From the NCBI GenBank assembly GCA_003054495.1, contig CP028514.1, forward strand, positions 2,248,001-2,312,000: a DNA stretch of 64,000 bases. The letters run 5' to 3'. The stretch's first letter is position 1. Every line of letters starts with the position of its first letter. This DNA comes from Carboxydocella thermautotrophica (GTDB taxonomy: Bacteria > Bacillota > GCA-003054495 > Carboxydocellales > Carboxydocellaceae). The position numbers and the translations under genes were made by a program. This document shows, piece by piece, positions 1-64,000 of this stretch. Below the pieces are notes generated by a model. The model had not been told where the DNA came from. It saw only the letters and a list, made by a program, of their open reading frames with translations, and searched no databases.

Positions 1-22
1 GGCCGACTTTTTCTTCGCCTGC

Positions 23-325
23 TCAATTTTCATCACCAAGAGGTATCTTTAATATTTGCCCAGGGAAGATCATCGGCTCCAACGGTTTCCCGTCCTTTTT
101 ATTAGCCTCACAGATGAGATCTACTCCATCCCTAATGTCCCTTTGGTGAGGATAAAATCGTTTTGAAATTCCGTAGAGCGTATCCCCAGGCGCTACTACG
201 TAGGTCGTATAACTTTTTTCCGAACTCGATGCATAATCCGAATAAAAGTTGAGTAAACTTAGTATCAGGGAGACTATGACCAAAATTGCGACTAAATTTA
301 AGCGATACTTTTTCCGTTTCCGCAT
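23..325 (-). CDS. Membrane-anchored LysM protein (YneA-like layout)
   Basis: A 100-residue protein with a basic N-terminus, one membrane segment at about residues 10-28, and one LysM domain at about 41-95 that begins YVVAPGDTLYGISKRF. LysM binds peptidoglycan, so the product is probably anchored in the membrane and touches the wall. The length and layout match the SOS cell-division inhibitor YneA, but the match is by architecture only. Start ATG at 325 follows a GGGGGAAG site and overlaps the end of the Spo0E-like gene by 28 bases, so both are probably translated from one leftward transcript. Confidence 0.75.
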   Translation of the reverse strand: MRKRKKYRLNLVAILVIVSLILSLLNFYSDYASSSEKSYTTYVVAPGDTLYGISKRFYPHQRDIRDGVDLICEANKKDGKPLEPMIFPGQILKIPLGDEN

Positions 326-534
326 GGCTTTTCTTCCCCCAGTTCCCTAGCCGCCTGTCTAATCTGGGCCAGTGTGGCATCCCCTTTCGCATAAGCGGTC
401 AGCATGTAAGTGTTAACCATTACATCCAGGGCCGCATTCGCTGCCAGTACTTCTGGGTGCTGGATGGTCCCGTATTTGTTAATCAGGCGCTCAACCTTTT
501 TGCGCTGCTTGGCTATTGCCAGTAGTGGATGCAT
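298..534 (-). CDS. Spo0E-like small protein
   Basis: A 78-residue protein whose first half follows the Spo0E family pattern: a helix with LINKYG, then the segment HPEVLAANAALDVMVNTYM. Family members dephosphorylate Spo0A~P and carry an SQELD motif; here the equivalent position reads NAALD, so the Ser, Gln and Glu are not conserved and only L-D remains. If it is a true member it could delay or alter sporulation of the host, or it may have lost phosphatase activity. The remaining C-terminal half is unassigned. Preceded by an AGGGAGGG site; function is inference. Confidence 0.5.
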   Translation of the reverse strand: MHPLLAIAKQRKKVERLINKYGTIQHPEVLAANAALDVMVNTYMLTAYAKGDATLAQIRQAARELGEEKPCGNGKSIA

Positions 535-556
535 TTTAATCCCTCCCTTTTTAAGG

Positions 557-579
557 ACCGGCGGGACTAGCCCGCCGGT
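557..579. repeat. GC-rich hairpin between leftward phage genes
   Basis: A perfect 9-base inverted repeat (ACCGGCGGG / CCCGCCGGT) with a five-base loop lies between the zinc-ribbon gene and the Spo0E-like gene. Read rightward it is followed by TTTTA; read leftward there is no clear U-run. It may be a weak terminator or an RNA-processing/leader hairpin. Confidence 0.6.
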
Positions 580-585
580 TTTACA

Positions 586-798
586 TTAAAACGGTAGCGG
601 TTCGTTTACATCAAACACAGCCTTTGCGCCCTTAGTGCATCGTTCGACCCTCGGCTTTGTCCACGCTTCCTCGTCCGGTGAGTACGTCCGACCACATGCC
701 TTGCAAGAATACCAGGATATTGGCAGGGTATATATAATGCCCATATATTCTACTTCTTCGTATTCTTTGTTCATGTCTTTTCCGCATTTACACCTCAT
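586..798 (-). CDS. Small CxC/CxxC zinc-ribbon protein
   Basis: A 70-residue protein starting MRCKCGKDM with a second pair CKACGRTY, giving two cysteine pairs that can hold one zinc ion. The ATG at 798 was chosen because an AGGGTG site precedes it and the start overlaps the stop of the Bet gene by 11 bases, a sign of translational coupling; a longer open frame upstream runs through the Bet gene and lacks cysteine-ribbon character. Similar small zinc proteins are common in phage early operons. No specific function can be named. Confidence 0.7.
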   Translation of the reverse strand: MRCKCGKDMNKEYEEVEYMGIIYTLPISWYSCKACGRTYSPDEEAWTKPRVERCTKGAKAVFDVNEPLPF

Positions 799-1642
799 TG
801 TTATCACCCTTCTCCGCCACCAGTGCCTCGATCCTGGCGCAAATCTTGTCGTAGTTAACCTTGTCCACCTCAGAGCTACCCTGGTAGCCAAACTCGTTGA
901 GGACCTGCCTTACAATCTCTTGCTCCCCTTTAGCTATGGCAAACATCCTCTTGGCCTGCTGGGTTGTAATTTTGCCGGACTGGTCAGTTGCTACCCTGCT
1001 GTTTTGCTCGACATGATCAACGTCTATCGTTTTAGTCGGCAGTTGCGAGTCATCAATCGGCATTTCCTCCGGCGAATACATTCCCTGGAATGTTTCTGGG
1101 AATGCTTCCCTTAAAGCTTGCACCAGGGCAACCTTCCTAATCATTGTAGCTGGCATCTCTTTCCAGTTCCGCATTGGTGTCCCATCTTTTTTTCTGCGTT
1201 CGTATTCTTTTAGTGAGACCGTTATCTCTAATGGTTCCTTCCAATCTTTTCGGCTCACTCTTGCCCAACCACCGACAAGTTCTTCATTGGGTAATACCAG
1301 TGTCCCTTTCCGATAGTCTATATTTCCGTCTTTCTTTTGAACGATTATTCCTGCTTGCCAGCCGGTGCATAGCTCGTTTTTGGCAGCTCGTTTTGTAAAG
1401 GTTTCTTTTCCGGTAACAATCGTGGCTGGTTCATTACCGTATTTAATTAAATATGCTTCTCTAAGGAAAGGATTAAGCTTTTGATACTTACAAAGCGCTA
1501 AAAACATCATTACTTCCTGGTCCGTTATTTTATCTGCTTCGCCGTTTACTAAATACCTCTTGACCGTCTCAGGTGAAAGTTTTATCGCACCAGCATCAGT
1601 TTCATATTCGATAACAGCTAAAGCTTTTGATTTATCATTCAT
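788..1642 (-). CDS. Phage single-strand annealing protein, Bet/RecT type
   Basis: A 284-residue protein with the Bet/RecT pattern: an N-terminal stretch KITDQEVMMFLALCKYQKLN followed by LREAYLIKYG, then a central beta-rich core with the TKRAA motif and ALREAFPETF near residue 185. Members anneal complementary single strands during phage recombination and usually pair with an exonuclease, which is not visible in this window. The last 70 residues look like a flexible tail. It overlaps the HNH gene upstream by eight bases and the zinc-ribbon gene downstream by 11, so the three genes form one tightly packed leftward operon. Confidence 0.85.
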   Translation of the reverse strand: MNDKSKALAVIEYETDAGAIKLSPETVKRYLVNGEADKITDQEVMMFLALCKYQKLNPFLREAYLIKYGNEPATIVTGKETFTKRAAKNELCTGWQAGIIVQKKDGNIDYRKGTLVLPNEELVGGWARVSRKDWKEPLEITVSLKEYERRKKDGTPMRNWKEMPATMIRKVALVQALREAFPETFQGMYSPEEMPIDDSQLPTKTIDVDHVEQNSRVATDQSGKITTQQAKRMFAIAKGEQEIVRQVLNEFGYQGSSEVDKVNYDKICARIEALVAEKGDNNEV

Positions 1643-2144
1643 TGTTTATCACCGCCTTATGTTCCAATCTTTTAATTGCTTCAGGCATCATTAACCGCAT
1701 TGCTTCTACTTCCGGCTCCCATCTTTTTAGCCACTTCCAAACCGCCGCAGCAGAAAAATTAAAATAATCTGCAATGTCTTCAATAGTAAAGCCAAAAGCT
1801 CTTAACCATATAATTTCTTTCTTGTAATTCGGGACTTTTGGCTCAATTAAGTGCGGGGATATATCTTTTCTGCCATGACAGGACAAACAAAGAGTTTCCA
1901 TATTTTCTAATCGGTTATCCTTATGATTTTTGTTTTTGTGGTGAATTGTGATTGGTCTGCCCCACTTCTTTAAGTGTTCTTCTGCTGTCATTCCACACTC
2001 AACACAACGATAATTATCCCTCTGCAAAACCGCATCTCTTAGGCCTTGATTATCATAATGCCTGCTTAATGAATAACCATGCTTTTCTTTAAATTCCCTG
2101 CGCTTTTTACGCTGCCAAGCAAGTTTGTATTCCTTTCTTGTCAT
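1635..2144 (-). CDS. HNH endonuclease, free-standing phage type
   Basis: A 169-residue protein with an HNH core at about residues 45-95: CVECGM, then ITIHHKNKNHKDNRLEN, then CLSCHG. The four cysteines form a structural zinc site and the HH-N-H residues the nuclease centre. The C-terminal half has a helix-turn-helix-like segment (TIEDIADYFNFSAAAVWKWL) that could bind DNA. This domain order resembles free-standing homing endonucleases in phages. It lies between a coiled-coil gene and Bet, preceded by about 106 noncoding bases, and is not obviously needed for the operon. Confidence 0.85.
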   Translation of the reverse strand: MTRKEYKLAWQRKKRREFKEKHGYSLSRHYDNQGLRDAVLQRDNYRCVECGMTAEEHLKKWGRPITIHHKNKNHKDNRLENMETLCLSCHGRKDISPHLIEPKVPNYKKEIIWLRAFGFTIEDIADYFNFSAAAVWKWLKRWEPEVEAMRLMMPEAIKRLEHKAVINNE

Positions 2145-2250
2145 TTGCTTTGCCCCTTTCTTCCAGACAGTTAGCCCTCTGTATGGCCCCTTGTGCCTCT
2201 CTGTTGATTCTGATATAATTAAGTTGAGGTATTTTCTTAAGCCGTGCTTT

Positions 2251-2538
2251 CTAGTCGGCTTTTTCTTTTTTTCTGGTAAGTTTAAAGCCTTCGATTACCC
2301 GTTCGCGGATAAAAGGAGTTAAATCAATTACTTTCCCCAGCTCATCTTTGTCAAGGTCCTTTCTCACCTGCCGGTATATCGTGCAAATATATCCGGACAG
2401 TTCAGCCTTTTCAAGGCTATTTTCACGCATCCAATTTTTCAGTCTTTCCTCGTGCTGCTTTTTCTGCAACTCAAGTTCCTGGATCATCTGCCGCAACCGA
2501 TCAATCTCGACCGGCAATTCATGTATTGCAAACTCCAT
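2251..2538 (-). CDS. Phage coiled-coil protein of unknown function
   Basis: A 95-residue charged protein. Residues 5-40 form a strong coiled coil (EIDRLRQMIQELELQKKQHE), and the rest is basic and ends KKEKAD. The layout is reminiscent of siphovirus Gp157-type proteins, but it is shorter and the resemblance is not enough to name it. ATG at 2538 follows GGAGGGGATAGC. It sits one base from the stop of the zinc-finger gene upstream, so it is probably co-transcribed with the recombination genes. Confidence 0.65.
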   Translation of the reverse strand: MEFAIHELPVEIDRLRQMIQELELQKKQHEERLKNWMRENSLEKAELSGYICTIYRQVRKDLDKDELGKVIDLTPFIRERVIEGFKLTRKKEKAD

Positions 2539-2539
2539 G

Positions 2540-2704
2540 CTATCCCCTCCAACCTACCAGCTCAGCTACAAAATCCAGCAAACTCTCTTCCTGATCCTGC
2601 TTTTTCGCTTCACCCTTGAGCAGCTTTTTGTAGCAGGTTTTGCCATAGCCCAGCTTGATTGATTTTTCGTCCTTAAGCGTACGCCCGCAAGCCCCGCATT
2701 TCAT
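2540..2704 (-). CDS. Small DUF6011-like zinc-finger protein
   Basis: A 54-residue protein starting MKCGACGRTLKDEKSIKLGY with a third and fourth ligand in GKTCYKK. The pattern CxxC-x(14-16)-GxxC is that of DUF6011-type zinc fingers in phage and plasmid genes. The ATG at 2704 follows AGGAGGACAGCA with ideal spacing; longer starts are not supported. It overlaps the upstream gene by 32 bases. Function is unknown; binding of nucleic acid or a partner protein is plausible. Confidence 0.7.
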   Translation of the reverse strand: MKCGACGRTLKDEKSIKLGYGKTCYKKLLKGEAKKQDQEESLLDFVAELVGWRG

Positions 2705-2900
2705 TGCTGTCCTCCTCCTTTGGTCCACCAAACTCAATTACATAGTATGGTTTTTGCTGATAGTAAATGGTTCTGATCTGGACCCGATTGTACTCTTTGC
2801 GATATTCCTCTGCCACGGCCTCTGCGCAAGTGCGTTGAGGTATCGGCAGAGTCCAGCTTGTCCCGGTCATGATCGCAATGCGGACAATATCAATGTCCAT
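2673..2900 (-). CDS. Small phage protein of unknown function
   Basis: A 75-residue protein with no recognisable domain. The middle carries CAEAVAEEYRKEYNRVQIRT and the C-terminus YYVIEFGGPKEEDSNE, suggesting a small alpha/beta fold. ATG at 2900 follows GAGGAAG eight bases upstream; a GTG at 2909 is an alternative. Its end overlaps the zinc-finger gene start, consistent with coupling in the leftward early operon. Confidence 0.55.
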   Translation of the reverse strand: MDIDIVRIAIMTGTSWTLPIPQRTCAEAVAEEYRKEYNRVQIRTIYYQQKPYYVIEFGGPKEEDSNEMRGLRAYA

Positions 2901-2913
2901 GAGAATCACTTCC

Positions 2914-3444
2914 TCAGTACGCGGCCAGTGCCGCTTTTTCTTTTACATAGCCGCGTTCGCGGCATTTTTTATTGTGGGCATCCACGAGCTCTGCAACGTC
3001 CACCATGCGGCCCAGGGCCAGTTTGAGAACCTCTATTGAGTGTTCAACGTCCAGAAACTCTTGAACTACTTTCCGGAACTCCTGCCATTCTTTGTCCTGG
3101 AAATCGTCACGTTTCTTTTTGTTTACCACTAGCCGCAAAGCCTTGGCCATTACTTCCCGGGCCTCTTCCAATTCTTCGGACAGCTTTAAAACTACATGTG
3201 CCAGGTCAGTATTTACCGCATCCAGCACCTCATAACTGTAGGCCCGTCCTATAGCGCATACTCTGCGGCAATATCTCATTGTCAGCTCCGGCTGTCGATA
3301 AAACCGGGCCATCCCCAAAACTATTTCCGGATTAGGCACTACGTCCCCTAATTCGTAAGCCCGCAATGTCCTAATGCCGATATGCAACCTCTCTGCAGCT
3401 TCTTTTTGCGTCAATCCTGCCGCTTCCCGTGCTTGCATGTACAT
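2914..3444 (-). CDS. XRE-family DNA-binding protein with long helical tail
   Basis: Helix-turn-helix of the XRE/Cro type at about residues 1-50 (AGLTQKEAAERLHIGIRTLRAYELG), then a helical region rich in Glu and Lys to residue 176. The ATG at 3444 is preferred because GGAGGAGGTGA lies just upstream; a TTG at 3492 would place the ribosome site inside the gene. The helical tail is unusual for a small repressor and may mediate oligomerisation. It is the first or second gene of the leftward operon beyond the Cro-like gene and might act as a late or secondary regulator. Confidence 0.75.
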   Translation of the reverse strand: MYMQAREAAGLTQKEAAERLHIGIRTLRAYELGDVVPNPEIVLGMARFYRQPELTMRYCRRVCAIGRAYSYEVLDAVNTDLAHVVLKLSEELEEAREVMAKALRLVVNKKKRDDFQDKEWQEFRKVVQEFLDVEHSIEVLKLALGRMVDVAELVDAHNKKCRERGYVKEKAALAAY

Positions 3445-3520
3445 TCCCCTCACCTCCTCCCTGGGATAAAATGTAATTGTATCCCTCCTCAATTGCCGGC
3501 CTCGCTTCCGGCGCTTACTC

Positions 3521-3877
3521 TTAGATGATGTACTTTATCAGGTACCTGACCGCAGTGGCCAATGTCGTCGCATCGACCGGGTTGTCTATTTCCACGTATT
3601 CCATGATGTCCCCGGGACTGCAATCTGCCCTTACAATTCCACACCGGCTGAAATTCGGCACCGATACCAGGTAGCCTTTATGAGTCTCCGCAAGGTACAC
3701 ATCCAGCCTGGTCCCGCGCCCGCTTACGATAAACCCATCACCCATTCTTTCGATCCTCACTGGCCAGCTCTCATTTCTCCACAACGACTCTGGCCCCCGA
3801 GCTACTATGTCAGCCAGCAACTCCTTTTGATTAGCCATCCTGATCTGCTCAATCAGCAACACCTTTACATCCTTCAT
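3521..3877 (-). CDS. Phage protein of unknown function
   Basis: A 118-residue protein with no recognised domain. The middle carries alternating hydrophobic strands (GFIVSGRGTRLDVYLAETHK), and the C-terminus DATTLATAVRYLIKYII resembles a helix. The start ATG at 3877 follows AGGAGGGATAAGC. It overlaps the small gene upstream by 29 bases, so it is likely part of the same leftward transcript driven from the promoter near 4290-4310. Confidence 0.6.
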   Translation of the reverse strand: MKDVKVLLIEQIRMANQKELLADIVARGPESLWRNESWPVRIERMGDGFIVSGRGTRLDVYLAETHKGYLVSVPNFSRCGIVRADCSPGDIMEYVEIDNPVDATTLATAVRYLIKYII

Positions 3878-4016
3878 GCTTATCCCTCCTATCTGTGCTT
3901 GCGTTCATTTTTTCCTTCATGGATTGGATTACAAATCGTATAGCTTGCCTAATACAGCTTTCATCCTGGTCAACAGAAACTACGGTTACCGTGAATTCCT
4001 GGGGCTTCCTTTTCAC
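3849..4016 (-). CDS. Small GTG-start protein, 55 residues
   Basis: An open frame of 55 codons from GTG at 4016, preceded by GGAGGTGAGGGA at good spacing. The product begins VKRKPQEFTVTVVSVDQDES and then forms a helix IRQAIRFVIQSMKEKM. The TVTVVSVD..I..AI pattern is typical of short phage proteins next to repressors. It fills the gap between the Cro-like gene and the 118-residue gene. No function can be assigned; evidence is the ribosome site, packing and sequence character. Confidence 0.5.
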   Translation of the reverse strand: MKRKPQEFTVTVVSVDQDESCIRQAIRFVIQSMKEKMNASTDRRDKHEGCKGVAD

Positions 4017-4031
4017 TCTCCCTCACCTCCT

Positions 4032-4253
4032 TCACGCCGATTTATCCTTTGGGCCGTCCTCAATGAGCTCCGTTACTGAGACGCCTAAGGCTGAGGCAAT
4101 CGCTTCTATTGTCTTAACCCCAGGATTTATTCTTTTGCCTGATTCGATTTCACTAATTGTAGACTGCGGAATTTGCGCTATATCTGCCAATTGTTTTTGG
4201 CTCCATCCCCTGCCTTTTCGCAGCCTACGTAATTTGGTGGCTAAACCATGCAT
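4032..4253 (-). CDS. Cro-like XRE repressor
   Basis: A 73-residue protein made almost entirely of an XRE helix-turn-helix (residues 5-60): LRRLRKGRGWSQKQLADIAQ, then QSTISEIESGKR as the recognition helix, which is nearly identical in type to the divergent repressor at 4392. It starts 139 bases from that gene and is read leftward from a strong sigma-A promoter at 4286-4314. The arrangement matches Cro opposite CI. GGAGGG lies seven bases before the ATG. Probably binds the three ATCT/AGAT sites in the shared intergenic region. Confidence 0.85.
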   Translation of the reverse strand: MHGLATKLRRLRKGRGWSQKQLADIAQIPQSTISEIESGKRINPGVKTIEAIASALGVSVTELIEDGPKDKSA

Positions 4254-4285
4254 TTGGCATCCCTCCTTTCTGTATCCTGATTACT

Positions 4286-4368
4286 ATTTTATCTGCATAT
4301 AGATTATTTGTCAATCTGTTATCAGATAGTTTCTGTAAAAAAATTTGTGGTACAATCTGAATAAAGAT
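4286..4368. promoter_or_regulatory. First divergent switch: promoter and three operators
   Basis: Three 14-base sites of form ATCTG-N5-AGAT lie at 4291-4304 (ATCTGCATATAGAT), 4314-4327 (ATCTGTTATCAGAT) and 4355-4368 (ATCTGAATAAAGAT). A leftward sigma-A promoter has TTGACA (complement of 4309-4314), a 17-base spacer and TAAAAT (complement of 4286-4291). The first site covers its spacer and -10, the second its -35. A rightward -10-like TACAAT at 4351-4356 overlaps the third. The layout is that of a lambda-like OR1-3 region between Cro-like and CI-like genes. Confidence 0.75.
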
Positions 4369-4391
4369 ATTTACAAAGGAGCACCTGTTTT

Positions 4392-4697
4392 ATGGATATT
4401 GGAAAGCATATCAAAAAACTTAGGGACCAATATGAATTAAGCATGAATGAACTTGCCCGCCGTTCAGGTGTTGCACAGTCAAGTATTAGCGAAATAGAGT
4501 CTGGTAAAAGACAACCTACTTTTGAAGTTCTGGAACGCATCATTTCTGGATTTGGTCTTTCTTTCGCCGAATTCTTTTCCGAAGAAACTCCGGACATGCC
4601 TCCGGATCTGCGGCAGTTACTCCAGGAGGCCGAATCCTTAACTCCTGAGCAAAGACAGCTATTGACTGCTTTCCTCAAAAGTCTGAAAGGAGAATGA
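4392..4697 (+). CDS. CI-like XRE repressor
   Basis: A 101-residue protein with an N-terminal XRE domain (residues 1-60; NELARRSGVAQSSISEIESG) and a short C-terminal helical segment (residues 68-98, PPDLRQLLQEAESLTPEQRQ). It lacks a LexA-type self-cleavage domain, so induction would need another route such as proteolysis by the ImmA-type peptidase at 7433. AAAGGAG precedes the ATG. It is divergent to the Cro-like gene across the operator region and overlaps the next gene by four bases, suggesting they are co-translated. Confidence 0.85.
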   Translation: MDIGKHIKKLRDQYELSMNELARRSGVAQSSISEIESGKRQPTFEVLERIISGFGLSFAEFFSEETPDMPPDLRQLLQEAESLTPEQRQLLTAFLKSLKGE

Positions 4698-5011
4698 TTA
4701 TGGAAAAGAAGATAGACATGCTGCTTGATTACGTTGCACAAATTACCCAGGAACTTACGGATATCAAGAACACCCAACAGCAGCACTCTCAACAACTGGC
4801 TGCAATGCAACATTCTATTGCTCGCATTGAAAATGAATATGGGGAAAAGATTACCGCCCTATTCGATGGTTACTCTATGCGCGGTGACCAAATTGCCCAT
4901 CTGCAAGAACATCTTGATGAACGCCTGGATGCTATTCAAACCGACTTGTCCTATATTGTGAGCAAAATCGCCCAGCATGAGAGAAAACTCGTTCGCCTTG
5001 ATGCAAAATGA
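4694..5011 (+). CDS. Coiled-coil protein coupled to the repressor gene
   Basis: A 105-residue protein, nearly all helix, with heptad character throughout (DMLLDYVAQITQELTDIKN, then ITALFDGYSMRGDQIAHLQE). GxLDGY-type segments and the pattern of many His/Gln resemble the short helical proteins that follow XRE repressors in clostridial prophages. ATG AUGs at 4694 or 4700 lie inside the preceding gene's end, with GAAAGGAG upstream. Probably an accessory of the repressor, for example an antirepressor or oligomerisation partner, but this is inference. Confidence 0.65.
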   Translation: MIMEKKIDMLLDYVAQITQELTDIKNTQQQHSQQLAAMQHSIARIENEYGEKITALFDGYSMRGDQIAHLQEHLDERLDAIQTDLSYIVSKIAQHERKLVRLDAK

Positions 5012-5053
5012 ATTTAACAAGGATTGCCATAGGCGGGACAAGCCGGCTTAAAA

Positions 5054-5079
5054 GTCGCCAAAAACCTTGACTCGTTTAA
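5054..5079. repeat. 26-base direct repeat, copy 1
   Basis: GTCGCCAAAAACCTTGACTC plus GTTTAA, found again at 5494-5519 with a single A-to-G change. The two copies lie 440 bases apart in the same orientation and enclose the small TTG-start gene and the small leftward gene. Not part of any gene. It may be a trace of recombination or a protein-binding site. Confidence 0.85.
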
Positions 5080-5127
5080 CTCGAAAATCTTTAATGCCCC
5101 GACAAGTCCCAAGGAGAGTGTTGCCAA

Positions 5128-5325
5128 TTGAAAAGCTTTGAAATTACCAAGGAACTTACATTAGCGATTATTAACTCAAAGAATTTTGTATTACCCAATG
5201 TCGATAATTCAATGGATTTCAATACTAAACTCGCAGAAGAAATAGGTAAAATATACGCGACTATCTTTAACACAGTCAGTAAGCTTGAAAAAGAAAATAG
5301 ACCTCGTCCTGGCGATTTAAAATAA
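5128..5325 (+). CDS. Small TTG-start protein of unknown function
   Basis: A 65-residue protein read from TTG at 5128, with AAGGAGAG nine bases upstream. Sequence SFEITKELTLAIINSKNF then FNTKLAEEIGKIYATIFNTV indicates two amphipathic helices. Small proteins of this type are frequent in clostridial prophages and plasmids next to XRE regulators. It ends five bases before the convergent small gene at 5331-5471. No function can be assigned. Confidence 0.6.
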   Translation: MKSFEITKELTLAIINSKNFVLPNVDNSMDFNTKLAEEIGKIYATIFNTVSKLEKENRPRPGDLK

Positions 5326-5330
5326 CCTGT

Positions 5331-5471
5331 TTATTCATTTAAAAGCCTTAATGCCAAAACAATAGTTTCAATATTTTTACGGACTTGCTCGGGGTCAACT
5401 AACTTCTTGTTCCATTCAATAAGTAATTGGATTTGGCTTATTAAAACTTCTTCAAACCAGCTATTCCTCAC
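5331..5471 (-). CDS. Small GTG-start leftward protein, 46 residues
   Basis: A 46-codon frame from GTG at 5471 with a perfect AGGAGGTGA site at 5478-5486. The product starts VRNSWFEEVLISQIQLLIEW and continues NKKLVDPEQVRKNIETIVLA; it is helical and has no recognised domain. It is convergent with the small gene ending at 5325. The strong ribosome site and codon character support it being real. It may be the last gene of the leftward XRE transcript from 5767. Confidence 0.55.
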   Translation of the reverse strand: MRNSWFEEVLISQIQLLIEWNKKLVDPEQVRKNIETIVLALRLLNE

Positions 5472-5493
5472 TCACCCTCACCTCCTACCCTGT

Positions 5494-5519
5494 GTCGCCG
5501 AAAACCTTGACTCGTTTAA
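5494..5519. repeat. 26-base direct repeat, copy 2
   Basis: GTCGCCGAAAACCTTGACTC plus GTTTAA; differs from the copy at 5054-5079 at one base. It lies just left of the end of the XRE gene at 5537. See the first copy. Confidence 0.85.
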
Positions 5520-5536
5520 GAGGATTGCTACACCTC

Positions 5537-5767
5537 CTACCCCGCCTTGGGCTTTTGTTCTGCATGATTGACAGTATCGTCAAAAAAAATTTCCTCTACT
5601 TTACAGCCAAGGGCATTTGCTATCTTTAGCATAAGTTTCCCGCTAACATTATATTTCCCGTTTTCCAGATCGGACAAATATGGTCTGCTTATTTTTAATA
5701 TGCTCGCCAATTCCTCTTGCGTCATGCCAAGCGCCTTTCGCTTTAAGGCAATTAAATTCCTCATCAA
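5537..5767 (-). CDS. XRE repressor of the second switch (Cro-like)
   Basis: A 76-residue protein with a full XRE helix-turn-helix (residues 3-60; GMTQEELASILKISRPYLSD and ENGKYNVSGKLMLKIANALG) and a short acidic end. It is leftward and divergent from the 142-residue XRE gene at 5915 across a second set of repeated operator-like sites. A TTGACA -35 on its strand (complement of 5832-5837) with an 18-base spacer and TATGCT supports a promoter. It is therefore the Cro-like half of a second immunity-type switch. Confidence 0.8.
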   Translation of the reverse strand: MMRNLIALKRKALGMTQEELASILKISRPYLSDLENGKYNVSGKLMLKIANALGCKVEEIFFDDTVNHAEQKPKAG

Positions 5768-5802
5768 CTACACCCCCTCTCATTCGTTCTGCATTCCTTA
5801 CA

Positions 5803-5884
5803 TGTAAAGCATAACATACATTAATTTAGGCTGTCAAGTATGTTTTACAAAAAAAATTACAATTTACGTATGGTATGTCTTACA
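5803..5884. promoter_or_regulatory. Second divergent switch: three repeated operators and promoter
   Basis: Three copies of an 11-base site TATGYYTTACA: TATGCTTTACA on the minus strand at 5803-5813, TATGTTTTACA at 5839-5849 and TATGTCTTACA at 5874-5884. They are unlike the ATCTG/AGAT sites of the first switch. The leftward promoter TTGACA (complement of 5832-5837) with TATGCT at 18-base spacing overlaps the first site. The third site lies just upstream of a TTAAAAT -10-like element before the rightward gene. Confidence 0.7.
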
Positions 5885-5914
5885 TTCATGTTAAAATGTA
5901 CATGGAGTGATTTT

Positions 5915-6343
5915 ATGGATAAATTAGGAGAATACATAAGAAACAAAAGAAAAGAGCGAGGGCTTTCTCTGCGCGAATGCGCTCGGATGTGTGATATAAG
6001 CCATTCATACCTCGACAGTTTGGAGAAAGGCAAAGACCCTAGAACAAACAAGCCAGTTTCACCAACAATCGATACCCTTAAAAAAATATCTAAAGGACTT
6101 GGCGTGCCAATAAATGAATTACTGGAAGCGGCCGATATAAAAACCGACCCCAACCATTGCCCCGATGAAATGGAAGCGATTGAGGAGTGCCCGCCTTCAG
6201 ATTTGGACCTTGAAAAGATACTGCTTGAATCGAATGTTATGTTCAACGGTGAACCTCTGGATGAAGAAGATAAGCAGGATATAATCGAGTTCCTGAAGGT
6301 AGCCTGGAAGACAATAAGGAAGAAAAAAGGGAGAGGTGTATAG
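5915..6343 (+). CDS. ImmR/CI-like XRE repressor
   Basis: A 142-residue protein with an XRE domain at residues 1-68 (MDKLGEYIRNKRKERGLSLR; SHSYLDSLEKGKDPRTNK) and an acidic C-terminal half ending EDKQDIIEFLKVAWKTIRKK. This resembles ImmR-type repressors whose partner is an ImmA metallopeptidase; such a peptidase lies at 7433. The ATG at 5915 follows GGAGTG; an upstream frame extending to 5840 runs through the operators and is rejected. It probably represses the 5767 leftward promoter. Its end overlaps the start region of the DUF3800 remnant. Confidence 0.8.
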   Translation: MDKLGEYIRNKRKERGLSLRECARMCDISHSYLDSLEKGKDPRTNKPVSPTIDTLKKISKGLGVPINELLEAADIKTDPNHCPDEMEAIEECPPSDLDLEKILLESNVMFNGEPLDEEDKQDIIEFLKVAWKTIRKKKGRGV

Positions 6344-6347
6344 AATC

Positions 6348-7201
6348 TTGGCATGGTATGATCGACCAACTATTATTGATGATTGGCCAGAAGAAATTGA
6401 TTATATCATGTTTGTAGATGAAAATGGTTCTCACAACCTTAAATATCTAATGAGAAAGTTAAAAAATAACATTAATCACTCTTCTTCAGACTTGGAAAAT
6501 TTTTTTACTGTTACTGGTTGTGTTTTAGCACGCAGTAATTTTCCTGAAGTGAGAAACGCGATTATTTCATTAAAAAATAAATATTGGGAAAATGGGTTGT
6601 TTTATTATAATAAACAAGATACCTATAAACGTGTATGTTTTCATTCTTCGGAAATTAGAAATAAAAGAGGACTTTTTCTGCTGAAGTAATAAATTATTGC
6701 GATTTTATTGCGGATCTTACAGCTTTTATGACAAGCCTAGATTATGTGATTTTTTCTTCACATATTAATAAGCTCTCTCATTTGTGTACTTATATAAACC
6801 CAAAGCATCCATATGCCTTGTGTTTGGAATTTATTATAGAACGATTTGGAAAATTTTTTCTAAAACCAATAAATAAATCTGGTTTAATAGTTCTTGAATC
6901 AAGAGGTAAGAATGAAGATAAAAATTTATTAAAACGGATTTGTGAAATCTTAAAAAATGGTACTAAGTTTGTAGAAAGTTCAGATTTAGCCAATATAAAA
7001 GGTGTATACTTTAACCCGAAATGGGACAAGTCAGAAAAAAGAACCTATTTTGGTTTAGAAATCGCAGATTTAACTTCTTACCCAATTCATAAATATTGCA
7101 TCTCAAAAGAAAAAGATAGAGCCTATCAATCCATTGAAAGCAAATTCTATGGTTATCCAGAGTACAACGGTAAAGGCCTTAAAATCTTCCCTAAAAATTA
7201 A
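6348..7201 (+). pseudogene. DUF3800-family gene broken by a frameshift
   Basis: Two frames together read as one DUF3800 protein. The first (TTG at 6348 or GTG at 6336, to 6689) has IMFVDENGSHN, the usual N-terminal Asp motif, and HSSEIRNKRGLF. The second frame runs back through EVINYCDFIADLTAF into MTSLDYVIFSSHINK and ends near 7201 with LEIADLTSYPIHKY. The change occurs at a five-T run at 6673-6677: one more T would join the frames. DUF3800 proteins are RNase-H-like and often lie in phage or defence loci. Frameshift may be real or a sequencing error. Confidence 0.75.
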
Positions 7202-7348
7202 AAACCGCCTCATGGCTTAAGCCAAGGGCGGGCGGCCGTGAAAACGACCCCTAAGAATTATATTCCCGTTGTGATTTCATTATATTCAATCAATGGCTTA
7301 TTGTCAACAAAAATCATTGAATAAACTATCTTCTTTCTGCCAATCAAA

Positions 7349-7378
7349 ACTGCTACCCTTCAAGGGTAGTAGTTTTTC
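7349..7378 (+). terminator. Rho-independent terminator
   Basis: Hairpin ACTGCTACCCTT / AAGGGTAGTAGT with one G-U pair followed by TTTTT, before the ImmA-type gene. The 147 bases between 7202 and this hairpin hold no gene. Confidence 0.7.
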
Positions 7379-7432
7379 GCTTATAATGGCATTTCGACAT
7401 ATTTTGACACATCACGACAAGGCGGTGGCAGC

Positions 7433-7918
7433 ATGACAAGTAAGAAGTACATCAAGACTACCGTCGAAAACCTCGCTGATCGGTACGGGACCAGGGATCC
7501 GTTTGCCATTGCGGAATACCTCGGTTTTACTATTATTCGATTCCCATTCAGGAAAATCAAAGGGCTGATTATTAACTTGTTTGGTTGCAAGATCATCGGA
7601 CTCAATAGCCAACTATCTGAAGAAATGCAGCGCGTCGTTGTTGCTCATGAATTAGGCCACTTTCATTTGCACCCCCCAGGAGTTGGATATTTTTTCGTAA
7701 TTAATAAGACATTCTTTAGTAATAGTAAATACGAATACCAGGCCAACCAATTTGCGGCTGAGCTACTCCTTGCAGAAGACAGGCCCTCCTATGGGGAAAG
7801 TATTGATGAATACGCCAAGCGAAAGAAAGTTCCTATTGAGTTGGCAAGAATTTGGTTTTTATATAAACAAAGGGAAGGGGGTTATCTTAAAAAAGAGATA
7901 AAGCAATATAGTTTTTAA
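7433..7918 (+). CDS. ImmA/IrrE-family metallopeptidase
   Basis: A 161-residue protein with the zinc-peptidase motif HELGH at residues 72-76 inside VVVAHELGHFHLHP, then EYQANQFAAELLL carrying the third ligand Glu. In ICEBs1 and many phages ImmA cleaves the XRE repressor ImmR to start induction. Here two candidate CI-like targets (4392 and 5915) lie upstream. AAGGCGGTGG precedes ATG 7433. It is followed after 46 bases by the SDH-protease gene. Cleavage of a specific repressor is inference. Confidence 0.9.
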   Translation: MTSKKYIKTTVENLADRYGTRDPFAIAEYLGFTIIRFPFRKIKGLIINLFGCKIIGLNSQLSEEMQRVVVAHELGHFHLHPPGVGYFFVINKTFFSNSKYEYQANQFAAELLLAEDRPSYGESIDEYAKRKKVPIELARIWFLYKQREGGYLKKEIKQYSF

Positions 7919-7964
7919 AAATGGCAGTAGAAATTTAATTTCAATTCTAAAGGGGGTATTATGT

Positions 7965-9170
7965 TTGAGTTACATGAACGAATACATTGAAAAAGGTTAC
8001 AGTGCATATGAACTTGAAGTAGAACTACAAAAACTTATCCATAAATACAATAAAGAACGAAATACTTATTTATTTGTATTTTCAACTGCTAATGAAAAAA
8101 GATTACGTGAAAATCAATTAGACCAAGAAGATTATTATACAATTTTTGACATGTTAAATCCTAAAAAAGGACTTAGTAATTTAGACTTTTACCTCGAAAC
8201 ACCAGGCGGTAGCGGTGAAGCAGCAGAAGAAATTGTTAGGTTTTTACATAATAATTTTTCTCACATCTCATTTGTTATTTCTGGAGAAGCTAAAAGCGCA
8301 GGCACTATTATGGCTTTATCAGGGCATGAAATATTTATGACTGAAACTGGCAGTTTAGGTCCAATTGATGCCCAAGTGCCTTTGGGGCGTTCAATTGTAT
8401 CTGCTTATGATTACTTAGAATGGGTAAAGAAAAAAAGAGAAGAAGCAGAAAAAAATGAGACACTAAATCCATTTGATGCGATTATGATTGCCCAAATTAC
8501 TCCTGGGGAATTAGAAGGGATTGAACACGCCTATAAATATGCTCAAGATTTAGTTATTCAATGGTTAACTGAATACAAATTCAAAAATTGGAATATAACC
8601 GAAGAAAGAGGTATTTCTGTAACCGAGGAGATGAAACAAAATCGCGCTAAACAGATAGCAGAAACTTTGTGCAATCACGCTAAATGGAGATTACACGGCC
8701 GTTCGATTAAAATACAAGATTTACATTATATTGGACTTAAAATAAATCAAATTGATGATAACCCTCGATTAGCTGAACTAGTTTATCGAATACAAACTGT
8801 TTGTCGATTAATTTTTACTTCAACAACTGCTTATAAAATTTATGCCACTCAAGATACAAAGCTGTTTAAACATGCTGCGCCAATTAAACAACCTAATACC
8901 CTCCCCCCTGCTTCTCCACCTGAAGTTATTGAAGCTAGAATAAATTGTCCACAATGCGGTAAAAATTATACGCTGTATATGAAATTTATTGACGATCCAA
9001 AAATAGATAATGATTTTTTGTCAAAAGGATTCCTTCCTTACCCCAGAAATGATAAAATAAGATGTAGTTGTAATTACGAAATAGATCTCTCAGGTATGAG
9101 GAATGAGATTGAAATGCAAGTAGGGAAAAAAATAATACTTAAACCAAAAAGGGGGGTCGATTATGAATAA
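7965..9170 (+). CDS. SDH-type (S49/ClpP-fold) serine protease with C-terminal zinc ribbon
   Basis: A 401-residue protein. Residues 30-290 match the SDH_sah serine-protease family: YLETPGGSGEAAEEI (oxyanion segment), Ser111 in SGEAKSAGT, and LGPIDAQ at about 131-137. Residues 320-380 add a zinc ribbon, NCPQCGKNY and IRCSCNYE, joined by a proline-rich linker. No signal peptide or membrane segment is seen, so it is likely cytoplasmic. TTG at 7965 is used because AAAGGGGG lies eight bases before it and the nearby ATG at 7961 is out of frame. The gene is AT-rich like its neighbours, suggesting acquired cargo. Confidence 0.85.
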   Translation: MSYMNEYIEKGYSAYELEVELQKLIHKYNKERNTYLFVFSTANEKRLRENQLDQEDYYTIFDMLNPKKGLSNLDFYLETPGGSGEAAEEIVRFLHNNFSHISFVISGEAKSAGTIMALSGHEIFMTETGSLGPIDAQVPLGRSIVSAYDYLEWVKKKREEAEKNETLNPFDAIMIAQITPGELEGIEHAYKYAQDLVIQWLTEYKFKNWNITEERGISVTEEMKQNRAKQIAETLCNHAKWRLHGRSIKIQDLHYIGLKINQIDDNPRLAELVYRIQTVCRLIFTSTTAYKIYATQDTKLFKHAAPIKQPNTLPPASPPEVIEARINCPQCGKNYTLYMKFIDDPKIDNDFLSKGFLPYPRNDKIRCSCNYEIDLSGMRNEIEMQVGKKIILKPKRGVDYE

Positions 9171-9354
9171 TATGATTAAAAACCAAGAACAACCTGAATT
9201 GGAAGTTTTAATTACCTTTTTAAAAAGAACTAAAGAAGGGAAATATGCAAAGATAGATGAAAATATGTTACAACACCAATATGCTCGATTGAACTATCTA
9301 AGACAAGATCCCATAGAAGATGTAATTTATTACCACAGTATAAATAATCGTTAA
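9163..9354 (+). CDS. Small protein coupled to the SDH protease
   Basis: A 63-residue protein of unknown function, mostly helical (ELEVLITFLKRTKEGKYAKI; LQHQYARLNYLRQDP). It starts eight bases inside the end of the protease gene with AAGGGGGG before it, and a terminator follows at 9363. The tight coupling suggests a partner, adaptor or inhibitor of the protease. There is no recognised domain. Confidence 0.6.
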   Translation: MNNMIKNQEQPELEVLITFLKRTKEGKYAKIDENMLQHQYARLNYLRQDPIEDVIYYHSINNR

Positions 9355-9362
9355 TTAAATTT

Positions 9363-9388
9363 AAAAAAGCGGTTTAAACCGCTTTTTT
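9363..9388 (+). terminator. Rho-independent terminator
   Basis: Perfect 26-base palindrome: AAAAAAGCGGTTT and its mirror, ending in TTTTTT, placed nine bases after the small gene. It closes the ImmA - SDH protease - small protein unit. Confidence 0.85.
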
Positions 9389-9464
9389 ATTTCAGTTTTC
9401 ATCGAACATTTGTCAAAACGCATCTTGCAGGATCATCATAAGGATAAACAAAGGGGGATTGATA

Positions 9465-10628
9465 ATGGCAGGACATATTGAACCAGCAGGGAAAGGGAGA
9501 TGGAAGATTGTCGTCGAGGCTGGAAGGGACCCGGCAACGGGCAAAAGAAAGAGAATTACCCGCTACTTTAATGGCCGCAAGGCAGATGCGGAAGAAATGA
9601 TGGCTCAGATGCTGATGGAACTAAAGCAGGGAACGTTTGTTGAGCCAACCAAAATGACTATTGCCGAATGGATTGATAACTGGCTCTATAACTATAAAAA
9701 GAACAATCTTCGCCCTACTACCTGGGAACTATATGAAACAATGGCACGTTGTCATATAAAGCCAGCGCTAGGAGCTTTGTATCTCCATGAGTTGCGTACT
9801 GATCACCTCCAAAAGCTTTACAATGATAAGCTCAAAGAAGGTAAATCTCCCCAAACTATCCACCACATTCACAAAGTTATTCACGGGGCATTGAGCCAGG
9901 CGATAAAGAACAAATTGCTAATTCATGACGTAAGCCAAGCTGTTACTTTGCCCAAGATAAAACGCAAAGAAATTAATGTTCTATCATCAGATGATATGGA
10001 TAAGTTTTTAAGATTATTGCCTGGAGAACGACTTGGCCCTGCATTCTTGCTTCTACTCGGCACTGGTATGAGGCGCGGGGAACTGTTAGGCCTTTGTTGG
10101 GAGGATATAGATCTGGAAAATGGTTTAGTACACATCCGGAAAGGATTGGTAAGGACTAGGGAAGGCTTGATTTATCAGGAAACGAAAACTGATAAATCTG
10201 CAAGAACAATTCCTTTACCAAGCACAGTCAAGGATGCACTTGTAATGCACAAAAATAAGATGATCACCGAAGGACTGTATGGACCTACCATGCCAGTTTT
10301 TTGCACCAGTAAAGGCACCGTGGTTTCACCAAGAAATCTCCAGAGAAAATTTGATACACTTTGTAAAAAAGCGGGCATATCCGGAGTGACATTGCATGCT
10401 CTGAGACATACATTTGCAACCATGTTACTTGAAAAAGGGGAAAACATAAAAGTAGTCCAGGAGATACTCGGGCACTCCAAGATTGCTACCACTGCTGACA
10501 TTTATTCTCACGTTACTCAAGACGTAAAAAAATCTGCAGTTGAAAAGTTAGATGAGCTTTTTACTCAGGGCACCATTTGGGCACCAAAAGAGTCAAACGG
10601 CACCACCGGCACCACCGCAAAACATTGA
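9465..10628 (+). CDS. Tyrosine-family integrase
   Basis: A 387-residue phage integrase. An N-terminal arm-binding domain (about 1-55) is followed by a SAM-like core-binding domain (60-155) and the catalytic domain. Catalytic residues: Arg203 in GTGMRRGELL, His311 and Arg314 in LHALRHTFA, His337 in ILGHSKIATT, Tyr347 in ADIYSHV. ATG at 9465 follows GGGGG; the TTG at 9459 is less well spaced. It ends 40 bases before a tRNA-Val 3' fragment, the expected attachment site, so it likely integrates the element into that tRNA gene. Confidence 0.95.
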   Translation: MAGHIEPAGKGRWKIVVEAGRDPATGKRKRITRYFNGRKADAEEMMAQMLMELKQGTFVEPTKMTIAEWIDNWLYNYKKNNLRPTTWELYETMARCHIKPALGALYLHELRTDHLQKLYNDKLKEGKSPQTIHHIHKVIHGALSQAIKNKLLIHDVSQAVTLPKIKRKEINVLSSDDMDKFLRLLPGERLGPAFLLLLGTGMRRGELLGLCWEDIDLENGLVHIRKGLVRTREGLIYQETKTDKSARTIPLPSTVKDALVMHKNKMITEGLYGPTMPVFCTSKGTVVSPRNLQRKFDTLCKKAGISGVTLHALRHTFATMLLEKGENIKVVQEILGHSKIATTADIYSHVTQDVKKSAVEKLDELFTQGTIWAPKESNGTTGTTAKH

Positions 10629-10667
10629 TAATACTGGGTTTTTAGGTATAATAAAAGTTTAATTACT

Positions 10668-10717
10668 CTTGCTTGACATGCAAGAGGTCACAGGTTCAAG
10701 TCCTGTATCGCCCACCA
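10668..10717 (+). other. tRNA-Val(GAC) 3' fragment, element attachment site
   Basis: The last 50 bases of a tRNA: anticodon arm CTTGC-TTGACAT-GCAAG (loop anticodon GAC, Val), variable loop AGGTC, T-arm ACAGG-TTCAAGT-CCTGT, acceptor strand ATCGCCC, A, then CCA. There is no matching 5' half upstream; the preceding bases are AT-rich. This is the usual right-end copy of an att core in a tRNA gene. The complete tRNA should stand at the left end of the element outside this window. Confidence 0.85.
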
Positions 10718-10728
10718 TAAGTACGATG

Positions 10729-10769
10729 AAAACCGCTAGTTCAGGTTCTAACCTGATTAGCGGTTTTTT
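10729..10769 (+). terminator. Terminator after the tRNA fragment
   Basis: A long hairpin (AAAACCGCTA ... TAGCGGTTTT with inner pairing of TCAGGTT/AACCTGA) followed by TTTTTT. Probably the original terminator of the tRNA-Val transcript, left on the chromosome side. Confidence 0.8.
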
Positions 10770-10860
10770 GTTTCGTAGTACTGCTATTTATTTTTCTGTG
10801 CAGTCACAGTATAATGAAAATAGACAATTAATCCCTTTTAATACTTGAAAGGTGATAGCT

Positions 10861-11559
10861 ATGGCTGGAATTCTTTTAAGTATTGACTGGGATTTTTTTG
10901 TGCCTGCCCGGCCGGAATGGCAGGTATCCTTGCGGGAAAGCGTCCGCAACCAGAATCAACTCTGGTATAAGCGGTATCTGGTAGCCAAACGCCAGGGCGA
11001 GGATTTAAGCAAAACTGTGGACGTTATCCCTTTCTATTATCTTTTTCCCTGCTATCTGCAAAAATATTTTTCTTATTCCCCTGATGCACTCTTGCTTGTG
11101 ACCGATTCCCATAAGTATTCTTACGAACTGGCCAGAGAAATGGATATCGAGTATGTGATCCTTTTTGATACCCATGCCGATTTAGGATATGGCGGGCTGG
11201 CTTCCCTGGATTATGAAGTCAATTGCGCCAACTGGCTGGGGAAGTTATTGCAGGAAAAAATTATTAAGCGGGCAACCATTGTTTACAGCCCCCACACCTT
11301 AGAAGACCCGGGCTGGTTTAGCGAACAAAATCGTACTTTCCCCATAGGTTACACCAGCCCCTTTCTTCTTCCATCACCGCTCCCGCTCTCAGCCATTCAT
11401 ATTTGTCGTTCGGGCGCCTGGACACCACCCTGGCTGGATCAAAAATTTGAAAAACTGGTCCGGACTTTTAAGTTACCGGTACAAAAACAGGATCTACCTG
11501 CAAGGGTCTGGAAAACCTCTTTCACCCTTGCCGAACAAGTAGATGCTCTGATTTGTTAG
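10861..11559 (+). CDS. Conserved protein, possible arginase/UPF0489-like fold
   Basis: A 232-residue protein starting MAGILLSIDWDFF and carrying VILFDTHADLGYGG at about 97-110. The SIDWDFF and DTHAD segments resemble the metal-binding motifs of the arginase/deacetylase fold (UPF0489-like peptide arginases), although the family is not certain. No membrane or signal segments are seen. ATG at 10861 follows GAAAGGTG. It is the first gene outside the prophage; a TATAAT at 10811-10816 may be part of its promoter. Confidence 0.55.
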   Translation: MAGILLSIDWDFFVPARPEWQVSLRESVRNQNQLWYKRYLVAKRQGEDLSKTVDVIPFYYLFPCYLQKYFSYSPDALLLVTDSHKYSYELAREMDIEYVILFDTHADLGYGGLASLDYEVNCANWLGKLLQEKIIKRATIVYSPHTLEDPGWFSEQNRTFPIGYTSPFLLPSPLPLSAIHICRSGAWTPPWLDQKFEKLVRTFKLPVQKQDLPARVWKTSFTLAEQVDALIC

Positions 11560-11705
11560 GATTAATTTTGAGCTTTAAAACAAAGTTGTCCCAATGGTAC
11601 ACCTTGCGCCAGCGTGAGTATCAGGCAGTCATTTCTTTTACATTTGTCAGCCACTAAAAAAAAGAGTAAAATTGAATTGTGATTTTGGTAAAAAGGATGG
11701 TTGAA

Positions 11706-13661
11706 ATGCATACCTTTGGCTTTGTCCGAGTCGGGGCAGCTGTGCCCCGTTTGAAAGTGGCTGACATCGATTATAACCTGCAGCAAATAATTCAGTTAAT
11801 CCAGGCGGCCGATCAGAATAACCTGGCCGTGCTGGCTTTCCCGGAGCTGTGTCTTACCGGTTATACCTGTGGCGATCTTTTCCTGCAGGGCCTGTTGCAG
11901 GATAAAGCCAGACAAGCCCTCTTGGCTCTGGCCCAGGCTACCAGGACCAACGAGGTAGTGGTTGTAGTTGGTTTGCCTCTAGTCATCAAGCACCGCCTGT
12001 TCAATTGTGCCGCTGTCCTGCAACGGGGTGAGATCCTGGGGATTGTCCCCAAGATCTATCTGGCCAATCAGAAGGAATTTTATGAGAAACGCTGGTTTTC
12101 TTCCGGTCAGGAGTTAATTCGGGAACTGTCCAATGTAGAACTAACGCCAGGATACCCTGTTCCTTTTGGACAGCTTTTATTTCACTCTCCCCAGCTAGGC
12201 TATACTCTGGGTGTGGAAATTTGCGAAGACCTCTGGGCCGTTATCCCACCCAGTTCATTTCTGGCCGTTCAGGGGGCCAATTTACTCATCAATCTCTCAG
12301 CCAGCAATGAACTGGTAGCCAAAGCCGATTATCGCCGGGAACTCATCCAGCAGCAAAGTGCCCGCTGCCTGGCCGGTTATCTCTACGTTTCTGCCGGCGT
12401 ACACGAGTCCACCACTGACACTGTTTTCGGCGGTGATTGTCTGCTCGCGGAAAATGGTGTAATCCTGACCTCCTCTCCCCGCTTCCAGCGGGAAAACCTG
12501 TTACTGTGGTCAGAAATCGATGTGGAACGCCTGAATCTGGAGCGGCTGGCCAATAAAACCTTTGCTGACAGCTGTCAACTGGTGACTCCGCCGGTACCAG
12601 CCCGCCAGGTAGAAATTCAGTATTACCGGGATTATGATTATACCAGTCAACCCTTACGGCGCCATATCTCTCCTCATCCCTTCATTCCCCAGGATAGCGG
12701 CGCCAGGGACCGGCGCTGTCAGGAGATTTTCCAAATTCAAGTGGCTGGTTTGGCCAAGCGCCTGGAGCATACCGGCGCCAAAACCGCTGTCCTTGGTATC
12801 TCCGGTGGCCTTGATTCCACCCTGGCTCTGCTGGTTACCTGCCAGGCCTTTGATTTGCTGGGTTATCCCCGCGAACAAGTCCTGGCGGTCACTATGCCCG
12901 GTTTTGGCACTACCGATATTACCTATACCAATGCCCTGCAGCTAATGCAGGCTCTGGCGGTAACCTGTAAGGAAATCGATATTAAACCCGCTTGTTTACA
13001 GCACTTTCAGGATATCGGGCACGATCCAGCCCGGCATGATATTACCTATGAAAATGTTCAGGCGCGCGAACGCACTCAGATCCTGATGGATTTAGCTAAT
13101 CAGCACGGAGGGCTGGTAGTCGGGACAGGGGATTTGTCAGAACTGGCTCTGGGCTGGGCTACCTATAACGGGGACCATATGAGTCATTATGCTGTCAATG
13201 CCGGGGTGCCCAAGACCCTGGTCAAATACCTGGTGGAATGGGTGGCCGAACATGCTGCCGACCCCGCCACCGCCGCCTGTTTACATCGCATTCTGGCCAC
13301 TCCCATCAGTCCGGAGCTACTGCCTCCTGATGCCAGTGGCAATATCCAGCAAAAAACAGAAGACATCGTCGGACCCTATGAACTCCATGATTTTTTCCTT
13401 TACTATCTAGTTCGTTTTAATCTGCCGCCACGGAAAATCGCTTTCCTGGCTGATCAGGCTTTTACTGGTAGGTATGCTGGAGATGAAATCCGCAAGTGGC
13501 TAAAAGTCTTTTATCGCCGTTTTTTCAGTCAGCAATTTAAGCGCTCTTGTTTGCCTGATGGACCCAAGGTGGGTTCGGTCTCCCTCTCCCCCCGGGCCGA
13601 CTGGCGTATGCCCAGTGACGCCCAGGTTAACTTATGGTTGAAGGAACTGGAAAATTTTTAA
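11706..13661 (+). CDS. nadE: Glutamine-dependent NAD+ synthetase
   Basis: A 651-residue fusion of a nitrilase-type glutaminase (about 1-290) and an NAD synthetase domain (about 345-640). Glutaminase residues: Glu in FPELCLTGYT, Lys in VPKIYLAN, Cys in GVEICEDLWA. The ATP pyrophosphatase loop is GISGGLDSTLALL. It amidates deamido-NAD, with ammonia channelled from glutamine, and completes cytoplasmic NAD+ synthesis. ATG at 11706 has AAGGATGG in front. Length is normal for the bacterial/fungal large form. A terminator begins on its stop codon. Confidence 0.97.
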   Translation: MHTFGFVRVGAAVPRLKVADIDYNLQQIIQLIQAADQNNLAVLAFPELCLTGYTCGDLFLQGLLQDKARQALLALAQATRTNEVVVVVGLPLVIKHRLFNCAAVLQRGEILGIVPKIYLANQKEFYEKRWFSSGQELIRELSNVELTPGYPVPFGQLLFHSPQLGYTLGVEICEDLWAVIPPSSFLAVQGANLLINLSASNELVAKADYRRELIQQQSARCLAGYLYVSAGVHESTTDTVFGGDCLLAENGVILTSSPRFQRENLLLWSEIDVERLNLERLANKTFADSCQLVTPPVPARQVEIQYYRDYDYTSQPLRRHISPHPFIPQDSGARDRRCQEIFQIQVAGLAKRLEHTGAKTAVLGISGGLDSTLALLVTCQAFDLLGYPREQVLAVTMPGFGTTDITYTNALQLMQALAVTCKEIDIKPACLQHFQDIGHDPARHDITYENVQARERTQILMDLANQHGGLVVGTGDLSELALGWATYNGDHMSHYAVNAGVPKTLVKYLVEWVAEHAADPATAACLHRILATPISPELLPPDASGNIQQKTEDIVGPYELHDFFLYYLVRFNLPPRKIAFLADQAFTGRYAGDEIRKWLKVFYRRFFSQQFKRSCLPDGPKVGSVSLSPRADWRMPSDAQVNLWLKELENF

Positions 13662-13690
13662 AAGGCCATTAAAGGCCTTTTTATTTTTTA
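13660..13690 (+). terminator. Terminator of nadE
   Basis: AAAAGGCC at 13660-13667 pairs with GGCCTTTT at 13674-13681, followed by TTATTTTTT. Confidence 0.8.
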
Positions 13691-13807
13691 TCTTAATAAT
13701 TGTCCGTGTATGGTGTATTCCCGGAAACAAGTTATTGAATTTTTCCGAAAATTATGTTGCTATGTCCATGGTTGTTGCACAATACATATCAAAAAAGGAG
13801 GCTTTTT

Positions 13808-15277
13808 ATGGCACAACTAGTCGACTTGCTCAACAGCTATGTCTGGAGCAAAGCCCTCATCTACCTCTGCCTGGGAGCAGGCATCTATTTCTCCCTGCGC
13901 ATGCGCTTCTTCCAGGTCCGTCACATCAAGGACATGGTGAAATTGCTCCTTGGTGGTGGCAGCTCCGAACAAGGGGTATCTTCTTTCCAGGCCTTTGCTC
14001 TCTCCGTTTCTGGCCGGGTTGGTACCGGCAATATCGCCGGGGTTGCTACCGCCATCGCTTATGGTGGGCCTGGTGCAGTTTTCTGGATGTGGGCCATCGC
14101 CTTCCTGGGTGCCGGCTCGGCTTTCGTGGAATCAGCTCTGGCCCAGATTTATAAAGTAGAGAAAGATGGCCAATACCGGGGCGGTCCTGCCTACTACATC
14201 GAAAAAGGACTGGGTATGAAATGGTATGCTGTCACCTTTGCGGTAGCTACCGTGCTGGCTATGGGCTTCCTGTTGCCCGGTGTCCAGTCCAACAGTATTG
14301 CTGCCAGTATCCAGAACGCTTTTGGCGTCAGCCCGGCCATTACCGGTGCTGGTGTAGTGGCATTGCTGGGCCTGATTATCTTCGGTGGAGTCAAACGTAT
14401 CAGCCGTGCCGCTGAATTGATTGTTCCTTTTATGGCAATCGGATATATATTAATGGCACTCATATTTATGGTTGTTAATATCACTGAAGTTCCCCATGTT
14501 TTTGCGCTGATTTTCAAAAATGCCTTCGGACTGGATCCCATGTTTGGCGGTATCCTGGGTTTGGCTGTTTCCTGGGGGGTAAAACGGGGTATCTACTCCA
14601 ACGAAGCCGGTCAGGGTACTGGTCCCCAGGCAGCCGCTGCTGCTGAAGTTTCCCACCCGGCCAAACAGGGCTTTGTTCAGGCCTTCTCCGTATATGTGGA
14701 TACTTTACTGGTCTGTTCTGCTACTGCTTTTATGATCTTGATTACCGGTAAATACAATGTCATCAATCCTGCCGGCGGCTTTATTGTCGAAAATCTGCCC
14801 GGAGTGGATATCGGTCCTGCTTATACCCAGAAAGCTGTGGAAACCCTCTTCCCCTCCATTGGTGCAGGTTTCGTAGCAGTTGCCCTGTTCTTCTTTGCTT
14901 TCACCACCTTGATGGCGTACTACTATATCGCTGAGACCAATATCGCCTATCTGTTTAAAAACAATAGCAAAATCGCTATAAACTTGCTGCGTTTCGCCCT
15001 GCTGGGCTCCACTTATTACGGTGCGGTCAAGACCGCTACCGTAGCCTGGGGCCTGGGTGATCTGGGCGTAGGTATCATGGCCTGGTTGAATGTCATCGCC
15101 ATCCTGATCCTGCAAAAACCGGCACTGCTGGCATTGAAGGATTATGAAGAGCAAAAAGCTCTGGGCCTGGATCCGGTTTTCGATCCGGTCAAACTGGGCA
15201 TCAAGAATGCCGATTTCTGGCTCACCTATAAACAGCGGCAACAGGGTCAAAACAAAGGCACAATGGCTGCCAAGTAG
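13808..15277 (+). CDS. Alanine or glycine:cation symporter (AGCS family)
   Basis: A 489-residue protein with about 11 membrane segments. Signature segments of the AGCS family are present: SVSGRVGTGNIAGVATAIAYGGPGA in the N-terminal region, GGPAYYIEKGLG, and SNEAGQGTGPQAAAAAEVSH near residue 270. These transporters import alanine or glycine with Na+ or H+. ATG at 13808 follows AAGGAGG with good spacing; upstream in-frame codons are not used. It stands alone: a terminator precedes it and another closes it. Confidence 0.95.
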   Translation: MAQLVDLLNSYVWSKALIYLCLGAGIYFSLRMRFFQVRHIKDMVKLLLGGGSSEQGVSSFQAFALSVSGRVGTGNIAGVATAIAYGGPGAVFWMWAIAFLGAGSAFVESALAQIYKVEKDGQYRGGPAYYIEKGLGMKWYAVTFAVATVLAMGFLLPGVQSNSIAASIQNAFGVSPAITGAGVVALLGLIIFGGVKRISRAAELIVPFMAIGYILMALIFMVVNITEVPHVFALIFKNAFGLDPMFGGILGLAVSWGVKRGIYSNEAGQGTGPQAAAAAEVSHPAKQGFVQAFSVYVDTLLVCSATAFMILITGKYNVINPAGGFIVENLPGVDIGPAYTQKAVETLFPSIGAGFVAVALFFFAFTTLMAYYYIAETNIAYLFKNNSKIAINLLRFALLGSTYYGAVKTATVAWGLGDLGVGIMAWLNVIAILILQKPALLALKDYEEQKALGLDPVFDPVKLGIKNADFWLTYKQRQQGQNKGTMAAK

Positions 15278-15279
15278 TA

Positions 15280-15313
15280 AGCAAGCCCCTCTGCTCCAGG
15301 ACAGAGGGGCTTG
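15280..15313 (+). terminator. Terminator of the AGCS gene, left copy of a duplicated hairpin
   Basis: AAGCCCCTCTG at 15283-15293 pairs with CAGAGGGGCTT at 15302-15312. A near-identical hairpin recurs at 17551-17583, differing by one loop base. See findings. Confidence 0.85.
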
Positions 15314-15489
15314 TATTTTCCCGGCATATCTACTAAGCCGATAAGGTGAACTAAATTCTATTTTTCGACAAATGATACTAAAAATTTGGCGTAATTTCAT
15401 GGAAAATGTTGGTTGATTTTTTTTTTTTAAATTATAATAATACTCGTGGGGCGCCCCTCTATCCATTTGATAGGGAGAGGTGATTTTAA

Positions 15490-16413
15490 ATGAAAAATAT
15501 TTTTAAAAAACTAATAAAATCATCTTTTTATTCAATACTAATTTTTATGCTTTCTGTTACATCGGCTATCGCTCAAGATTCATTTGATAATATCTCTAAT
15601 GCACGTGAACAAGCCCTTAAAACCGGCGGGATAGATAAAACCCCTTTTCAAAAAAGATTTGCTGAACTAGATAAAGAGGTCCGATATAGCGAAATCTATA
15701 ATCAATCAGTAACACCGGACCAACCAGATTTTCCACAAAAGTTTAAAAGCTTCATAATGAGAATAGATAAATATAATAAAAAAAATGGTTATAATAATAG
15801 TTTTAATGTCAAAGATATTCTTGACAGTAATAATATTTACCAAAATAGCTCTATTCCTATGGGTGGTGGAAATGGAGATGGCAAAAACGGTTTGGACCCA
15901 GATTATCTTTTAACAGGTGACATAGTTTTAGTAAATAATCCGGGAGTACACATACAAGGTCCTATTCAACATGCCGGGATGATGGATAAAAGATTGTATA
16001 AAGATTATAATTCCGGTTGTTACATTTCTGCACAACCAAAATTAGGAGTAATTTATGAAACTACAAACGATTATAGAAATAAATACGATGAAGCTTTTGT
16101 ATGCGAAGTTAACTACTTAACTGACTATCAAGCAATTGCTGCCGTTGATAGAGTTACTCCTTACCTTGGCAAACCATATTATTGGTACGCTCCGAAAACA
16201 AGTACAGATAAATGGTATTGTTCTAAAGTTCCATGGTACGGATATTACTATGGAACTAAAAAAGATATTGATGCTGATGGCGGTTATTGGTGTCTACCAG
16301 TTGACATTCTTAACGATAATGATGTTAGTGTATTATTCTATTTTTCAAAAGTCATATTAACTTTCCTTCAGGAAATCAAGGGGCAAGCTATTCCGCTTAC
16401 CTTGATTTCCTGA
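15490..16413 (+). CDS. Secreted permuted papain-like (YiiX-type) protein
   Basis: A 307-residue protein with a signal peptide (about 1-28, cleavage after TSAIAQ). The C-terminal half has the order of permuted papain-fold amidases: GDIVLVNN ... QHAGMMDK (His) at about 145-165, then YLGKPYYWY and WYCSKVPWYGYY with the likely nucleophile Cys at about 240. Such enzymes act on amide or peptide bonds in the wall or lipids; the substrate here is unknown. The gene is AT-rich, unlike the GC-richer neighbours. A 160-base leader without a gene has a T12 run and an AGGGAGAGGTG ribosome site. Confidence 0.6.
   Translation: MKNIFKKLIKSSFYSILIFMLSVTSAIAQDSFDNISNAREQALKTGGIDKTPFQKRFAELDKEVRYSEIYNQSVTPDQPDFPQKFKSFIMRIDKYNKKNGYNNSFNVKDILDSNNIYQNSSIPMGGGNGDGKNGLDPDYLLTGDIVLVNNPGVHIQGPIQHAGMMDKRLYKDYNSGCYISAQPKLGVIYETTNDYRNKYDEAFVCEVNYLTDYQAIAAVDRVTPYLGKPYYWYAPKTSTDKWYCSKVPWYGYYYGTKKDIDADGGYWCLPVDILNDNDVSVLFYFSKVILTFLQEIKGQAIPLTLIS
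16371..16410 (+). terminator. Hairpin at the end of the YiiX-like gene
   Basis: GGAAATCAAGG at 16371-16381 pairs perfectly with CCTTGATTTCC at 16400-16410, spanning the last codons. It lacks a strong U-run. It could weaken transcription into the lipoprotein gene or protect the 3' end. Confidence 0.5.
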
Positions 16414-16446
16414 TTCCTTTAAATATAGAAAAAAGGAGAAATATTT

Positions 16447-17550
16447 ATGTTAGTGAGAGCAATCTTAGTTATATTTATAACATTAATGACCCTTTTAAAT
16501 GGTGGATGTGCTAATGATAATCAGACATCGACAACAAACTCACAACCAGAGTTCCGTTTATACGCTTATGACATGGGAAATGTCCATTATGTAGAAGTAT
16601 TTAATCTAGATAAGCAACAAATTAATTATAAAGTTAAATTAATTAATCTTAGAAAACAAGGACTGCTTGCCAGTGATATCTATCAGGTGCAAGAAAAGAA
16701 ATTTTATTGCCCTAATTACAGTCATAAGGGAGAAATTGTGCCTGGCAGGATTGTAGTGCTTAATAATCTTGGTCAAATTATTAAAACAATTAATATCAAG
16801 GATAAGTATGGTGCGCATGATTTGATAGTTGATCCTGAAAAAAAACTAGCCTATGTTAGATTTATATTACAACCTGCACCATACAATCCTTCAGGAACTC
16901 CGTTTAAAATTATTAATACTGAACAAGACAAAGTGGTTAAGCCCTTTTATCTCAAAGGTTCGATTGACGGGTATGATATTAGCGGCAATTTTATTTACGT
17001 TATTGCTACTGCAGCAGGTTTGGGTTATAACGATGTGCCAAACAATTATATTGCTACAATTGACAGAAATACACAAGAACTAAAAATATTAACCCCTAAT
17101 GGTTTAGACTTTTGCCCTACTGATTTAAAAATAGCACCTAATGGAAAAATTTATCTGGTTAGTAGCTTAAATAATCTGAAGTATGAGGGCTGTAATGAAC
17201 CTAAAATCAGCATCTTTAATACTGATGGGAAATTGATAAAAGAAATTAAGTTGGATTTGCCTTACTGCAATCAAATTCTTATAAACAAAAATGGTATTGC
17301 CTACATAACCCATAATAACGGTGGAGAACTGGGTGATTCAATAACTATTTTTGATACAAATACAGATAAAGTTATCTCTCGCATTAAAGGATTTAGCGGT
17401 CCTACATATATGGCTATTCGAGATAATTATCTATTTGTCAGCAATTACAATACTGGCAAGATTTCTGTAGTAGATTTAAAAACAAACCAAATCATCGGTA
17501 ACATAATGCTAGGAGAGGATGTCCATCCCTCGAAAATAATAATATATTAG
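16447..17550 (+). CDS. Lipoprotein with YVTN/NHL-like beta-propeller
   Basis: A 367-residue protein with a lipoprotein signal (LLNGGC, Cys at about 21) and then repeated blades of about 45 residues: RIVVLNNLGQIIKTI, TIDRNTQELKILTPNGL, ISIFNTDGKLIKEIKLDLP, ITIFDTNTDKVISRIKG, ISVVDLKTNQIIGNI. This is typical of extracellular YVTN/NHL propellers that bind partners or surfaces. AAAAAGGAG precedes the ATG. It is AT-rich and sits after the secreted YiiX-like gene, 33 bases apart, so they are probably one transcript. No enzyme activity is expected. Confidence 0.75.
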   Translation: MLVRAILVIFITLMTLLNGGCANDNQTSTTNSQPEFRLYAYDMGNVHYVEVFNLDKQQINYKVKLINLRKQGLLASDIYQVQEKKFYCPNYSHKGEIVPGRIVVLNNLGQIIKTINIKDKYGAHDLIVDPEKKLAYVRFILQPAPYNPSGTPFKIINTEQDKVVKPFYLKGSIDGYDISGNFIYVIATAAGLGYNDVPNNYIATIDRNTQELKILTPNGLDFCPTDLKIAPNGKIYLVSSLNNLKYEGCNEPKISIFNTDGKLIKEIKLDLPYCNQILINKNGIAYITHNNGGELGDSITIFDTNTDKVISRIKGFSGPTYMAIRDNYLFVSNYNTGKISVVDLKTNQIIGNIMLGEDVHPSKIIIY

Positions 17551-17583
17551 AGCAAGCCCCTCTGCTCCAGGCAGAGGGGCTTA
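17551..17583. terminator. Terminator, right copy of the duplicated hairpin
   Basis: AAGCCCCTCTG at 17554-17564 pairs with CAGAGGGGCTT at 17572-17582. It serves the lipoprotein gene and, on the other strand, the fdhA operon that ends at 17587. It matches the hairpin at 15280-15313. Confidence 0.85.
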
Positions 17584-17586
17584 CCT

Positions 17587-20277
17587 TTACCCTATTTTCT
17601 CCACGCGAACCGCCGCTACTTTCAATTCCGGAATTTTGGCAATGGGATCACGAGCGGTATTGGTCAGCAGGTTAGCTGCACTTTCGGCAAAATGGAAAGA
17701 AGTAAAGACTGTGCCAGGCCGTACCATCTCCGTCACTTTGGCCTTGATGGTGATGGCCCCCCGGCGCGACACCACCTTCACCAGGTCCCCATCAACAATG
17801 CCCAGACGGCAAGCATCCTGAGGATGAATCTCCAGATAATCAGCAGGCATAAATTCCGCCAGGCCCCGGGAACGCCTGGTCATGGTACCAGTATGGTAGT
17901 GGGTACGGCGCCGCCCGGTATTGAGTACCAGGGGATATTCCTCATCAGGCAGCTCTGCCGGTGGTGTAAAATCCACGGCATGGAACTTGCCCAGCCCCCG
18001 GCTGAATTTGCCCACATGCAGAATCGGCGTACCGGGGTGGTCAGGGCTGGGGCAGGGCCACTGCAAGCCACCCTGTTCCAGCCGCTCGTAGCTGATGCCA
18101 CCATAAGAAGGTGTAACCCTGGCGATTTCAGCCATGACCTCTGCCGGATGGCTGTAGTCCATTTTCAGCCCCAGGCGGCGGCCGATTTCCGCCAGCACCT
18201 GCCAGTCAGCCCGGGCCCCTCCAATGGGCTCAATGGCTTTCCGCACCCGCTGCACCCGCCGCTCGCTATTGGTAAAGGTGCCATCCTTTTCAGCAAAGCT
18301 GGCGCCCGGCAGCACTACATGGGCCAGACGGGCTGTTTCCGTCAGGAAGATATCCTGGACCACCAGGAATTCCAGGTGCTTGAGAGCTTCTTCCACATGC
18401 TTGATATCCGGGTCGCTTAACATGGGGTTCTCACCCAGAATGAACATGCCTTTGATGGACCCGGCATGAGCAGCTTCCAGCATTTCTCCCACCGTCAAAC
18501 CAGGGGTGGCAGGCAGATAATCCACTTCCCAGGCTTGCTGGAATTTGAGGCGGACCTGTTCATCTGTTACACTCTGGTAGCCGGGCAGGACATTGGGTAA
18601 GCCGCCCATATCGCAGGCTCCCTGGACGTTGTTCTGACCCCGTAAGGGATTGACCCCGGAGCTGGGTTTGCCCAGATGGCCACAGAGCAGAGCCAGGTTA
18701 GCAATCGCCAGGACATTGGCAGTTCCGGAAGTATGCTGGGTCACGCCCATAGTATAGAAAATAGCGGCTTTTTCCGCCCGGGCATAGGCCCGCGCCACCT
18801 GCCTAATGGTCTCTGCCGGCACCCCGACATAGTTTTCCACCAGTTCCGGTTTGAAGTTGGTCAGGCTGGCTGCCCATTCCTCAAAGCCTTCTGTCCGCTC
18901 CTTAACAAATTCCTTATTCCAGAGGCCTTCCTCAATGATAGTGTAGGCCAGGGCGTTGAGAAGCGGGATATTGGCCCCTGGTTTAATTTGCAGATGCTCT
19001 TTAGCCAGAGCAGCAATTTCCGTGCGCCGCGGGTCGACCACAAAGAGAGTGGCTCCCCGGCGGACTGCTTTTTGCATTTCCACCCCGATGATGGGATGGG
19101 CTTCAGTGGTATTAGAACCGATTACCAGTAAAACTTCACAGTCCTTGATTTCACCAATGGAGTTGGTCATTGCCCCGCTGCCAAATGCCATCGCCAGACC
19201 GGCGACAGTAGAGGAGTGTCAAAGGCGGGCGCAATGATCGATATTATTGGTGCCAAAGGCAGCCCGGGCCAGTTTGTTGAGAAGATAATTTTCCTCATTG
19301 GTGCAGCGAGCCGAAGCCAGAAAAGCCAATGCTTGCCCGCCGTCCCGCTCCTTGATTTCCTTCAGTTTACTGGTGACCAGGTCCAGAGCCTCATCCCAGC
19401 TGGCCGGTACCAGTTCACCGTTTTTGCGAATCAGAGGAGTGGTCAAACGCTCCGGGCTATGGATGAAATCATAGCCAAAGCGGCCTTTGATGCAGAGGTG
19501 TTTGCCATTGACTTCCCCGCTTTCATCTGTAGTAACCCCAACTACCTTGCCATCCCTGACATTCAGCTGAATGGTACAGCCGGTGCCACAATAGGGGCAG
19601 ATGGTGCGAACCTTTTTCATCTCCCAGGGCCGGCCCTGGCCTACCATCTGCTTTTCCACCAGCGCCCCTACCGGACAGACAGCGACACAGCTGCCGCAGC
19701 CGATACAGACGGACTCGCCCATGCCGGTATCCAGAGCCGGGGTGATTTTGGTATTGAAACCCCGGTAGGCGAAATCCAGGACACTCCGCCCCTGGATTTC
19801 TGCACAAACCCGCACACATTTGCCGCAGAGGATGCATTTGTTATTATCCCGCAGGATAACGGGGCTGCTCTCATCAATGGGAAAATCATGCCTTTCCCCC
19901 TGGAAGGAGGGCTGGCGTACACCATAGCGGTAAGCATATTCCGCCAGCTTGCAGTTGCCGGTTTTATGACAGGTCATGCAATCTTCCGGGTGGTTGGCCA
20001 GCAGCAATTCCAGGATGGTTTGCCGGGCTTCCCGCACCTGCTGGCTTTCGGTATGGACCACCATCCCATCAGTCGCTTCAGTAACACAGGAGGCAGGCAG
20101 ATTGCGCATACCCTCGATTTCCACCACACATATGCGGCAAGCGCCGGGCCGGGTTAATTCCGGATCATGGCAAAAGGTAGGAATGTCTAGACCGGCAGCC
20201 TGGGCTGCTTCCAGCACGGTAGTGCCTTTGGGTACAGTCACCTGCCGGCCGTCTATAGTCAAAGTAACAGTGCTCAT
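17587..20277 (-). CDS. fdhA: Formate dehydrogenase catalytic subunit, selenocysteine, NuoG-fused
   Basis: An 896-residue protein read through an in-frame TGA at 19219-19221 as selenocysteine 353: the surrounding residues are NNIDHCARL-U-HSSTVAGLA, the standard FdhA site. N-terminus: [2Fe-2S] domain (Cys36, 47, 50, 64), NuoG-type Cys/His motif, two [4Fe-4S] ferredoxin motifs (CILCGKCVRVC, CIGCGSCVAVC), then the Mo/W-bisPGD domain from CPYCGTGC. It oxidises formate or reduces CO2 in the cytoplasm. It is the last gene of an operon with NuoE- and NuoF-like genes, so electrons probably go to NAD(P) and perhaps ferredoxin. Without readthrough only 352 residues would form. Confidence 0.95.
19191..19221 (-). 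promoter_or_regulatory. Sec codon and bacterial SECIS hairpin in fdhA
   Basis: On the minus strand the TGA (19221-19219) is followed after 13 bases by TCGCC-GGTCT-GGCGA (19205-19191), a five-pair stem with a GGTCT apical loop. The GGUCU loop and distance resemble the Escherichia coli fdhF SECIS that binds SelB. This explains why the frame is interrupted. Confidence 0.85.
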
Positions 20278-21212
20278 CTCTCTCCCCCCTCTTTCTGGAG
20301 GTTAGCCAGGATTTCGGTCAGGCCCAGAGCCTCTGCCCAGGGTGCCAGGCGGAAACTGCCATCTTCATTGCGCAAGTAAGGCGGCTGCGCCTTGGGATTG
20401 TAGCGCAAATCCATGCCCAGGCGCCCTTTCAGGCACAGGGGGCGTCCCGGTGCTGCCTGCCCGGCAGCAACACCAACCACCTGCCCCTGCTTTTTGAGCA
20501 GGAAGAACTGACAACCCGCTTCACAGAAAGTACAGGTTTTTTCCTCCCGCTCCAGTTCCCAGGTACGGCCCAGACCAGCAGTGCGCTTATCCACCAGGGC
20601 CCCTACCGGACAGACGGAAACGCAGTTATTGCAGTAGATGCAGTTGGAGAAAGCCAGATCAGTATCCAGGGCCGGGGCGATTTTGGTACTAAAGCCCCGG
20701 TAGGCAAAGTGAATTGCATGCTGACCGCGGATCTCGGCACAGATGCGGACACATTTGCCACAGAGAATGCATTTATTCAAATCCCGCTGGATGTAAGGGT
20801 TGCTATCATCCAGGGGATAGGCATGGCGTTCGCCGCCAAAACCTGGGTCCCGTACTCCGTATTCATAGGCATACTGCTGGAGCAAACAGGCTCCGCTGGC
20901 CTCACAGGTGAGGCAATCATTGGGGTGGTTGGCCAGCAATAACTCCAGGATGGTTTTCCGGGCCTCCATTACCGCCGGGGAATGGGTTTCCACTTCCATT
21001 CCCTCTGCCACCGGCGTGACACAGGAAGCCGGTAGATTGCGGGCCCCTTTCACCTCCACCACACAGAGCCGGCAGGCCCCGGGTTTGGAGAGGCGGGGAT
21101 CGTAACAGAGGGTGGGAATGTTGATGCCCAGCTCCCGGGCTGCCTCCAGAACCGTATATTCGGCGGGAACCGTCACTTTTTGACCATTGATAGTCAAAGT
21201 CACTTTATTCAC
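20274..21212 (-). CDS. FdhA-like Fe-S protein, truncated paralog
   Basis: A 312-residue protein colinear with the first third of FdhA: the same [2Fe-2S] cysteines (36, 47, 50, 64), NuoG-like DCLTCEASGAC, two 4Fe-4S motifs (CILCGKCVRIC; CIYCNNCVSVC), and then CTFCEAGC, which resembles the 4Fe-4S of the molybdopterin domain, ending soon after. There is no Mo/W binding domain. It overlaps fdhA by four bases, so it is co-translated. It probably wires electrons between FdhA and the NuoF-like flavoprotein, as an extra Fe-S subunit. Start ATG at 21212; close paralogy suggests a tandem duplication. Confidence 0.85.
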   Translation of the reverse strand: MNKVTLTINGQKVTVPAEYTVLEAARELGINIPTLCYDPRLSKPGACRLCVVEVKGARNLPASCVTPVAEGMEVETHSPAVMEARKTILELLLANHPNDCLTCEASGACLLQQYAYEYGVRDPGFGGERHAYPLDDSNPYIQRDLNKCILCGKCVRICAEIRGQHAIHFAYRGFSTKIAPALDTDLAFSNCIYCNNCVSVCPVGALVDKRTAGLGRTWELEREEKTCTFCEAGCQFFLLKKQGQVVGVAAGQAAPGRPLCLKGRLGMDLRYNPKAQPPYLRNEDGSFRLAPWAEALGLTEILANLQKEGGER

Positions 21213-21226
21213 CGACGGCCCACCTC

Positions 21227-23047
21227 CTACTTGCGCCCGACAGCGCCGAATTTACATTTGCTCATGCAGACACCGCACTTGATACACTTGGCGGGATCGA
21301 TAACATGGGCTTCCTTGGTATTGCCGCTGATAGCCCCCACCGGACAGTTCTTTTTACACAACCCGCAACCTATACATTTTTCGGCATCGATATAGTAGGT
21401 GAGCAGATTGCTGCAGACTCCGGCCGGGCAGCGTTTTTCCCGGATATGGGCTTCGTATTCATCCCTGAAATAGCGCAGAGTGGACAGTACCGGGTTGGGA
21501 GCCGTCTGTCCCAGGCCGCAAAGGGAAGTGGACTTAATCACCCTGGCCAGCCGTTCCAGAGTTTCGATATCCCCTTCCCGGCCTTCCCCGGCACAAATCC
21601 GCTGCAGAATCTCCAGCATGCGCTTGGTCCCTTCCCGGCAGGGGGTACACTTGCCGCAGGACTCCTTCTGGGTGAAATTGAGGAAAAAGCGTGCCAGGTC
21701 CACCATACAGGTAGTTTCATCCATTACCACCAGACCGCCGGAACCCATCATCGCTCCAGCTGCGATCAGGGAATCATAATCAATAGGCAAGTCCAGCAGA
21801 GATTCAGGCAGACAGCCACCGGAAGGACCGCCGATCTGAACGGCCTTGAATTTCTTGCCATCCCGGATACCACCGCCGATATCAAAGATGATCTGCCGCA
21901 TGGTAATACCCATGGGCACTTCCACCAGACCGGTATTGTTCACTTTACCGGTCATAGCGAAGACTTTGGTACCCTTACTTTTCTCTGTCCCGATAGCAGC
22001 ATACCAGTCTGCCCCTTTGCGGAAGATGAGAGGCACATTGGCAAAAGTCTCCACGTTGTTAATATTAGTCGGCTTACCCCATAGCCCTTTGACAGCCGGG
22101 AATGGCGGTCTGGGCCGGGGCATACCCCGTTCCCCTTCAATAGAGTTGAGCAGGGCCGTTTCCTCACCACAGACAAAAGCACCGGCACCAGCCTTGATTT
22201 TAATGCGGAAACTAAAATTGCTGCCCAGGATATTGTCACCCAGATAACCGGCCGCTTCCGCCTGGGCGATGGCTACTTTCAGCCGCTTGATAGCCAGCGG
22301 ATATTCGGCCCGCACATAGATATAGCCTTCATCGGCCCCAATGGCATAGCCGCAAATCAACATCCCTTCCAGAACAGCATGGGGATCCCCTTCCAGAACG
22401 GAACGGTCCATGAATGCCCCCGGGTCCCCTTCATCGGCATTACAGACAACATATTTTTTCTCACCGGGCGCTTTGCTGGTAAATTCCCATTTCAAACCGG
22501 TGGGGAAGCCGCCACCCCCCCGGCCCCGCAGGCCGGATTTTTTCACATCCTCGATTACCTGCTGGGGTGTATACTCCCGCAACACTTTTTCCAGAGCCTG
22601 GTAGCCGCCGGCAGCAATATATTCCTGAATGTTTTCCGGATCGATATGGCCGCAATTATGTAGAACTTCCCGCTGCTGTTTGGCATAAAAGGGCACATCC
22701 CGATAGGTAATCGCTCTTTGCTGATTGCCAGGATCCTGATAAAGCAGGCGTTCCAGGATATTTCCTTCAATGATGTGAGATTGCACTAATTCAGAAATAT
22801 CCTCCACCTGTACCCGGCGGTAGAACACCCCCTGGGGTTCCATGATCACCAGCGGCCCCTGCTCACAAAAACCATGACAACCGGTCATAACCACTTCAAT
22901 TTGTCCCAGTTGCCGGGCTGCCAGTTCTGCCTTCAGGGCATCCATAACCTTGACCGAACCGGAAGACATACAGCCGGTACCGCCACAGATTAAAATTCTC
23001 TCTACTTTTTGCAACTGTGCCACCCTCATTTCCCCCCTCTTATTCAT
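21227..23047 (-). CDS. NuoF/HydB-like NADH-binding flavoprotein subunit
   Basis: A 606-residue protein: thioredoxin-like [2Fe-2S] domain (about 15-100; ICGGTGCMSSG), then the FMN/NADH domain (GLRGRGGGGFPTGLKWEF; GKPTNINNVETFANVP), SLBB, and NuoF C-terminal 4Fe-4S (ESCGKCTPCREGT), plus two extra 4Fe-4S motifs at the end (CIGCGLCKKNC, CIKCGVCMSKC). This is the diaphorase part of NAD(P)-linked formate dehydrogenase or bifurcating hydrogenase. It follows the NuoE-like gene with an eight-base overlap and precedes the Fe-S paralog by 14 bases. Its partner is expected to be the NuoE-like subunit. Confidence 0.93.
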   Translation of the reverse strand: MNKRGEMRVAQLQKVERILICGGTGCMSSGSVKVMDALKAELAARQLGQIEVVMTGCHGFCEQGPLVIMEPQGVFYRRVQVEDISELVQSHIIEGNILERLLYQDPGNQQRAITYRDVPFYAKQQREVLHNCGHIDPENIQEYIAAGGYQALEKVLREYTPQQVIEDVKKSGLRGRGGGGFPTGLKWEFTSKAPGEKKYVVCNADEGDPGAFMDRSVLEGDPHAVLEGMLICGYAIGADEGYIYVRAEYPLAIKRLKVAIAQAEAAGYLGDNILGSNFSFRIKIKAGAGAFVCGEETALLNSIEGERGMPRPRPPFPAVKGLWGKPTNINNVETFANVPLIFRKGADWYAAIGTEKSKGTKVFAMTGKVNNTGLVEVPMGITMRQIIFDIGGGIRDGKKFKAVQIGGPSGGCLPESLLDLPIDYDSLIAAGAMMGSGGLVVMDETTCMVDLARFFLNFTQKESCGKCTPCREGTKRMLEILQRICAGEGREGDIETLERLARVIKSTSLCGLGQTAPNPVLSTLRYFRDEYEAHIREKRCPAGVCSNLLTYYIDAEKCIGCGLCKKNCPVGAISGNTKEAHVIDPAKCIKCGVCMSKCKFGAVGRK

Positions 23048-23528
23048 ACTGGGCCAGGATTTCCTTGACCTTGTCCGGTGTCAGGCGACCATGGGTATCA
23101 TCGTTGACCATGATCACCGGTGCCAGCCCACAGGCTCCGATACAGGCTACTGATTCTAAAGTAAAGCGCAAATCTTCGGTGGTCTCCCCATCCTTAATAT
23201 TGAGTTCATTCTGGATGGTTTCAAAAATCTTGGCCCCACCCCGCACGTGACAGGCCGTCCCCAGACAGACCCGAATAATATTGCGGCCCCGGGGCTTCAG
23301 ATGAAACTGGGCATAGAATGTGACCACACCATAAACTTTGGCAAAGGGAATATTCAGCGCTTCCGAAATGCGCCGCAATACTTCCGGCGGCAGGTAGCCA
23401 TAGATTTCCTGGGCTTCCTGCAGCACCGGAATCAGTGCCCCCTTCTGGCCAGCATAATGGGCCAGTACCTGTTCTAACTGTTCCTGTTTGGGATCCCTGG
23501 GCGTTTGCCCGCATTGACAACACGTCAT
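23040..23528 (-). CDS. NuoE-like [2Fe-2S] subunit
   Basis: A 162-residue thioredoxin-like [2Fe-2S] protein with ligands in CLGTACHVRGG and ACIGACGLAPV, the standard C-x4-C / C-x3-C of NuoE/HydC. It forms the entry of the NADH-oxidising module with the NuoF-like protein. The N-terminus has an extra CxxCG segment (CCQCGQTPRDPK). It starts 27 bases after the 5-FCL gene and overlaps the NuoF-like gene by eight bases. Confidence 0.93.
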   Translation of the reverse strand: MTCCQCGQTPRDPKQEQLEQVLAHYAGQKGALIPVLQEAQEIYGYLPPEVLRRISEALNIPFAKVYGVVTFYAQFHLKPRGRNIIRVCLGTACHVRGGAKIFETIQNELNIKDGETTEDLRFTLESVACIGACGLAPVIMVNDDTHGRLTPDKVKEILAQYE

Positions 23529-23554
23529 CCCTTATTTCCCCCTCCTCCATGGTT

Positions 23555-24121
23555 TCAGATGAAATTTAAAGTCCTCTCCTCAGTCACCAGCCGGTGCATC
23601 CGGCAATCATGGGCTTCGGGATGGACATCAGGCACCAGTTGTAACTCAAAGATGGGAGCCAGCCAGCGGCAATCCGGCCTGGTTTGAGGCAAAAACCGGT
23701 CATAAAAACCGCCACCATAACCCAGCCGGTAGCCCCGATAATCAAAGGCAACTCCCGGGACAATTACCACATCCAATTCAGTCGGTACCAGACGGGGTAA
23801 AATGGTCTTCGGCTGCCGGATCCCCCAAACCCCTGGCTCAATATCCCGCTCCAGATCCTGGATTTGATACAACAAAAGGACTTTATTCTCGACATCCGTC
23901 ACCGGCAATACTACTCGTTTTCCCAGCCGCAGCAACTCCTGCAACAAGGGCCCGGTCTCCACTTCCTGGCGGAAATCCATATAGGCCATTACCGTCTCAG
24001 CAGCCTTGATTTCCGGCAAGTCCAGCAGGGCAGCGATAATCTGCCGGCTTTTCTCCCCTACCTCCTCCGGCGTGAGGTTCTGGCGGGCAGCCAGGACCTG
24101 CCGGCGTAGTTCCTTTTTCAT
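23555..24121 (-). CDS. 5-formyltetrahydrofolate cyclo-ligase
   Basis: A 188-residue protein with the family motif LGYGGGFYDRFL and an N-terminal helix MKKELRRQVLAARQNL typical of 5-FCL. It converts 5-formyl-THF to 5,10-methenyl-THF with ATP in the cytoplasm. It is the first gene upstream of the formate-dehydrogenase operon, 27 bases from the NuoE-like gene, so formate entry and folate one-carbon recycling are probably expressed together. Start ATG at 24121; a promoter region of about 135 bases separates it from the divergent small ORFs. Confidence 0.92.
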   Translation of the reverse strand: MKKELRRQVLAARQNLTPEEVGEKSRQIIAALLDLPEIKAAETVMAYMDFRQEVETGPLLQELLRLGKRVVLPVTDVENKVLLLYQIQDLERDIEPGVWGIRQPKTILPRLVPTELDVVIVPGVAFDYRGYRLGYGGGFYDRFLPQTRPDCRWLAPIFELQLVPDVHPEAHDCRMHRLVTEERTLNFI

Positions 24122-24257
24122 CCCCTGACCACCTTTTTGTGAATTTTCTTACTCTTTTTATTATATACCCGTCTTTTTTGGGATACAATAAAAAATTTGC
24201 AACTATTATACCACTTGCGCATATTATTTACCAGGAGGTGAAAAAGGGGGAGGGAAG

Positions 24258-24362
24258 ATGAGGTTGGTGAAAGTGGTCGCAAGTACGCACAGAGAAAATT
24301 TAGCCCAAAAAGTACTATCGGGGGGAATCGTGCATAAATTAATAGTGAAGAAGGTGAGCTAA
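24258..24362 (+). CDS. Possible 34-residue leader peptide
   Basis: An ATG at 24258 with GGGGGAGGGA upstream begins a 34-codon frame (MRLVKVVASTHRENLAQKVL...). Its stop TAA touches the ATG of the zinc-ribbon gene at 24363. The product has no recognised domain. It may be a leader peptide that couples translation to the downstream gene, or a false frame. Evidence is the ribosome site and the join only. Confidence 0.35.
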   Translation: MRLVKVVASTHRENLAQKVLSGGIVHKLIVKKVS

Positions 24363-24527
24363 ATGGAAGATATCCGCTGCTCCTGCGGCAAGCTCATCTG
24401 TCAGTACCAGGATAATATGATCATCATTAAATGCCGTCATTGCAAGCGGTTTTTAATCATCAGATTTAATCAGGCCAGTCAGACCAAGCCCCGTATCTTC
24501 TGGCGCGAATTTAAAAAAGAATATTGA
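24363..24527 (+). CDS. Com-like zinc-ribbon small protein 1
   Basis: A 54-residue protein starting MEDIRCSCGKLICQYQDN with CRHCKRFLI: a CxC...CxxC zinc ribbon of the phage Mu Com type. It is 44 percent or so similar in layout to the second copy at 24753, both carrying KCRHCKRxLI. Com-family proteins bind mRNA hairpins to control translation in Mu; here the two genes flank a pair of strong hairpin elements, so an RNA-binding role is plausible but unproven. The ATG is preceded by GAAGGTGAGC. Its basic C-terminal tail (FWREFKKEY) would fit nucleic-acid binding. Confidence 0.7.
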   Translation: MEDIRCSCGKLICQYQDNMIIIKCRHCKRFLIIRFNQASQTKPRIFWREFKKEY

Positions 24528-24529
24528 AG

Positions 24530-24732
24530 AGAGTCCAGAGACGTTAAGTCCAGAGGCCAGCATTAGACTACTAATGCTGGCATTTTCTTTACGGTGGACT
24601 AAAAGAAAATGCGAGCATTTTTTAGTGCTCACCGGAGGACAAAGGCTTTCAGCCAGAGCCCGGAGACCCTGGAGTCCGGAGGCCGGCCTGTACGGAACTT
24701 TACCGTACAGGGCCGGCCTTTGGTTTTGATCA
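24530..24732 (+). ncRNA. Tandem structured-RNA-like elements between the Com-like genes
   Basis: Copy A (24530-24590): motif AGAGTCCAGAGAC ... AAGTCCAGAGGCC, then perfect hairpin GCCAGCATTAG-ACTA-CTAATGCTGGC (24556-24581) and ATTTTCTTT. Copy B (24655-24732): AGAGCCCGGAGAC ... GAGTCCGGAGGCC, then a 15-pair stem (24681-24695 with 24703-24718, one bulge) and TTTGGTTTTG. The two conserved boxes match at most positions, while the hairpins differ in sequence but not in place. An extra inverted repeat GCATTTTCTTT / AAAGAAAATGC spans 24580-24612. I do not recognise the class. Confidence 0.5.
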
Positions 24733-24752
24733 AACAGCAAGGGAGGGGGAAC

Positions 24753-24926
24753 ATGGAACGGGAAAGGCAACAGGGGCAACTGGAAAACGTCTACTGCAAA
24801 TGTGGCAAAATCGTGGCCCAGAAAAAGAGATACAAACTCTACATCAAGTGCCGCCACTGCAAACGCTATTTGATTCTTTCTACTGGCGGCAGTCCCTGGC
24901 AGGTTATCGGTTCCAATGACCCGTGA
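24753..24926 (+). CDS. Com-like zinc-ribbon small protein 2
   Basis: A 57-residue protein starting MERERQQGQLENVYCKCGKI with KCRHCKRYLILSTGG: the same CxC...CxxC ribbon as the gene at 24363. ATG at 24753 follows AAGGGAGGGGGAAC; a longer frame to 24609 runs through the hairpin region and is rejected. It is downstream of copy B of the RNA-like element and 22 bases before the small membrane protein. Function is inference, as for the first copy. Confidence 0.7.
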   Translation: MERERQQGQLENVYCKCGKIVAQKKRYKLYIKCRHCKRYLILSTGGSPWQVIGSNDP

Positions 24927-24948
24927 GGTTGCAAAGGAGGTATGCTCT

Positions 24949-25140
24949 ATGAAAGTTCTGTTTATCCTTGGCCTGGTCCTGATTCTGGCTTTTGGTTTTT
25001 CCCTGGGCGCCTGGGTGGCCTTTTATGGACTCAAGCTGAAGCATCCCGTCAGTAAAGGCCTGACCTTCTTGCTGCTGGGTGCCCTCATCTCCTTTCTGAC
25101 CTTCGCTTTAAGCATCTTCATCGTCTGGCCCGGCGTCTAA
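24949..25140 (+). CDS. Small two-helix membrane protein
   Basis: A 63-residue protein with two membrane segments: VLFILGLVLILAFGFSLGAW and LTFLLLGALISFLTFALSIF, joined by a short basic loop (KLKHPVSKG). ATG at 24949 follows AAAGGAGG. It is the first membrane gene before the cytochrome cluster and may be part of the same transcript. No family is recognised; an accessory role in the electron-transfer complex is possible but inferred. Confidence 0.6.
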   Translation: MKVLFILGLVLILAFGFSLGAWVAFYGLKLKHPVSKGLTFLLLGALISFLTFALSIFIVWPGV

Positions 25141-25170
25141 ATTCTCCTCATCCGGAAAGGGGTGATGCCC

Positions 25171-26043
25171 GTGAAAAAGTCCCTTCTCTTTCTTCTCTTG
25201 CTGCTTTTGACCTGGCCCGGCTGGGCCCTGGCTGATACCGACCTGGCTGCCGCCCGCAAGTTCAATGAAGGCTGTCTGCGCTGTCATGGGGCCCAGGGCT
25301 TGCATACACGAAGCAATGGCCAAAAAATCAGTCTCTATGTAGATGAGAGCAAATACTTCTCCTCTATTCACGGCACCAATCGCTGCACCACCTGCCACAC
25401 CGATATCACCGACTACCCCCACGTTGGTGCCAAAACCGGTGCTGAACTGAGGCGGCTGGTAGAAAGCAATTGCCGGCGTTGCCATGATTATATTACCAGA
25501 GTCTATGACCAAAGTGCCCATGGGCTGGCCCGCCGGCAGGGTAAGCCCACCGCCCTCTGTCAGGATTGCCACGGCAAACACGATATCCGCAAGAAAGAAG
25601 ACCCCCTGGCTCATACCTCTGGTCGCAATCAGACTGCTTCCTGCACTGCTTCCGGTTGCCATAACGGCAGGATCAAGGAAAGCTATACCGAGAGCTTTCA
25701 TGGCAAAGCTGTGGATTTAGGAGGTACCAGAGCCGCTACCTGCAGTGGCTGCCATGGCAGTCACAACATCCTTGGTCCCAAAGACCCGGCTTCACCGGTA
25801 AACAAGGTGAATGTACCACAAACCTGTGCCAAATGCCATTTCCGGGCCGAACCCAATTTCGCCAAAGGCACTGAACATTTTCTGCTGGAAAAGGAAGGGC
25901 CCGGTTCCCCCATGTACTATACCCTCAAATTTTTTGTCTGGCTGACCATTGGTGTAATGGTACTGCTTACCATTCACATGGAACTGGAACTCTATCGCAA
26001 ATGGAAAGCCGCTAAAGGAGGTGGCTCCTATGGCAGCCACTAA
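25171..26043 (+). CDS. Membrane multiheme c-type cytochrome, seven haem motifs
   Basis: A 290-residue protein with a signal peptide (about 1-22, WALA) and one C-terminal membrane helix (FVWLTIGVMVLLTIHMELEL). Six CxxCH motifs (CLRCH, CTTCH, CRRCH, CQDCH, CSGCH, CAKCH) and one C-x4-CH (CTASGCH) give seven likely haems. It resembles extracytoplasmic cytochromes that hand electrons to or from a b-type partner. GTG at 25171 follows the near-perfect AAAGGGGTGAT site. The next gene overlaps its end by 14 bases and encodes the cytochrome b, so both are co-translated. Confidence 0.88.
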   Translation: MKKSLLFLLLLLLTWPGWALADTDLAAARKFNEGCLRCHGAQGLHTRSNGQKISLYVDESKYFSSIHGTNRCTTCHTDITDYPHVGAKTGAELRRLVESNCRRCHDYITRVYDQSAHGLARRQGKPTALCQDCHGKHDIRKKEDPLAHTSGRNQTASCTASGCHNGRIKESYTESFHGKAVDLGGTRAATCSGCHGSHNILGPKDPASPVNKVNVPQTCAKCHFRAEPNFAKGTEHFLLEKEGPGSPMYYTLKFFVWLTIGVMVLLTIHMELELYRKWKAAKGGGSYGSH

Positions 26044-26728
26044 ATCCGCCTACCAGCGCTGGGATATACACCAGCGTCTGCAACATATCGGTGTCTTCAG
26101 CAGCTTTACTCTCTGCGCCATTACCGGCCTTTCGATCAAATTCAACCACGCCCCCTGGGCCCGTAGCATAGTCGATTTCTTCGGTGGCTTTGAGACCATG
26201 TTCAAGTGGCATCTCTTCGGTGGACTGATCCTGACCCTGGCCTGTATCTACCACCTGGTCTGGATGGCCGTCAAAGCCTGGAAAGGGGAGCTGGGCTGGG
26301 CTGTAATGCCAACTCTCAAGGATTTTACCGACCTGGCTGACCACCTGAAATATCAGTTAGGTCTTTCTGAGCAACCGGCCAGGTTTGACCGCTATTCTTA
26401 CAAAGAAAAATTCGACTACTGGGCAGTTTTCTGGGGGATGTTTATCATCGGCGGTTCCGGATTTGTCATGTGGTTTCCCGAATGGGGGGCCTCTTTCCTC
26501 CCTCGCTGGCTCATTGATTGCTGGCGGGTTGGCCACAGTGATGAAGCAGTCCTGGCCGTCCTGGTCATCTTCACCTGGCACTTTTACAATGTCCACTTCA
26601 ACCCGGACTTCTTCCCTGGCAATACCCTCTGGTTCAGTGGCCTGATGGATGAACAGGTAATGGAACATGAACATCCATTGGAGCTGGAACGCATTCGCCA
26701 GGAGGTGAACCGCCATGGCAGTATTTAA
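26030..26728 (+). CDS. Cytochrome b membrane subunit (FdhI/NiFe-type)
   Basis: A 232-residue protein with four main membrane segments. It starts MAATKSAYQRWDIHQRLQHI, as in the b561-type subunits of formate dehydrogenase and similar quinone oxidoreductases. Likely haem-b ligands are His in RLQHIGVFSSF, WHLFGGLIL, YHLVWM and TWHFYNVHFN. The protein would exchange electrons between the quinone pool and the multiheme cytochrome upstream. ATG at 26030 follows AAAGGAGGTGG. It overlaps the next small gene by 14 bases. Confidence 0.88.
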   Translation: MAATKSAYQRWDIHQRLQHIGVFSSFTLCAITGLSIKFNHAPWARSIVDFFGGFETMFKWHLFGGLILTLACIYHLVWMAVKAWKGELGWAVMPTLKDFTDLADHLKYQLGLSEQPARFDRYSYKEKFDYWAVFWGMFIIGGSGFVMWFPEWGASFLPRWLIDCWRVGHSDEAVLAVLVIFTWHFYNVHFNPDFFPGNTLWFSGLMDEQVMEHEHPLELERIRQEVNRHGSI

Positions 26729-26828
26729 ATATAGCCGCAATCGCCTCCTGATTATTCTGGAAATGCTCCTCTACCTTTTCATTTTGCTCTGGTTCCTCTA
26801 TGAATACATCCCACTGGGGTTGAGTTGA
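26715..26828 (+). CDS. 37-residue single-pass membrane peptide
   Basis: A short gene from ATG 26715 after AGGAGGTGAACCGCC, 14 bases inside the cytochrome b end. The product is MAVFKYSRNR followed by one hydrophobic helix (LLIILEMLLYLFILLWFLYE) and YIPLGLS. It is positioned between cytochrome b and the NapC-like gene and was probably missed in routine calls because of its size. It may be a small subunit stabilising the complex. Confidence 0.7.
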   Translation: MAVFKYSRNRLLIILEMLLYLFILLWFLYEYIPLGLS

Positions 26829-26841
26829 AGGAGGTGAACTC

Positions 26842-27444
26842 ATGAGCATGAAAAGGCTGTTTATCTTCCTCCTTCTGACTTTGCTGGTGGCCCTGACTGC
26901 CGCCGTCCTTTTCAGCCAGGGCAGCATCGATTTCAGTCAGAATCGCCGGGAAGCCGCCCTCTGTGATAATTGCCATGAAATGAGCCCCAATGTCATTACC
27001 TGGCGTCTCTCTTCCCACCAGAAAATCGGCTGTCTGAACTGTCATCGGGACATTACCCTTACCACCTTTGCCTACCGGCACTGGCGGGGTTTTTTTCAGA
27101 CCCCAATCCAGGGTAACTTCATCCCCGACCAGACTTGCCGTCAATGCCACACTAGCCGGCGCCAGTTAACCATGCCAGACAATCTGAACATTCCCCATTT
27201 CCTGCATACTACCAGGCAGGTGGATTGTGTTGACTGCCACGCTAAAATCGTCCACCGTGGCATCAGCAAAAGCCCACTCCTCAGGCATCTCAGCTTCCCC
27301 GGAGAATATACGGAAGCTAAACTCATACCCCTGGCCCAGCGTTTACCCTCCCGGGTGCAGATGGCAGAATGCAAAGGCTGTCATAACGGCGCTATGGCCA
27401 GTAACCGCTGCTCGGTTTGCCATCCGCAAAATAAGGGAAAATAG
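26842..27444 (+). CDS. NapC/NrfH-like membrane cytochrome, six haem motifs
   Basis: A 200-residue protein with an N-terminal membrane anchor (about 4-24, LFIFLLLTLLVALTAAVL) and six CxxCH motifs: CDNCH, CLNCH, CRQCH, CVDCH, CKGCH, CSVCH. It resembles the NapC/NrfH/CymA type that takes electrons from quinol and passes them outside the membrane. The RLSSHQKIGCLNCHRD spacing is typical. It ends the operon, followed by a terminator at 27459. A direct match to the usual four-haem form is lacking because of two more haems. Confidence 0.85.
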   Translation: MSMKRLFIFLLLTLLVALTAAVLFSQGSIDFSQNRREAALCDNCHEMSPNVITWRLSSHQKIGCLNCHRDITLTTFAYRHWRGFFQTPIQGNFIPDQTCRQCHTSRRQLTMPDNLNIPHFLHTTRQVDCVDCHAKIVHRGISKSPLLRHLSFPGEYTEAKLIPLAQRLPSRVQMAECKGCHNGAMASNRCSVCHPQNKGK

Positions 27445-27458
27445 TGTTACTACCCCCG

Positions 27459-27493
27459 GCCTCTGCATATGGTATAGCAGAGGCATATTTTTT
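27459..27493 (+). terminator. Terminator of the cytochrome operon
   Basis: GCCTCTGC at 27459-27466 pairs with GCAGAGGC at 27477-27484, followed by ATATTTTTT. The next 110 bases hold no gene. Confidence 0.8.
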
Positions 27494-27604
27494 CAGATAA
27501 ATTTGTGAAAGTTACAACTTTTACTCACCAATGAGCAGGAATTTTGCCAATCATGTCCAATATAATTGTGAATGTAATCGCATTTAACAAAGGAGGCCTG
27601 ACCG

Positions 27605-29407
27605 ATGAAAAGACTCTTCTCCACTGATGTGGTCTTTTTGCACGCCCCGAGCGTCTATGATTTCCGGCGGGATACCATTTTCTTCGGGCCCATCAGTGAT
27701 GTGGTACCCTCCTCGCCGGCCTTCGAAATGTATCCCATGGGCATTACCAGCCTGGCTGAAACCCTGGAGAAAAATGGCTACAATGTGCGCATTGTCAACC
27801 TGGCCTACCTGATGCTGCGGGACCCGGATTTTGACCCGGAAAAGCTGATCGCTCGCCTCAAGCCCAGGTTGTTCGCCATTGACCTGCACTGGTTACCCCA
27901 TGCCCATGGCAGCCTGGAAGTGGCCCAGCTCTGCAAAAAGTATCATCCGGATATCCCTGTGGCTTTTGGCGGCTTATCCTCTTCATACTATCATGAGGAA
28001 TTGATCAGCTATCCTTATGTGGATTTTGTCCTGCGGGGTGATTCCACCGAAGAGCCGATGCGGCAACTGGTCAGCAGCCTGCGCCAGGGCCAGGCGGATT
28101 TCAGCTCTATCCCCAACCTGACCTGGAAAAAACCCGACGGGCAGCCGGTGGTCAACCCCCTGACCTGGATTCCCGATAACCTGGATTACACTACCATTCC
28201 CAGTTATCGCTATGTGATGGGCTCAGTCTTTAAATACGGTAGTTTACATAACACCATGCCCTACCTGGACTGGCTGAGCTATCCCATTACCGCCCTGCTT
28301 ACCGCCCGGGGCTGTACCCAGAACTGTTCCATCTGCGGGGGTTCCCGCTCCGCCTATGCCAGAATCTGCGGCCGTCAGAAACCGGCTTACCGCTCACCAA
28401 AGGCCCTGGTGGAAGATATCCGCTTTATTAAGTCTTTTGGCAAAGCACCGATTTTTATCTTGCACGACATCCGCCAGGCCGGAATGGATTATGCCCGGGA
28501 ATTTTTCGGTTTGTTGAAAAAAGAAAGGATCCCCAATGAGTTGATTATCGAGCTCTTTTTCCCGGCCGATGAAGAATATTTCCGCCTGATTAGTGAAAGT
28601 GTGCCCAGGTTCAGTCTGGAACTGACCATCGAGACCCATGAGGAACATTTGCGGCGCCTGAACGGCAAGTTCAAGTGCAGTAACGCTGCAGTAGAAGCTA
28701 CTATTGCGGCAGCTCTAAAATATAACTGCCGCAAAATCGATCTCTTCTTTATGACCGGTATCCCCGGCCAGACTTACCAGAGCGCTCTGGCCAGTATCGA
28801 CTATTGCCGGCAGCTACTGGAGAAGTTCAATGGGGATAAACGGCTCTCCTTGTTTATTGCACCTCTGGCTCCCTTTCTCGATCCAGGCAGCCCGGCTTTT
28901 GAAAACCCGGAAAAGTACGGGTATATCAAGCACTGCCAGACCCTGGAGGATCACCGTCAGGCTTTAACCCGGCCCAGCTGGAAGCATATTCTCAGTTATG
29001 AAACCACTACTATGAGCCGGGACGAGATTGTGGATGCTACCTATGAGGCCGCCTACCGGTTGAATGAGCTGAAACGGGAATATAACCTGATTCCGGAAGA
29101 AGTATATGAGGATATTCGCTATCGTATTACCCAGGCCCGGCAGATTATCGCCGAAATTGACCGTATCCTGCTCATTCCCGATGAAGAGGTTCGCCAGCTT
29201 AGTCTGCAAAAGTTGAAAGCCAGAGTAGCAGAGCTGAATCGCCATACCATCTGTGGCAAGGATGAGCTGAAATGGCCTCTGCGCCGCCGTTTTGCCGGAT
29301 TGTGGTCCCTGGGTAAACTGTTGACAATGCTTTTTCTGGAGGAAGTAAAGCGAGTGGGATTGCGCCTGCGGGGTAACTATGACCAGCATCCGCTGGAAAT
29401 GGGGTAA
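27605..29407 (+). CDS. B12-binding radical SAM protein
   Basis: A 600-residue protein with a B12-binding-type N-terminal domain (about 40-180; AFGGLSSSYYHEELI) and a radical SAM core whose motif is CTQNCSIC (Cys at about 240, C-x3-C-x2-C). Family members of the TIGR04190 type have unknown reactions. It is not in an obvious biosynthetic operon; a terminator follows. ATG at 27605 follows AAAGGAGGCC. It likely uses SAM, a 4Fe-4S cluster and perhaps cobalamin in the cytoplasm. Confidence 0.85.
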   Translation: MKRLFSTDVVFLHAPSVYDFRRDTIFFGPISDVVPSSPAFEMYPMGITSLAETLEKNGYNVRIVNLAYLMLRDPDFDPEKLIARLKPRLFAIDLHWLPHAHGSLEVAQLCKKYHPDIPVAFGGLSSSYYHEELISYPYVDFVLRGDSTEEPMRQLVSSLRQGQADFSSIPNLTWKKPDGQPVVNPLTWIPDNLDYTTIPSYRYVMGSVFKYGSLHNTMPYLDWLSYPITALLTARGCTQNCSICGGSRSAYARICGRQKPAYRSPKALVEDIRFIKSFGKAPIFILHDIRQAGMDYAREFFGLLKKERIPNELIIELFFPADEEYFRLISESVPRFSLELTIETHEEHLRRLNGKFKCSNAAVEATIAAALKYNCRKIDLFFMTGIPGQTYQSALASIDYCRQLLEKFNGDKRLSLFIAPLAPFLDPGSPAFENPEKYGYIKHCQTLEDHRQALTRPSWKHILSYETTTMSRDEIVDATYEAAYRLNELKREYNLIPEEVYEDIRYRITQARQIIAEIDRILLIPDEEVRQLSLQKLKARVAELNRHTICGKDELKWPLRRRFAGLWSLGKLLTMLFLEEVKRVGLRLRGNYDQHPLEMG

Positions 29408-29410
29408 AGA

Positions 29411-29445
29411 AAAGAGGGGGTTGCTGGCCCCCTCTTTCCTTTTTA
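29411..29445 (+). terminator. Terminator of the radical SAM gene
   Basis: AAAGAGGGGG at 29411-29420 pairs with CCCCCTCTTT at 29428-29437, followed by CCTTTTT. Confidence 0.8.
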
Positions 29446-29448
29446 AAG

Positions 29449-29892
29449 TTATGGGATACTGTAGATAATCTTAGATTGATTATCTAATGCGGTAATGGAT
29501 TTAACCCCATTCACCGCTTCCTCAGTAATGGCTAAAAAATCACCGTTTACTTTATTTGATATTGAGCCACCGCCACCTATGGACAACTGTTCATTTAAAG
29601 ATGTTTTTGCAATTCCTCCGCCTCCACCTAAAAGTCTAATATCTGTGCCATTTACTTTAAATAACCTATAATCCACATGATGGCCGTCAGATAGATCATA
29701 AGAAAACAGGGCAATTTTCCCATTCCTGAAATCCTTAACCTGGATTAATTTAAAATTATCGTTTCCGGGAAGATCTTTCTTAAGCAAAAAAATTAGCTGA
29801 TTGTTACTAAATGATTTAGGCTGACTTGTCGCGCAACCCAGAACCGAAAATGAAACCAGACAAACTAGAAGAAGTAGCAGATATTTGTTCAT
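29449..29892 (-). CDS. Small lipoprotein of unknown function
   Basis: A 147-residue protein with a lipobox (SFSVLGCATS, Cys at about 20). After it come alternating strands with two Gly-rich clusters (RLLGGGGGIAK and SIGGGGSISN). It may be a surface lipoprotein. ATG at 29892 follows AGGAG; an in-frame TTG farther up is weaker. It shares strand and position with the secreted gene at 29905, three bases away, so they form a transcript. It is more AT-rich than the region around it. Confidence 0.65.
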   Translation of the reverse strand: MNKYLLLLLVCLVSFSVLGCATSQPKSFSNNQLIFLLKKDLPGNDNFKLIQVKDFRNGKIALFSYDLSDGHHVDYRLFKVNGTDIRLLGGGGGIAKTSLNEQLSIGGGGSISNKVNGDFLAITEEAVNGVKSITALDNQSKIIYSIP

Positions 29893-29904
29893 CAACACCA
29901 ACTC

Positions 29905-30691
29905 CTAATTTACAGTTCTCCAAGTATATAATGTTATTTGATTGGCTATAATCCAGTTAGCTGGTACGGTATTCCAAGTCATATTGATAGACGGAGGATT
30001 TGGATAAGTCCAACTAAAACCAAAACTACTCAAATTTGCATCAGTCCAGGTGTGTTCATAATCCATTTTAATATAAATCGGTAATTCCTTAGGTCTTGAA
30101 TCTAACCATGCCCACACTTGCCCTTGATAACCAATATATTGTGTACCAGACCATCCATCTTTGAAAGTATATACTATCCCAGATTTATCAATCTTAGATG
30201 CGTTACCTGCATTAGGATAATAGGTACCATTTTGACTATAAACTGCTATACCTGCTGGATTAGAAGCAAAGGTGTAACCTGTAACAGGACTCCAAGACCC
30301 GTCAGCTTTAGCCATCGCTAGAGATACTCCATCAAGGGCACCTGCTGTAGCATCTGGAGTACTATTCCATTTCCACCAACCCTTAATTAGATATTTTTTG
30401 GCTAATCCATCAAAGTATCCATCAATATTTGTTAAATAAGCTTGCCCTGGAGAACTAGTTGCCTGAACTCCATGCATATCTTGTACTTTGTTAACACCAT
30501 TAGCCGCTAGCCATTCATCCACCTTGTCTGGACCTTGACTTCCAATTTTGATCATATTTTCTTCAAGAAATGCTCTTCTTACGACCCACTCATCCTCTTT
30601 TTTAGTATTTGCAGCAAAAGCAGTACTAGTAATGCATATTAGGAGTGTGCACAAAGTAAATATGGCCAAAAACTTTTTTCAATGCTCTCAT
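29905..30691 (-). pseudogene. Secreted protein gene with a frameshift in the signal peptide
   Basis: The mature part is a 230-residue protein with aromatic-rich repeats (IDGYFDGLAKKYLIKGWWKW; TYTFKDGWSGTQYIGYQG) and no recognised family. A good start ATG at 30691, with GGGAGGTATC upstream, begins MRALKKV but is one base out of frame with the rest. Dropping one base in the A6 run (30674-30679) or T5 run (30668-30672 on the plus strand as A5) would restore MRALKKV-LAIFTLCTLLICIT, a fine signal peptide. A TTG at 30669 could start it instead. It may be a real defect, a slippage switch or a sequencing error. Confidence 0.6.
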
Positions 30692-30962
30692 TTTGATACC
30701 TCCCTAAATAAGATTTTAATTTCTCCGTTTTTCTCTTTTAAACTTAGAATTTCAATTTGCTAATAATCAATAATTTAGCTGATTATAACTTCAGTGCATA
30801 ATCATGAATGAATATAGGTTGCTACAAACAGACCACTTATTGTTTTACAATATCTGGTCAGTGAGATTCCACATATTCTCCAGCGGCAACCCTCCCATGT
30901 TTCACATGGTCTTCGTCCTAAATTGCTTCGTTCTGCCTGCTCCTATAATAAACTTTTATAAA

Positions 30963-31652
30963 CTAATGTAACAACAAATACATCCCACTCACCACAGCCG
31001 TTGCCATGCTAGTCCCCGACATGGTAAAATATAATTGTTCACTGGTGGTTTTGCCTGGTTTACCGAGTCCTGCTGCCTTTTGACTTGTGTTACCGGTAAA
31101 ACCGCCTTTTCCTTTGGGTACATAACCAGTATCAGACTTTAATGACGTAATATTTACTCCCGGTGCATACCTGTCAGGTTTAGCTATCCCATCGATAGTC
31201 GGTCCCTGACTGCTGAAGAGCGCAATGATATCATCACCCGGGTCAAACGTCCCCTGATCATCTTTAGCCCCAACAGTAATGATATTCGGATTAATCCCCG
31301 GTGTTCGGATGGTTCCAGGCTCAGGCCCGTCATTTCCTGCCGCCGCTACTACCATTATCCCTGCTTACCAGGCCTTCTGAGCTGCCTGGCTCAAGGGATC
31401 AACCTGCCAGGATTCTGTAGCTTTTGCTCCTAGTGAAAGATTAAGCACATCTATACCATAGCGCTCTTTGTTTTCTATCACCCATTGAATCCCGGCAATT
31501 ACATTCGATACTCTTCCGTTTCCGTACTGGTCCAGTACCTTGACTCCTACTACACCGGCTTCCGGGGCAATTCCTTTGTAAAGTCCGTTGGAACTGTAAC
31601 CATTTCCGGCAATGATTCCGGCTACATGAGTACCATGACCATAATTTTTCGG
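30963..31652 (-). pseudogene. Subtilase (S8) remnant
   Basis: In one frame the strand reads [14 protein letters not shown] (catalytic His) down to GTSMATAVVSG (catalytic Ser), a normal subtilase core. One in-frame stop (TAA, 31365-31367) follows AQKAW before AGIMVVAAAGNDG. The frame opens at a stop just upstream of the His motif (31653-31655), so the catalytic Asp region is missing, and the C-terminal end stops at MYLLLH soon after the Ser motif. It is therefore a broken remnant of a secreted protease. The 270 bases between it and the secreted-protein gene hold no visible gene. Confidence 0.85.
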
Positions 31653-31806
31653 TTATAAAAGCCGTAGAAAAATTAAATGGTATATAAGATGATAAGCCAT
31701 CATGCCACCCCATTTTAAGGAATTTTTCTCAATTACTCCCATGTTATCATAAAGACAGGTTTTTTGCAATCTTTTTCCATGATTTCTAGACCCAAACCAG
31801 GCAAAA

Positions 31807-31839
31807 AAGGTTCGGCAGAGTATGTCCCTGCCGAACCTT
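31807..31839 (-). terminator. Terminator of the giant cytochrome gene
   Basis: AAGGTTCGGCAG / CTGCCGAACCTT hairpin with TTTTTT on the minus strand, just past the gene end at 31844. Confidence 0.85.
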
Positions 31840-31843
31840 CCAA

Positions 31844-34800
31844 TTAATGCCCGCAAGTATTGCTGCAATTGTCTTTACTATAACCGTTATCACTGGCAAC
31901 ATACCTGGTAAGTTTAGCTGCTGAACTGGCATAAGGGATTTCCCCCTGATAAACAATCAAATGCTTGCGCTTATAACCATGGGGTATGGCGGCATGGCAA
32001 TTCTGGCACGTGGCTTTTTTTTCCTTCACATGCCAGACATGCAAATTTGTACTTTCTTTCCGAAACCCGGTATAGGTGCCTCCGTAACCGTTAGAAGAAT
32101 TTCCAGAATCCTTGTTAGTTGTATCAATATAGTTATTAATATCATGGCACCGGAAACAGAGGGCATCAGTAGAACCAGCACCAGTATTTGCGTCCCAGCT
32201 CCCTTTTAGTATCCGGTAATAACTGGAACCATGGGGCCCTACAGGATCAGTAGCAGTTTCACTGCCGTGGCAATCAGTGCAAAACATCAAGCGGTTAGGA
32301 CCCCAGGCTACGCCAAAGCGGTCAGTGCCAACATAGCGGCCATTCCTGGTCTTACCTTGAGCTTCCACCGGATGGTAGGCTGCATTGGCCGGGTTGAATT
32401 CTCTGGCTACATCGGTCATAGTTTCCGCCGGACTCTGGTCAAAAGAATAGCTGCTGTGGCATTTGTAACAGAGCTCAAACTGGTACACCACCGTTTTGGG
32501 CTGATACAAACTGCTGCTAGCCGGCAAACTGGTCCAGGCCGGACGGGCACCGGTGAAGCCGACACCCTTGACATTTGCCAGTGCCCCCGATGGTTTGGGC
32601 GGTTCCGTTGGGTTTGTGGGATCATTTTGCGGTACCGGAGCTGTATTGCTGGCCGAATGGGGATCATGGCAATCATAGCACTCAGCATGCCGGTTCTCCA
32701 GGGCCAGGTTGTTGTAGTTTTCCGTATCCTTATGTTTACCATTGTCCACCAGAGTATTATGGTGATAGGCCTTGTTAAAGGGGGTTTTAACATCCGGAGC
32801 TCCAGCCAGAACCGGATTTTCTGACGCAGGCTTATGGCACTGGAAACAGATCCCATCCTGGCTGTCACTATCCTCCGGCAGTTTCAAAAGACGATCATAG
32901 TCCGAACCATGCTGTTCGTGGCACTGGCGACAACTCTGGATCCCGCGGTTCCAGTGGCCTGAGCCCTTAAAGGAGCGCTTATCCCAGCCGGAAGCATTGG
33001 TAGTGATCGGGGTGGCTGGCATTTGCACATCATAGGGAACCTGAATAGTTGCCGAATTCAAGGCCGTAGTTGGTGGACTGCCATCATGGCATTTCAGGCA
33101 AAAATCCACCAGCGTGCCCAGCCAGGGCTGTTTGGTGTTATCCGGATCGGAAACCGCCGCTCCGGTAGCGTTAGCTGGAAATAGTTTAGGTGCAACCGTA
33201 TGGGGCCCATGGCAATTGACACATTCTACCTTAGTTCCATTGGCCTGCTGGTCAACAGTGAAAATATCATGCCGGGAGCCCTTGCGGTTGAACTGCTCCT
33301 GAATATCTGCCGTGCCGGAAGCGGAAACGGCCGGGTTGTTATGGCACTTGAAACAGAGACCTTCCTCCCGGGCCAGGGTCAGGCGCCGGTTGGGACTGGC
33401 GTGCTTGTCATGACATTTCACACAGGTTATCTGCGTGCCGGAAGCCGGCTGCAGCAAGCTCTTGCTCAGGTCATAATGAGCCGCCTGGGAATTGGTATGA
33501 TCACCAAAGGTATTTTCCCAGTAATCTGCGCTCCAGTTACGGTCTACCGGGCCATGGCAGGCTAAACAATACTGGTTGCCCTGGTAATAGTAGTTGCTGC
33601 CATCACTGGATCGCAGCCAGCGAGGGTACAGGTCACTGGTCCCCGGAATTTTATCCCCGTGGGGATTATGGCAGTCAGTACAGGCCAGTAGAGCCCGGGT
33701 TCGTCCCGCCAGAGCTGCCTCACTGCCGCTGATGGGATGAAAGACATTATTTTGCCCCCAGGCCAGTAAATCTGGTTTCAGCAGATAGCGGCTGCCCCAG
33801 CCATCGTGGCAGGTCAGGCACAGCAGGGGCTGGGAAGGTTTGGCCAGCAAACGGGCCGTCAAACCCTGATGTCCCCGGTGACAGATACCGCAGCGCCATT
33901 CCTCCTCATCATAGTAGCCATGGGGACTGGGCGGAACAAAGACTGCTACAGGCGCACTGGGCTGAGAAGCCAGGTTGGCCTGATCTATGGCGATGACCCT
34001 GTACCAGTAGGTTCGCTTTGCCTGTACGGCGGTATTTTTAAACAGCAGATTGCCGGCAGCTACCTCCCCTACCACAGTAAAACTGCCTGGAGCTCCATTC
34101 AGGTCCGGGGCCCGCTCGATCCGATAAAAAGCCAGTCCTAAACCAGAATCCGTAGCTTCCTCCCAGCGGATTTCCACCTCACTGGAAGTCAAGGCCGTTG
34201 CCCTTACTCCCCGGGGCTGGGTCGGCGGGATGGTATCAGTCGGTTTGGTTTTACCGGTTGCTGTCGGTGATGGAACCGATTCATTGCCTGCTGCATCCAC
34301 TGCAGTAATGTAATAGTTATATTCCGTATCCGGCTGCAAACCATTAACATCAGTATCAGTAAAGTTCAATTCACTGGCAGCAGTAGTACCCACCAGGGTG
34401 TAGGAGGAAGAACCTGCAGGTTTGCGATATACCCGATAAGCAGTAACCCCTATATTGTCGGTAGCATACTCCCAGTTCAGCTGGATTTGCCGGTCACTGA
34501 TTACCTGTAAATTCAGCTGGCCTGGAGCCTGGGGCTCGGTGACATCAGGAATATAGATTCGTACCTCATCAAAGCGGATGGCGGTCCAGGTACCCAGGTC
34601 AGCATCATTGTTTTTCAATTTCCCATAAAGCCGGATGGTATAGGTGCCGGTGCTATTAAAAGCACTGCTGATATCCAGATCCTCTACCCGCTGCCAGCTG
34701 GCTTGATTGGCTTTAGTGGTATTGGACCAGAGGGTAACCGTGGAGCCATCCGGTCGCTTCAGGAAAATATAGGCATCCTGGAATTGCGGCTGCAGATTCT

Positions 34801-36082
34801 TATCATTAAACCAGTTTTTCTTCCAGGCAAAGGATAACCTGAAGGTTCTACCACCACCCGGGAGATAGGTGACTGGAAAAGATTGTTCCAGATAGCGCGC
34901 CCCCTGCCGCTCTTTACCGTTGGCTAAATATCGAAAGCTGCCCCCCAGTGCAGTGATTGTTTTACCGCCATTGATTATGTTGCCACTGTAACCCACCCCA
35001 TCCCAGGCGGTTGTAAACCCGGAACTCTGGCGGAAACTGCTGTCATTTACAGCAAGCCAGGGGGAGCTGTTTTTAATAAAACTGCTGTTTTGCAAGACAT
35101 TTTCCGCTGGCGGGATACCGGTTCCCGCCGCAACCCCCGGCGTGCCACCGGTATCAGGCAAAGTTACAGCCGTCATTTCCATATCATTGGTCGAATAATT
35201 GCCATAACCATCCACTGCTCTGATGGTAAAACTGTAGAGAGTCTGGGCCCGTAACCCTGTTACTGAATAATGATAGGCGGATGAACCTGTCTCCGGGATG
35301 ACAGCAACAGGTGCCTTATCCCCATTTACATAGATGCGATATTCCGCCACCCCGCGGTCATCAGTAGCTGGCCCCCAGCTCAAATCTACCTGGCTGGAGC
35401 TAACGGTTTGGGCCTGGGGACTGGCTACCGTTGTCGGCCGGGTGACATCCGGAGTTTTTATTTCCAGATAGACCTCATCCAGCCAGACTGCCGTCTGCAA
35501 GCCATCCTTTTGCTCACCGTTTTCAAGATAAAAGTAAAATCGCAGCTGGTAATTACCGGCTTGAGTTAGATACCCGCCCAGGTCCAGCTCTTCTATCGTA
35601 TGCCAGGAGTTATCATTACGGCGTAAGCGGTCCGTCCAGATCAGAGTCTGTTTACCATCGGGTAAGCGTAACAGCACCGCCAGATTGTGGGCCAGGGGCA
35701 TCACATTGCCCTGATAAAATTTTTTCCAGGCAAAACTGAGGCGTCCGGTAGCCCGGGGCTGCTGAACATTAAATTCCTGGTAATAGGTGATAACTCCTTT
35801 CCCAGTCTGTGCCTCACTGCTGGCTGCAGTAACTTTTAAGGCACCACCCTGGGCCTGGATTTGCTGCCCGTTATTCTTAATAGTTCCAGAATAACCATCT
35901 GCGTCCCAGACAACAGAAAAACCCGGATCAGGTGCAGGATCCCCCACCTCGCTAGACCAGCCTGAAAGGCCGGAAGAAAAAGCACCGTTGGTTATAACTG
36001 TATCCGCATTCAATGGCCAATTCAGGAAAAATATTGCTGACATCGCAATCACAAGCAGCCCAATAAATACCTTGTTTCTCAT
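31844..36082 (-). CDS. Giant 15-haem cytochrome with fibronectin-III and lectin-like domains
   Basis: A 1412-residue secreted protein. Signal peptide at about 1-28; two jelly-roll-like repeats (about 30-210 and 325-510), each with the pattern WDADGYSGTI/WDGVGYSGNI ... LSFAWKK ... LPDG/RPDG; fibronectin-III domains at about 215-310, 520-610 and 612-705; then 15 CxxCH motifs from CGICH to CQNCH over 715-1380. The last CSNTCGH is not counted. It lies in an operon behind a 6-haem cytochrome and an NHL propeller, which fits electron transfer across the wall to an outer acceptor. ATG at 36082 is the first start with a signal peptide; the stop is followed by a terminator. Confidence 0.9.
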   Translation of the reverse strand: MRNKVFIGLLVIAMSAIFFLNWPLNADTVITNGAFSSGLSGWSSEVGDPAPDPGFSVVWDADGYSGTIKNNGQQIQAQGGALKVTAASSEAQTGKGVITYYQEFNVQQPRATGRLSFAWKKFYQGNVMPLAHNLAVLLRLPDGKQTLIWTDRLRRNDNSWHTIEELDLGGYLTQAGNYQLRFYFYLENGEQKDGLQTAVWLDEVYLEIKTPDVTRPTTVASPQAQTVSSSQVDLSWGPATDDRGVAEYRIYVNGDKAPVAVIPETGSSAYHYSVTGLRAQTLYSFTIRAVDGYGNYSTNDMEMTAVTLPDTGGTPGVAAGTGIPPAENVLQNSSFIKNSSPWLAVNDSSFRQSSGFTTAWDGVGYSGNIINGGKTITALGGSFRYLANGKERQGARYLEQSFPVTYLPGGGRTFRLSFAWKKNWFNDKNLQPQFQDAYIFLKRPDGSTVTLWSNTTKANQASWQRVEDLDISSAFNSTGTYTIRLYGKLKNNDADLGTWTAIRFDEVRIYIPDVTEPQAPGQLNLQVISDRQIQLNWEYATDNIGVTAYRVYRKPAGSSSYTLVGTTAASELNFTDTDVNGLQPDTEYNYYITAVDAAGNESVPSPTATGKTKPTDTIPPTQPRGVRATALTSSEVEIRWEEATDSGLGLAFYRIERAPDLNGAPGSFTVVGEVAAGNLLFKNTAVQAKRTYWYRVIAIDQANLASQPSAPVAVFVPPSPHGYYDEEEWRCGICHRGHQGLTARLLAKPSQPLLCLTCHDGWGSRYLLKPDLLAWGQNNVFHPISGSEAALAGRTRALLACTDCHNPHGDKIPGTSDLYPRWLRSSDGSNYYYQGNQYCLACHGPVDRNWSADYWENTFGDHTNSQAAHYDLSKSLLQPASGTQITCVKCHDKHASPNRRLTLAREEGLCFKCHNNPAVSASGTADIQEQFNRKGSRHDIFTVDQQANGTKVECVNCHGPHTVAPKLFPANATGAAVSDPDNTKQPWLGTLVDFCLKCHDGSPPTTALNSATIQVPYDVQMPATPITTNASGWDKRSFKGSGHWNRGIQSCRQCHEQHGSDYDRLLKLPEDSDSQDGICFQCHKPASENPVLAGAPDVKTPFNKAYHHNTLVDNGKHKDTENYNNLALENRHAECYDCHDPHSASNTAPVPQNDPTNPTEPPKPSGALANVKGVGFTGARPAWTSLPASSSLYQPKTVVYQFELCYKCHSSYSFDQSPAETMTDVAREFNPANAAYHPVEAQGKTRNGRYVGTDRFGVAWGPNRLMFCTDCHGSETATDPVGPHGSSYYRILKGSWDANTGAGSTDALCFRCHDINNYIDTTNKDSGNSSNGYGGTYTGFRKESTNLHVWHVKEKKATCQNCHAAIPHGYKRKHLIVYQGEIPYASSAAKLTRYVASDNGYSKDNCSNTCGH

Positions 36083-36099
36083 GCTCCCACCAGCTTTTC

Positions 36100-37248
36100 T
36101 CATTTTTGGTGACAGTTCTGACAAACGCCCATATTGTTCAGACGCCGCAGATAACCATAGCCCGAGAAAGAATCCACCGTTCTGGCCCCATGAGCAAAAT
36201 GACAGGTCAAACAAACCACCCTGGCCTCGGCCGTAACAGGGGGATTGCGACTGGGCTCCGGTGTTAGACTGCCATCATCAGTAAAGGTTGTCCGGTCATC
36301 CCCTACTTCTGCCAGATAAACAAACTGGCTAACCGGTATTTGTTCGGGAACCCCACTGCCTGCAGCCCGGTAAACCCGGTAGCCTACTGCATTGCTAATG
36401 GGTGCCCAGGCCAAATACACCCCATTATTGACCGTTTCCACCTGGACTATATTCCCCCGGGTGGATTCGCCTAAAGCGTTAAAGGCTGTTACCAGATAAT
36501 TATAGGTTCCGTTTAATGCGCCTGCCGTTAGGGATGCTGTCTGAATCCGCACTCCCGCGGGAACTCCCTGGGTGGGTAAAGTGGTCAGGAGACCGGGTTC
36601 TGGAAAACTGATGCTATAGCCGCCAGTTAAAGGCACATTTACCCGGTGACGCCAGCGGTCTATGCCACCAAAACTGTCACTGCTCATATATTCTTTAAAA
36701 TCAACGTGACAGGCAGTACAAAAATCCACTATCCCTGACTGATAGCTGATAACCTCCCGACCGGAGGCTGTAGGGAGCGCCCTTCCCGGGCCTGCAATCT
36801 GCGCGATCACCCTGATTCCCGTCACCCCATTGACTCTGGTTTGCAAGTTGCGGTGATTATCGGTACCGTGGGGATTATGGCAGGAGGTGCATTTGAGCAG
36901 AAAAAGATTGCTGTTATTGCCCGGAATAAAGTTGGTTTGTCCAACCAGATGGGTAGTAGTGTAGCCATATGCGGGATCAAAGCCCCCGGCAGGACTGGCT
37001 ACCTCAATTACCCCGTTAAAAAAGGTGCCTTTTCTGACATTGTAGTTACTCTGCGTACCATCATGGCAGAGCAAACAGGTATCCTCTACCGTGCTGGCCC
37101 GTAGGAGTCGCAGACCCGGACTGCGGTGCAGACTGTGACACCTGCCGCACATTTCCGTGGCTGTGCTATATTTCCCATGAGGAGAAATATAGGCCCAGGC
37201 CGGAGTGGTAAAGAGCAAGCAGGCCATTATCAGAATTCCAAGCCTCAT
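36100..37248 (-). CDS. Secreted 6-haem cytochrome with fibronectin-like domain
   Basis: A 382-residue protein with signal peptide (about 1-19, PAWA) and six CxxCH motifs: CGRCH, CLLCH, CTSCH, CTACH, then CLTCH and CQNCH at the end. Between motifs four and five lies a fibronectin-III-like segment (NGTYNYLVTAFNALGEST ... AVGYRVYRAAGSG). It is 17 bases upstream of the giant cytochrome gene and seven bases downstream of the propeller gene. It probably carries electrons between a membrane donor and the 15-haem protein. Confidence 0.88.
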   Translation of the reverse strand: MRLGILIMACLLFTTPAWAYISPHGKYSTATEMCGRCHSLHRSPGLRLLRASTVEDTCLLCHDGTQSNYNVRKGTFFNGVIEVASPAGGFDPAYGYTTTHLVGQTNFIPGNNSNLFLLKCTSCHNPHGTDNHRNLQTRVNGVTGIRVIAQIAGPGRALPTASGREVISYQSGIVDFCTACHVDFKEYMSSDSFGGIDRWRHRVNVPLTGGYSISFPEPGLLTTLPTQGVPAGVRIQTASLTAGALNGTYNYLVTAFNALGESTRGNIVQVETVNNGVYLAWAPISNAVGYRVYRAAGSGVPEQIPVSQFVYLAEVGDDRTTFTDDGSLTPEPSRNPPVTAEARVVCLTCHFAHGARTVDSFSGYGYLRRLNNMGVCQNCHQK

Positions 37249-37255
37249 CCCCTTC

Positions 37256-38206
37256 TTATCCCCCCTGCTGAATAAATTGCACGACGCGATTATTTCCTTT
37301 ATCTATAACCAGTAACCGGTTCCTGGCCCAGGCAATGCCATCAGGCATTAATAATCCGCCTAATTCTTCCGGTACCTCCAACCGCGCTGATAGTTGCAGC
37401 TTTTCATCTAAAACAATAACCGTGTTTTGCATCGCCTCTGCTACATAAACCCGTCCCTGTTCATCAACGGTTATACCCCGCGGATTGCTGAACCAGCGTT
37501 GTTCTCCGCCGTCCACTATCCGCACCAGTCCGGTAGCAGGATTATATATCAATAAGCGTCCATTTCCCGAATCAGCAATTAGTACCTGACCATTACCCTT
37601 AACTGCTAAACCCATGGGAAAGCTCAAAACCCCGGTCATCTGGTCCCCACCAAAAGCCCATGCCAGCCTTCCTTGAGCATCAAAACATTCAATTTCCTGT
37701 TTAGCTTTATTTACCACATATAAATTACCCTGATTATCCAGACAGAGGGCAGTAGGAACAAAGGGTTGAGGAGTTTTTAACCTGGCTATACCCTGTGAAT
37801 TTCCTGCTTGGTCAAAAACCTGAATACGGGCATTTCCCAGTTCCGCTACCCAAATTCGTCCTTGTCGCACTGCAATCCCAACAGGATAATCCAGCTGTCC
37901 TGATGCTGAACCATACTGGCCAAAACTCCTCAACTCCCTGCCTTTCTGATCAAAAACCACAACACGATGATGAGCTGAATCAGTAACGTATACTCGCCCA
38001 TTTTCATCAACGGCAATGCCGCTGGGATAGTGCAATCCCCCCGAGCTGACAGAAAAAAAACCGCTCAATAAAAAACCGGACACATTGTTTCTCCCTACCC
38101 GGGGTTGGGCAGAGAAGAAATAGACTAAAAGTAAGCTCCCTAACCCTAATACCAGTAGTCCAATCATTAGATAAACCTGGTTATTCTTTTCTATTTCCCC
38201 TCTCAA
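37256..38206 (-). CDS. Membrane-anchored NHL-repeat propeller protein
   Basis: About 316 residues; one N-terminal membrane segment (YLMIGLLVLGLGSLLLVYFF) and then six NHL blades of about 45 residues, such as LHYPSGIAVDENGRVYVTDS, LDYPVGIAVRQGRIWVAELG, LSFPMGLAVKGNGQVLIADS and FSNPRGITVDEQGRVYVAEA. NHL propellers often serve as docking platforms. The TTG at 38206 is chosen because AGGTGAAGG precedes it; a TTG at 38230 is an alternative without a ribosome site. First gene of the outer-cytochrome operon. Confidence 0.85.
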   Translation of the reverse strand: MRGEIEKNNQVYLMIGLLVLGLGSLLLVYFFSAQPRVGRNNVSGFLLSGFFSVSSGGLHYPSGIAVDENGRVYVTDSAHHRVVVFDQKGRELRSFGQYGSASGQLDYPVGIAVRQGRIWVAELGNARIQVFDQAGNSQGIARLKTPQPFVPTALCLDNQGNLYVVNKAKQEIECFDAQGRLAWAFGGDQMTGVLSFPMGLAVKGNGQVLIADSGNGRLLIYNPATGLVRIVDGGEQRWFSNPRGITVDEQGRVYVAEAMQNTVIVLDEKLQLSARLEVPEELGGLLMPDGIAWARNRLLVIDKGNNRVVQFIQQGG

Positions 38207-38354
38207 GGAGCCTTCACCTGGCTTTCGCAAATTAGTACTTCTTTACTAAACATTGTATTATTTTTAGCAAGTAATTAAAATAAATTTTCTGAAAAATAGC
38301 TCCATTTTAGCACAATTGTACTATACCCCTACTATTGGTTCCCAGCTCTGGCAA

Positions 38355-38397
38355 TAAAAAAGCTTACCGCCCCCCCTGAAGGGGTTGGTCGGTAAGC
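38355..38397 (-). terminator. Terminator of the SDR gene
   Basis: On the minus strand GCTTACCG and CGGTAAGC (38362-38369 and 38390-38397) pair, with an inner C/G stem, and TTTTTT follows. Confidence 0.8.
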
Positions 38398-38420
38398 CTG
38401 GATAACTTTCAGCGCTGGAG

Positions 38421-39302
38421 CTACAAAATAACCTGAAAGCGTTCTGGTTCAATCCCAAAATCCCGATAATATGTCTGCCAGTCCTCGCACACATTCCCTT
38501 CCAGCAACATCAGTAACTGATCTTGCGTGAGCGGGAATCCCGGCACATTTTGCAGAAGGGGGACCAGAAATTTCATTAAACCCACCGGGAGATGAATTTT
38601 GTGCAACTTCTTTCCCAGGGCCTCTGCCACCATCTCTAAAATCTTCAGATAAGAAAGGCGCTCCGGTCCTCCTACCTCATAAACTTTATTCAAAGTATGG
38701 GTTGTCTCCAGACCGCGGGCAAATCCCTCGGCCACACTGGCAATGGAGACAGGTTGGAGTTGAAAAGAGCCATCCCCGATGACCGGAACCAGGGGAGCCT
38801 TACGCACAAGGTCAGCCAGCTGGGCCACAAAATTGGGCCCTGGTCCCCCCTGGCCGAAAATAACAGAGGGCCGGAAGATAGTATAGGCCAGCCCGGATTG
38901 CCTGACTATCTCTTCCGCTGCCCATTTGGACTGATGATAGCTGGAAACTGCTCCTGGCCTGGACCCCAGGGCGCTCATATGTAAAAATCGTTTGACCCCG
39001 GCTTCTCTGGCCTCTGCTACCACATTGCGGGTACCTTCAACATGAATTCTCTGCATAGTAATATTCCTGCCGGGAATTTCCCGAATGATGCCTACCAGGT
39101 GAATTACAGCCTCACAACCAGCCATGCCACCAGGCAGAGAGGCTCTATCAGTTATATCGCCAGCTATTAAAGATAGTTGCGGATGATTTATCCCGGTTTT
39201 TCTGGACCTTTGCAGGACTATAACCTCATGCCCTCGCTCCAGCAATTTTTTTACCACAGCAGTCCCGACATAGCCACTGGCACCCGTTACAAAAACTTTC
39301 AT
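38421..39302 (-). CDS. NAD(P)-binding SDR protein (atypical, NDUFA9-like)
   Basis: A 293-residue extended SDR with the Rossmann start MKVFVTGASGYVGTAVVKKL and an NNR-type segment DRASLPGGMAGCEAVIHLVG; the SxnK-type catalytic region is SSYHQSKWAAEEIV, where YHQSK supplies Tyr and Lys. C-terminal region (about 225-290) resembles complex-I accessory NDUFA9-type members. The reaction is unknown. ATG at 39302 follows GGAGGGAG; the longer in-frame start is less supported. It lies between terminators, so is transcribed alone. Confidence 0.85.
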   Translation of the reverse strand: MKVFVTGASGYVGTAVVKKLLERGHEVIVLQRSRKTGINHPQLSLIAGDITDRASLPGGMAGCEAVIHLVGIIREIPGRNITMQRIHVEGTRNVVAEAREAGVKRFLHMSALGSRPGAVSSYHQSKWAAEEIVRQSGLAYTIFRPSVIFGQGGPGPNFVAQLADLVRKAPLVPVIGDGSFQLQPVSIASVAEGFARGLETTHTLNKVYEVGGPERLSYLKILEMVAEALGKKLHKIHLPVGLMKFLVPLLQNVPGFPLTQDQLLMLLEGNVCEDWQTYYRDFGIEPERFQVIL

Positions 39303-39389
39303 TTTTTCTCCCTCCACCCAGAAACTCAATAAAAGCCTTCGCCGAAAAGAAAAAATTTCCTGCTGAAGGCCGAAAATTTAAACAAATAA

Positions 39390-39430
39390 GGGCTTACCGC
39401 CTCCAGGAAAATAATGAGTACGGTAAGCCC
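39390..39430 (-). terminator. Terminator of the Amt-PII operon
   Basis: GGGCTTACCG and CGGTAAGCCC (39390-39399 and 39421-39430) pair and the minus strand continues TTATTTGTTT. The shared core ACCG resembles the hairpin at 38362. Confidence 0.75.
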
Positions 39431-39461
39431 GAAATTTATCGCCAGGAAATAAGTTCCCTTA

Positions 39462-41058
<1,597 letters not shown>

Positions 41059-41095
41059 TGTTCCTCACCCTTTCTGCTATTTGAAAGTGAGGACT

Positions 41096-41680
41096 TCATT
41101 GCCCTTCTACCTCAAAGGCCAGAATAATGGCCTCGGCAATGGCCTTCATTGGCTTGCCTTTATCCATGCTCTGTTTTTGAATGCGCCGGAATGCTTCCTC
41201 TTCACTGAGGCCGAAATGTTTCATCAATAACCCTTTGGCCCGATCCACCACCTTTCTGGTTTCCAGTTGCCGTTGCAGTTTATCCAGTTCCCGGTCCAAT
41301 TCCACTTGCCGCTGATAATTGGCTACCGCCAGAGCCAGAGCAGGCAGCACCTGATTCTCCCCTGCCGGCTTAAGTATAAGGCCAAAAACCCATAAGCCTT
41401 TCAATTTTTCAAGGGTCTGCGCTTGAATATATTCTCCCGTCAGCACCATTGCTGCCAGCCGACCCCCATCCAGTTTTTCCACCAGCTCCAGCCCGCCGGC
41501 CGGGGGCAAATTGAGATCAACAACAACCAGGTCAGGCAAGGTCTGGCGGATTAATTGCAGGGCTGTCTGGCTGTCCCCTGCTTCCCCCAGCACCTGGTAA
41601 CCAGCCCGGGACAGGATGCGCACCAGCTCTTTTCTGTTTTTTTCACTGGCATCAGCCAGCACTACCCGCACTCCATACAT
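41096..41680 (-). CDS. ANTAR response regulator (NasT/AmiR type)
   Basis: A 194-residue protein: receiver domain (1-120, phospho-acceptor Asp55 in VVVDLNLP) and an ANTAR RNA-binding domain (about 135-190; DRAKGLLMKHFGLSEEEAFR). ANTAR proteins bind twin hexaloop hairpins and prevent a terminator from forming. Such hairpins stand in its own leader (41705-41777), so it probably controls itself plus amt and glnB. A partner histidine kinase is not in the window. ATG at 41680 follows AAAGGAGGAGG. Confidence 0.92.
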   Translation of the reverse strand: MYGVRVVLADASEKNRKELVRILSRAGYQVLGEAGDSQTALQLIRQTLPDLVVVDLNLPPAGGLELVEKLDGGRLAAMVLTGEYIQAQTLEKLKGLWVFGLILKPAGENQVLPALALAVANYQRQVELDRELDKLQRQLETRKVVDRAKGLLMKHFGLSEEEAFRRIQKQSMDKGKPMKAIAEAIILAFEVEGQ

Positions 41681-41704
41681 AAGCCTCCTCCTTTCCGGGA
41701 GAAA

Positions 41705-41777
41705 TAAAAAGGCACCTCCTGGGGATATTCTCCCCCTGGAAGCGCCATTGCTTGCCTGCGGTACGCCCTTGCACCGC
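41705..41777 (-). promoter_or_regulatory. ANTAR leader: two AxxGxx hexaloops and overlapping terminator
   Basis: On the minus strand hairpin P1 is GCGGTGC-AAGGGC-GTACCGC (41777-41758), P2 is AAGC-AATGGC-GCTT (41753-41740); each has a six-base loop with A at place 1 and G at place 4, the known ANTAR target. The 3' arm of P2 lies inside a terminator: GGCGCTTCC...GGAGGTGCC then TTTTT (41746-41705). P2 and the terminator are mutually exclusive, as in ANTAR antitermination. Confidence 0.85.
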
Positions 41778-41799
41778 CTGTATTCCCTGTTATGTTTTC

Positions 41800-41828
41800 A
41801 TTATAGCAGAGGATTTCACTCCCGGCAA
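41800..41828 (-). promoter_or_regulatory. Sigma-A promoter of the ANTAR-amt-glnB operon
   Basis: Minus strand TTGCCG (complement of 41823-41828), 17 bases, then TATAAT (complement of 41800-41805). The start point would lie about 20 bases before hairpin P1 of the leader. Confidence 0.75.
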
Positions 41829-41838
41829 CCCCTGGTCC

Positions 41839-43281
41839 TCATGTATACTGGATTAAACTTTTTACCAGCTGCCAGGCCTGGTCCCGGTTCTGGATCTTTC
41901 CTAGAGCCTGAGCCTCCAGCAGTTCCCTTAGCATGCGGCCGATTTCCGCCCCCTTGATGTGCGGGAAAGCGGCTGCCAGTTCATCCCCTCTCAGCATTGG
42001 TTCCGGTTGCCAGCGTTCTTTTTCCTTGAGCCAGGTGTCCCATAAGCCCAAAATAAAGGCCTGGAAAGTCTCCCACTCTTCCTTGTCCGGTTTGTACTTG
42101 ACTTTTGCCGCCAGGTCCGCTACTGCCAGCACCAGCAGGTCAGGTAAATCCTCTCCCACGTCCCGGTAAAAGCGATACAAAGCCCGGCGGCTGGGCTTGC
42201 CTTTTACCGGCCGGGTATTGAAGAGATGCAAAGGGCGCATATGTAAAGCTACCAGCTTTTGGAGCAACTGGGCCTCTCGCCGTCCCCAGGTCAGGCGGCG
42301 GACCAGAGGACCGATGAGAGTTGCTCCTTCCCGCTCATGGCCGTAAAAGACAATCCGTCCGCTTTCCCTGGTCATGGCGGTTTTGGGTTTGCCCATGTCA
42401 TGGAACAGAGCCCCCAGTTTCCAGACCTGGTAACGTTGCCTGGGGTGGCGGGTTAATCTTTCGACCGCTCTCTTTTTTACCACCTCGGCCAGTTCTGCCC
42501 CTAACCATTGCTCTGGCTCGGCCAATATCTCTTCCATGATTTCCAGTACCGCCAGGCAATGACGTCCCACTGTCACGGTATGATGGAAATTCTGTTCAGC
42601 GGTCATCATTTCCTCCAGCTCCGGCCAAACCTGGTAAAAGAGCCCCCTCGTCTCCAGGTCGGCGGTAATCACGGCCGCCGTCCCCGGCAGGGCAAAGAGC
42701 TGACTGATTTCTTCCCCTATTCTTTCCCGGGCCGCCAGGGCCAGCAGGGTTTGTTCCCGGCTCAGCATTTCCTCCAGTTCCGGGGCAAAGGTCAACCCGA
42801 AACGGGCGGCAAGGCGCAGGGCCCGCAGAAGCCTCACAGGGTCATCCTGAAAAATGCGAGGATGACAGGGAGCCAGCATCCGTTCCCGCCAGTGCCCCAG
42901 CCCTCCCAGGGGATCAATAATCTGGTCCGTCCCTGCCGGATGGCCTGCCTCTGTCAGCGGTAAGGCCATAGCATTAATGGTAAAATCCCGGCGCCGCAGG
43001 TCCTGAATCAGACTGTTGCCCTGTCGGGCAGCCAGGTCGATGACCAGTTCGCCGGCAACCACCCGACCGACATCATTCTCTTCATCCAGAGGTACAAAAC
43101 TGGCTGCCAGCTCATCTGCCAGGCGCCGGGCCAGATTCAGCCCCTGACCGCGGGGGACGACAAAGTCCAAATCCTTGGCTTCAACCCCGGCCAGTAAGTC
43201 CCGCACATAGCCCCCTACCAGATACAGCTCCTGCCCCTCGGCCCGGCAACGGCGAGCAAAGGCCCAGACTTGCTCCAGCAT
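41839..43281 (-). CDS. cca: CCA-adding tRNA nucleotidyltransferase
   Basis: A 480-residue protein: head domain with VGGYVRDLLAGVEAKDLDFV (GGxVRD then the DxD metal site), a neck region with the RRDFTINAM segment, and a C-terminal HD domain (ALFHDMGKPKT). The HD insertion is typical of many Firmicutes and gram-negative enzymes. It adds or repairs the 3' CCA of tRNAs from CTP and ATP. It is preceded by a small membrane protein gene 11 bases away and followed by the ANTAR promoter, so it likely ends the AOR-linked transcript. Confidence 0.93.
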   Translation of the reverse strand: MLEQVWAFARRCRAEGQELYLVGGYVRDLLAGVEAKDLDFVVPRGQGLNLARRLADELAASFVPLDEENDVGRVVAGELVIDLAARQGNSLIQDLRRRDFTINAMALPLTEAGHPAGTDQIIDPLGGLGHWRERMLAPCHPRIFQDDPVRLLRALRLAARFGLTFAPELEEMLSREQTLLALAARERIGEEISQLFALPGTAAVITADLETRGLFYQVWPELEEMMTAEQNFHHTVTVGRHCLAVLEIMEEILAEPEQWLGAELAEVVKKRAVERLTRHPRQRYQVWKLGALFHDMGKPKTAMTRESGRIVFYGHEREGATLIGPLVRRLTWGRREAQLLQKLVALHMRPLHLFNTRPVKGKPSRRALYRFYRDVGEDLPDLLVLAVADLAAKVKYKPDKEEWETFQAFILGLWDTWLKEKERWQPEPMLRGDELAAAFPHIKGAEIGRMLRELLEAQALGKIQNRDQAWQLVKSLIQYT

Positions 43282-43292
43282 TTCAGTCCCTC

Positions 43293-43766
43293 CTATCGCT
43301 TGATGGTTATGGAGGTTATTTCTTTCCTGTCATTGATTTTCAATACCGCATAATCCCCAATTGCAATATCATTAAAGACTGACTTCTTGCCATCGATTTT
43401 AATCTCAGCCCCCGGGGCCAGAGTCAGTTTCCCTTCCACTTTTTCGCTGTTATCATCCAGGGCCTGGTCCAAAGTCAGGGTCTTTTGGCGATAATCAATG
43501 GTGACAATCTGCCCCTCCACCTGTTTTTCTACTCCATTAGATTCCGGCTGCTTTTCCGGAGTCGCTGTTGTTTCATCCTGGACCACTGGCGGATTTTTCT
43601 GCGCATTTGGGGCAGGCTGTTCTGTGCCCGTTGAATCTGTAGTTATATTCTGCTCAGCTGCTTGCCAGGGCCATTGCCCGGTAAGATAAAACCGCGTCGC
43701 AGCACCACCGGTCAATCCAGCCAGAGCCATGACCACCAGCCAGATAATAAAGGTTTTTCTTTTCAC
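43293..43766 (-). CDS. Membrane-anchored DUF5666-like small protein
   Basis: A 157-residue protein with one N-terminal membrane segment (FIIWLVVMALAGLTGGAATR), a low-complexity Gln/Thr/Pro-rich linker (about 35-80), then a beta-rich module VEGQIVTIDYRQKTLTL ... APGAEIKIDG ... IAIGDYAVLKINDRKEITSI. This repeated GxV-x-D pattern is that of DUF5666-type OB-like domains. Function unknown; it faces the outside. It overlaps AOR by four bases at its start and is 11 bases from cca. Confidence 0.6.
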   Translation of the reverse strand: MKRKTFIIWLVVMALAGLTGGAATRFYLTGQWPWQAAEQNITTDSTGTEQPAPNAQKNPPVVQDETTATPEKQPESNGVEKQVEGQIVTIDYRQKTLTLDQALDDNSEKVEGKLTLAPGAEIKIDGKKSVFNDIAIGDYAVLKINDRKEITSITIKR

Positions 43767-45499
43767 AGTTGTGATAGCCTCCCTATCATAATCTGTCGCA
43801 ACTGCTCCATTTTCTCCGGATCCAACTGCCGCCCCAGCGCCGGGGTCTCCCAGAACCGGCGGGGCACGGTGATCTGTTCCAGTTTAAATCCTAACTGACG
43901 CTTCAGTACCATTTTTTCTCTATATATCTCCCGGCCCAGTTGTCTGAGCTGCTCTTCAGTCCACTCATGACCCAGTGCCTTAAGTCCCTCGGCTACTGTG
44001 GCCAGGTCATAAACCTTACGAGCGAAGAGGCAAATAACCAGGGAGTTAAGGGTGTTGCGGATTTCCTCCTCCTGAATGATAGCATCTACCAGTTCTTCCG
44101 GAGTCCGGTCCTTTCGCTCCTGGTCAATGGCATAGCCGCCATTGTCCAGGTGGGAGTGACGGGCGCCAAACGCCTGGCCCAGGATATTAGCATAGCCGGT
44201 ATGATAACCTGCCACTTCGTTTTTGCCCAGCACACAGGCAAACTCAGTCCCGCCATAACGTTCCGCTGCCAGCCAGGTGCCCTGGGCCAGGGTGCGATAG
44301 AATTCATTGGGCTGTTTAATCAGGTAATCCATGGCCTGTAAATAGGGCTCCGGCTGACCAAATGCCAGATGGGTAAGCAACTCCTCTTCTCCGATTAACC
44401 CTTTTTCCTGGGCCTCAGTTGCCCAGGCCAGTGCCACCCCGGTGGAAATGGAATCCAGGCCATAGAGCTCGGTCCGCTCAATCAAGGCATAAACATGGCG
44501 GTGGTCAGTTAATCCCAGCATAGTACCCAGGGCATAGACCAGTTCGTGGTCATAAGAAACCGCTACTGACTCATATTCATAGCCTTCAGCAAACTGTCGG
44601 CGATGAATACCGATATGAATGCAGCCTACCGGACAGCCGGCACAGGCGATTTTGCGGATCAGAGTCTCCTGGGCAAAAGTTTCCCCGCTCAGATTAAGGG
44701 CTTCCGGATAGGAAGAAGCCTGCAGGTTGCGAACCGGCAAGCCCCCCATTTCATTCAGGGGCTCCACATTGCCCGTCGTCCCCAGACCGTGGTATTTTTC
44801 CATAATATCGGTTTCCACTACTTTTCTGAAAATCTTGCTATAGACCCGTTGATACTCCTGGGGCCTGGCAATGGGATAATTGTGATCACCATGAACTACA
44901 ATGGCTTTTAAATTCTTGCTGCCAAAAACCGCTCCGAGTCCCAGTCGGCCAAAATGGCGATAGGTATCCACATTTACTCCCGCGTAAGCTACCAGTTTCT
45001 CCCCGGCCTGACCGATACGCAAAGTGGAACGGTGGCCTTTGCCAGGGGATAACTGTCTGAGCAGTCGTCCGGTTTCTTCTGTGGATAAGCCCCAGAGGGC
45101 CCGGGCATCATTAAAATCTACCTGATGAGGTGTAATGGTCAAATAAGCAGGGCTTTCTGCCTTCCCTTTAATGACAATAGCATCATAGCCGGCAAAACGC
45201 ATGGCCATGGCAATGCGCAGCCCGGCATAGCTTTCCCCCAGTTCGCCGGTAAGCGGAGACTTGAACATGGCCACTGCTTTGGTTACTACCGGATAGACTG
45301 TGGACATGGGTCCAATAGCCAGTATAATCGGCTGGTCAGGATGAAATGGATCCAGCTCCGGTTTTAGATGCTCTTTCAACAACTGCGTGGCCACTCCTAC
45401 CCCACCCAGCCAGTTCAGTAAATCCTGGCGCCGTTCAATGGCAATCTTGCGACGGCTTAAATCTATGGTTAAAACCCGCATACCACCTTGATTAAACAT
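43763..45499 (-). CDS. aor: Aldehyde:ferredoxin oxidoreductase (tungsten type)
   Basis: A 578-residue AOR family protein: N-terminal beta domain (GGVGVATQLLKEHLKP), the AOR_N segment (FGRLGLGAVFGSKNLKAIVV) and the Fe-S ligands CAGCPVGC with a later Cys (SLVICLF). AOR binds tungstopterin and a 4Fe-4S cluster and interconverts aldehydes and acids using ferredoxin in the cytoplasm. It overlaps the ferredoxin-like gene by one base. ATG at 45499 follows GGAGGTG; the inner ATG at 45481 is too close to its own ribosome site. The substrate is unknown; the nearby PaaK gene hints at aromatic acids. Confidence 0.93.
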   Translation of the reverse strand: MFNQGGMRVLTIDLSRRKIAIERRQDLLNWLGGVGVATQLLKEHLKPELDPFHPDQPIILAIGPMSTVYPVVTKAVAMFKSPLTGELGESYAGLRIAMAMRFAGYDAIVIKGKAESPAYLTITPHQVDFNDARALWGLSTEETGRLLRQLSPGKGHRSTLRIGQAGEKLVAYAGVNVDTYRHFGRLGLGAVFGSKNLKAIVVHGDHNYPIARPQEYQRVYSKIFRKVVETDIMEKYHGLGTTGNVEPLNEMGGLPVRNLQASSYPEALNLSGETFAQETLIRKIACAGCPVGCIHIGIHRRQFAEGYEYESVAVSYDHELVYALGTMLGLTDHRHVYALIERTELYGLDSISTGVALAWATEAQEKGLIGEEELLTHLAFGQPEPYLQAMDYLIKQPNEFYRTLAQGTWLAAERYGGTEFACVLGKNEVAGYHTGYANILGQAFGARHSHLDNGGYAIDQERKDRTPEELVDAIIQEEEIRNTLNSLVICLFARKVYDLATVAEGLKALGHEWTEEQLRQLGREIYREKMVLKRQLGFKLEQITVPRRFWETPALGRQLDPEKMEQLRQIMIGRLSQL

Positions 45500-45909
45500 C
45501 AGCCCCGCACCTCCATAGTCAATACTCCGTGGGGACAGAAACGGGTGCAGGTCCCGCATTGGATGCAGATAATGGGTTTTTCTCGCTGTTCATCGAAGTG
45601 GATGGTTTTGACTACACAGGCTTCAACACAGGCCCGGCATCCCGTGCATTTATCGGGGTTAAATTTAACCCCTCCGCCCTTACGGGGCAGCAAGGCTTCC
45701 ACCCGGCAGGCAGCGGCACAGGGCGCATCCAGACAGCCCCGGCAGATATCAGCTACCAGTTTGGACTGTAGGCCTCCCTGAGTGCGAATCTGGATAGCAC
45801 TTTGCCGGGGGCTAAAACTTTTATGAACCGTTCTGGCACAGGCCAGCATGCAGGAATAGCAGGCAATACAGCGGTTCATACCAGGTGCCTGCAGGATCTT
45901 TTCCGCCAT
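45499..45909 (-). CDS. 4Fe-4S ferredoxin-type electron-transfer partner of AOR
   Basis: A 136-residue protein with several ferredoxin-type Fe-S motifs: CIACYSCMLAC (about 14-24), CRGCLDAPCAAAC (about 57-69), CTGCRACVEAC and CIQCGTCTRFC near the C-terminus. This is the layout of the small partner that accompanies many AOR genes and delivers electrons. ATG at 45909 follows GGAGTGAGAGAGC. The last base overlaps the AOR start, implying 1:1 translation. Confidence 0.9.
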   Translation of the reverse strand: MAEKILQAPGMNRCIACYSCMLACARTVHKSFSPRQSAIQIRTQGGLQSKLVADICRGCLDAPCAAACRVEALLPRKGGGVKFNPDKCTGCRACVEACVVKTIHFDEQREKPIICIQCGTCTRFCPHGVLTMEVRG

Positions 45910-46101
45910 GCTCTCTCACTCCTCTAAAACTAAAATGCTCTTTTATTATACACCAACTGGAAATGTAATAAAATAGCCTTAACCTGGACACAATTTTTGC
46001 AACCTGTATTCTTCCCCTATTTTGTTTATCTCATGTTCTTCCGTGGTATCGGTATGCTGTCCGGTTCAATTGTTTCACGGTCATAATGAAGAGGGAACAT
46101 T

Positions 46102-46125
46102 AAAAGGAGGCAGTCGCCTCCTTTT
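46102..46125 (-). terminator. Terminator of the PaaK-ACT transcript
   Basis: AAAAGGAGGC-AGTC-GCCTCCTTTT perfect hairpin 7 bases after the ACT gene, with a U-run on the minus strand. The remaining 190 bases to the ferredoxin gene hold no gene. Confidence 0.8.
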
Positions 46126-46132
46126 GCTCTTG

Positions 46133-46567
46133 TTACAAATTATAGACCTCTTCTCCCCGCAAGGTATTAATGCCAGCTTCTGTCAGCACCTGGATGGCTC
46201 GTTCCGGTTCTTCCACCCGAAATACCACAACCGCTTTATCAGTCGCCTTTTCCACAAAGGCATAAACATATTCAATATTTAGCCCGGCATCCTGCAAGGC
46301 AGTGAGGGCAGCATTCAAACCCCCGGGAGTATCATCAATTTCCACTGCCAGCACTTCCGTAATACTGACCGCAAAACCAGCGGCTTTCAGCACCTGATAA
46401 GCCGTCTCCGGGTCATTGACTATCAAACGCAGAATGCCAAAATCGCTGGTATCGGCCAGGGAAAGGGCGCGAATATTGATTTGATGCTGGGCCAGAATTT
46501 CCGTTACCCGCACCAGGCGCCCGGCCTTGTTTTCCAGAAACAGGGATATTTGCTTGATTTTCATCAT
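46133..46567 (-). CDS. Tandem ACT-domain protein
   Basis: A 144-residue protein of two ACT repeats: [20 protein letters not shown] (about 5-70) and [20 protein letters not shown] (about 75-140). ACT pairs bind amino acids or related ligands; proteins of this family are often next to phenylacetate-CoA ligase or indolepyruvate oxidoreductase genes. It is nine bases after paaK. It may sense an aromatic amino acid and regulate the ligase; that is inference. Confidence 0.85.
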
Positions 46568-46575
46568 CCCACCTC

Positions 46576-47877
46576 CTACAATTCCCGTTTGTCCACGACC
46601 CGCTTGGCTTTTCCTTCACTGCGGGGAATGGTCCGGGGTTCCACCAGCTTGATTCTGGCGGAAATGCCCAGGACACTCTGGATTTCCTGCCTTAATTTGT
46701 ATTCCAGTTCTTCCAGCCGGCGCACCTCATCGGAGAACATGCGCTCAGACACTTCCACCCAGATCTCCAGCTGGTCCAGATTATCCTTGCGGTCTACCAC
46801 CAGCAGATAATGGGGCTCGGTTTCCCCGATTTCCAGCAGCACGCTTTCCACCTGGGAGGGGAAGACATTGACCCCGCGGATGATCAGCATATCATCACTG
46901 CGGCCCATCACTCTCTCCATGCGGACAAAAGTCCGGCCACAGCTGCAGGTTTCCCGGTGTAAGACGGAAATATCCCGGGTACGATAACGGATAACCGGGA
47001 AGGCTTCCTTATTCAGAGTAGTGAAAACCAGTTCCCCTTTTTCCCCATCAGGCAGGACTTCTCCGGTTTCCGGGTCGATGATTTCAGGCAGGAAGTAATC
47101 TTCATTGATATGCAAGCCATTCTGGGCTTCACATTCACAGGATACCCCCGGCCCGATGATTTCACTCAAACCGTAAATATCCAGGGCCTTGATGCCCCAG
47201 GCTGCTTCCAGCTCCTTGCGCATGTTATTGGACCAGGGTTCGGCACCGAAAATACCGATGCGTACCGGCAATTCCCGCGGGTCCACCCCCAGTTCCCTTG
47301 CCTCCTCTGCCAGGTAGAGAGCATAGGAAGGAGTACAGGCCAGGACATTGGTGCCAAAATCCTGCATCAGCATGATCTGGCGTTTGCTATTGCCCCCGGA
47401 TATAGGAACAACCGTACAACCCAGTCTTTCTGCCCCATAATGAAAACCCAGACCACCGGTAAAGAGGCCATAGCCATAGGCGATCTGAATAGTATCTTCC
47501 GGCCTGACCCCGGTCCAGGAAAGACAGCGGGCCATCAACTCTGCCCAGTTGGCAATATCCTGCCGGGTATAGCCTACTACTGTCGGCTTACCCGTAGTAC
47601 CTGAGGATGCATGCACTCGTACTAATTCCTCTTTGGGAACAGTAAATAAGCCAAAGGGATAATTATCCCGCAAATCCTGTTTGGTAGTAAAAGGCAAGAA
47701 ACGCAAATCTTCAAGACTCCTGATATCTGCCGGAGTAATACCCCTGGCTTCAAAGGCCTGGCGATAAAATGGAACTTTTTCATAAACCCGTTTTACCGTT
47801 TCCTGCAAAGCTGCCAGCTGCTTTTGCCTTAACTCTTCCCGCGGCAGCCGTTCTGTTTTGAGATCCACTACTGCCAT
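46576..47877 (-). CDS. paaK: Phenylacetate-CoA ligase
   Basis: A 433-residue AMP-forming ligase: ATP loop [19 protein letters not shown], core [20 protein letters not shown] and [16 protein letters not shown], and the C-terminal [20 protein letters not shown] with [11 protein letters not shown]. It activates phenylacetate or a similar aryl-acetate with CoA and ATP. ATG at 47877 follows AAGGGGGA; the in-frame extension to 47994 is not supported. The pairing with an ACT protein, and with AOR and its ferredoxin further on, suggests Stickland-like or aromatic amino-acid metabolism. Confidence 0.92.
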
Positions 47878-47984
47878 CCTGCCAACTTCCCCCTTACCTG
47901 TTAGTAAAAATTTTGGAATATATTCGCCAAAAACATGGAAATTCCTGCTGCCCTGTAATAAGTTTTCAACAAACGTTTTTTCGT

Positions 47985-48090
47985 TTATCCACAATATCCA
48001 CAGGCTTATCCACAGATAAAATCCTTGATTTTTCTATGGTCACAAATATTTTTCCACAACATGCACAGCGAATTTACCCACATATCCACA
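47985..48090 (+). other. Cluster of six DnaA-box-like sites
   Basis: TTATCCACA twice (47985-47993 and 48006-48014), ATATCCACA twice (47994-48002 and 48082-48090), TTTTCCACA (48050-48058) and TTACCCACA (48074-48082). All six point the same way, and two pairs are almost adjacent. This is far denser than expected by chance. No dnaA, dnaN or origin genes are nearby, so this may be a DnaA-binding regulatory or titration locus upstream of paaK, not the origin. Confidence 0.7.
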
Positions 48091-48091
48091 A

Positions 48092-48119
48092 AAAAAGAGA
48101 GGCCTTAATCCTCTCTTTT
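48092..48119 (-). terminator. Terminator of the 48105-48407 gene
   Basis: AAAAGAGAGG at 48093-48102 pairs with CCTCTCTTTT at 48110-48119 and a U-run follows on the minus strand. The stop codon lies inside the stem. Confidence 0.75.
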
Positions 48120-48407
48120 CCACAACCAGTATTCTACCGGTGCATCCGCTAACACACAGGGCACTTCTAGCGGATTAGGCCCGATTATCAGTTCCAGGCC
48201 GTTATAATACTGTACTGGGGCTGCCTGGTTTTGCAGTGCTGCATAGGCACATAATTGCATGTAAGTGGTACGATCAACCAGCAATTTACTCGGTTTCACC
48301 CCCGCTTTTTCTAGATCCTTTATCTGCATCTCGATGATAGTCAATAACTGACACAACCTCTCTCTGGGAAGAGAAACGGATAACCATTGCGGGTCAACCT
48401 TGCTCAT
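48105..48407 (-). CDS. Small conserved-type protein of unknown function
   Basis: A 100-residue protein with no recognised domain. It has a helical N-terminal half (RERLCQLLTIIEMQIKDLEK) and a C-terminal region VQYYNGLELIIGPNPLEVPC. It begins about 80 bases after tsaD ends and runs in the same direction, so it may be the last member of the t6A operon. A terminator overlaps its end. Confidence 0.55.
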   Translation of the reverse strand: MSKVDPQWLSVSLPRERLCQLLTIIEMQIKDLEKAGVKPSKLLVDRTTYMQLCAYAALQNQAAPVQYYNGLELIIGPNPLEVPCVLADAPVEYWLWKRED

Positions 48408-48489
48408 TTCTCTTCTCCTACTTCCTGCGAGGTATTTACTACAGGTTTATGCGGAGGTAATGGCTTTTGTGCCTCTTGTACCAATAGTA

Positions 48490-49494
48490 TCAAACCAGCG
48501 GTAAATTAGCCTCAGCATTCAAATACAAGTCATCCCGGTAACCCGCCTGCCAGAGATACCAGCCGGCAGCCCCGATCATAGCCGCATTATCAGTACATAG
48601 ATCCAGCGGTGGATAATAAAGCTTTAAACCGGCCTGTTGTGTGCGCTCCTCCAGCCGCTGGCGCAAGCGGCTGTTAGCGGCTACACCACCGGCCAGCAGT
48701 ATCCTTTCTACTCCTGTTCTCCCGGCCGCTTGCAGCGTCTTTTCCACCAGTACATCGATAACCGCTTCCTGAAAGGCCGCCGCCAGGTCAGCCTTGTTCA
48801 CTTCTTCGCCCCGCTGGCGGGCCCGGTTGAGATAATTGAGGACCGCTGACTTCAAACCGCTAAAGGAAAAGTCCAGACTCCCTTCTTCCAGAAAAGCCCT
48901 GGGTAGAGAAATGGCTTCCGGATTCCCTTCCCGGGCCAGCCGGTCAACCAGGGGCCCGCCGGGGTAGCCCAGCCCCAGGGCCCGGGCTACCTTGTCAAAA
49001 GCCTCACCGGCAGCATCGTCCCGGGTGCGACCCAGACGTTCGAAACGACCATGTTCCGGCAGATAAATCAGATCAGTATGCCCTCCACTCACTACCAGAC
49101 AGAGGGCGGGTAATTCCAGCCCGGGATGAGCCAGGAAATTGGCATAGATATGTCCGGCCAGGTGGTTAACCCCGATTAAAGGTATATTCAGCGCCCAGGC
49201 TATAGCTTTGGCTGCAGATACCCCGACCAGCAGGGAACCCACCAGACCCGGCCCTCTGGTTACTGCCACTGCCCCCAGGTGTTCCCAGTTGAGCTGGGCC
49301 TGTTGCAGGGCCTGTTCCAGCAGCGGATTCAGGGTTAATAAATGCTGACGGGAGGCAATTTCCGGCACCACGCCGCCGAATTTTTGATGGACAGGAACCT
49401 GGGAGGCCACCACTGAAGCCAGCAAGCGGGGAGCAGGGCCCAGAATGGCTACTGCTGTTTCATCACAGGAAGATTCGATTGCCAGAAGATACAA
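48490..49494 (-). CDS. tsaD: tRNA t6A threonylcarbamoyltransferase TsaD
   Basis: A 334-residue protein of the ASKHA fold: AIESSCDETAVAIL (phosphate site), metal ligands in NHLAGHIYAN, and SGGHTDLIYL. TsaD with TsaB and TsaE moves threonylcarbamoyl to A37 of ANN-decoding tRNAs. It is the last core gene of the t6A operon and lies four bases from rimI. Confidence 0.97.
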   Translation of the reverse strand: MYLLAIESSCDETAVAILGPAPRLLASVVASQVPVHQKFGGVVPEIASRQHLLTLNPLLEQALQQAQLNWEHLGAVAVTRGPGLVGSLLVGVSAAKAIAWALNIPLIGVNHLAGHIYANFLAHPGLELPALCLVVSGGHTDLIYLPEHGRFERLGRTRDDAAGEAFDKVARALGLGYPGGPLVDRLAREGNPEAISLPRAFLEEGSLDFSFSGLKSAVLNYLNRARQRGEEVNKADLAAAFQEAVIDVLVEKTLQAAGRTGVERILLAGGVAANSRLRQRLEERTQQAGLKLYYPPLDLCTDNAAMIGAAGWYLWQAGYRDDLYLNAEANLPLV

Positions 49495-49497
49495 ACC

Positions 49498-49962
49498 TCA
49501 TTCTCCTTTCCCTTCAGCTTGGTCCAGATAAAGCCACATCAACAGAGCATCTTCCCCATTATCCTGATAGTACCCTCGCCGTCGCCCGGCCACCGTAAAG
49601 CCAAGACTGCGATAAAGCCTCTGTCCCGCAGTGTTTGAAGGACGCACCTCCAGGGTAACAGCCACCAGGCCCCGGCGCTCCGCCTCGATTAACAGGGCTT
49701 CCATCAGTTTTTTACCCAATCCCCGTCCCCGCCAGTCGGGATGAATGGCAATATTGGTAATATGTCCTTCATCGACAATACACCACATGCCAACAAACCC
49801 TACCACTCCCGGTGGACCTTCCACTACCAGATAAAGAGCGCGCTCATTATTCTCCAGCTCATTGAAAAATGCCTGTTCTGACCAGGGAATACTGAAGGAA
49901 AGCCGTTCAATTTCAGCTACCCGCTTAACATCTTCCCGGGTCATTGGCCGTACTTGCCACAT
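49498..49962 (-). CDS. rimI: Ribosomal protein S18 alanine N-acetyltransferase RimI
   Basis: A 154-residue GNAT protein: IERLSFSIPWSEQAF at the start, the acetyl-CoA loop HPDWRGRGLGKKLM (Q/RxxGxG/A) and EVRPSNTAGQRLYRSLGF. It acetylates the N-terminus of S18 or a similar target. It sits between tsaB and tsaD, a common gene order. Confidence 0.92.
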   Translation of the reverse strand: MWQVRPMTREDVKRVAEIERLSFSIPWSEQAFFNELENNERALYLVVEGPPGVVGFVGMWCIVDEGHITNIAIHPDWRGRGLGKKLMEALLIEAERRGLVAVTLEVRPSNTAGQRLYRSLGFTVAGRRRGYYQDNGEDALLMWLYLDQAEGKGE

Positions 49963-50677
49963 TTTCTCTGTCTCTCCCTCCCTGCCGTCTGGCCCAGGTT
50001 TCTTCCGCCTCCGATTGTCTCAGGTACATAGGCTCGACCCGGGACCATTCCAGCCCTTCCCCGGCCTGAAGCCGCTGCCAGGCCAGCTCAGCCAGCCAGG
50101 CGGCCCGGGGCCAGCGCTGCGGTTCCGGGGTTAGTACTACTCTTTCTCCCAGTTTCGCCTGTAATTCGCGACCAAAGACGGCGACACCATCCCCTACCAG
50201 GTAGATCGTCCCCTCAGTAGCATCCAGTTGCTCCACCAATTCCTCCAGAGTCAAAGCCTGGTAAGGAGTCTGCCGTACCGGCTCCCCGCCTGTCAAGCGG
50301 TAAAGAGCAGTATAAGTCTGATTTTTGCGGGCATCCAGCAAGGGACAAACCCAGCCCTGTCCACCCCAATAATTAGCGGCCAGTACATCCAGAGTGGAAA
50401 CGGGAAGTACCGGAATAGCCAGCACCTGGGCCAGGGTGCGTACTGTTGCCAGGCCGATACGAAGGCCAGTAAAAGAACCTGGTCCATGGGTAACAGCCAG
50501 TGCCGTGAGCTGCCGGGGCGTTAGTTCTGCTTCCCGTAACAATTGATCGATGGCTGGCAGCAAGGTCTGGGAATGGGTCAGGCGCAAATTCACGAACTTC
50601 TCCAGCAATAACCTCTCCTCATTGCGCAAAGCCACACCTGCTACCCTGGTAGCTGTATCAATTGCCAGTAAAACCAT
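49925..50677 (-). CDS. tsaB: t6A biosynthesis protein TsaB
   Basis: A 250-residue ASKHA-fold protein starting MVLLAIDTATRVAGVALRNE with GPGSFTGLRIGLATVRTLAQ; it is the non-catalytic partner of TsaD. ATG at 50677 follows GAAAGGAG; an in-frame extension into tsaE is not needed. Its end overlaps rimI by 38 bases and its start overlaps tsaE by 20 bases, so the operon is tightly packed. Confidence 0.93.
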   Translation of the reverse strand: MVLLAIDTATRVAGVALRNEERLLLEKFVNLRLTHSQTLLPAIDQLLREAELTPRQLTALAVTHGPGSFTGLRIGLATVRTLAQVLAIPVLPVSTLDVLAANYWGGQGWVCPLLDARKNQTYTALYRLTGGEPVRQTPYQALTLEELVEQLDATEGTIYLVGDGVAVFGRELQAKLGERVVLTPEPQRWPRAAWLAELAWQRLQAGEGLEWSRVEPMYLRQSEAEETWARRQGGRDRENVASTANDPGRC

Positions 50678-51146
50678 GTTCTTCTCCTTTCTGTCGCCAG
50701 CAGGCCAGTACCCTGGCAGGCAAGGCCCCAAAGGCGGTTACTGTTATGTAGCGCTGGTTTTCCTCTGTTCCGTATTGAATCTCCACCTGCAGAAAGTGGG
50801 TAGGCCAGTATTCCTCCAGGCGTTCCGGCCATTCTATCAGACTTACACCATCTCCATACCAGTATTCCTCTATCCCCAGCATCAGTCCTTCTTCTGGTTC
50901 AGTCAAACGGTATAAGTCCATGTGATAGAAAGGCAAACGTCCCCTGTATTCATTGATAATAGTAAAGGTAGGGCTGTTAACAGGTTCAGTTATTCCCAGC
51001 CCCCGGGCCACTCCCTGGGCAAAGTGGGTTTTGCCTGCCCCCAGATCCCCCTGCAAAAATACAATCAGTCCGGCTTCTGCAGCCTGCCCCAGCCATTCCC
51101 CCAGAAGGGCGGTTGTTTCCGGACTGTTAGATACAATCTGCCACAT
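50658..51146 (-). CDS. tsaE: t6A biosynthesis ATPase TsaE
   Basis: A 162-residue P-loop protein: Walker A GDLGAGKTHFAQGVARGLG, and NSPTFTIINEYRGRLPFYHM, with DLYRLTEPEEG. TsaE drives the TsaB-TsaD cycle. It ends inside tsaB and starts just after thiL. Confidence 0.93.
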   Translation of the reverse strand: MWQIVSNSPETTALLGEWLGQAAEAGLIVFLQGDLGAGKTHFAQGVARGLGITEPVNSPTFTIINEYRGRLPFYHMDLYRLTEPEEGLMLGIEEYWYGDGVSLIEWPERLEEYWPTHFLQVEIQYGTEENQRYITVTAFGALPARVLACWRQKGEEHGFTGN

Positions 51147-52160
51147 TTATTCCTTGCCTCCTGTAAAATGATCATATCCTCCGGCGGGCCAGGGTTCAGG
51201 CCCTTTTTCAGTAAGCAGCCTCATTCCCTGTTCCGGCGGCGTAATGCGGCCAATGCGGGCCGGCTGACAGCCAAGGGCAGTCAGCCCCGTTTCTATTTGG
51301 TGCCAGTCCGCTTCAGCACAGGTAAAGAGCAATTGAAAATCCTCTCCACCCCTGAAAGCCCATTCCAGAGCATCTTTACCCAGGGTGCGGGCGATGCTGC
51401 GGGCCCCGGCGTGGATAGGAATGGCCGTTGCCTCCACCTGACAACCCACTCCGGAAGCTGTACATATTTCCAGTACTTCCCGGGCCAACCCATCGGAAAT
51501 ATCATTGGCTGCTGTAGCCAGCTGCCTTTCCGCCAGCCAGCGCCCGGCCGCCAGCTGGGCCCGAGGACGCCGGTGCAAAGTCACCGCCTCGCCAACTTGA
51601 GTGGCACAATCGCCCTCTCCCCCCGCCTGTAACCAGGCTAGACCGGCCGCAGAAGCTCCCAGGGGTCCGGTAACCGCCAGTAATTGCCCCGGCCGAGCTC
51701 GATCCCGTCCCAGCGGCTGAGGCCCCCGTTGCCAGCCCGTCAGAGCCAGGTTCAGGATTAATCCTTGCCGGCTTTTGACCGTATCCCCTCCCGCCAGCAC
51801 CACACCATATATTTCGGCCGCAGCCTGCATCCCGGCATAGAGCTCTTCCAGCTCAGCCACTGACCAGGAGCTATCTGCTCCCAGGGAAATCACTGCCGTC
51901 CACGGTTCGCCCCCCATAGCGGCAATATCACTGACATTAACGGCCACCGCTTTCCAGCCGATATCATAGGCTGAACTAAACCGGCGGCTGAAATGCACTT
52001 CCTCCAGCATCATATCAGTGGTAAACAGCATGGGTCCCTGCTCTCCCGGCGGCAAAGGTAACCAGGCAGCATCATCTCCCACCAGTCCAGGGGACCAGTT
52101 CCTGGTCAGGTACTCGATTAAACCAAACTCACCCAGTTCAGCAATTTTCATTGGTTTCAC
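51147..52160 (-). CDS. thiL: Thiamine-monophosphate kinase
   Basis: A 337-residue protein: GDDAAWLPLPPGEQGPMLFT, then NVSDIAAMGGEPWTAVISLG, and GGDTVKSRQG with GGEDFQLLFT. These are the conserved loops of ThiL, which makes thiamine diphosphate with ATP. It lies one base upstream of tsaE. The thiL-tsaE-tsaB-rimI-tsaD order is a known firmicute arrangement. Confidence 0.93.
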   Translation of the reverse strand: MKPMKIAELGEFGLIEYLTRNWSPGLVGDDAAWLPLPPGEQGPMLFTTDMMLEEVHFSRRFSSAYDIGWKAVAVNVSDIAAMGGEPWTAVISLGADSSWSVAELEELYAGMQAAAEIYGVVLAGGDTVKSRQGLILNLALTGWQRGPQPLGRDRARPGQLLAVTGPLGASAAGLAWLQAGGEGDCATQVGEAVTLHRRPRAQLAAGRWLAERQLATAANDISDGLAREVLEICTASGVGCQVEATAIPIHAGARSIARTLGKDALEWAFRGGEDFQLLFTCAEADWHQIETGLTALGCQPARIGRITPPEQGMRLLTEKGPEPWPAGGYDHFTGGKE

Positions 52161-52262
52161 TCCAGTTTCTATCGAATGTACTAAATTTCATTATATAATA
52201 TTTTCCTGCCATAATCATCTCTCTATTCGCCAATACTATAAGTGTTGGAAAGGAGCTGAACA

Positions 52263-52922
52263 ATGGGAAAACCATTAAAACTGCTTATTTTTTTCTACTT
52301 CTTCCTGACAGCGGTCTGCCCTGCCCGGGCCGAACCGCCCCTGGCCGGTCAGGTGATCATGATAGACCCCGGTCATGGCGGAATCGATCCCGGGGCCATT
52401 ATTGATAATATCTACGAAAAGGATATCAATCTGGCTGTTGCCTTACAGCTGGCAGAGTTATTGCAGCAGGATGGGGCTGAGGTAGTTCTAACCAGGAGCG
52501 ATGACAGGGATTACTACCCTTCCAATCGCTGCTCTCTGCAAGATAAACGCCAGGACCTGACCACCCGAGTTGAAATGGCAATCGCTGCCGGTGCCACCCT
52601 GTTTATCAGTTTGCACGTGAACAAAGATCGCCATCCGGGCTGCTGGGGCAGTGAAACCTATTATTATCCCGGTTCCGCCGAGGGACAACGCCTGGCTGAA
52701 GCCATTCAGGCCCAGTTGAAAAAAGTTCAACCGGAAAACCGCCGTCCTGCCAAACCAGGCGACTATTTTCTGTTACGAGCTACTCCCATGCCAGCGGTGA
52801 TCGTGGAAATGGGTTTTATCTCTAACTCCCGGGAACGAGCCTTATTGCTGTCCCCCGACTGGCAAAAAAACCTGGCCATGGCAATCAGGCAGGGAATTAT
52901 CGATTTCTTCTGGCAACATTGA
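52263..52922 (+). CDS. N-acetylmuramoyl-L-alanine amidase (CwlD/Amidase_3)
   Basis: A 219-residue protein with a signal peptide (about 1-24, PARA) and an Amidase_3 domain: MIDPGHGGIDPGAI (zinc His), FISLHVNKD (second His) and VIVEMGFISNSRER (Glu). The short length and sporulating context fit CwlD, which acts on the spore cortex, but a vegetative amidase cannot be excluded. ATG at 52263 follows GGAAAGGAGC. It is divergent from thiL. Confidence 0.88.
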   Translation: MGKPLKLLIFFYFFLTAVCPARAEPPLAGQVIMIDPGHGGIDPGAIIDNIYEKDINLAVALQLAELLQQDGAEVVLTRSDDRDYYPSNRCSLQDKRQDLTTRVEMAIAAGATLFISLHVNKDRHPGCWGSETYYYPGSAEGQRLAEAIQAQLKKVQPENRRPAKPGDYFLLRATPMPAVIVEMGFISNSRERALLLSPDWQKNLAMAIRQGIIDFFWQH

Positions 52923-52989
52923 TAGTATATTTTTCCTGTAAAAAGGAACACTATAAAAAATAACTGACCACGGACGAGGAGGAAGATAA

Positions 52990-53418
52990 ATGGGTACCAC
53001 CATTTTAGGCGTATTTGATTCTCCAGAACATGCCCGTCAGGCCATTACCGAGCTGCGCGACCGTTTGCAAAACCAGAATGTGGCTATTATCATGCGAGAA
53101 AGTCAGCCAGAAGCAGTCCAGGAAGACTGGAACCTGCCCCAGACCTGGAACGACCTGGCCCGGGATACCATGCAACTGGCCCAATCCAGTGGCCAGCTGG
53201 CCGGCCGGGTAGTAGGGGCCACTCTCTCAACTATGTTTGCCTTTCCGGCTATGATTACATCTGCTTTAACCCCTGTGACTTCCGGCCGTGCTTATAGCTG
53301 GCGCTCCGAACGGGATAGCCGGGTGATGGTAACAGTACAGGGTACTGACTCGGTAGGCGAGGCGCTGGATATTCTAAAACGCTACGGGGCCAGGGAAATC
53401 AATACTTATAGTAATTAA
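52990..53418 (+). CDS. Stress-type protein, YflT/GSP17M-like
   Basis: A 142-residue protein starting MGTTILGVFDSPEHARQAI and ending DSVGEALDILKRYGAREINT: a ferredoxin-like two-part pattern with a central hydrophobic segment (GRVVGATLSTMFAFPAMITS). The layout resembles general stress proteins of the YflT/17M type. Function is not known. GAGGAGGAAG precedes the ATG. Confidence 0.5.
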   Translation: MGTTILGVFDSPEHARQAITELRDRLQNQNVAIIMRESQPEAVQEDWNLPQTWNDLARDTMQLAQSSGQLAGRVVGATLSTMFAFPAMITSALTPVTSGRAYSWRSERDSRVMVTVQGTDSVGEALDILKRYGAREINTYSN

Positions 53419-53426
53419 AACCAGAA

Positions 53427-53454
53427 AAAAGGAGTCTGCCATCAGACTCCTTTT
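53427..53454. terminator. Bidirectional terminator
   Basis: AAAAGGAGTCTG at 53427-53438 pairs with CAGACTCCTTTT at 53443-53454. It separates the convergent genes ending at 53418 and 53442. Confidence 0.85.
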
Positions 53455-54059
53455 ATTATTAAGTCTTTAATTACATAACACAAAGCAGCCAGATCCTCAA
53501 TATGCATCTGTGCTCCGGCAGACCGGTCAAAGAGAATCTGACAGGCTGGCGCAATCTCTTCATCACCTTCCCAGAACAGAACCCGCACCGGTACCCGCGG
53601 GGCAAACCAGCCCTCCAGGGTCAAATCGGCCCGGCCAGGGATAACGGCAAAGCCGGTACAATTCCCGGCCTCACGCCAAATTGTCCAGTTCACCTGTAAA
53701 AAGGCAGCCAGCTTATCCAGCACATCGCGTTTCAAAGCAGGGAAAAAAACATTCCCTTGAGGAAGATCCCGGTAGGACGCCCATTCTCCGCTTAAGGGCA
53801 AGGGCCGGGCAGAAGAAAGATAGTTAAGCAGAATCAATGACCACCACAGGGGGGGAGTCCCGGTGTCATCTGCAAAAACCATTTCCCCGCCCGGATAGGA
53901 TACACGAAAACCGACCCCGAAACTGACCAGCTCAAAATAACCCTGATCCGTATTATACCGGTAACCGCTATTGGCCGCAATCGTATCTGGAGCTAACGCC
54001 TTTAATTTGGCCCGACTCCGGGCAAAAGCCGGACTATAGGCTCCTTCTCTGGACTTCAT
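53442..54059 (-). CDS. DUF3786-family protein
   Basis: A 205-residue protein with the DUF3786 pattern: LVSFGVGFRVSYPGGEMVFA near residue 45, TPPLWWSLILLNYLSSA, and FWEGDEEIAPACQILFDRSA near residue 165. The family is known from anaerobes, often with corrinoid or Fe-S genes, but has no known activity. The start ATG at 54059 follows AGGGGGTAAGGGGG. No signal or membrane segments are seen. Confidence 0.8.
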   Translation of the reverse strand: MKSREGAYSPAFARSRAKLKALAPDTIAANSGYRYNTDQGYFELVSFGVGFRVSYPGGEMVFADDTGTPPLWWSLILLNYLSSARPLPLSGEWASYRDLPQGNVFFPALKRDVLDKLAAFLQVNWTIWREAGNCTGFAVIPGRADLTLEGWFAPRVPVRVLFWEGDEEIAPACQILFDRSAGAQMHIEDLAALCYVIKDLIIKGV

Positions 54060-54082
54060 CCCCCTTACCCCCTACCTTTCGT

Positions 54083-55258
54083 TTAACCTATTTCCGCTAC
54101 CCGCTCCAGTGCTGTAATCCTGTCGCTGCTAAAGATAATTACAGCAAAAATCAAAAGCGCCCCACTCCAGTAAGGCAGGTGCCGATGGATTCCATAAAGG
54201 GCACCGCCACTTAAAGGACCCAGTATCCGGCCCAGACTGGCAAAGGACTGCAATAAACCCATAGCTGCTCCCTGACTGCCCCGATTAGCTTTACTGGCCA
54301 GACTGGATGTGGTCGGACCCTGCAAAGATCCACCCACCATATTAACTGCCGTTCCCAAATACATCAGATATTTGCTGGCTGAAGCGATAATCAGCAATAA
54401 ACCAGCACCCGATAGCCAGGTGCCAGCTTTAATCAGCCGGGCATCCCCCAGGCGCCGGGACAATCGCCCCAGCAGGCCTCCCTGGATTACTACCCCTATT
54501 AACCCGAGAAAGGTAAACATGGTCCCCATCTGTTTCGGCCCAAAACCGATTTTTTCCGCTGCCAGCAAAGCAAAGGTGGCTTCAAACATGGCCATGGTGA
54601 AATTCATAACAAATGCCAGTAGAAAGAGAACGAATAAGGGATGGCGTACCACCGCCCAGGACAGGCGGGTTTTGTCTTTTTCCACCTGCTTGGCTCCCGC
54701 TGGTAAGGATTCCGGCAAAAAAGTCCAGGCAAAGGGTATAAGCAATGTAGCCAATCCCCCTGCCACAAAAAAGGGCATACTGTAACTGTAATGGCCCAGC
54801 CAGCCTCCCAGGGCTGGTCCGAAAACCATCCCCAGCCCCATGGCTGCTCCTACAATTCCCATGCTTTTCGAACGTTCACTGCCTTCCGTTACATCCGCCA
54901 GATAGGCCATGGCTGTAGGCAATGTGGCGGAAGAAATCATTCCTGAAAGGGCCCGCACTGCGATCATCAACCAGAGGCTGTTGAGCAAACCGAAAAGAAT
55001 AAAGGTCAGGGCATAACCACTTAAACCTATTAACAGAACAGGGCGCCGGCCAATCCGGTCGGATAAACGCCCCCAGAAGGGGGCAAAAAAGAATTGCATC
55101 ACCGAATAGACAGACATAAACAGCCCAATGGCCGTAGAGCCACCACCAAGTTTTTTGATATAAAAAGGCATAATGGGAATAATTATCCCAAACCCTACCA
55201 TCACCAGAAAAAGGATAGTGAACAAGATGGCTATTGAGTATACTGCCTTTTTTTGCAT
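54083..55258 (-). CDS. MFS drug/exporter-type transporter
   Basis: A 391-residue protein with 12 membrane segments. It has the MFS loop GRLSDRIGRRPVLLIGLSG between segments two and three and PxxxG-type motifs (ALGGWLGHYSY). It resembles TetA/YceL/multidrug-type exporters, but the substrate cannot be told. ATG at 55258 follows a weak AGGC site. It is 27 bases after the amidohydrolase gene and leftward. Confidence 0.88.
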   Translation of the reverse strand: MQKKAVYSIAILFTILFLVMVGFGIIIPIMPFYIKKLGGGSTAIGLFMSVYSVMQFFFAPFWGRLSDRIGRRPVLLIGLSGYALTFILFGLLNSLWLMIAVRALSGMISSATLPTAMAYLADVTEGSERSKSMGIVGAAMGLGMVFGPALGGWLGHYSYSMPFFVAGGLATLLIPFAWTFLPESLPAGAKQVEKDKTRLSWAVVRHPLFVLFLLAFVMNFTMAMFEATFALLAAEKIGFGPKQMGTMFTFLGLIGVVIQGGLLGRLSRRLGDARLIKAGTWLSGAGLLLIIASASKYLMYLGTAVNMVGGSLQGPTTSSLASKANRGSQGAAMGLLQSFASLGRILGPLSGGALYGIHRHLPYWSGALLIFAVIIFSSDRITALERVAEIG

Positions 55259-55285
55259 TACATATCTACTGCCTTTCTATACAAT

Positions 55286-56416
55286 TTAAGTAACTCGTCC
55301 CTCGATAAATATCTTTAATGGCCTGGCCTCCAGCTCCAGCGGGAAGCGGTCCCAGATCACCATATCCGCATCCTTGCCTGCTTCCAGCGTCCCTACTCGA
55401 TCGGCAATTCCCACTATCTCCGCCGCCCGACTGGTAATAGCCGCCAGAGCCTGCATGGGTTCCAGCCCCTCGCGGGCCACCAGAGCCGCTGAAAGATTGA
55501 GGTAATTGGCAGGAATTACCGGAGCATCAGTCATTAGCGCCACTGGTACTCCAGCATTATGAAGGATTTTGGCGGTTTCCGGCGTCTTATCCTTCAGTTC
55601 TACCTTGGCCCGGCTGGTAATAACTGGTCCTACAATAGCTGCTACCTGTTGCCGGGCCAACCAATCCGCAATTTTATGTCCTTCCGTGCAATGCTCAATT
55701 ACAATCTTAACCCCGAACTCCCGGGCAATCCGAATGGCCGTTGCAATATCATCAGCCCGGTGAGCATGGGCCCGTAAAGGCATTTCTCCCTTGAGCACCC
55801 GGGCCAGGGCCTCCAGTTTTAAGTCCCGTTCCTTATCCTCCTTAGCCAGGTAGTTGGCTGCCTTTACCAGATTTTCCCGCAAGATTGCTGCTGTTCCCAT
55901 CCGGGTAGACGGGGTGCGCTTTTGGGCCCCATAAACCTTTTTCGGGTTTTCCCCAAAAGCCACTTTTAGGCCAACCGGGCGAATAAGCATCTCATCCACC
56001 ACCTGACCCCAGGTCTTTAAGGCTACCATTTCCCCGCCGATAACATTCCCGCTGCCCGGCCCTACCACTACAGTGGTTACACCGCCAGCCAGACAATCCT
56101 TGAATCCTACATCCTCGGGATTGATGGCATCAAGAGCGCGCAAATGAGGGGTCGCCGGGTCGGTCATTTCATTGACATCATCCCCCTCCACCTGGTAAAT
56201 CTCCTCATAGATGCCAACATGACAATGAGCATCAATAAACCCGGGGAAAACATAGGCCCCAGCAGCATCGATAATCTCAGCTGATGGAGGAATGGCCACA
56301 GCTTCAGCTGCCCCTACTGCTGCTATTTTATCTCCCTCGATGAGAACTACTCCTGGTTTATATACCGGTCCGGCCATGGTAAAGACCTGACCGTTGACTA
56401 TCGCTTTTATAGACAT
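55286..56416 (-). CDS. Amidohydrolase family protein
   Basis: A 376-residue amidohydrolase with the metal site DAHCHVGIYEE, LRAHAHRADDI, and VIEHCTEGHK; C-terminal beta domain ends DRFPLELEARPLKIFIEG. Members of this subgroup resemble imidazolonepropionase-type or dihydropyrimidinase-like enzymes; the substrate is unclear. The last part has a DADMVIW metal-related motif. It overlaps the Nif3-like gene by one base. Confidence 0.88.
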   Translation of the reverse strand: MSIKAIVNGQVFTMAGPVYKPGVVLIEGDKIAAVGAAEAVAIPPSAEIIDAAGAYVFPGFIDAHCHVGIYEEIYQVEGDDVNEMTDPATPHLRALDAINPEDVGFKDCLAGGVTTVVVGPGSGNVIGGEMVALKTWGQVVDEMLIRPVGLKVAFGENPKKVYGAQKRTPSTRMGTAAILRENLVKAANYLAKEDKERDLKLEALARVLKGEMPLRAHAHRADDIATAIRIAREFGVKIVIEHCTEGHKIADWLARQQVAAIVGPVITSRAKVELKDKTPETAKILHNAGVPVALMTDAPVIPANYLNLSAALVAREGLEPMQALAAITSRAAEIVGIADRVGTLEAGKDADMVIWDRFPLELEARPLKIFIEGRVT

Positions 56417-57243
56417 TAGTAAATCACTCCTGCCAAACGCACAATTTCCAGGCCCCTGGCTTCCAGTGCCGCACAGAGGCGGTTAATCCCGATGGAGTCA
56501 CTGGCCATATGGCCGGCAACAATAACATTGCCGATATTTTGCTCCCTTACTGCTTTCAGGACATCCTCCGGACAATGCATGACTATCAGGGTGCCTACTC
56601 CTGCTTCAAAATAGGCCTTGAAAACATCGGGTCCTCCGGAAGTGCCTCCGGCCATTGCTACCCAGACCTTGCCGGCATAGGTTTGTTCTGAACCCACTCG
56701 AATCTGGGGCCGGGTAGCAGCCTTCTGGTATTCCGGCAATTCCAGCAAAGCGTCCACTACATCCTTGCAAGTAGCTTTAGGGTTACCGTTCAACTGCTCA
56801 TCCAGATGCTTCTGTACCACCCGCTCTGTTACCAGATCGGCCGGCCAGTGAATATTGAGAAAGGGCATATTCAAAGCCTTTGCTGCTGAAGTTACCCGGT
56901 CATAATTGGTAACATGAGTACCGCGCTCTACTTCCTCTTTGCGTTTTTGCAAGGCCTTTTGTGCTTTATTGATAGGCACTCCTGCTGCTACCATGCGGTC
57001 GATCTGGCTATTCATCACCTGATGGAGCTCCAGCTTGGGGCTACCCGCCACGGGGTGGTGGCTTAATACTCCATCACACTTGAGCTCCCGGGCCAGCAGC
57101 AGCTCCGCCGTCTCCATATCAATCCCGACGGCCAGTTTGGTGATTTTTTCTCCAGGTACAATCACGCCCGAATCAGGCGGGACTTCCGTTAATCCAGCTA
57201 GTTCCAGTGCAACCTGCATAATCTCCTGGGTAGACAAAGCCAT
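56416..57243 (-). CDS. Nif3-like metal-dependent family protein
   Basis: A 275-residue protein in the Nif3/YbgI (DUF34) group: VGIDMETAELLLARELKCDG, HHP in VLSHHPVAGSP, the long insert, and GHMASDSIGINRLC at the end. The family binds divalent metal; reported roles are uncertain. The ATG at 57243 follows AAGGAGG. It overlaps the amidohydrolase by one base and is 13 bases after the tex gene. Confidence 0.8.
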   Translation of the reverse strand: MALSTQEIMQVALELAGLTEVPPDSGVIVPGEKITKLAVGIDMETAELLLARELKCDGVLSHHPVAGSPKLELHQVMNSQIDRMVAAGVPINKAQKALQKRKEEVERGTHVTNYDRVTSAAKALNMPFLNIHWPADLVTERVVQKHLDEQLNGNPKATCKDVVDALLELPEYQKAATRPQIRVGSEQTYAGKVWVAMAGGTSGGPDVFKAYFEAGVGTLIVMHCPEDVLKAVREQNIGNVIVAGHMASDSIGINRLCAALEARGLEIVRLAGVIY

Positions 57244-57256
57244 AGTTTTTTCCTCC

Positions 57257-59431
57257 TTACTGTTCCACATCTCGCAAACTGAGACCGATACGGCCTCTTT
57301 CCCGGTCAATGCTGATCACTTTAACTTTTAGAATATCTCCCACTTTGACCACTTCCAGCGGGTGTTTGATATAGCGGCTGGTGAGCCGGGAAATATGAAT
57401 CAGGCCATCCTGCTTCACACCGATATCTACAAAAACGCCAAAATCAACGATATTTCGTACAGTTCCGGTGAGAATCATACCTTCTTGCAGATTGTCCAGG
57501 CTGGTCACATCCTGGCGGAAAATGGGTTTAGGTAAATCCTCCCGCGGGTCGCGCCCGGGTTTTTGCAAGGCCTCAAAAATATCCCGCACTGTCGGCACCC
57601 CCGCTCCCAGTTCCGCTGCTACCTGCTGCGGATCCAGCTGAGCCAGAGCCTGGCTTAACGCCTTTAACCTTTCGGGTTGCCTCAAATCAGCAGGTTGAAA
57701 GCCGATTCGGGCCAGAATTTGCTCCGCCAGCCCGTAGGACTCCGGATGGACAGGAGTATTTTCCAGAGGGTTGTCCCCATCAGGAAGCCGTAAAAAACCG
57801 GCACATTGCACGAAAGTCGCTTGACCCAAACGGGGCACCTTCAACAGCTCGGCCCGGGTACGAAATTTGCCGTGCTGTTCCCGGTAGGCTACAATGTTTT
57901 TGGCTACATTGGTCTTGATGCCGGCTACATATTGCAGTAAAGCAAAAGAGGCTGTATTCAAATCTACCCCTACACTGTTTACAGCCGATTCCACTACCTG
58001 GCCCAGTACTTCCTCCAGCCGTTTGGGATTGACATCATGCTGGTATTGCCCGACGCCAATGGATTTGGGCTCGATTTTCACCAGCTCGGCCAGGGGATCC
58101 TGCAACCGGCGGGCAATAGAAACGGCGCTTCTCTGGGTCAGGTCAAAATCCGGGAACTCCTCCGCCGCCAGTTTGGAAGCAGAATAGACAGAAGCCCCGG
58201 CCTCTGAAACAATGCAGTATTGTACTGGCAGGGAATATTCCCGAATGGCTGCTGCTACCACCTGTTCAGTTTCCCGGGAAGCAGTGCCATTGCCAATGGC
58301 AATCAGGTCTACCCCGTGGTCCTGTACCAGCCTGGCCAGTTCAGCCCGGGCTTCGGCCTCCTGGCTCTGGGGCGGATGGGGATAGATCACTCCTATGGCC
58401 ACTACTTTTCCCGTTTCATCCACCACCGCCAGTTTGCAGCCAGTGCGATAACCCGGGTCAATCCCCAGCACTTTTACATTGCGGACTGGTGGTTGTAAAA
58501 GGAGTTGTTTCAGGTTAGCACCAAAGACCTTGATCGCCTGTTCCTCCGCTTTTTCCGTCAGTTCCTGGCGCAGCTCCCGTTCAATAGATGGTGCCAGCAG
58601 GCGTTTATAGCTATCATTTAACATCTCGGTCAGCACTTCGGCAAAGGGTGAAGCTGAATCTTTGATAATTTGGCCCCTTAACCAGGCCAGAATAGGTCCT
58701 TCTTCCACCGCAATGCCCACCTTCAGCACTTCCTCCTTTTCTCCCCGGTTGATGGCCAGCACCCGGTGGGGCGGAATGGATTTCAGGGGTTCCTGATAAT
58801 CAGCATACATATCAAAGGGGGTGATCCCTTCTTTTACTTTTTTGGCCTTAATATAGCCGTGGCGCCGGGTATATTCCCTTAAATACTGCCGGTATTCCGC
58901 CTGGTCGGAAACTTCTTCCGCCAGGATATCCAGGGCTCCGGCCAGGGCTGCTTCAGCGCTCTCCACTCCCAGGTCCGGGTTGACAAAAGCCTGAGCTGCT
59001 ACTATTGGCGACCCCGCTGCCGGATCCTGGGCCCAGAGAATACGGGCCAGAGGCTCCAGCCCTTTCTCCCTGGCTACCGTCGCCCGCGTCCGCCGTTTGG
59101 GCCGGTAGGGGCGGTAAAGGTCCTCCACCTCCGACAGGCGGGTCGCCTGGCGAATGGCCGCTTCCAGCTCAGGAGTCAGTTGTTCCAGTTCCGCAATGTG
59201 GCGGATAACATCCTCTTTGCGTTTTTCCAGATTGCGCAGGTAATTAACCCGTTCCGCAATCATGCGGATCTGGTTTTCATCCAGTTCTCCTGTGGCTTCC
59301 TTGCGATAACGGGCAATAAAGGGCACTGTATTTTCCTCATCCAGTAATTTGATGGTATTCTCCACCTGCCAGGGTTTTAGCCCTAATTCAGCAGCAATTA
59401 GATTGGCAAACACCAACCAGCCCTGGTTCAA
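57257..59431 (-). CDS. tex: Tex, RNA-binding transcription accessory protein
   Basis: A 724-residue Tex: N-terminal helix block (AELGLKPWQVENTIKLLDEE; FIARYRKEATGELDENQ), a YqgF/RuvC-like nuclease-fold domain (LGIDPGYRTGCKLAVVD), helix-hairpin-helix (TASFALLQYVAGIKTNVAKN) and C-terminal S1 domain (GTVRNIVDFGVFVDIGVKQD). It is a stress and RNA-related factor in bacteria. The frame starts at TTG 59431 with no visible ribosome site, because the TnpB-type element ends within five bases. A normal Tex start would lie a few codons upstream. Confidence 0.93.
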   Translation of the reverse strand: MNQGWLVFANLIAAELGLKPWQVENTIKLLDEENTVPFIARYRKEATGELDENQIRMIAERVNYLRNLEKRKEDVIRHIAELEQLTPELEAAIRQATRLSEVEDLYRPYRPKRRTRATVAREKGLEPLARILWAQDPAAGSPIVAAQAFVNPDLGVESAEAALAGALDILAEEVSDQAEYRQYLREYTRRHGYIKAKKVKEGITPFDMYADYQEPLKSIPPHRVLAINRGEKEEVLKVGIAVEEGPILAWLRGQIIKDSASPFAEVLTEMLNDSYKRLLAPSIERELRQELTEKAEEQAIKVFGANLKQLLLQPPVRNVKVLGIDPGYRTGCKLAVVDETGKVVAIGVIYPHPPQSQEAEARAELARLVQDHGVDLIAIGNGTASRETEQVVAAAIREYSLPVQYCIVSEAGASVYSASKLAAEEFPDFDLTQRSAVSIARRLQDPLAELVKIEPKSIGVGQYQHDVNPKRLEEVLGQVVESAVNSVGVDLNTASFALLQYVAGIKTNVAKNIVAYREQHGKFRTRAELLKVPRLGQATFVQCAGFLRLPDGDNPLENTPVHPESYGLAEQILARIGFQPADLRQPERLKALSQALAQLDPQQVAAELGAGVPTVRDIFEALQKPGRDPREDLPKPIFRQDVTSLDNLQEGMILTGTVRNIVDFGVFVDIGVKQDGLIHISRLTSRYIKHPLEVVKVGDILKVKVISIDRERGRIGLSLRDVEQ

Positions 59432-59435
59432 AAAA

Positions 59436-59665
59436 CTTGACTATTTTTATTTTCAGTCAAGTCGGCCCCCAGACCAGGCTTTCGCCTCCTTTCCGAATAC
59501 TTGATTTGCCCCCGCGGGGCAGGGCGACAGGGGACCTCGGCCCGGGAGTTCCACCCGGACGGGAGTACTGCACCGGTTTTTGCTGACCTCCCAGTGGGAG
59601 TATAACTCCGCCTCCCGCGTCCTGTTAGGACGCCTACCGGTTTCTCCGACACCGGCTAAACGGGG
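59436..59665 (-). ncRNA. Structured 3' tail of the TnpB-type element, candidate guide RNA
   Basis: The 230 bases after the TnpB-related stop are GC-rich and structured: hairpins GCGTCCT-GTT-AGGACGC (59617-59633), CTCCCAGTGGGAG (59588-59600), TGCCCCCGCGGGGCA (59507-59521), and a terminal inverted repeat CTTGACT / AGTCAAG (59436-59442 and 59455-59461). In TnpB systems the guide (omega) RNA spans the 3' end of the gene and the right end of the element. It may be such an RNA; activity is not proven. Confidence 0.55.
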
Positions 59666-61354
59666 TCACCGTACGGACAGGGCCAATAACTTCAGGTCAG
59701 GCCAGACGGAATTATACGCCTCCTGCTCACTCTGGGCAAGCCCGTTATGCACAGGAAGCCTCTCCTCCAGCCGCCTCAAGCAGGCCCTGACCCCACGGGT
59801 CATCCCTTTTCCTTCCCCAGGTCTATCAGGATTAACCTTCCGGGTCAGGTTTTGCTTGATTTGCGATATCAGTTGCCTGAGTTCTTCAGTCACCCGTTCC
59901 CTGAACCCCATTGCCCGGCGTCCTGTAACCAGTGCCGCCGCGCAATGCACCGGAACGGCGTAACGTTTCATATACTTCCAGTAACCTATGGTTGAAGTAT
60001 GCCGGGGTGATACTAACTTGAAAGGCACCCCTTCTTTTGTCGCTCTCCGATACATTGCTCCTACCATTTTCGCAAATGGAAAATTGGAAGCCATGCGGTT
60101 AAACTTTTTATTAGTGTCCAGCCTGTCTTTGCCAAAGTTCAGGTTTTCTAAAACAATGGGTTTGCCTAAAAAGAAAGCTATATCTACCACTACTTTGGCT
60201 AAAACGCCTATCAGGTAGCTACGCCGGAAGCTGGAAGCATGGGCTAAGTCTGGTATTCTGATATAAAGAAAGCCGTTCGGGTAAGGGATAACCTGAAACT
60301 CTCCTTCGTACTTGCCCAGGTTGCCGGGATAAGGAATATTAAAACCCTCCGGCCACGGTTCCGGCTGGCCGGAAGCGCTAACGTTACACAGGGCTACCCC
60401 ATCAGGGTTTGTGTCTATAGCCAGACAACCTTTAGCAAAGTCCGGTTCCTGCACCCTGACCACTTCAAATGTCAAATGTACCAAATAGCGTCCTTCCAGG
60501 GTGCGGATCAGTTCTACCGCATAGGGTAACTTCATGGTCAGCCATATCTGCACCAGTTCCCGGTGTTTTTCCGGCAGCCACAACTTGCCCTCAACCCTGG
60601 GGGCCTGGCTCATCCTGGGGCGACCAAGTTTATCTATGCCTGTCTGTTCAGAAAGGTGGGAGAGGGAAACCGCCAGGCGGAAGTCCTGTCCGTCATAAAA
60701 TATCTTAATGTTGGGGTTGCCTCCCTTGCTCTCGTCTCCCCGGGAGTTGAGGCGGTTCCTGCGGGCGTGCCGCCATTTTTCACGGGCGGCCCGGCCCTGG
60801 CAGACCTTTTCCCACAGCCTTCTGCCCCCAAAGACTACCTCTGGTATTGTACCCTTCTCCTGGTAATCCTTCAGTTCAGCCAGCCTTTTTGCCAGTGAAA
60901 CCACCCGCTTGTTCCGCCCCTTGACTGCCAGGCGGAGCTTTTCAATAACTTCTGAAGCAGCCCCCTTTTCCTCTGCCTTCGCCAGTTTCCTCATAGCCAG
61001 GCTGAGCTTCTTCCTGGCCCGGCCCAGTTTCTTTTCTGTTTCTTCATTTTCTAACTTCAGCAGTTCTGTTTGGGAGTCCAGCAGTGCCTGTGCTTTAAGT
61101 CTGGCGTCATCGACAAAGCGGGAGTTCAGCCCGAAAAGTTCTTGTCCTGACTTCTTGATTTCATGGCGGGAAGCACCTTCCAGGAGCCGGTTAAAGGCCC
61201 ACCGCATACAGGCACAGAAGAGACGCATCTCCGTAGTCAGCGGGTCTTCTTCGCCCCGGCTCCATTTCGAAGACCGGTGAGCCGGGTAAATCTCCGGAAA
61301 AAACTCCCCGCACACAGTTATGCTAAATTTGTTCTTCTCGTGTTTCTCTGGCAT
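59666..61354 (-). CDS. TnpB-related RuvC-type nuclease
   Basis: A 562-residue protein of the IS200/IS605 accessory TnpB-related group. Long helical N-terminal part (90-165), beta segments, then RuvC motifs: Asp314 in CLAIDTNPDGVAL, Glu403 in IVLENLNFGKD, and at the third site TSTIGYWKYMKRYAVPVHCA with His470 in VHCAAALVTGRR, where classical TnpB has Asp. No CxxC zinc finger is present. It may be a guide-RNA nuclease or a variant that has changed activity. ATG at 61354 has AGGA upstream. The gene is intact, and the element lies beside tex. Confidence 0.85.
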   Translation of the reverse strand: MPEKHEKNKFSITVCGEFFPEIYPAHRSSKWSRGEEDPLTTEMRLFCACMRWAFNRLLEGASRHEIKKSGQELFGLNSRFVDDARLKAQALLDSQTELLKLENEETEKKLGRARKKLSLAMRKLAKAEEKGAASEVIEKLRLAVKGRNKRVVSLAKRLAELKDYQEKGTIPEVVFGGRRLWEKVCQGRAAREKWRHARRNRLNSRGDESKGGNPNIKIFYDGQDFRLAVSLSHLSEQTGIDKLGRPRMSQAPRVEGKLWLPEKHRELVQIWLTMKLPYAVELIRTLEGRYLVHLTFEVVRVQEPDFAKGCLAIDTNPDGVALCNVSASGQPEPWPEGFNIPYPGNLGKYEGEFQVIPYPNGFLYIRIPDLAHASSFRRSYLIGVLAKVVVDIAFFLGKPIVLENLNFGKDRLDTNKKFNRMASNFPFAKMVGAMYRRATKEGVPFKLVSPRHTSTIGYWKYMKRYAVPVHCAAALVTGRRAMGFRERVTEELRQLISQIKQNLTRKVNPDRPGEGKGMTRGVRACLRRLEERLPVHNGLAQSEQEAYNSVWPDLKLLALSVR

Positions 61355-61360
61355 TCCTGA

Positions 61361-61417
61361 TCAGCTCCCCGAAACCCTGCCGGACTTTGCTGCTTCTCCA
61401 ATGGATAATAGTTCCAT
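61361..61417 (-). pseudogene. Remnant of IS607-type TnpA start
   Basis: A very short frame MELLSIGEAAKSGRVSGS from ATG 61417 to a stop, seven bases before the TnpB-related gene. The run LLSIGEAAK is the start of the MerR-type helix-turn-helix of IS607 serine recombinases. The rest of tnpA is gone, implying an internal deletion. The match is only about nine residues. Confidence 0.4.
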
Positions 61418-61592
61418 ACCTTTAATGTAGCAAAACAGTTAAATACAATCAATTATAGTCTAGTTTTCTGAAGCTGCTGCTTACCTCCTTTTTTCTTTCT
61501 GCCTCAGGTTAATTATAACAGAAAAGGCCGGCAGGGAAAAACCGGCCAGCAGCGAATATTAACACTAATGGGAGCAGATGGAGGGAGAAAAA

Positions 61593-63299
61593 ATGAGCAA
61601 AATCGCCGAAAACATCATCCTTAACTCCATTCACAATCAAGTGCTGGGTATAGACCGGGAAGGCCGGGTGATTGTCTATAATAAATCCTGTGAACGGGTT
61701 TTTGGCTGGCCGATGGAAGAAGCCCTTGGCCGCCACATTTCCGAGGTAGTACCTAAAAGCGGTTTAATTAAGTGCATGGAAACCGGCAAACCCCATATCG
61801 GCCGTAAATTTTACTCTAATGGCGCTTTGTTTGTGGCCAATCGCACCCCCATTATTGACCAGAATGGGGAAATTGTCGGCGCCATCGGGGTGGCCCAGGA
61901 AATCACGGAATTACAGACCATCGCCGATGAACTGGAAAGCGTCAAGGAATTGAAAGGCATCCTGGAGACAATCCTGGAAGCCGGATACGAGGGGTTTATT
62001 GTTATCAATGAAAAAGGCCAGGTCATCATGATCAATAACGCCTTTGCTGAACTGGTCGGTATCAACCCTAATGAAGCCATTGGGTTGCACATTTCCCAGG
62101 TGGTAGAGAATACTAAGATGGATACCGTCCTGGAAACTGGCACCCCTCAGATAGGGGAAGTAATCAAGCTAAAAGGTCGGGAAATGGTGGTCACCCGCCA
62201 CCCTATTATCCGCGATGGCAAAATTATCGGTGCGGTGGGTAAGGTAATTTTTAAAGATGTCAATCAATTAATTGCCCTGGCCGATAAAGTTCAATCTCTG
62301 CGGCGGGAGCTGGATTTTTACAAGGAGGAATTAAAGCGTTACCGAAGCATTCGTTACAGCCTGGATGACATCTGTGCCCAGAGTCCAAAAATGCACCAAC
62401 TTAAAGAAACTATCCGCCGAGTAGCTCGCGGTCCTTCCACTGTCCTTATCCGTGGGGAAAGCGGGACAGGCAAGGAATTGATCGCCCATGCCATCCACCA
62501 GGAATCCCCTCGCCGCTCTGGACCTTTTATCAAAGTTAACTGTGCTGCTGTACCGGAAACCTTACTGGAATCAGAACTGTTTGGCTATGTAGATGGAGCC
62601 TTTACTGGCGCCCGCAAAGGCGGTCAGGCTGGTAAATTCGAATTAGCCAACGGGGGTACTATTTTCCTGGATGAAATCGGGGATATGCCTTTTGCCATGC
62701 AGGCCAAGCTGTTACGGGTATTACAGGAAAAGGAAATTGAGCGCCTGGGTGACAGCCGCCCCCGTAAAGTGGATATCCGCATCATTGCCGCCACTAACCG
62801 TAACCTGGAAGAGCTGATCGAACAGGGACAATTTCGTCAGGACCTCTACTATCGCCTGAATGTGGTTACCCTGAACGTACCGCCTTTACGGGAACGGAAA
62901 GAGGATATTCGCCTGCTGGTAGAACGATTTATTGAGAAATATAATAAACAGTTCGGCTTAAAAGTTACCCGCCTCTCTCCCCAGGTCTGGGATTTGTTCT
63001 TGACCTATCACTGGCCTGGAAATGTCAGGGAACTGGAAAATGTAATGGAACGAGCCTTCAATGTGGTAGAAGGACAGCAAATCGAGCTCAACCACCTGCC
63101 CCCCTATCTGCACCAGGGATCAGAAAAATCCGGCCTGGTAGATGGCACCCCATTACCGGAGTTACTGGCAAAAATCGAGGAAAAAGCCATCCGGGAAGCT
63201 CTGGAAATGTCAGGCGGCAATCGGGCCCAGGCTGCCAAACTGCTGGGAATCACCAGGGCCTGGCTCTATAACCGCCTGAAATACTATGGCATAGAATAA
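61593..63299 (+). CDS. PAS-PAS sigma-54-dependent transcription activator
   Basis: A 568-residue regulator: PAS domain 1 (about 5-110; FGWPMEEALGRHISEVVP), PAS domain 2 (about 120-235), then an AAA+ domain (about 255-490) with Walker A GESGTGKE, the sigma-54 contact GAFTGA, and GGTIFLDEIGDMPF, and a Fis-type helix-turn-helix (GGNRAQAAKLLGITRAWLYN). It would sense a small molecule or redox state by the PAS domains and activate sigma-54 promoters. ATG at 61593 follows GGAGGGAG. An inverted repeat GGCCGG / CCGGCC lies at 61526-61547. Target genes are not obvious here. Confidence 0.93.
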   Translation: MSKIAENIILNSIHNQVLGIDREGRVIVYNKSCERVFGWPMEEALGRHISEVVPKSGLIKCMETGKPHIGRKFYSNGALFVANRTPIIDQNGEIVGAIGVAQEITELQTIADELESVKELKGILETILEAGYEGFIVINEKGQVIMINNAFAELVGINPNEAIGLHISQVVENTKMDTVLETGTPQIGEVIKLKGREMVVTRHPIIRDGKIIGAVGKVIFKDVNQLIALADKVQSLRRELDFYKEELKRYRSIRYSLDDICAQSPKMHQLKETIRRVARGPSTVLIRGESGTGKELIAHAIHQESPRRSGPFIKVNCAAVPETLLESELFGYVDGAFTGARKGGQAGKFELANGGTIFLDEIGDMPFAMQAKLLRVLQEKEIERLGDSRPRKVDIRIIAATNRNLEELIEQGQFRQDLYYRLNVVTLNVPPLRERKEDIRLLVERFIEKYNKQFGLKVTRLSPQVWDLFLTYHWPGNVRELENVMERAFNVVEGQQIELNHLPPYLHQGSEKSGLVDGTPLPELLAKIEEKAIREALEMSGGNRAQAAKLLGITRAWLYNRLKYYGIE

Positions 63300-63330
63300 G
63301 GGGGTCCGGCAGGACACCCCCTTACTTTTT
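63300..63330. terminator. Terminator between convergent genes
   Basis: GGGGGTCC and GGACACCCCC pair around GGCA and are followed by CTTACTTTTT on the plus strand. It separates the regulator from the convergent hydrolase gene. Confidence 0.7.
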
Positions 63331-64000
63331 CGCCGCTTCCACCAGCGCGGTAAACAACTTTAATTGCAGGGGGTCTTTGGCCCACATGGCTTCCGGATGC
63401 CACTGGACCCCCAGCACAAACTTGTGGTTTTCACTTTCTACCCCTTCGATAACCCCATCAGCGGCCTGGGCAGTCACTTTCAAGCCATAGCCCACCTTAT
63501 TCACCGCCTGATGGTGCATGCTGTTAACCCGCACTTCCCGGCTTTGTAAAATCCGACTCAATAAACTACCATTCTTGATACTAACTTTATGACTGGCATA
63601 CCAGCGCGGTGCTTCCTGGCGGTGTTTCAACACCCTGTCCAGCTGGCTATTGATATCCTGATACAGGGTCCCGCCCATGGCTACATTTAATACTTGCATA
63701 CCCCTGCAGATAGCCAGAATGGCCAGATCTGCCTTCAAGGCCTGTTTGGTCAGTTCCAGTTCAAACAAATCCCGCTCTGGAGTAATCTCCCCCAGCCCCG
63801 GTACGGGTTCCTCATCAAAGAAAGCCGGATCCAGGTCACCTCCGCCACTTAAAATCAGGCCGTCCAGCATGTGTAAAATCTGTCCCGCGCATTCAGTACA
63901 GGCTGCCGGCAAAATTACCGGCATGCCGCCAGCCGCTTCCACCGCCCGAGCATAATCCACGTTCAGGGAATGGACTGTGCCATTATTAATCAAGTTACAG
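63322..64000 (-). CDS. Gamma-glutamyl-GABA hydrolase-type class-I amidotransferase, partial
   Basis: At least 226 residues; the frame runs off the right edge (the start should read about GITCN... just beyond). Class-I glutamine-amidotransferase fold with catalytic Cys in AICRGMQVLNVAMGG and His-Glu in GVQWHPEAM, as in the peptidase C26 / PuuD group. It may cleave gamma-glutamyl compounds in the cytoplasm. It is convergent to the sigma-54 regulator, which could control it, but this is not shown. Confidence 0.85.
   Translation of the reverse strand, partial: CNLINNGTVHSLNVDYARAVEAAGGMPVILPAACTECAGQILHMLDGLILSGGGDLDPAFFDEEPVPGLGEITPERDLFELELTKQALKADLAILAICRGMQVLNVAMGGTLYQDINSQLDRVLKHRQEAPRWYASHKVSIKNGSLLSRILQSREVRVNSMHHQAVNKVGYGLKVTAQAADGVIEGVESENHKFVLGVQWHPEAMWAKDPLQLKLFTALVEAAKK

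Follow-up and report, generated by a model that had tools for sequence, protein, structure and literature searches.

A predicted autoregulatory dual-hexaloop ANTAR antitermination leader before the ammonium operon of Carboxydocella thermautotrophica

Genes and leader at the ANTAR-amt-glnB locus

The 64-kb stretch of DNA analyzed here (the window) carries on its minus strand a gene for an ANTAR response regulator, followed by amt and glnB and preceded by a structured leader. The order of elements, 5' to 3' on the minus strand, was promoter, hairpin P1, hairpin P2, terminator, U tract, ribosome-binding site and the three genes, with the leader extending from 41828 to 41702.

41828 to 41800, minus strand: predicted promoter, TTGCCG-17 nt-TATAAT, extended -10 (TG before the -10), 10/12 consensus matches
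41777 to 41758, minus strand: hairpin P1, GCGGUGC-AAGGGC-GUACCGC, 7 bp, loop at 41770-41765, -10.9 kcal/mol
41756 to 41738, minus strand: hairpin P2 (antiterminator), GG(C)AAGC-AAUGGC-GCUUCC, 4+2 bp with one bulged C, loop at 41749-41744, -4.4 kcal/mol
41746 to 41711, minus strand: intrinsic terminator, GGCGCUUCC...GGAGGUGCC, 14-bp stem, -25.7 kcal/mol
41710 to 41702, minus strand: U tract of the terminator, UUUUUAUUU
41680 to 41096, minus strand: ANTAR response regulator, 194 aa (Pfam ANTAR 85 bits, Response_reg 49 bits, above cut-offs)
41058 to 39814, minus strand: amt, ammonium transporter, 414 aa (Pfam Ammonium_transp 448 bits, above cut-off)
39800 to 39462, minus strand: glnB/glnK, P-II protein, 112 aa (Pfam P-II 110 bits, above cut-off)

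A first-pass annotation of this DNA had described the promoter (its strand unstated), the two hairpins, the terminator overlapping the second of them, and the ANTAR regulator followed by amt and glnB. All of these were found again, the three genes scoring above their Pfam cut-offs and the promoter lying on the minus strand, where it was the best promoter-like site in the 4.5 kb scanned. The span given at that time, 41705-41828, was right as to location, but the U tract runs to 41702, three bases beyond it. The stop codon of a cca-like gene, co-directional with the ANTAR gene, lies just ahead of the promoter at 41839.

Both hexaloops, AAGGGC in P1 and AATGGC in P2, begin with A and have G as their fourth base. 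The linker between the whole P1 and P2 stems is short, at 1 nt, and the loop-to-loop distance is 21 (family median 23, range 18-39, interquartile 21-25). The 5' arm of the terminator takes up bases 4-6 of the second loop together with the 3' strand of P2. When growing transcripts were folded stepwise, P1 and P2 formed at 64-84 nt, and P1 and the terminator formed from 88 nt on; P2 and the terminator are thus mutually exclusive folds. The leader fold had a z-score of -4.9 against shuffles. A covariance model, R1, scored the leader at 36.1 bits, the window leader itself being in the R1 seed.

A structured leader with a terminator would be compatible in principle with control of the operon by another cis-acting element, such as a riboswitch, a T-box or a leader peptide. 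However, in an Rfam search of the leader no family passed the cut-off and what appeared at E<=10 was of chance level, 41793-41711 encodes no leader peptide long enough to be useful, and the ANTAR motif accounts for the whole anatomy. We give this explanation next to no weight.

The window ANTAR protein matched the EutV and Rv1626 structures over its full length. The residues of EutV that contact RNA are R142, K143, K149, E160, Y164 and M172 (PMC8934654), and the window protein has R142, K143, K149, E160, F164 and M172 at these positions. They were nearly invariant across 122 relatives, position 164 being F or Y. In the receiver domain, the phosphoacceptor D55 and K104 are present.

Two sites further downstream were also analyzed. 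A candidate second leader between the ANTAR gene and amt (41147-41090) scored 16.7 bits and was rejected: no A1/G4 loop tops its first hairpin, a U tract is missing, and the genome-wide E was about 0.5. At the ANTAR stop codon (41107-41060, minus strand), the sequence GGGC-AATGAA-GTCC can form a hairpin with an A1/G4 hexaloop, in competition with another hairpin in which the ribosome-binding site of amt would be hidden; this is possibly a single-hexaloop site acting on translation, and its score is weak (16.7 bits).

Chance expectation and leaders in relatives

The frequency of the arrangement was determined with a composite finder for twin A..G.. hexaloop hairpins of which the second overlaps the 5' arm of a terminator. 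On both strands of the window it gave exactly one match, at the leader site, and on 100 dinucleotide-preserving shuffles it gave none. Because the composite occurred once in 64 kb and in 0 of 100 shuffles, the anatomy of the leader is not a product of chance. Applied to loci surrounding related ANTAR genes, 796 kb in all, the finder gave eight matches, two of them overlapping at one place, and all eight precede glnA or ANTAR genes (one sits 2 kb before glnA). The strict finder missed the glnA leader of the same genome and the leader of a relative of the same order, both of which were recovered by a relaxed version.

The relaxed search gave further candidates, and the 33 leaders located at homologous loci or close to them were retained; 32 of these could be aligned and formed the seed of R1. 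Two features that the finder had not required were conserved: position 2 of the loops was A in 27/33 and 32/33, and the C-G pair closing the loop was invariant. Covariation among the 32 aligned leaders amounted to 71 double-change cells, as against 26 in shuffles. Pairing was 88%, compared with 35-44% when the alignment was slid, a percentage that the finder's requirement for stable hairpins biases towards structure. Of the 24 relatives that bear ANTAR genes, 19 had leaders by R1, as against none of the six relatives without; when the count was restricted to ANTAR-bearing genomes from which no sequence had entered the model, it was 8/13. Fewer motif matches have also been described in genomes without ANTAR genes (PMC3369931).

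The model gave 89 matches in the loci of relatives and the own genome, and 80 of them had an overlapping terminator. Loss of the hexaloops from homologous leaders had been named beforehand as a refuting outcome, and it did not occur: G4 was retained in 87/89 and 88/89 loops. The A at position 1, which the first-pass annotation had reported, holds for the window leader, whereas across the family it is A (about 77%) or G (about 21%). Position 1 is a purine, not strictly A, which refines an earlier model that fixed A. The pairs at position 1 over the two loops were 55 A/A, 11 A/G, 10 G/A and 8 G/G (Fisher p = 0.023, on related sequences). A specificity code of A-type and G-type loops is not claimed, as mixed pairs outnumber G/G. 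The gene following the leader was most often glnA (24), an ANTAR gene (15) or amt (13), and also nifH (3) and glnB (1); asparagine synthase, glutamate synthase, carbamoyl-phosphate synthase and ethanolamine genes were further read by eye, without a family search.

In the closest relative, of the same order, the ANTAR protein is 56% identical, and both hexaloops and the terminator are kept before its gene in a leader of different sequence. A second leader follows that ANTAR gene and precedes a gene read by eye as the urease accessory gene ureE. The upstream gene also differs in this relative, a point that bears on whether the hairpin at 41746-41711 is simply a constitutive terminator of the cca-like gene, with the hexaloops incidental. 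The two genes are co-directional in the window, and no other terminator was predicted between the cca-like stop and the ANTAR start. Nevertheless, the relative has its leader before ANTAR despite the different upstream gene, the twin hexaloops with overlapping terminator were absent from all shuffles, and a strong predicted promoter lies between cca and the leader. A mere cca terminator is a very improbable reading.

Other leaders and the second ANTAR protein of the genome

The genome was searched with the covariance model, 150 candidates being passed on to scoring from a first look, so that weaker leaders may be missed. At least four leaders besides that of the window were found, giving a total of at least five in four transcription units.

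Between the second ANTAR gene and glnA, about 25 kb from the window leader: glnA leader, loops AAAGGG/AATGGC (covariance model)
Between a glnB and the second amt: amt2 leader, loops GATGGG/GATGAC (covariance model)
Genome 2334501-2334379, minus strand: tandem nifH leaders, loops GACGAA/GATGGG then AGGGAA/AACGGA, weak scores (genome-wide E 0.02 and 0.08)
Genome 2314629-2315204, minus strand: second ANTAR gene, just beyond the window, before glnA

Each of the tandem nifH leaders has its own overlapping terminator. At position 1, both loops of the first leader carry G and both loops of the second carry A. We read the operon behind the two leaders as nifHDKEN followed by a P-II pair and nifB. The G/G pairs of the family include the amt2 leader and the first nifH leader.

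A genome scan showed that the amt gene of the window is the only intact copy, the one other copy being interrupted and carrying stops. In this second amt (genome 485632-486807; locus 4633-5808), a segment of about 120 bp at locus 4845-4966 shows its match to Amt in the antisense frames only. The inverted repeats that flank it are short and imperfect, a pattern resembling a small inversion.

The genome encodes two ANTAR proteins, one of them directly downstream of the window leader. In the second, Ala replaces the phosphoacceptor Asp (LATNLP), and because this aspartate is lost the protein would not be switchable by usual phosphorylation. Clostridial NitR is an ANTAR regulator located beside glnA; the second ANTAR locus shares this linkage, whereas the window's ANTAR gene precedes amt-glnB.

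With two such proteins in the cell, the leader could work as proposed and yet normally be served by the second ANTAR, or by both, and not by the operon's own. The amt and glnA leaders carry one and the same P2 loop, AATGGC, and R142, K143, K149, E160 and M172 are kept by both proteins. Against this, the leader is physically linked to the ANTAR gene both here and in the 56% identical relative, and autoregulatory leaders before ANTAR genes are common, as the 15 among 89 matches show. We regard service by the second protein, alone or jointly, as rather unlikely, though it carries appreciable weight, and take the operon's own ANTAR as the presumed cognate regulator.

Proposed control, signal input and significance

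We propose, with a probability of about 0.93, that the feature is a dual-hexaloop ANTAR antitermination leader that governs and autoregulates ANTAR-amt-glnB. RNA polymerase would initiate at the 41828-41800 promoter, and P1 and then P2 would fold while emerging. If no ANTAR protein is active, the terminator (about -26 kcal/mol) would displace P2 (about -4 kcal/mol) and end transcription near 41705. An active ANTAR dimer would be recruited at P1 and would hold P2 through contacts to G4 of the loop and to the position-1 purine; with P2 held, the terminator would be blocked, and ANTAR, amt and glnB would be made. The binding and readthrough steps are assigned by homology to EutV, for which the mechanism is established. 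The feedback loop would be positive, because the ANTAR gene sits behind its own leader. The inducing condition is most likely ammonium shortage, since the other leaders of the genome precede glnA, the second amt and nifH. The first-pass annotation called this the complete known mechanism, which is borne out for the hairpins, the exclusive terminator and the operon; the phrase was too strong in that no signal input is visible (no HisKA_2 or HWE kinase) and in that, because a second ANTAR protein exists, we only infer the cognate regulator.

The ANTAR RNA motif of two hexaloop hairpins was defined upstream of ammonium transporter, P-II, nitrogenase, and glutamate and glutamine synthase genes (PMC3369931; Ramesh 2012). 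In the eutP leader of Enterococcus faecalis, controlled by EutV (PMC3369931; structure, PMC8934654), a receiver-ANTAR protein, two hairpins with A1/G4 hexaloops and a P2 exclusive with the terminator are found as in the window, and R142, K143, K149, E160 and M172 are shared. In contrast, the window operon concerns ammonium instead of ethanolamine, its leader precedes the ANTAR gene itself, F164 replaces Y164, and the genome has no HisKA_2 partner kinase. Nitrogen-gene ANTAR regulons have been predicted in Desulfotomaculum acetoxidans, D. reducens and Pelobacter carbinolicus (PMC3369931), with the same RNA motif before ammonium transporter, P-II, glutamine/glutamate synthase and nitrogenase genes. 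Here the organism and the gene order are different and the set is smaller. The control mechanism has been known since 2012, and the window leader, which carries every testable defining feature, is, as judged from its sequence, a well-preserved new example.

A search of this genome for HisKA_2 or HWE kinases gave no match. EutV is activated by EutW, and because there is no HisKA_2 kinase here, activation of the EutW-EutV type is not available; kinases of other types could still serve the ANTAR protein of this genome. Among the 24 ANTAR-bearing relatives, a HisKA_2 domain is encoded in only four, where the distance to an ANTAR domain is at most about 1.1 kb in every case. Nitrogen-linked ANTARs appear to lack a dedicated HisKA_2-type kinase. 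Since 20/24 relatives and this genome are without HisKA_2, and the existing kinases adjoin an ANTAR gene, nitrogen-type ANTARs probably receive nitrogen status by another route. A bolder combination would have the nitrogen-type ANTARs of this lineage be kinase-free (for example, signaled by contact with the adjacently encoded P-II or glutamine synthetase) and the two ANTARs of this genome, with and without the phosphoacceptor, form an AND gate at the tandem nifH leaders; taken together, this is speculative and we think it improbable.

The case sharpens the question of how nitrogen status reaches ANTAR proteins without the kinase type that activates EutV. The locus would be a compact and clean case of an ammonium-uptake operon autoregulated through ANTAR, and the leaders at amt-glnB, glnA, amt2 and nif would place a whole-genome nitrogen regulon under one RNA code.
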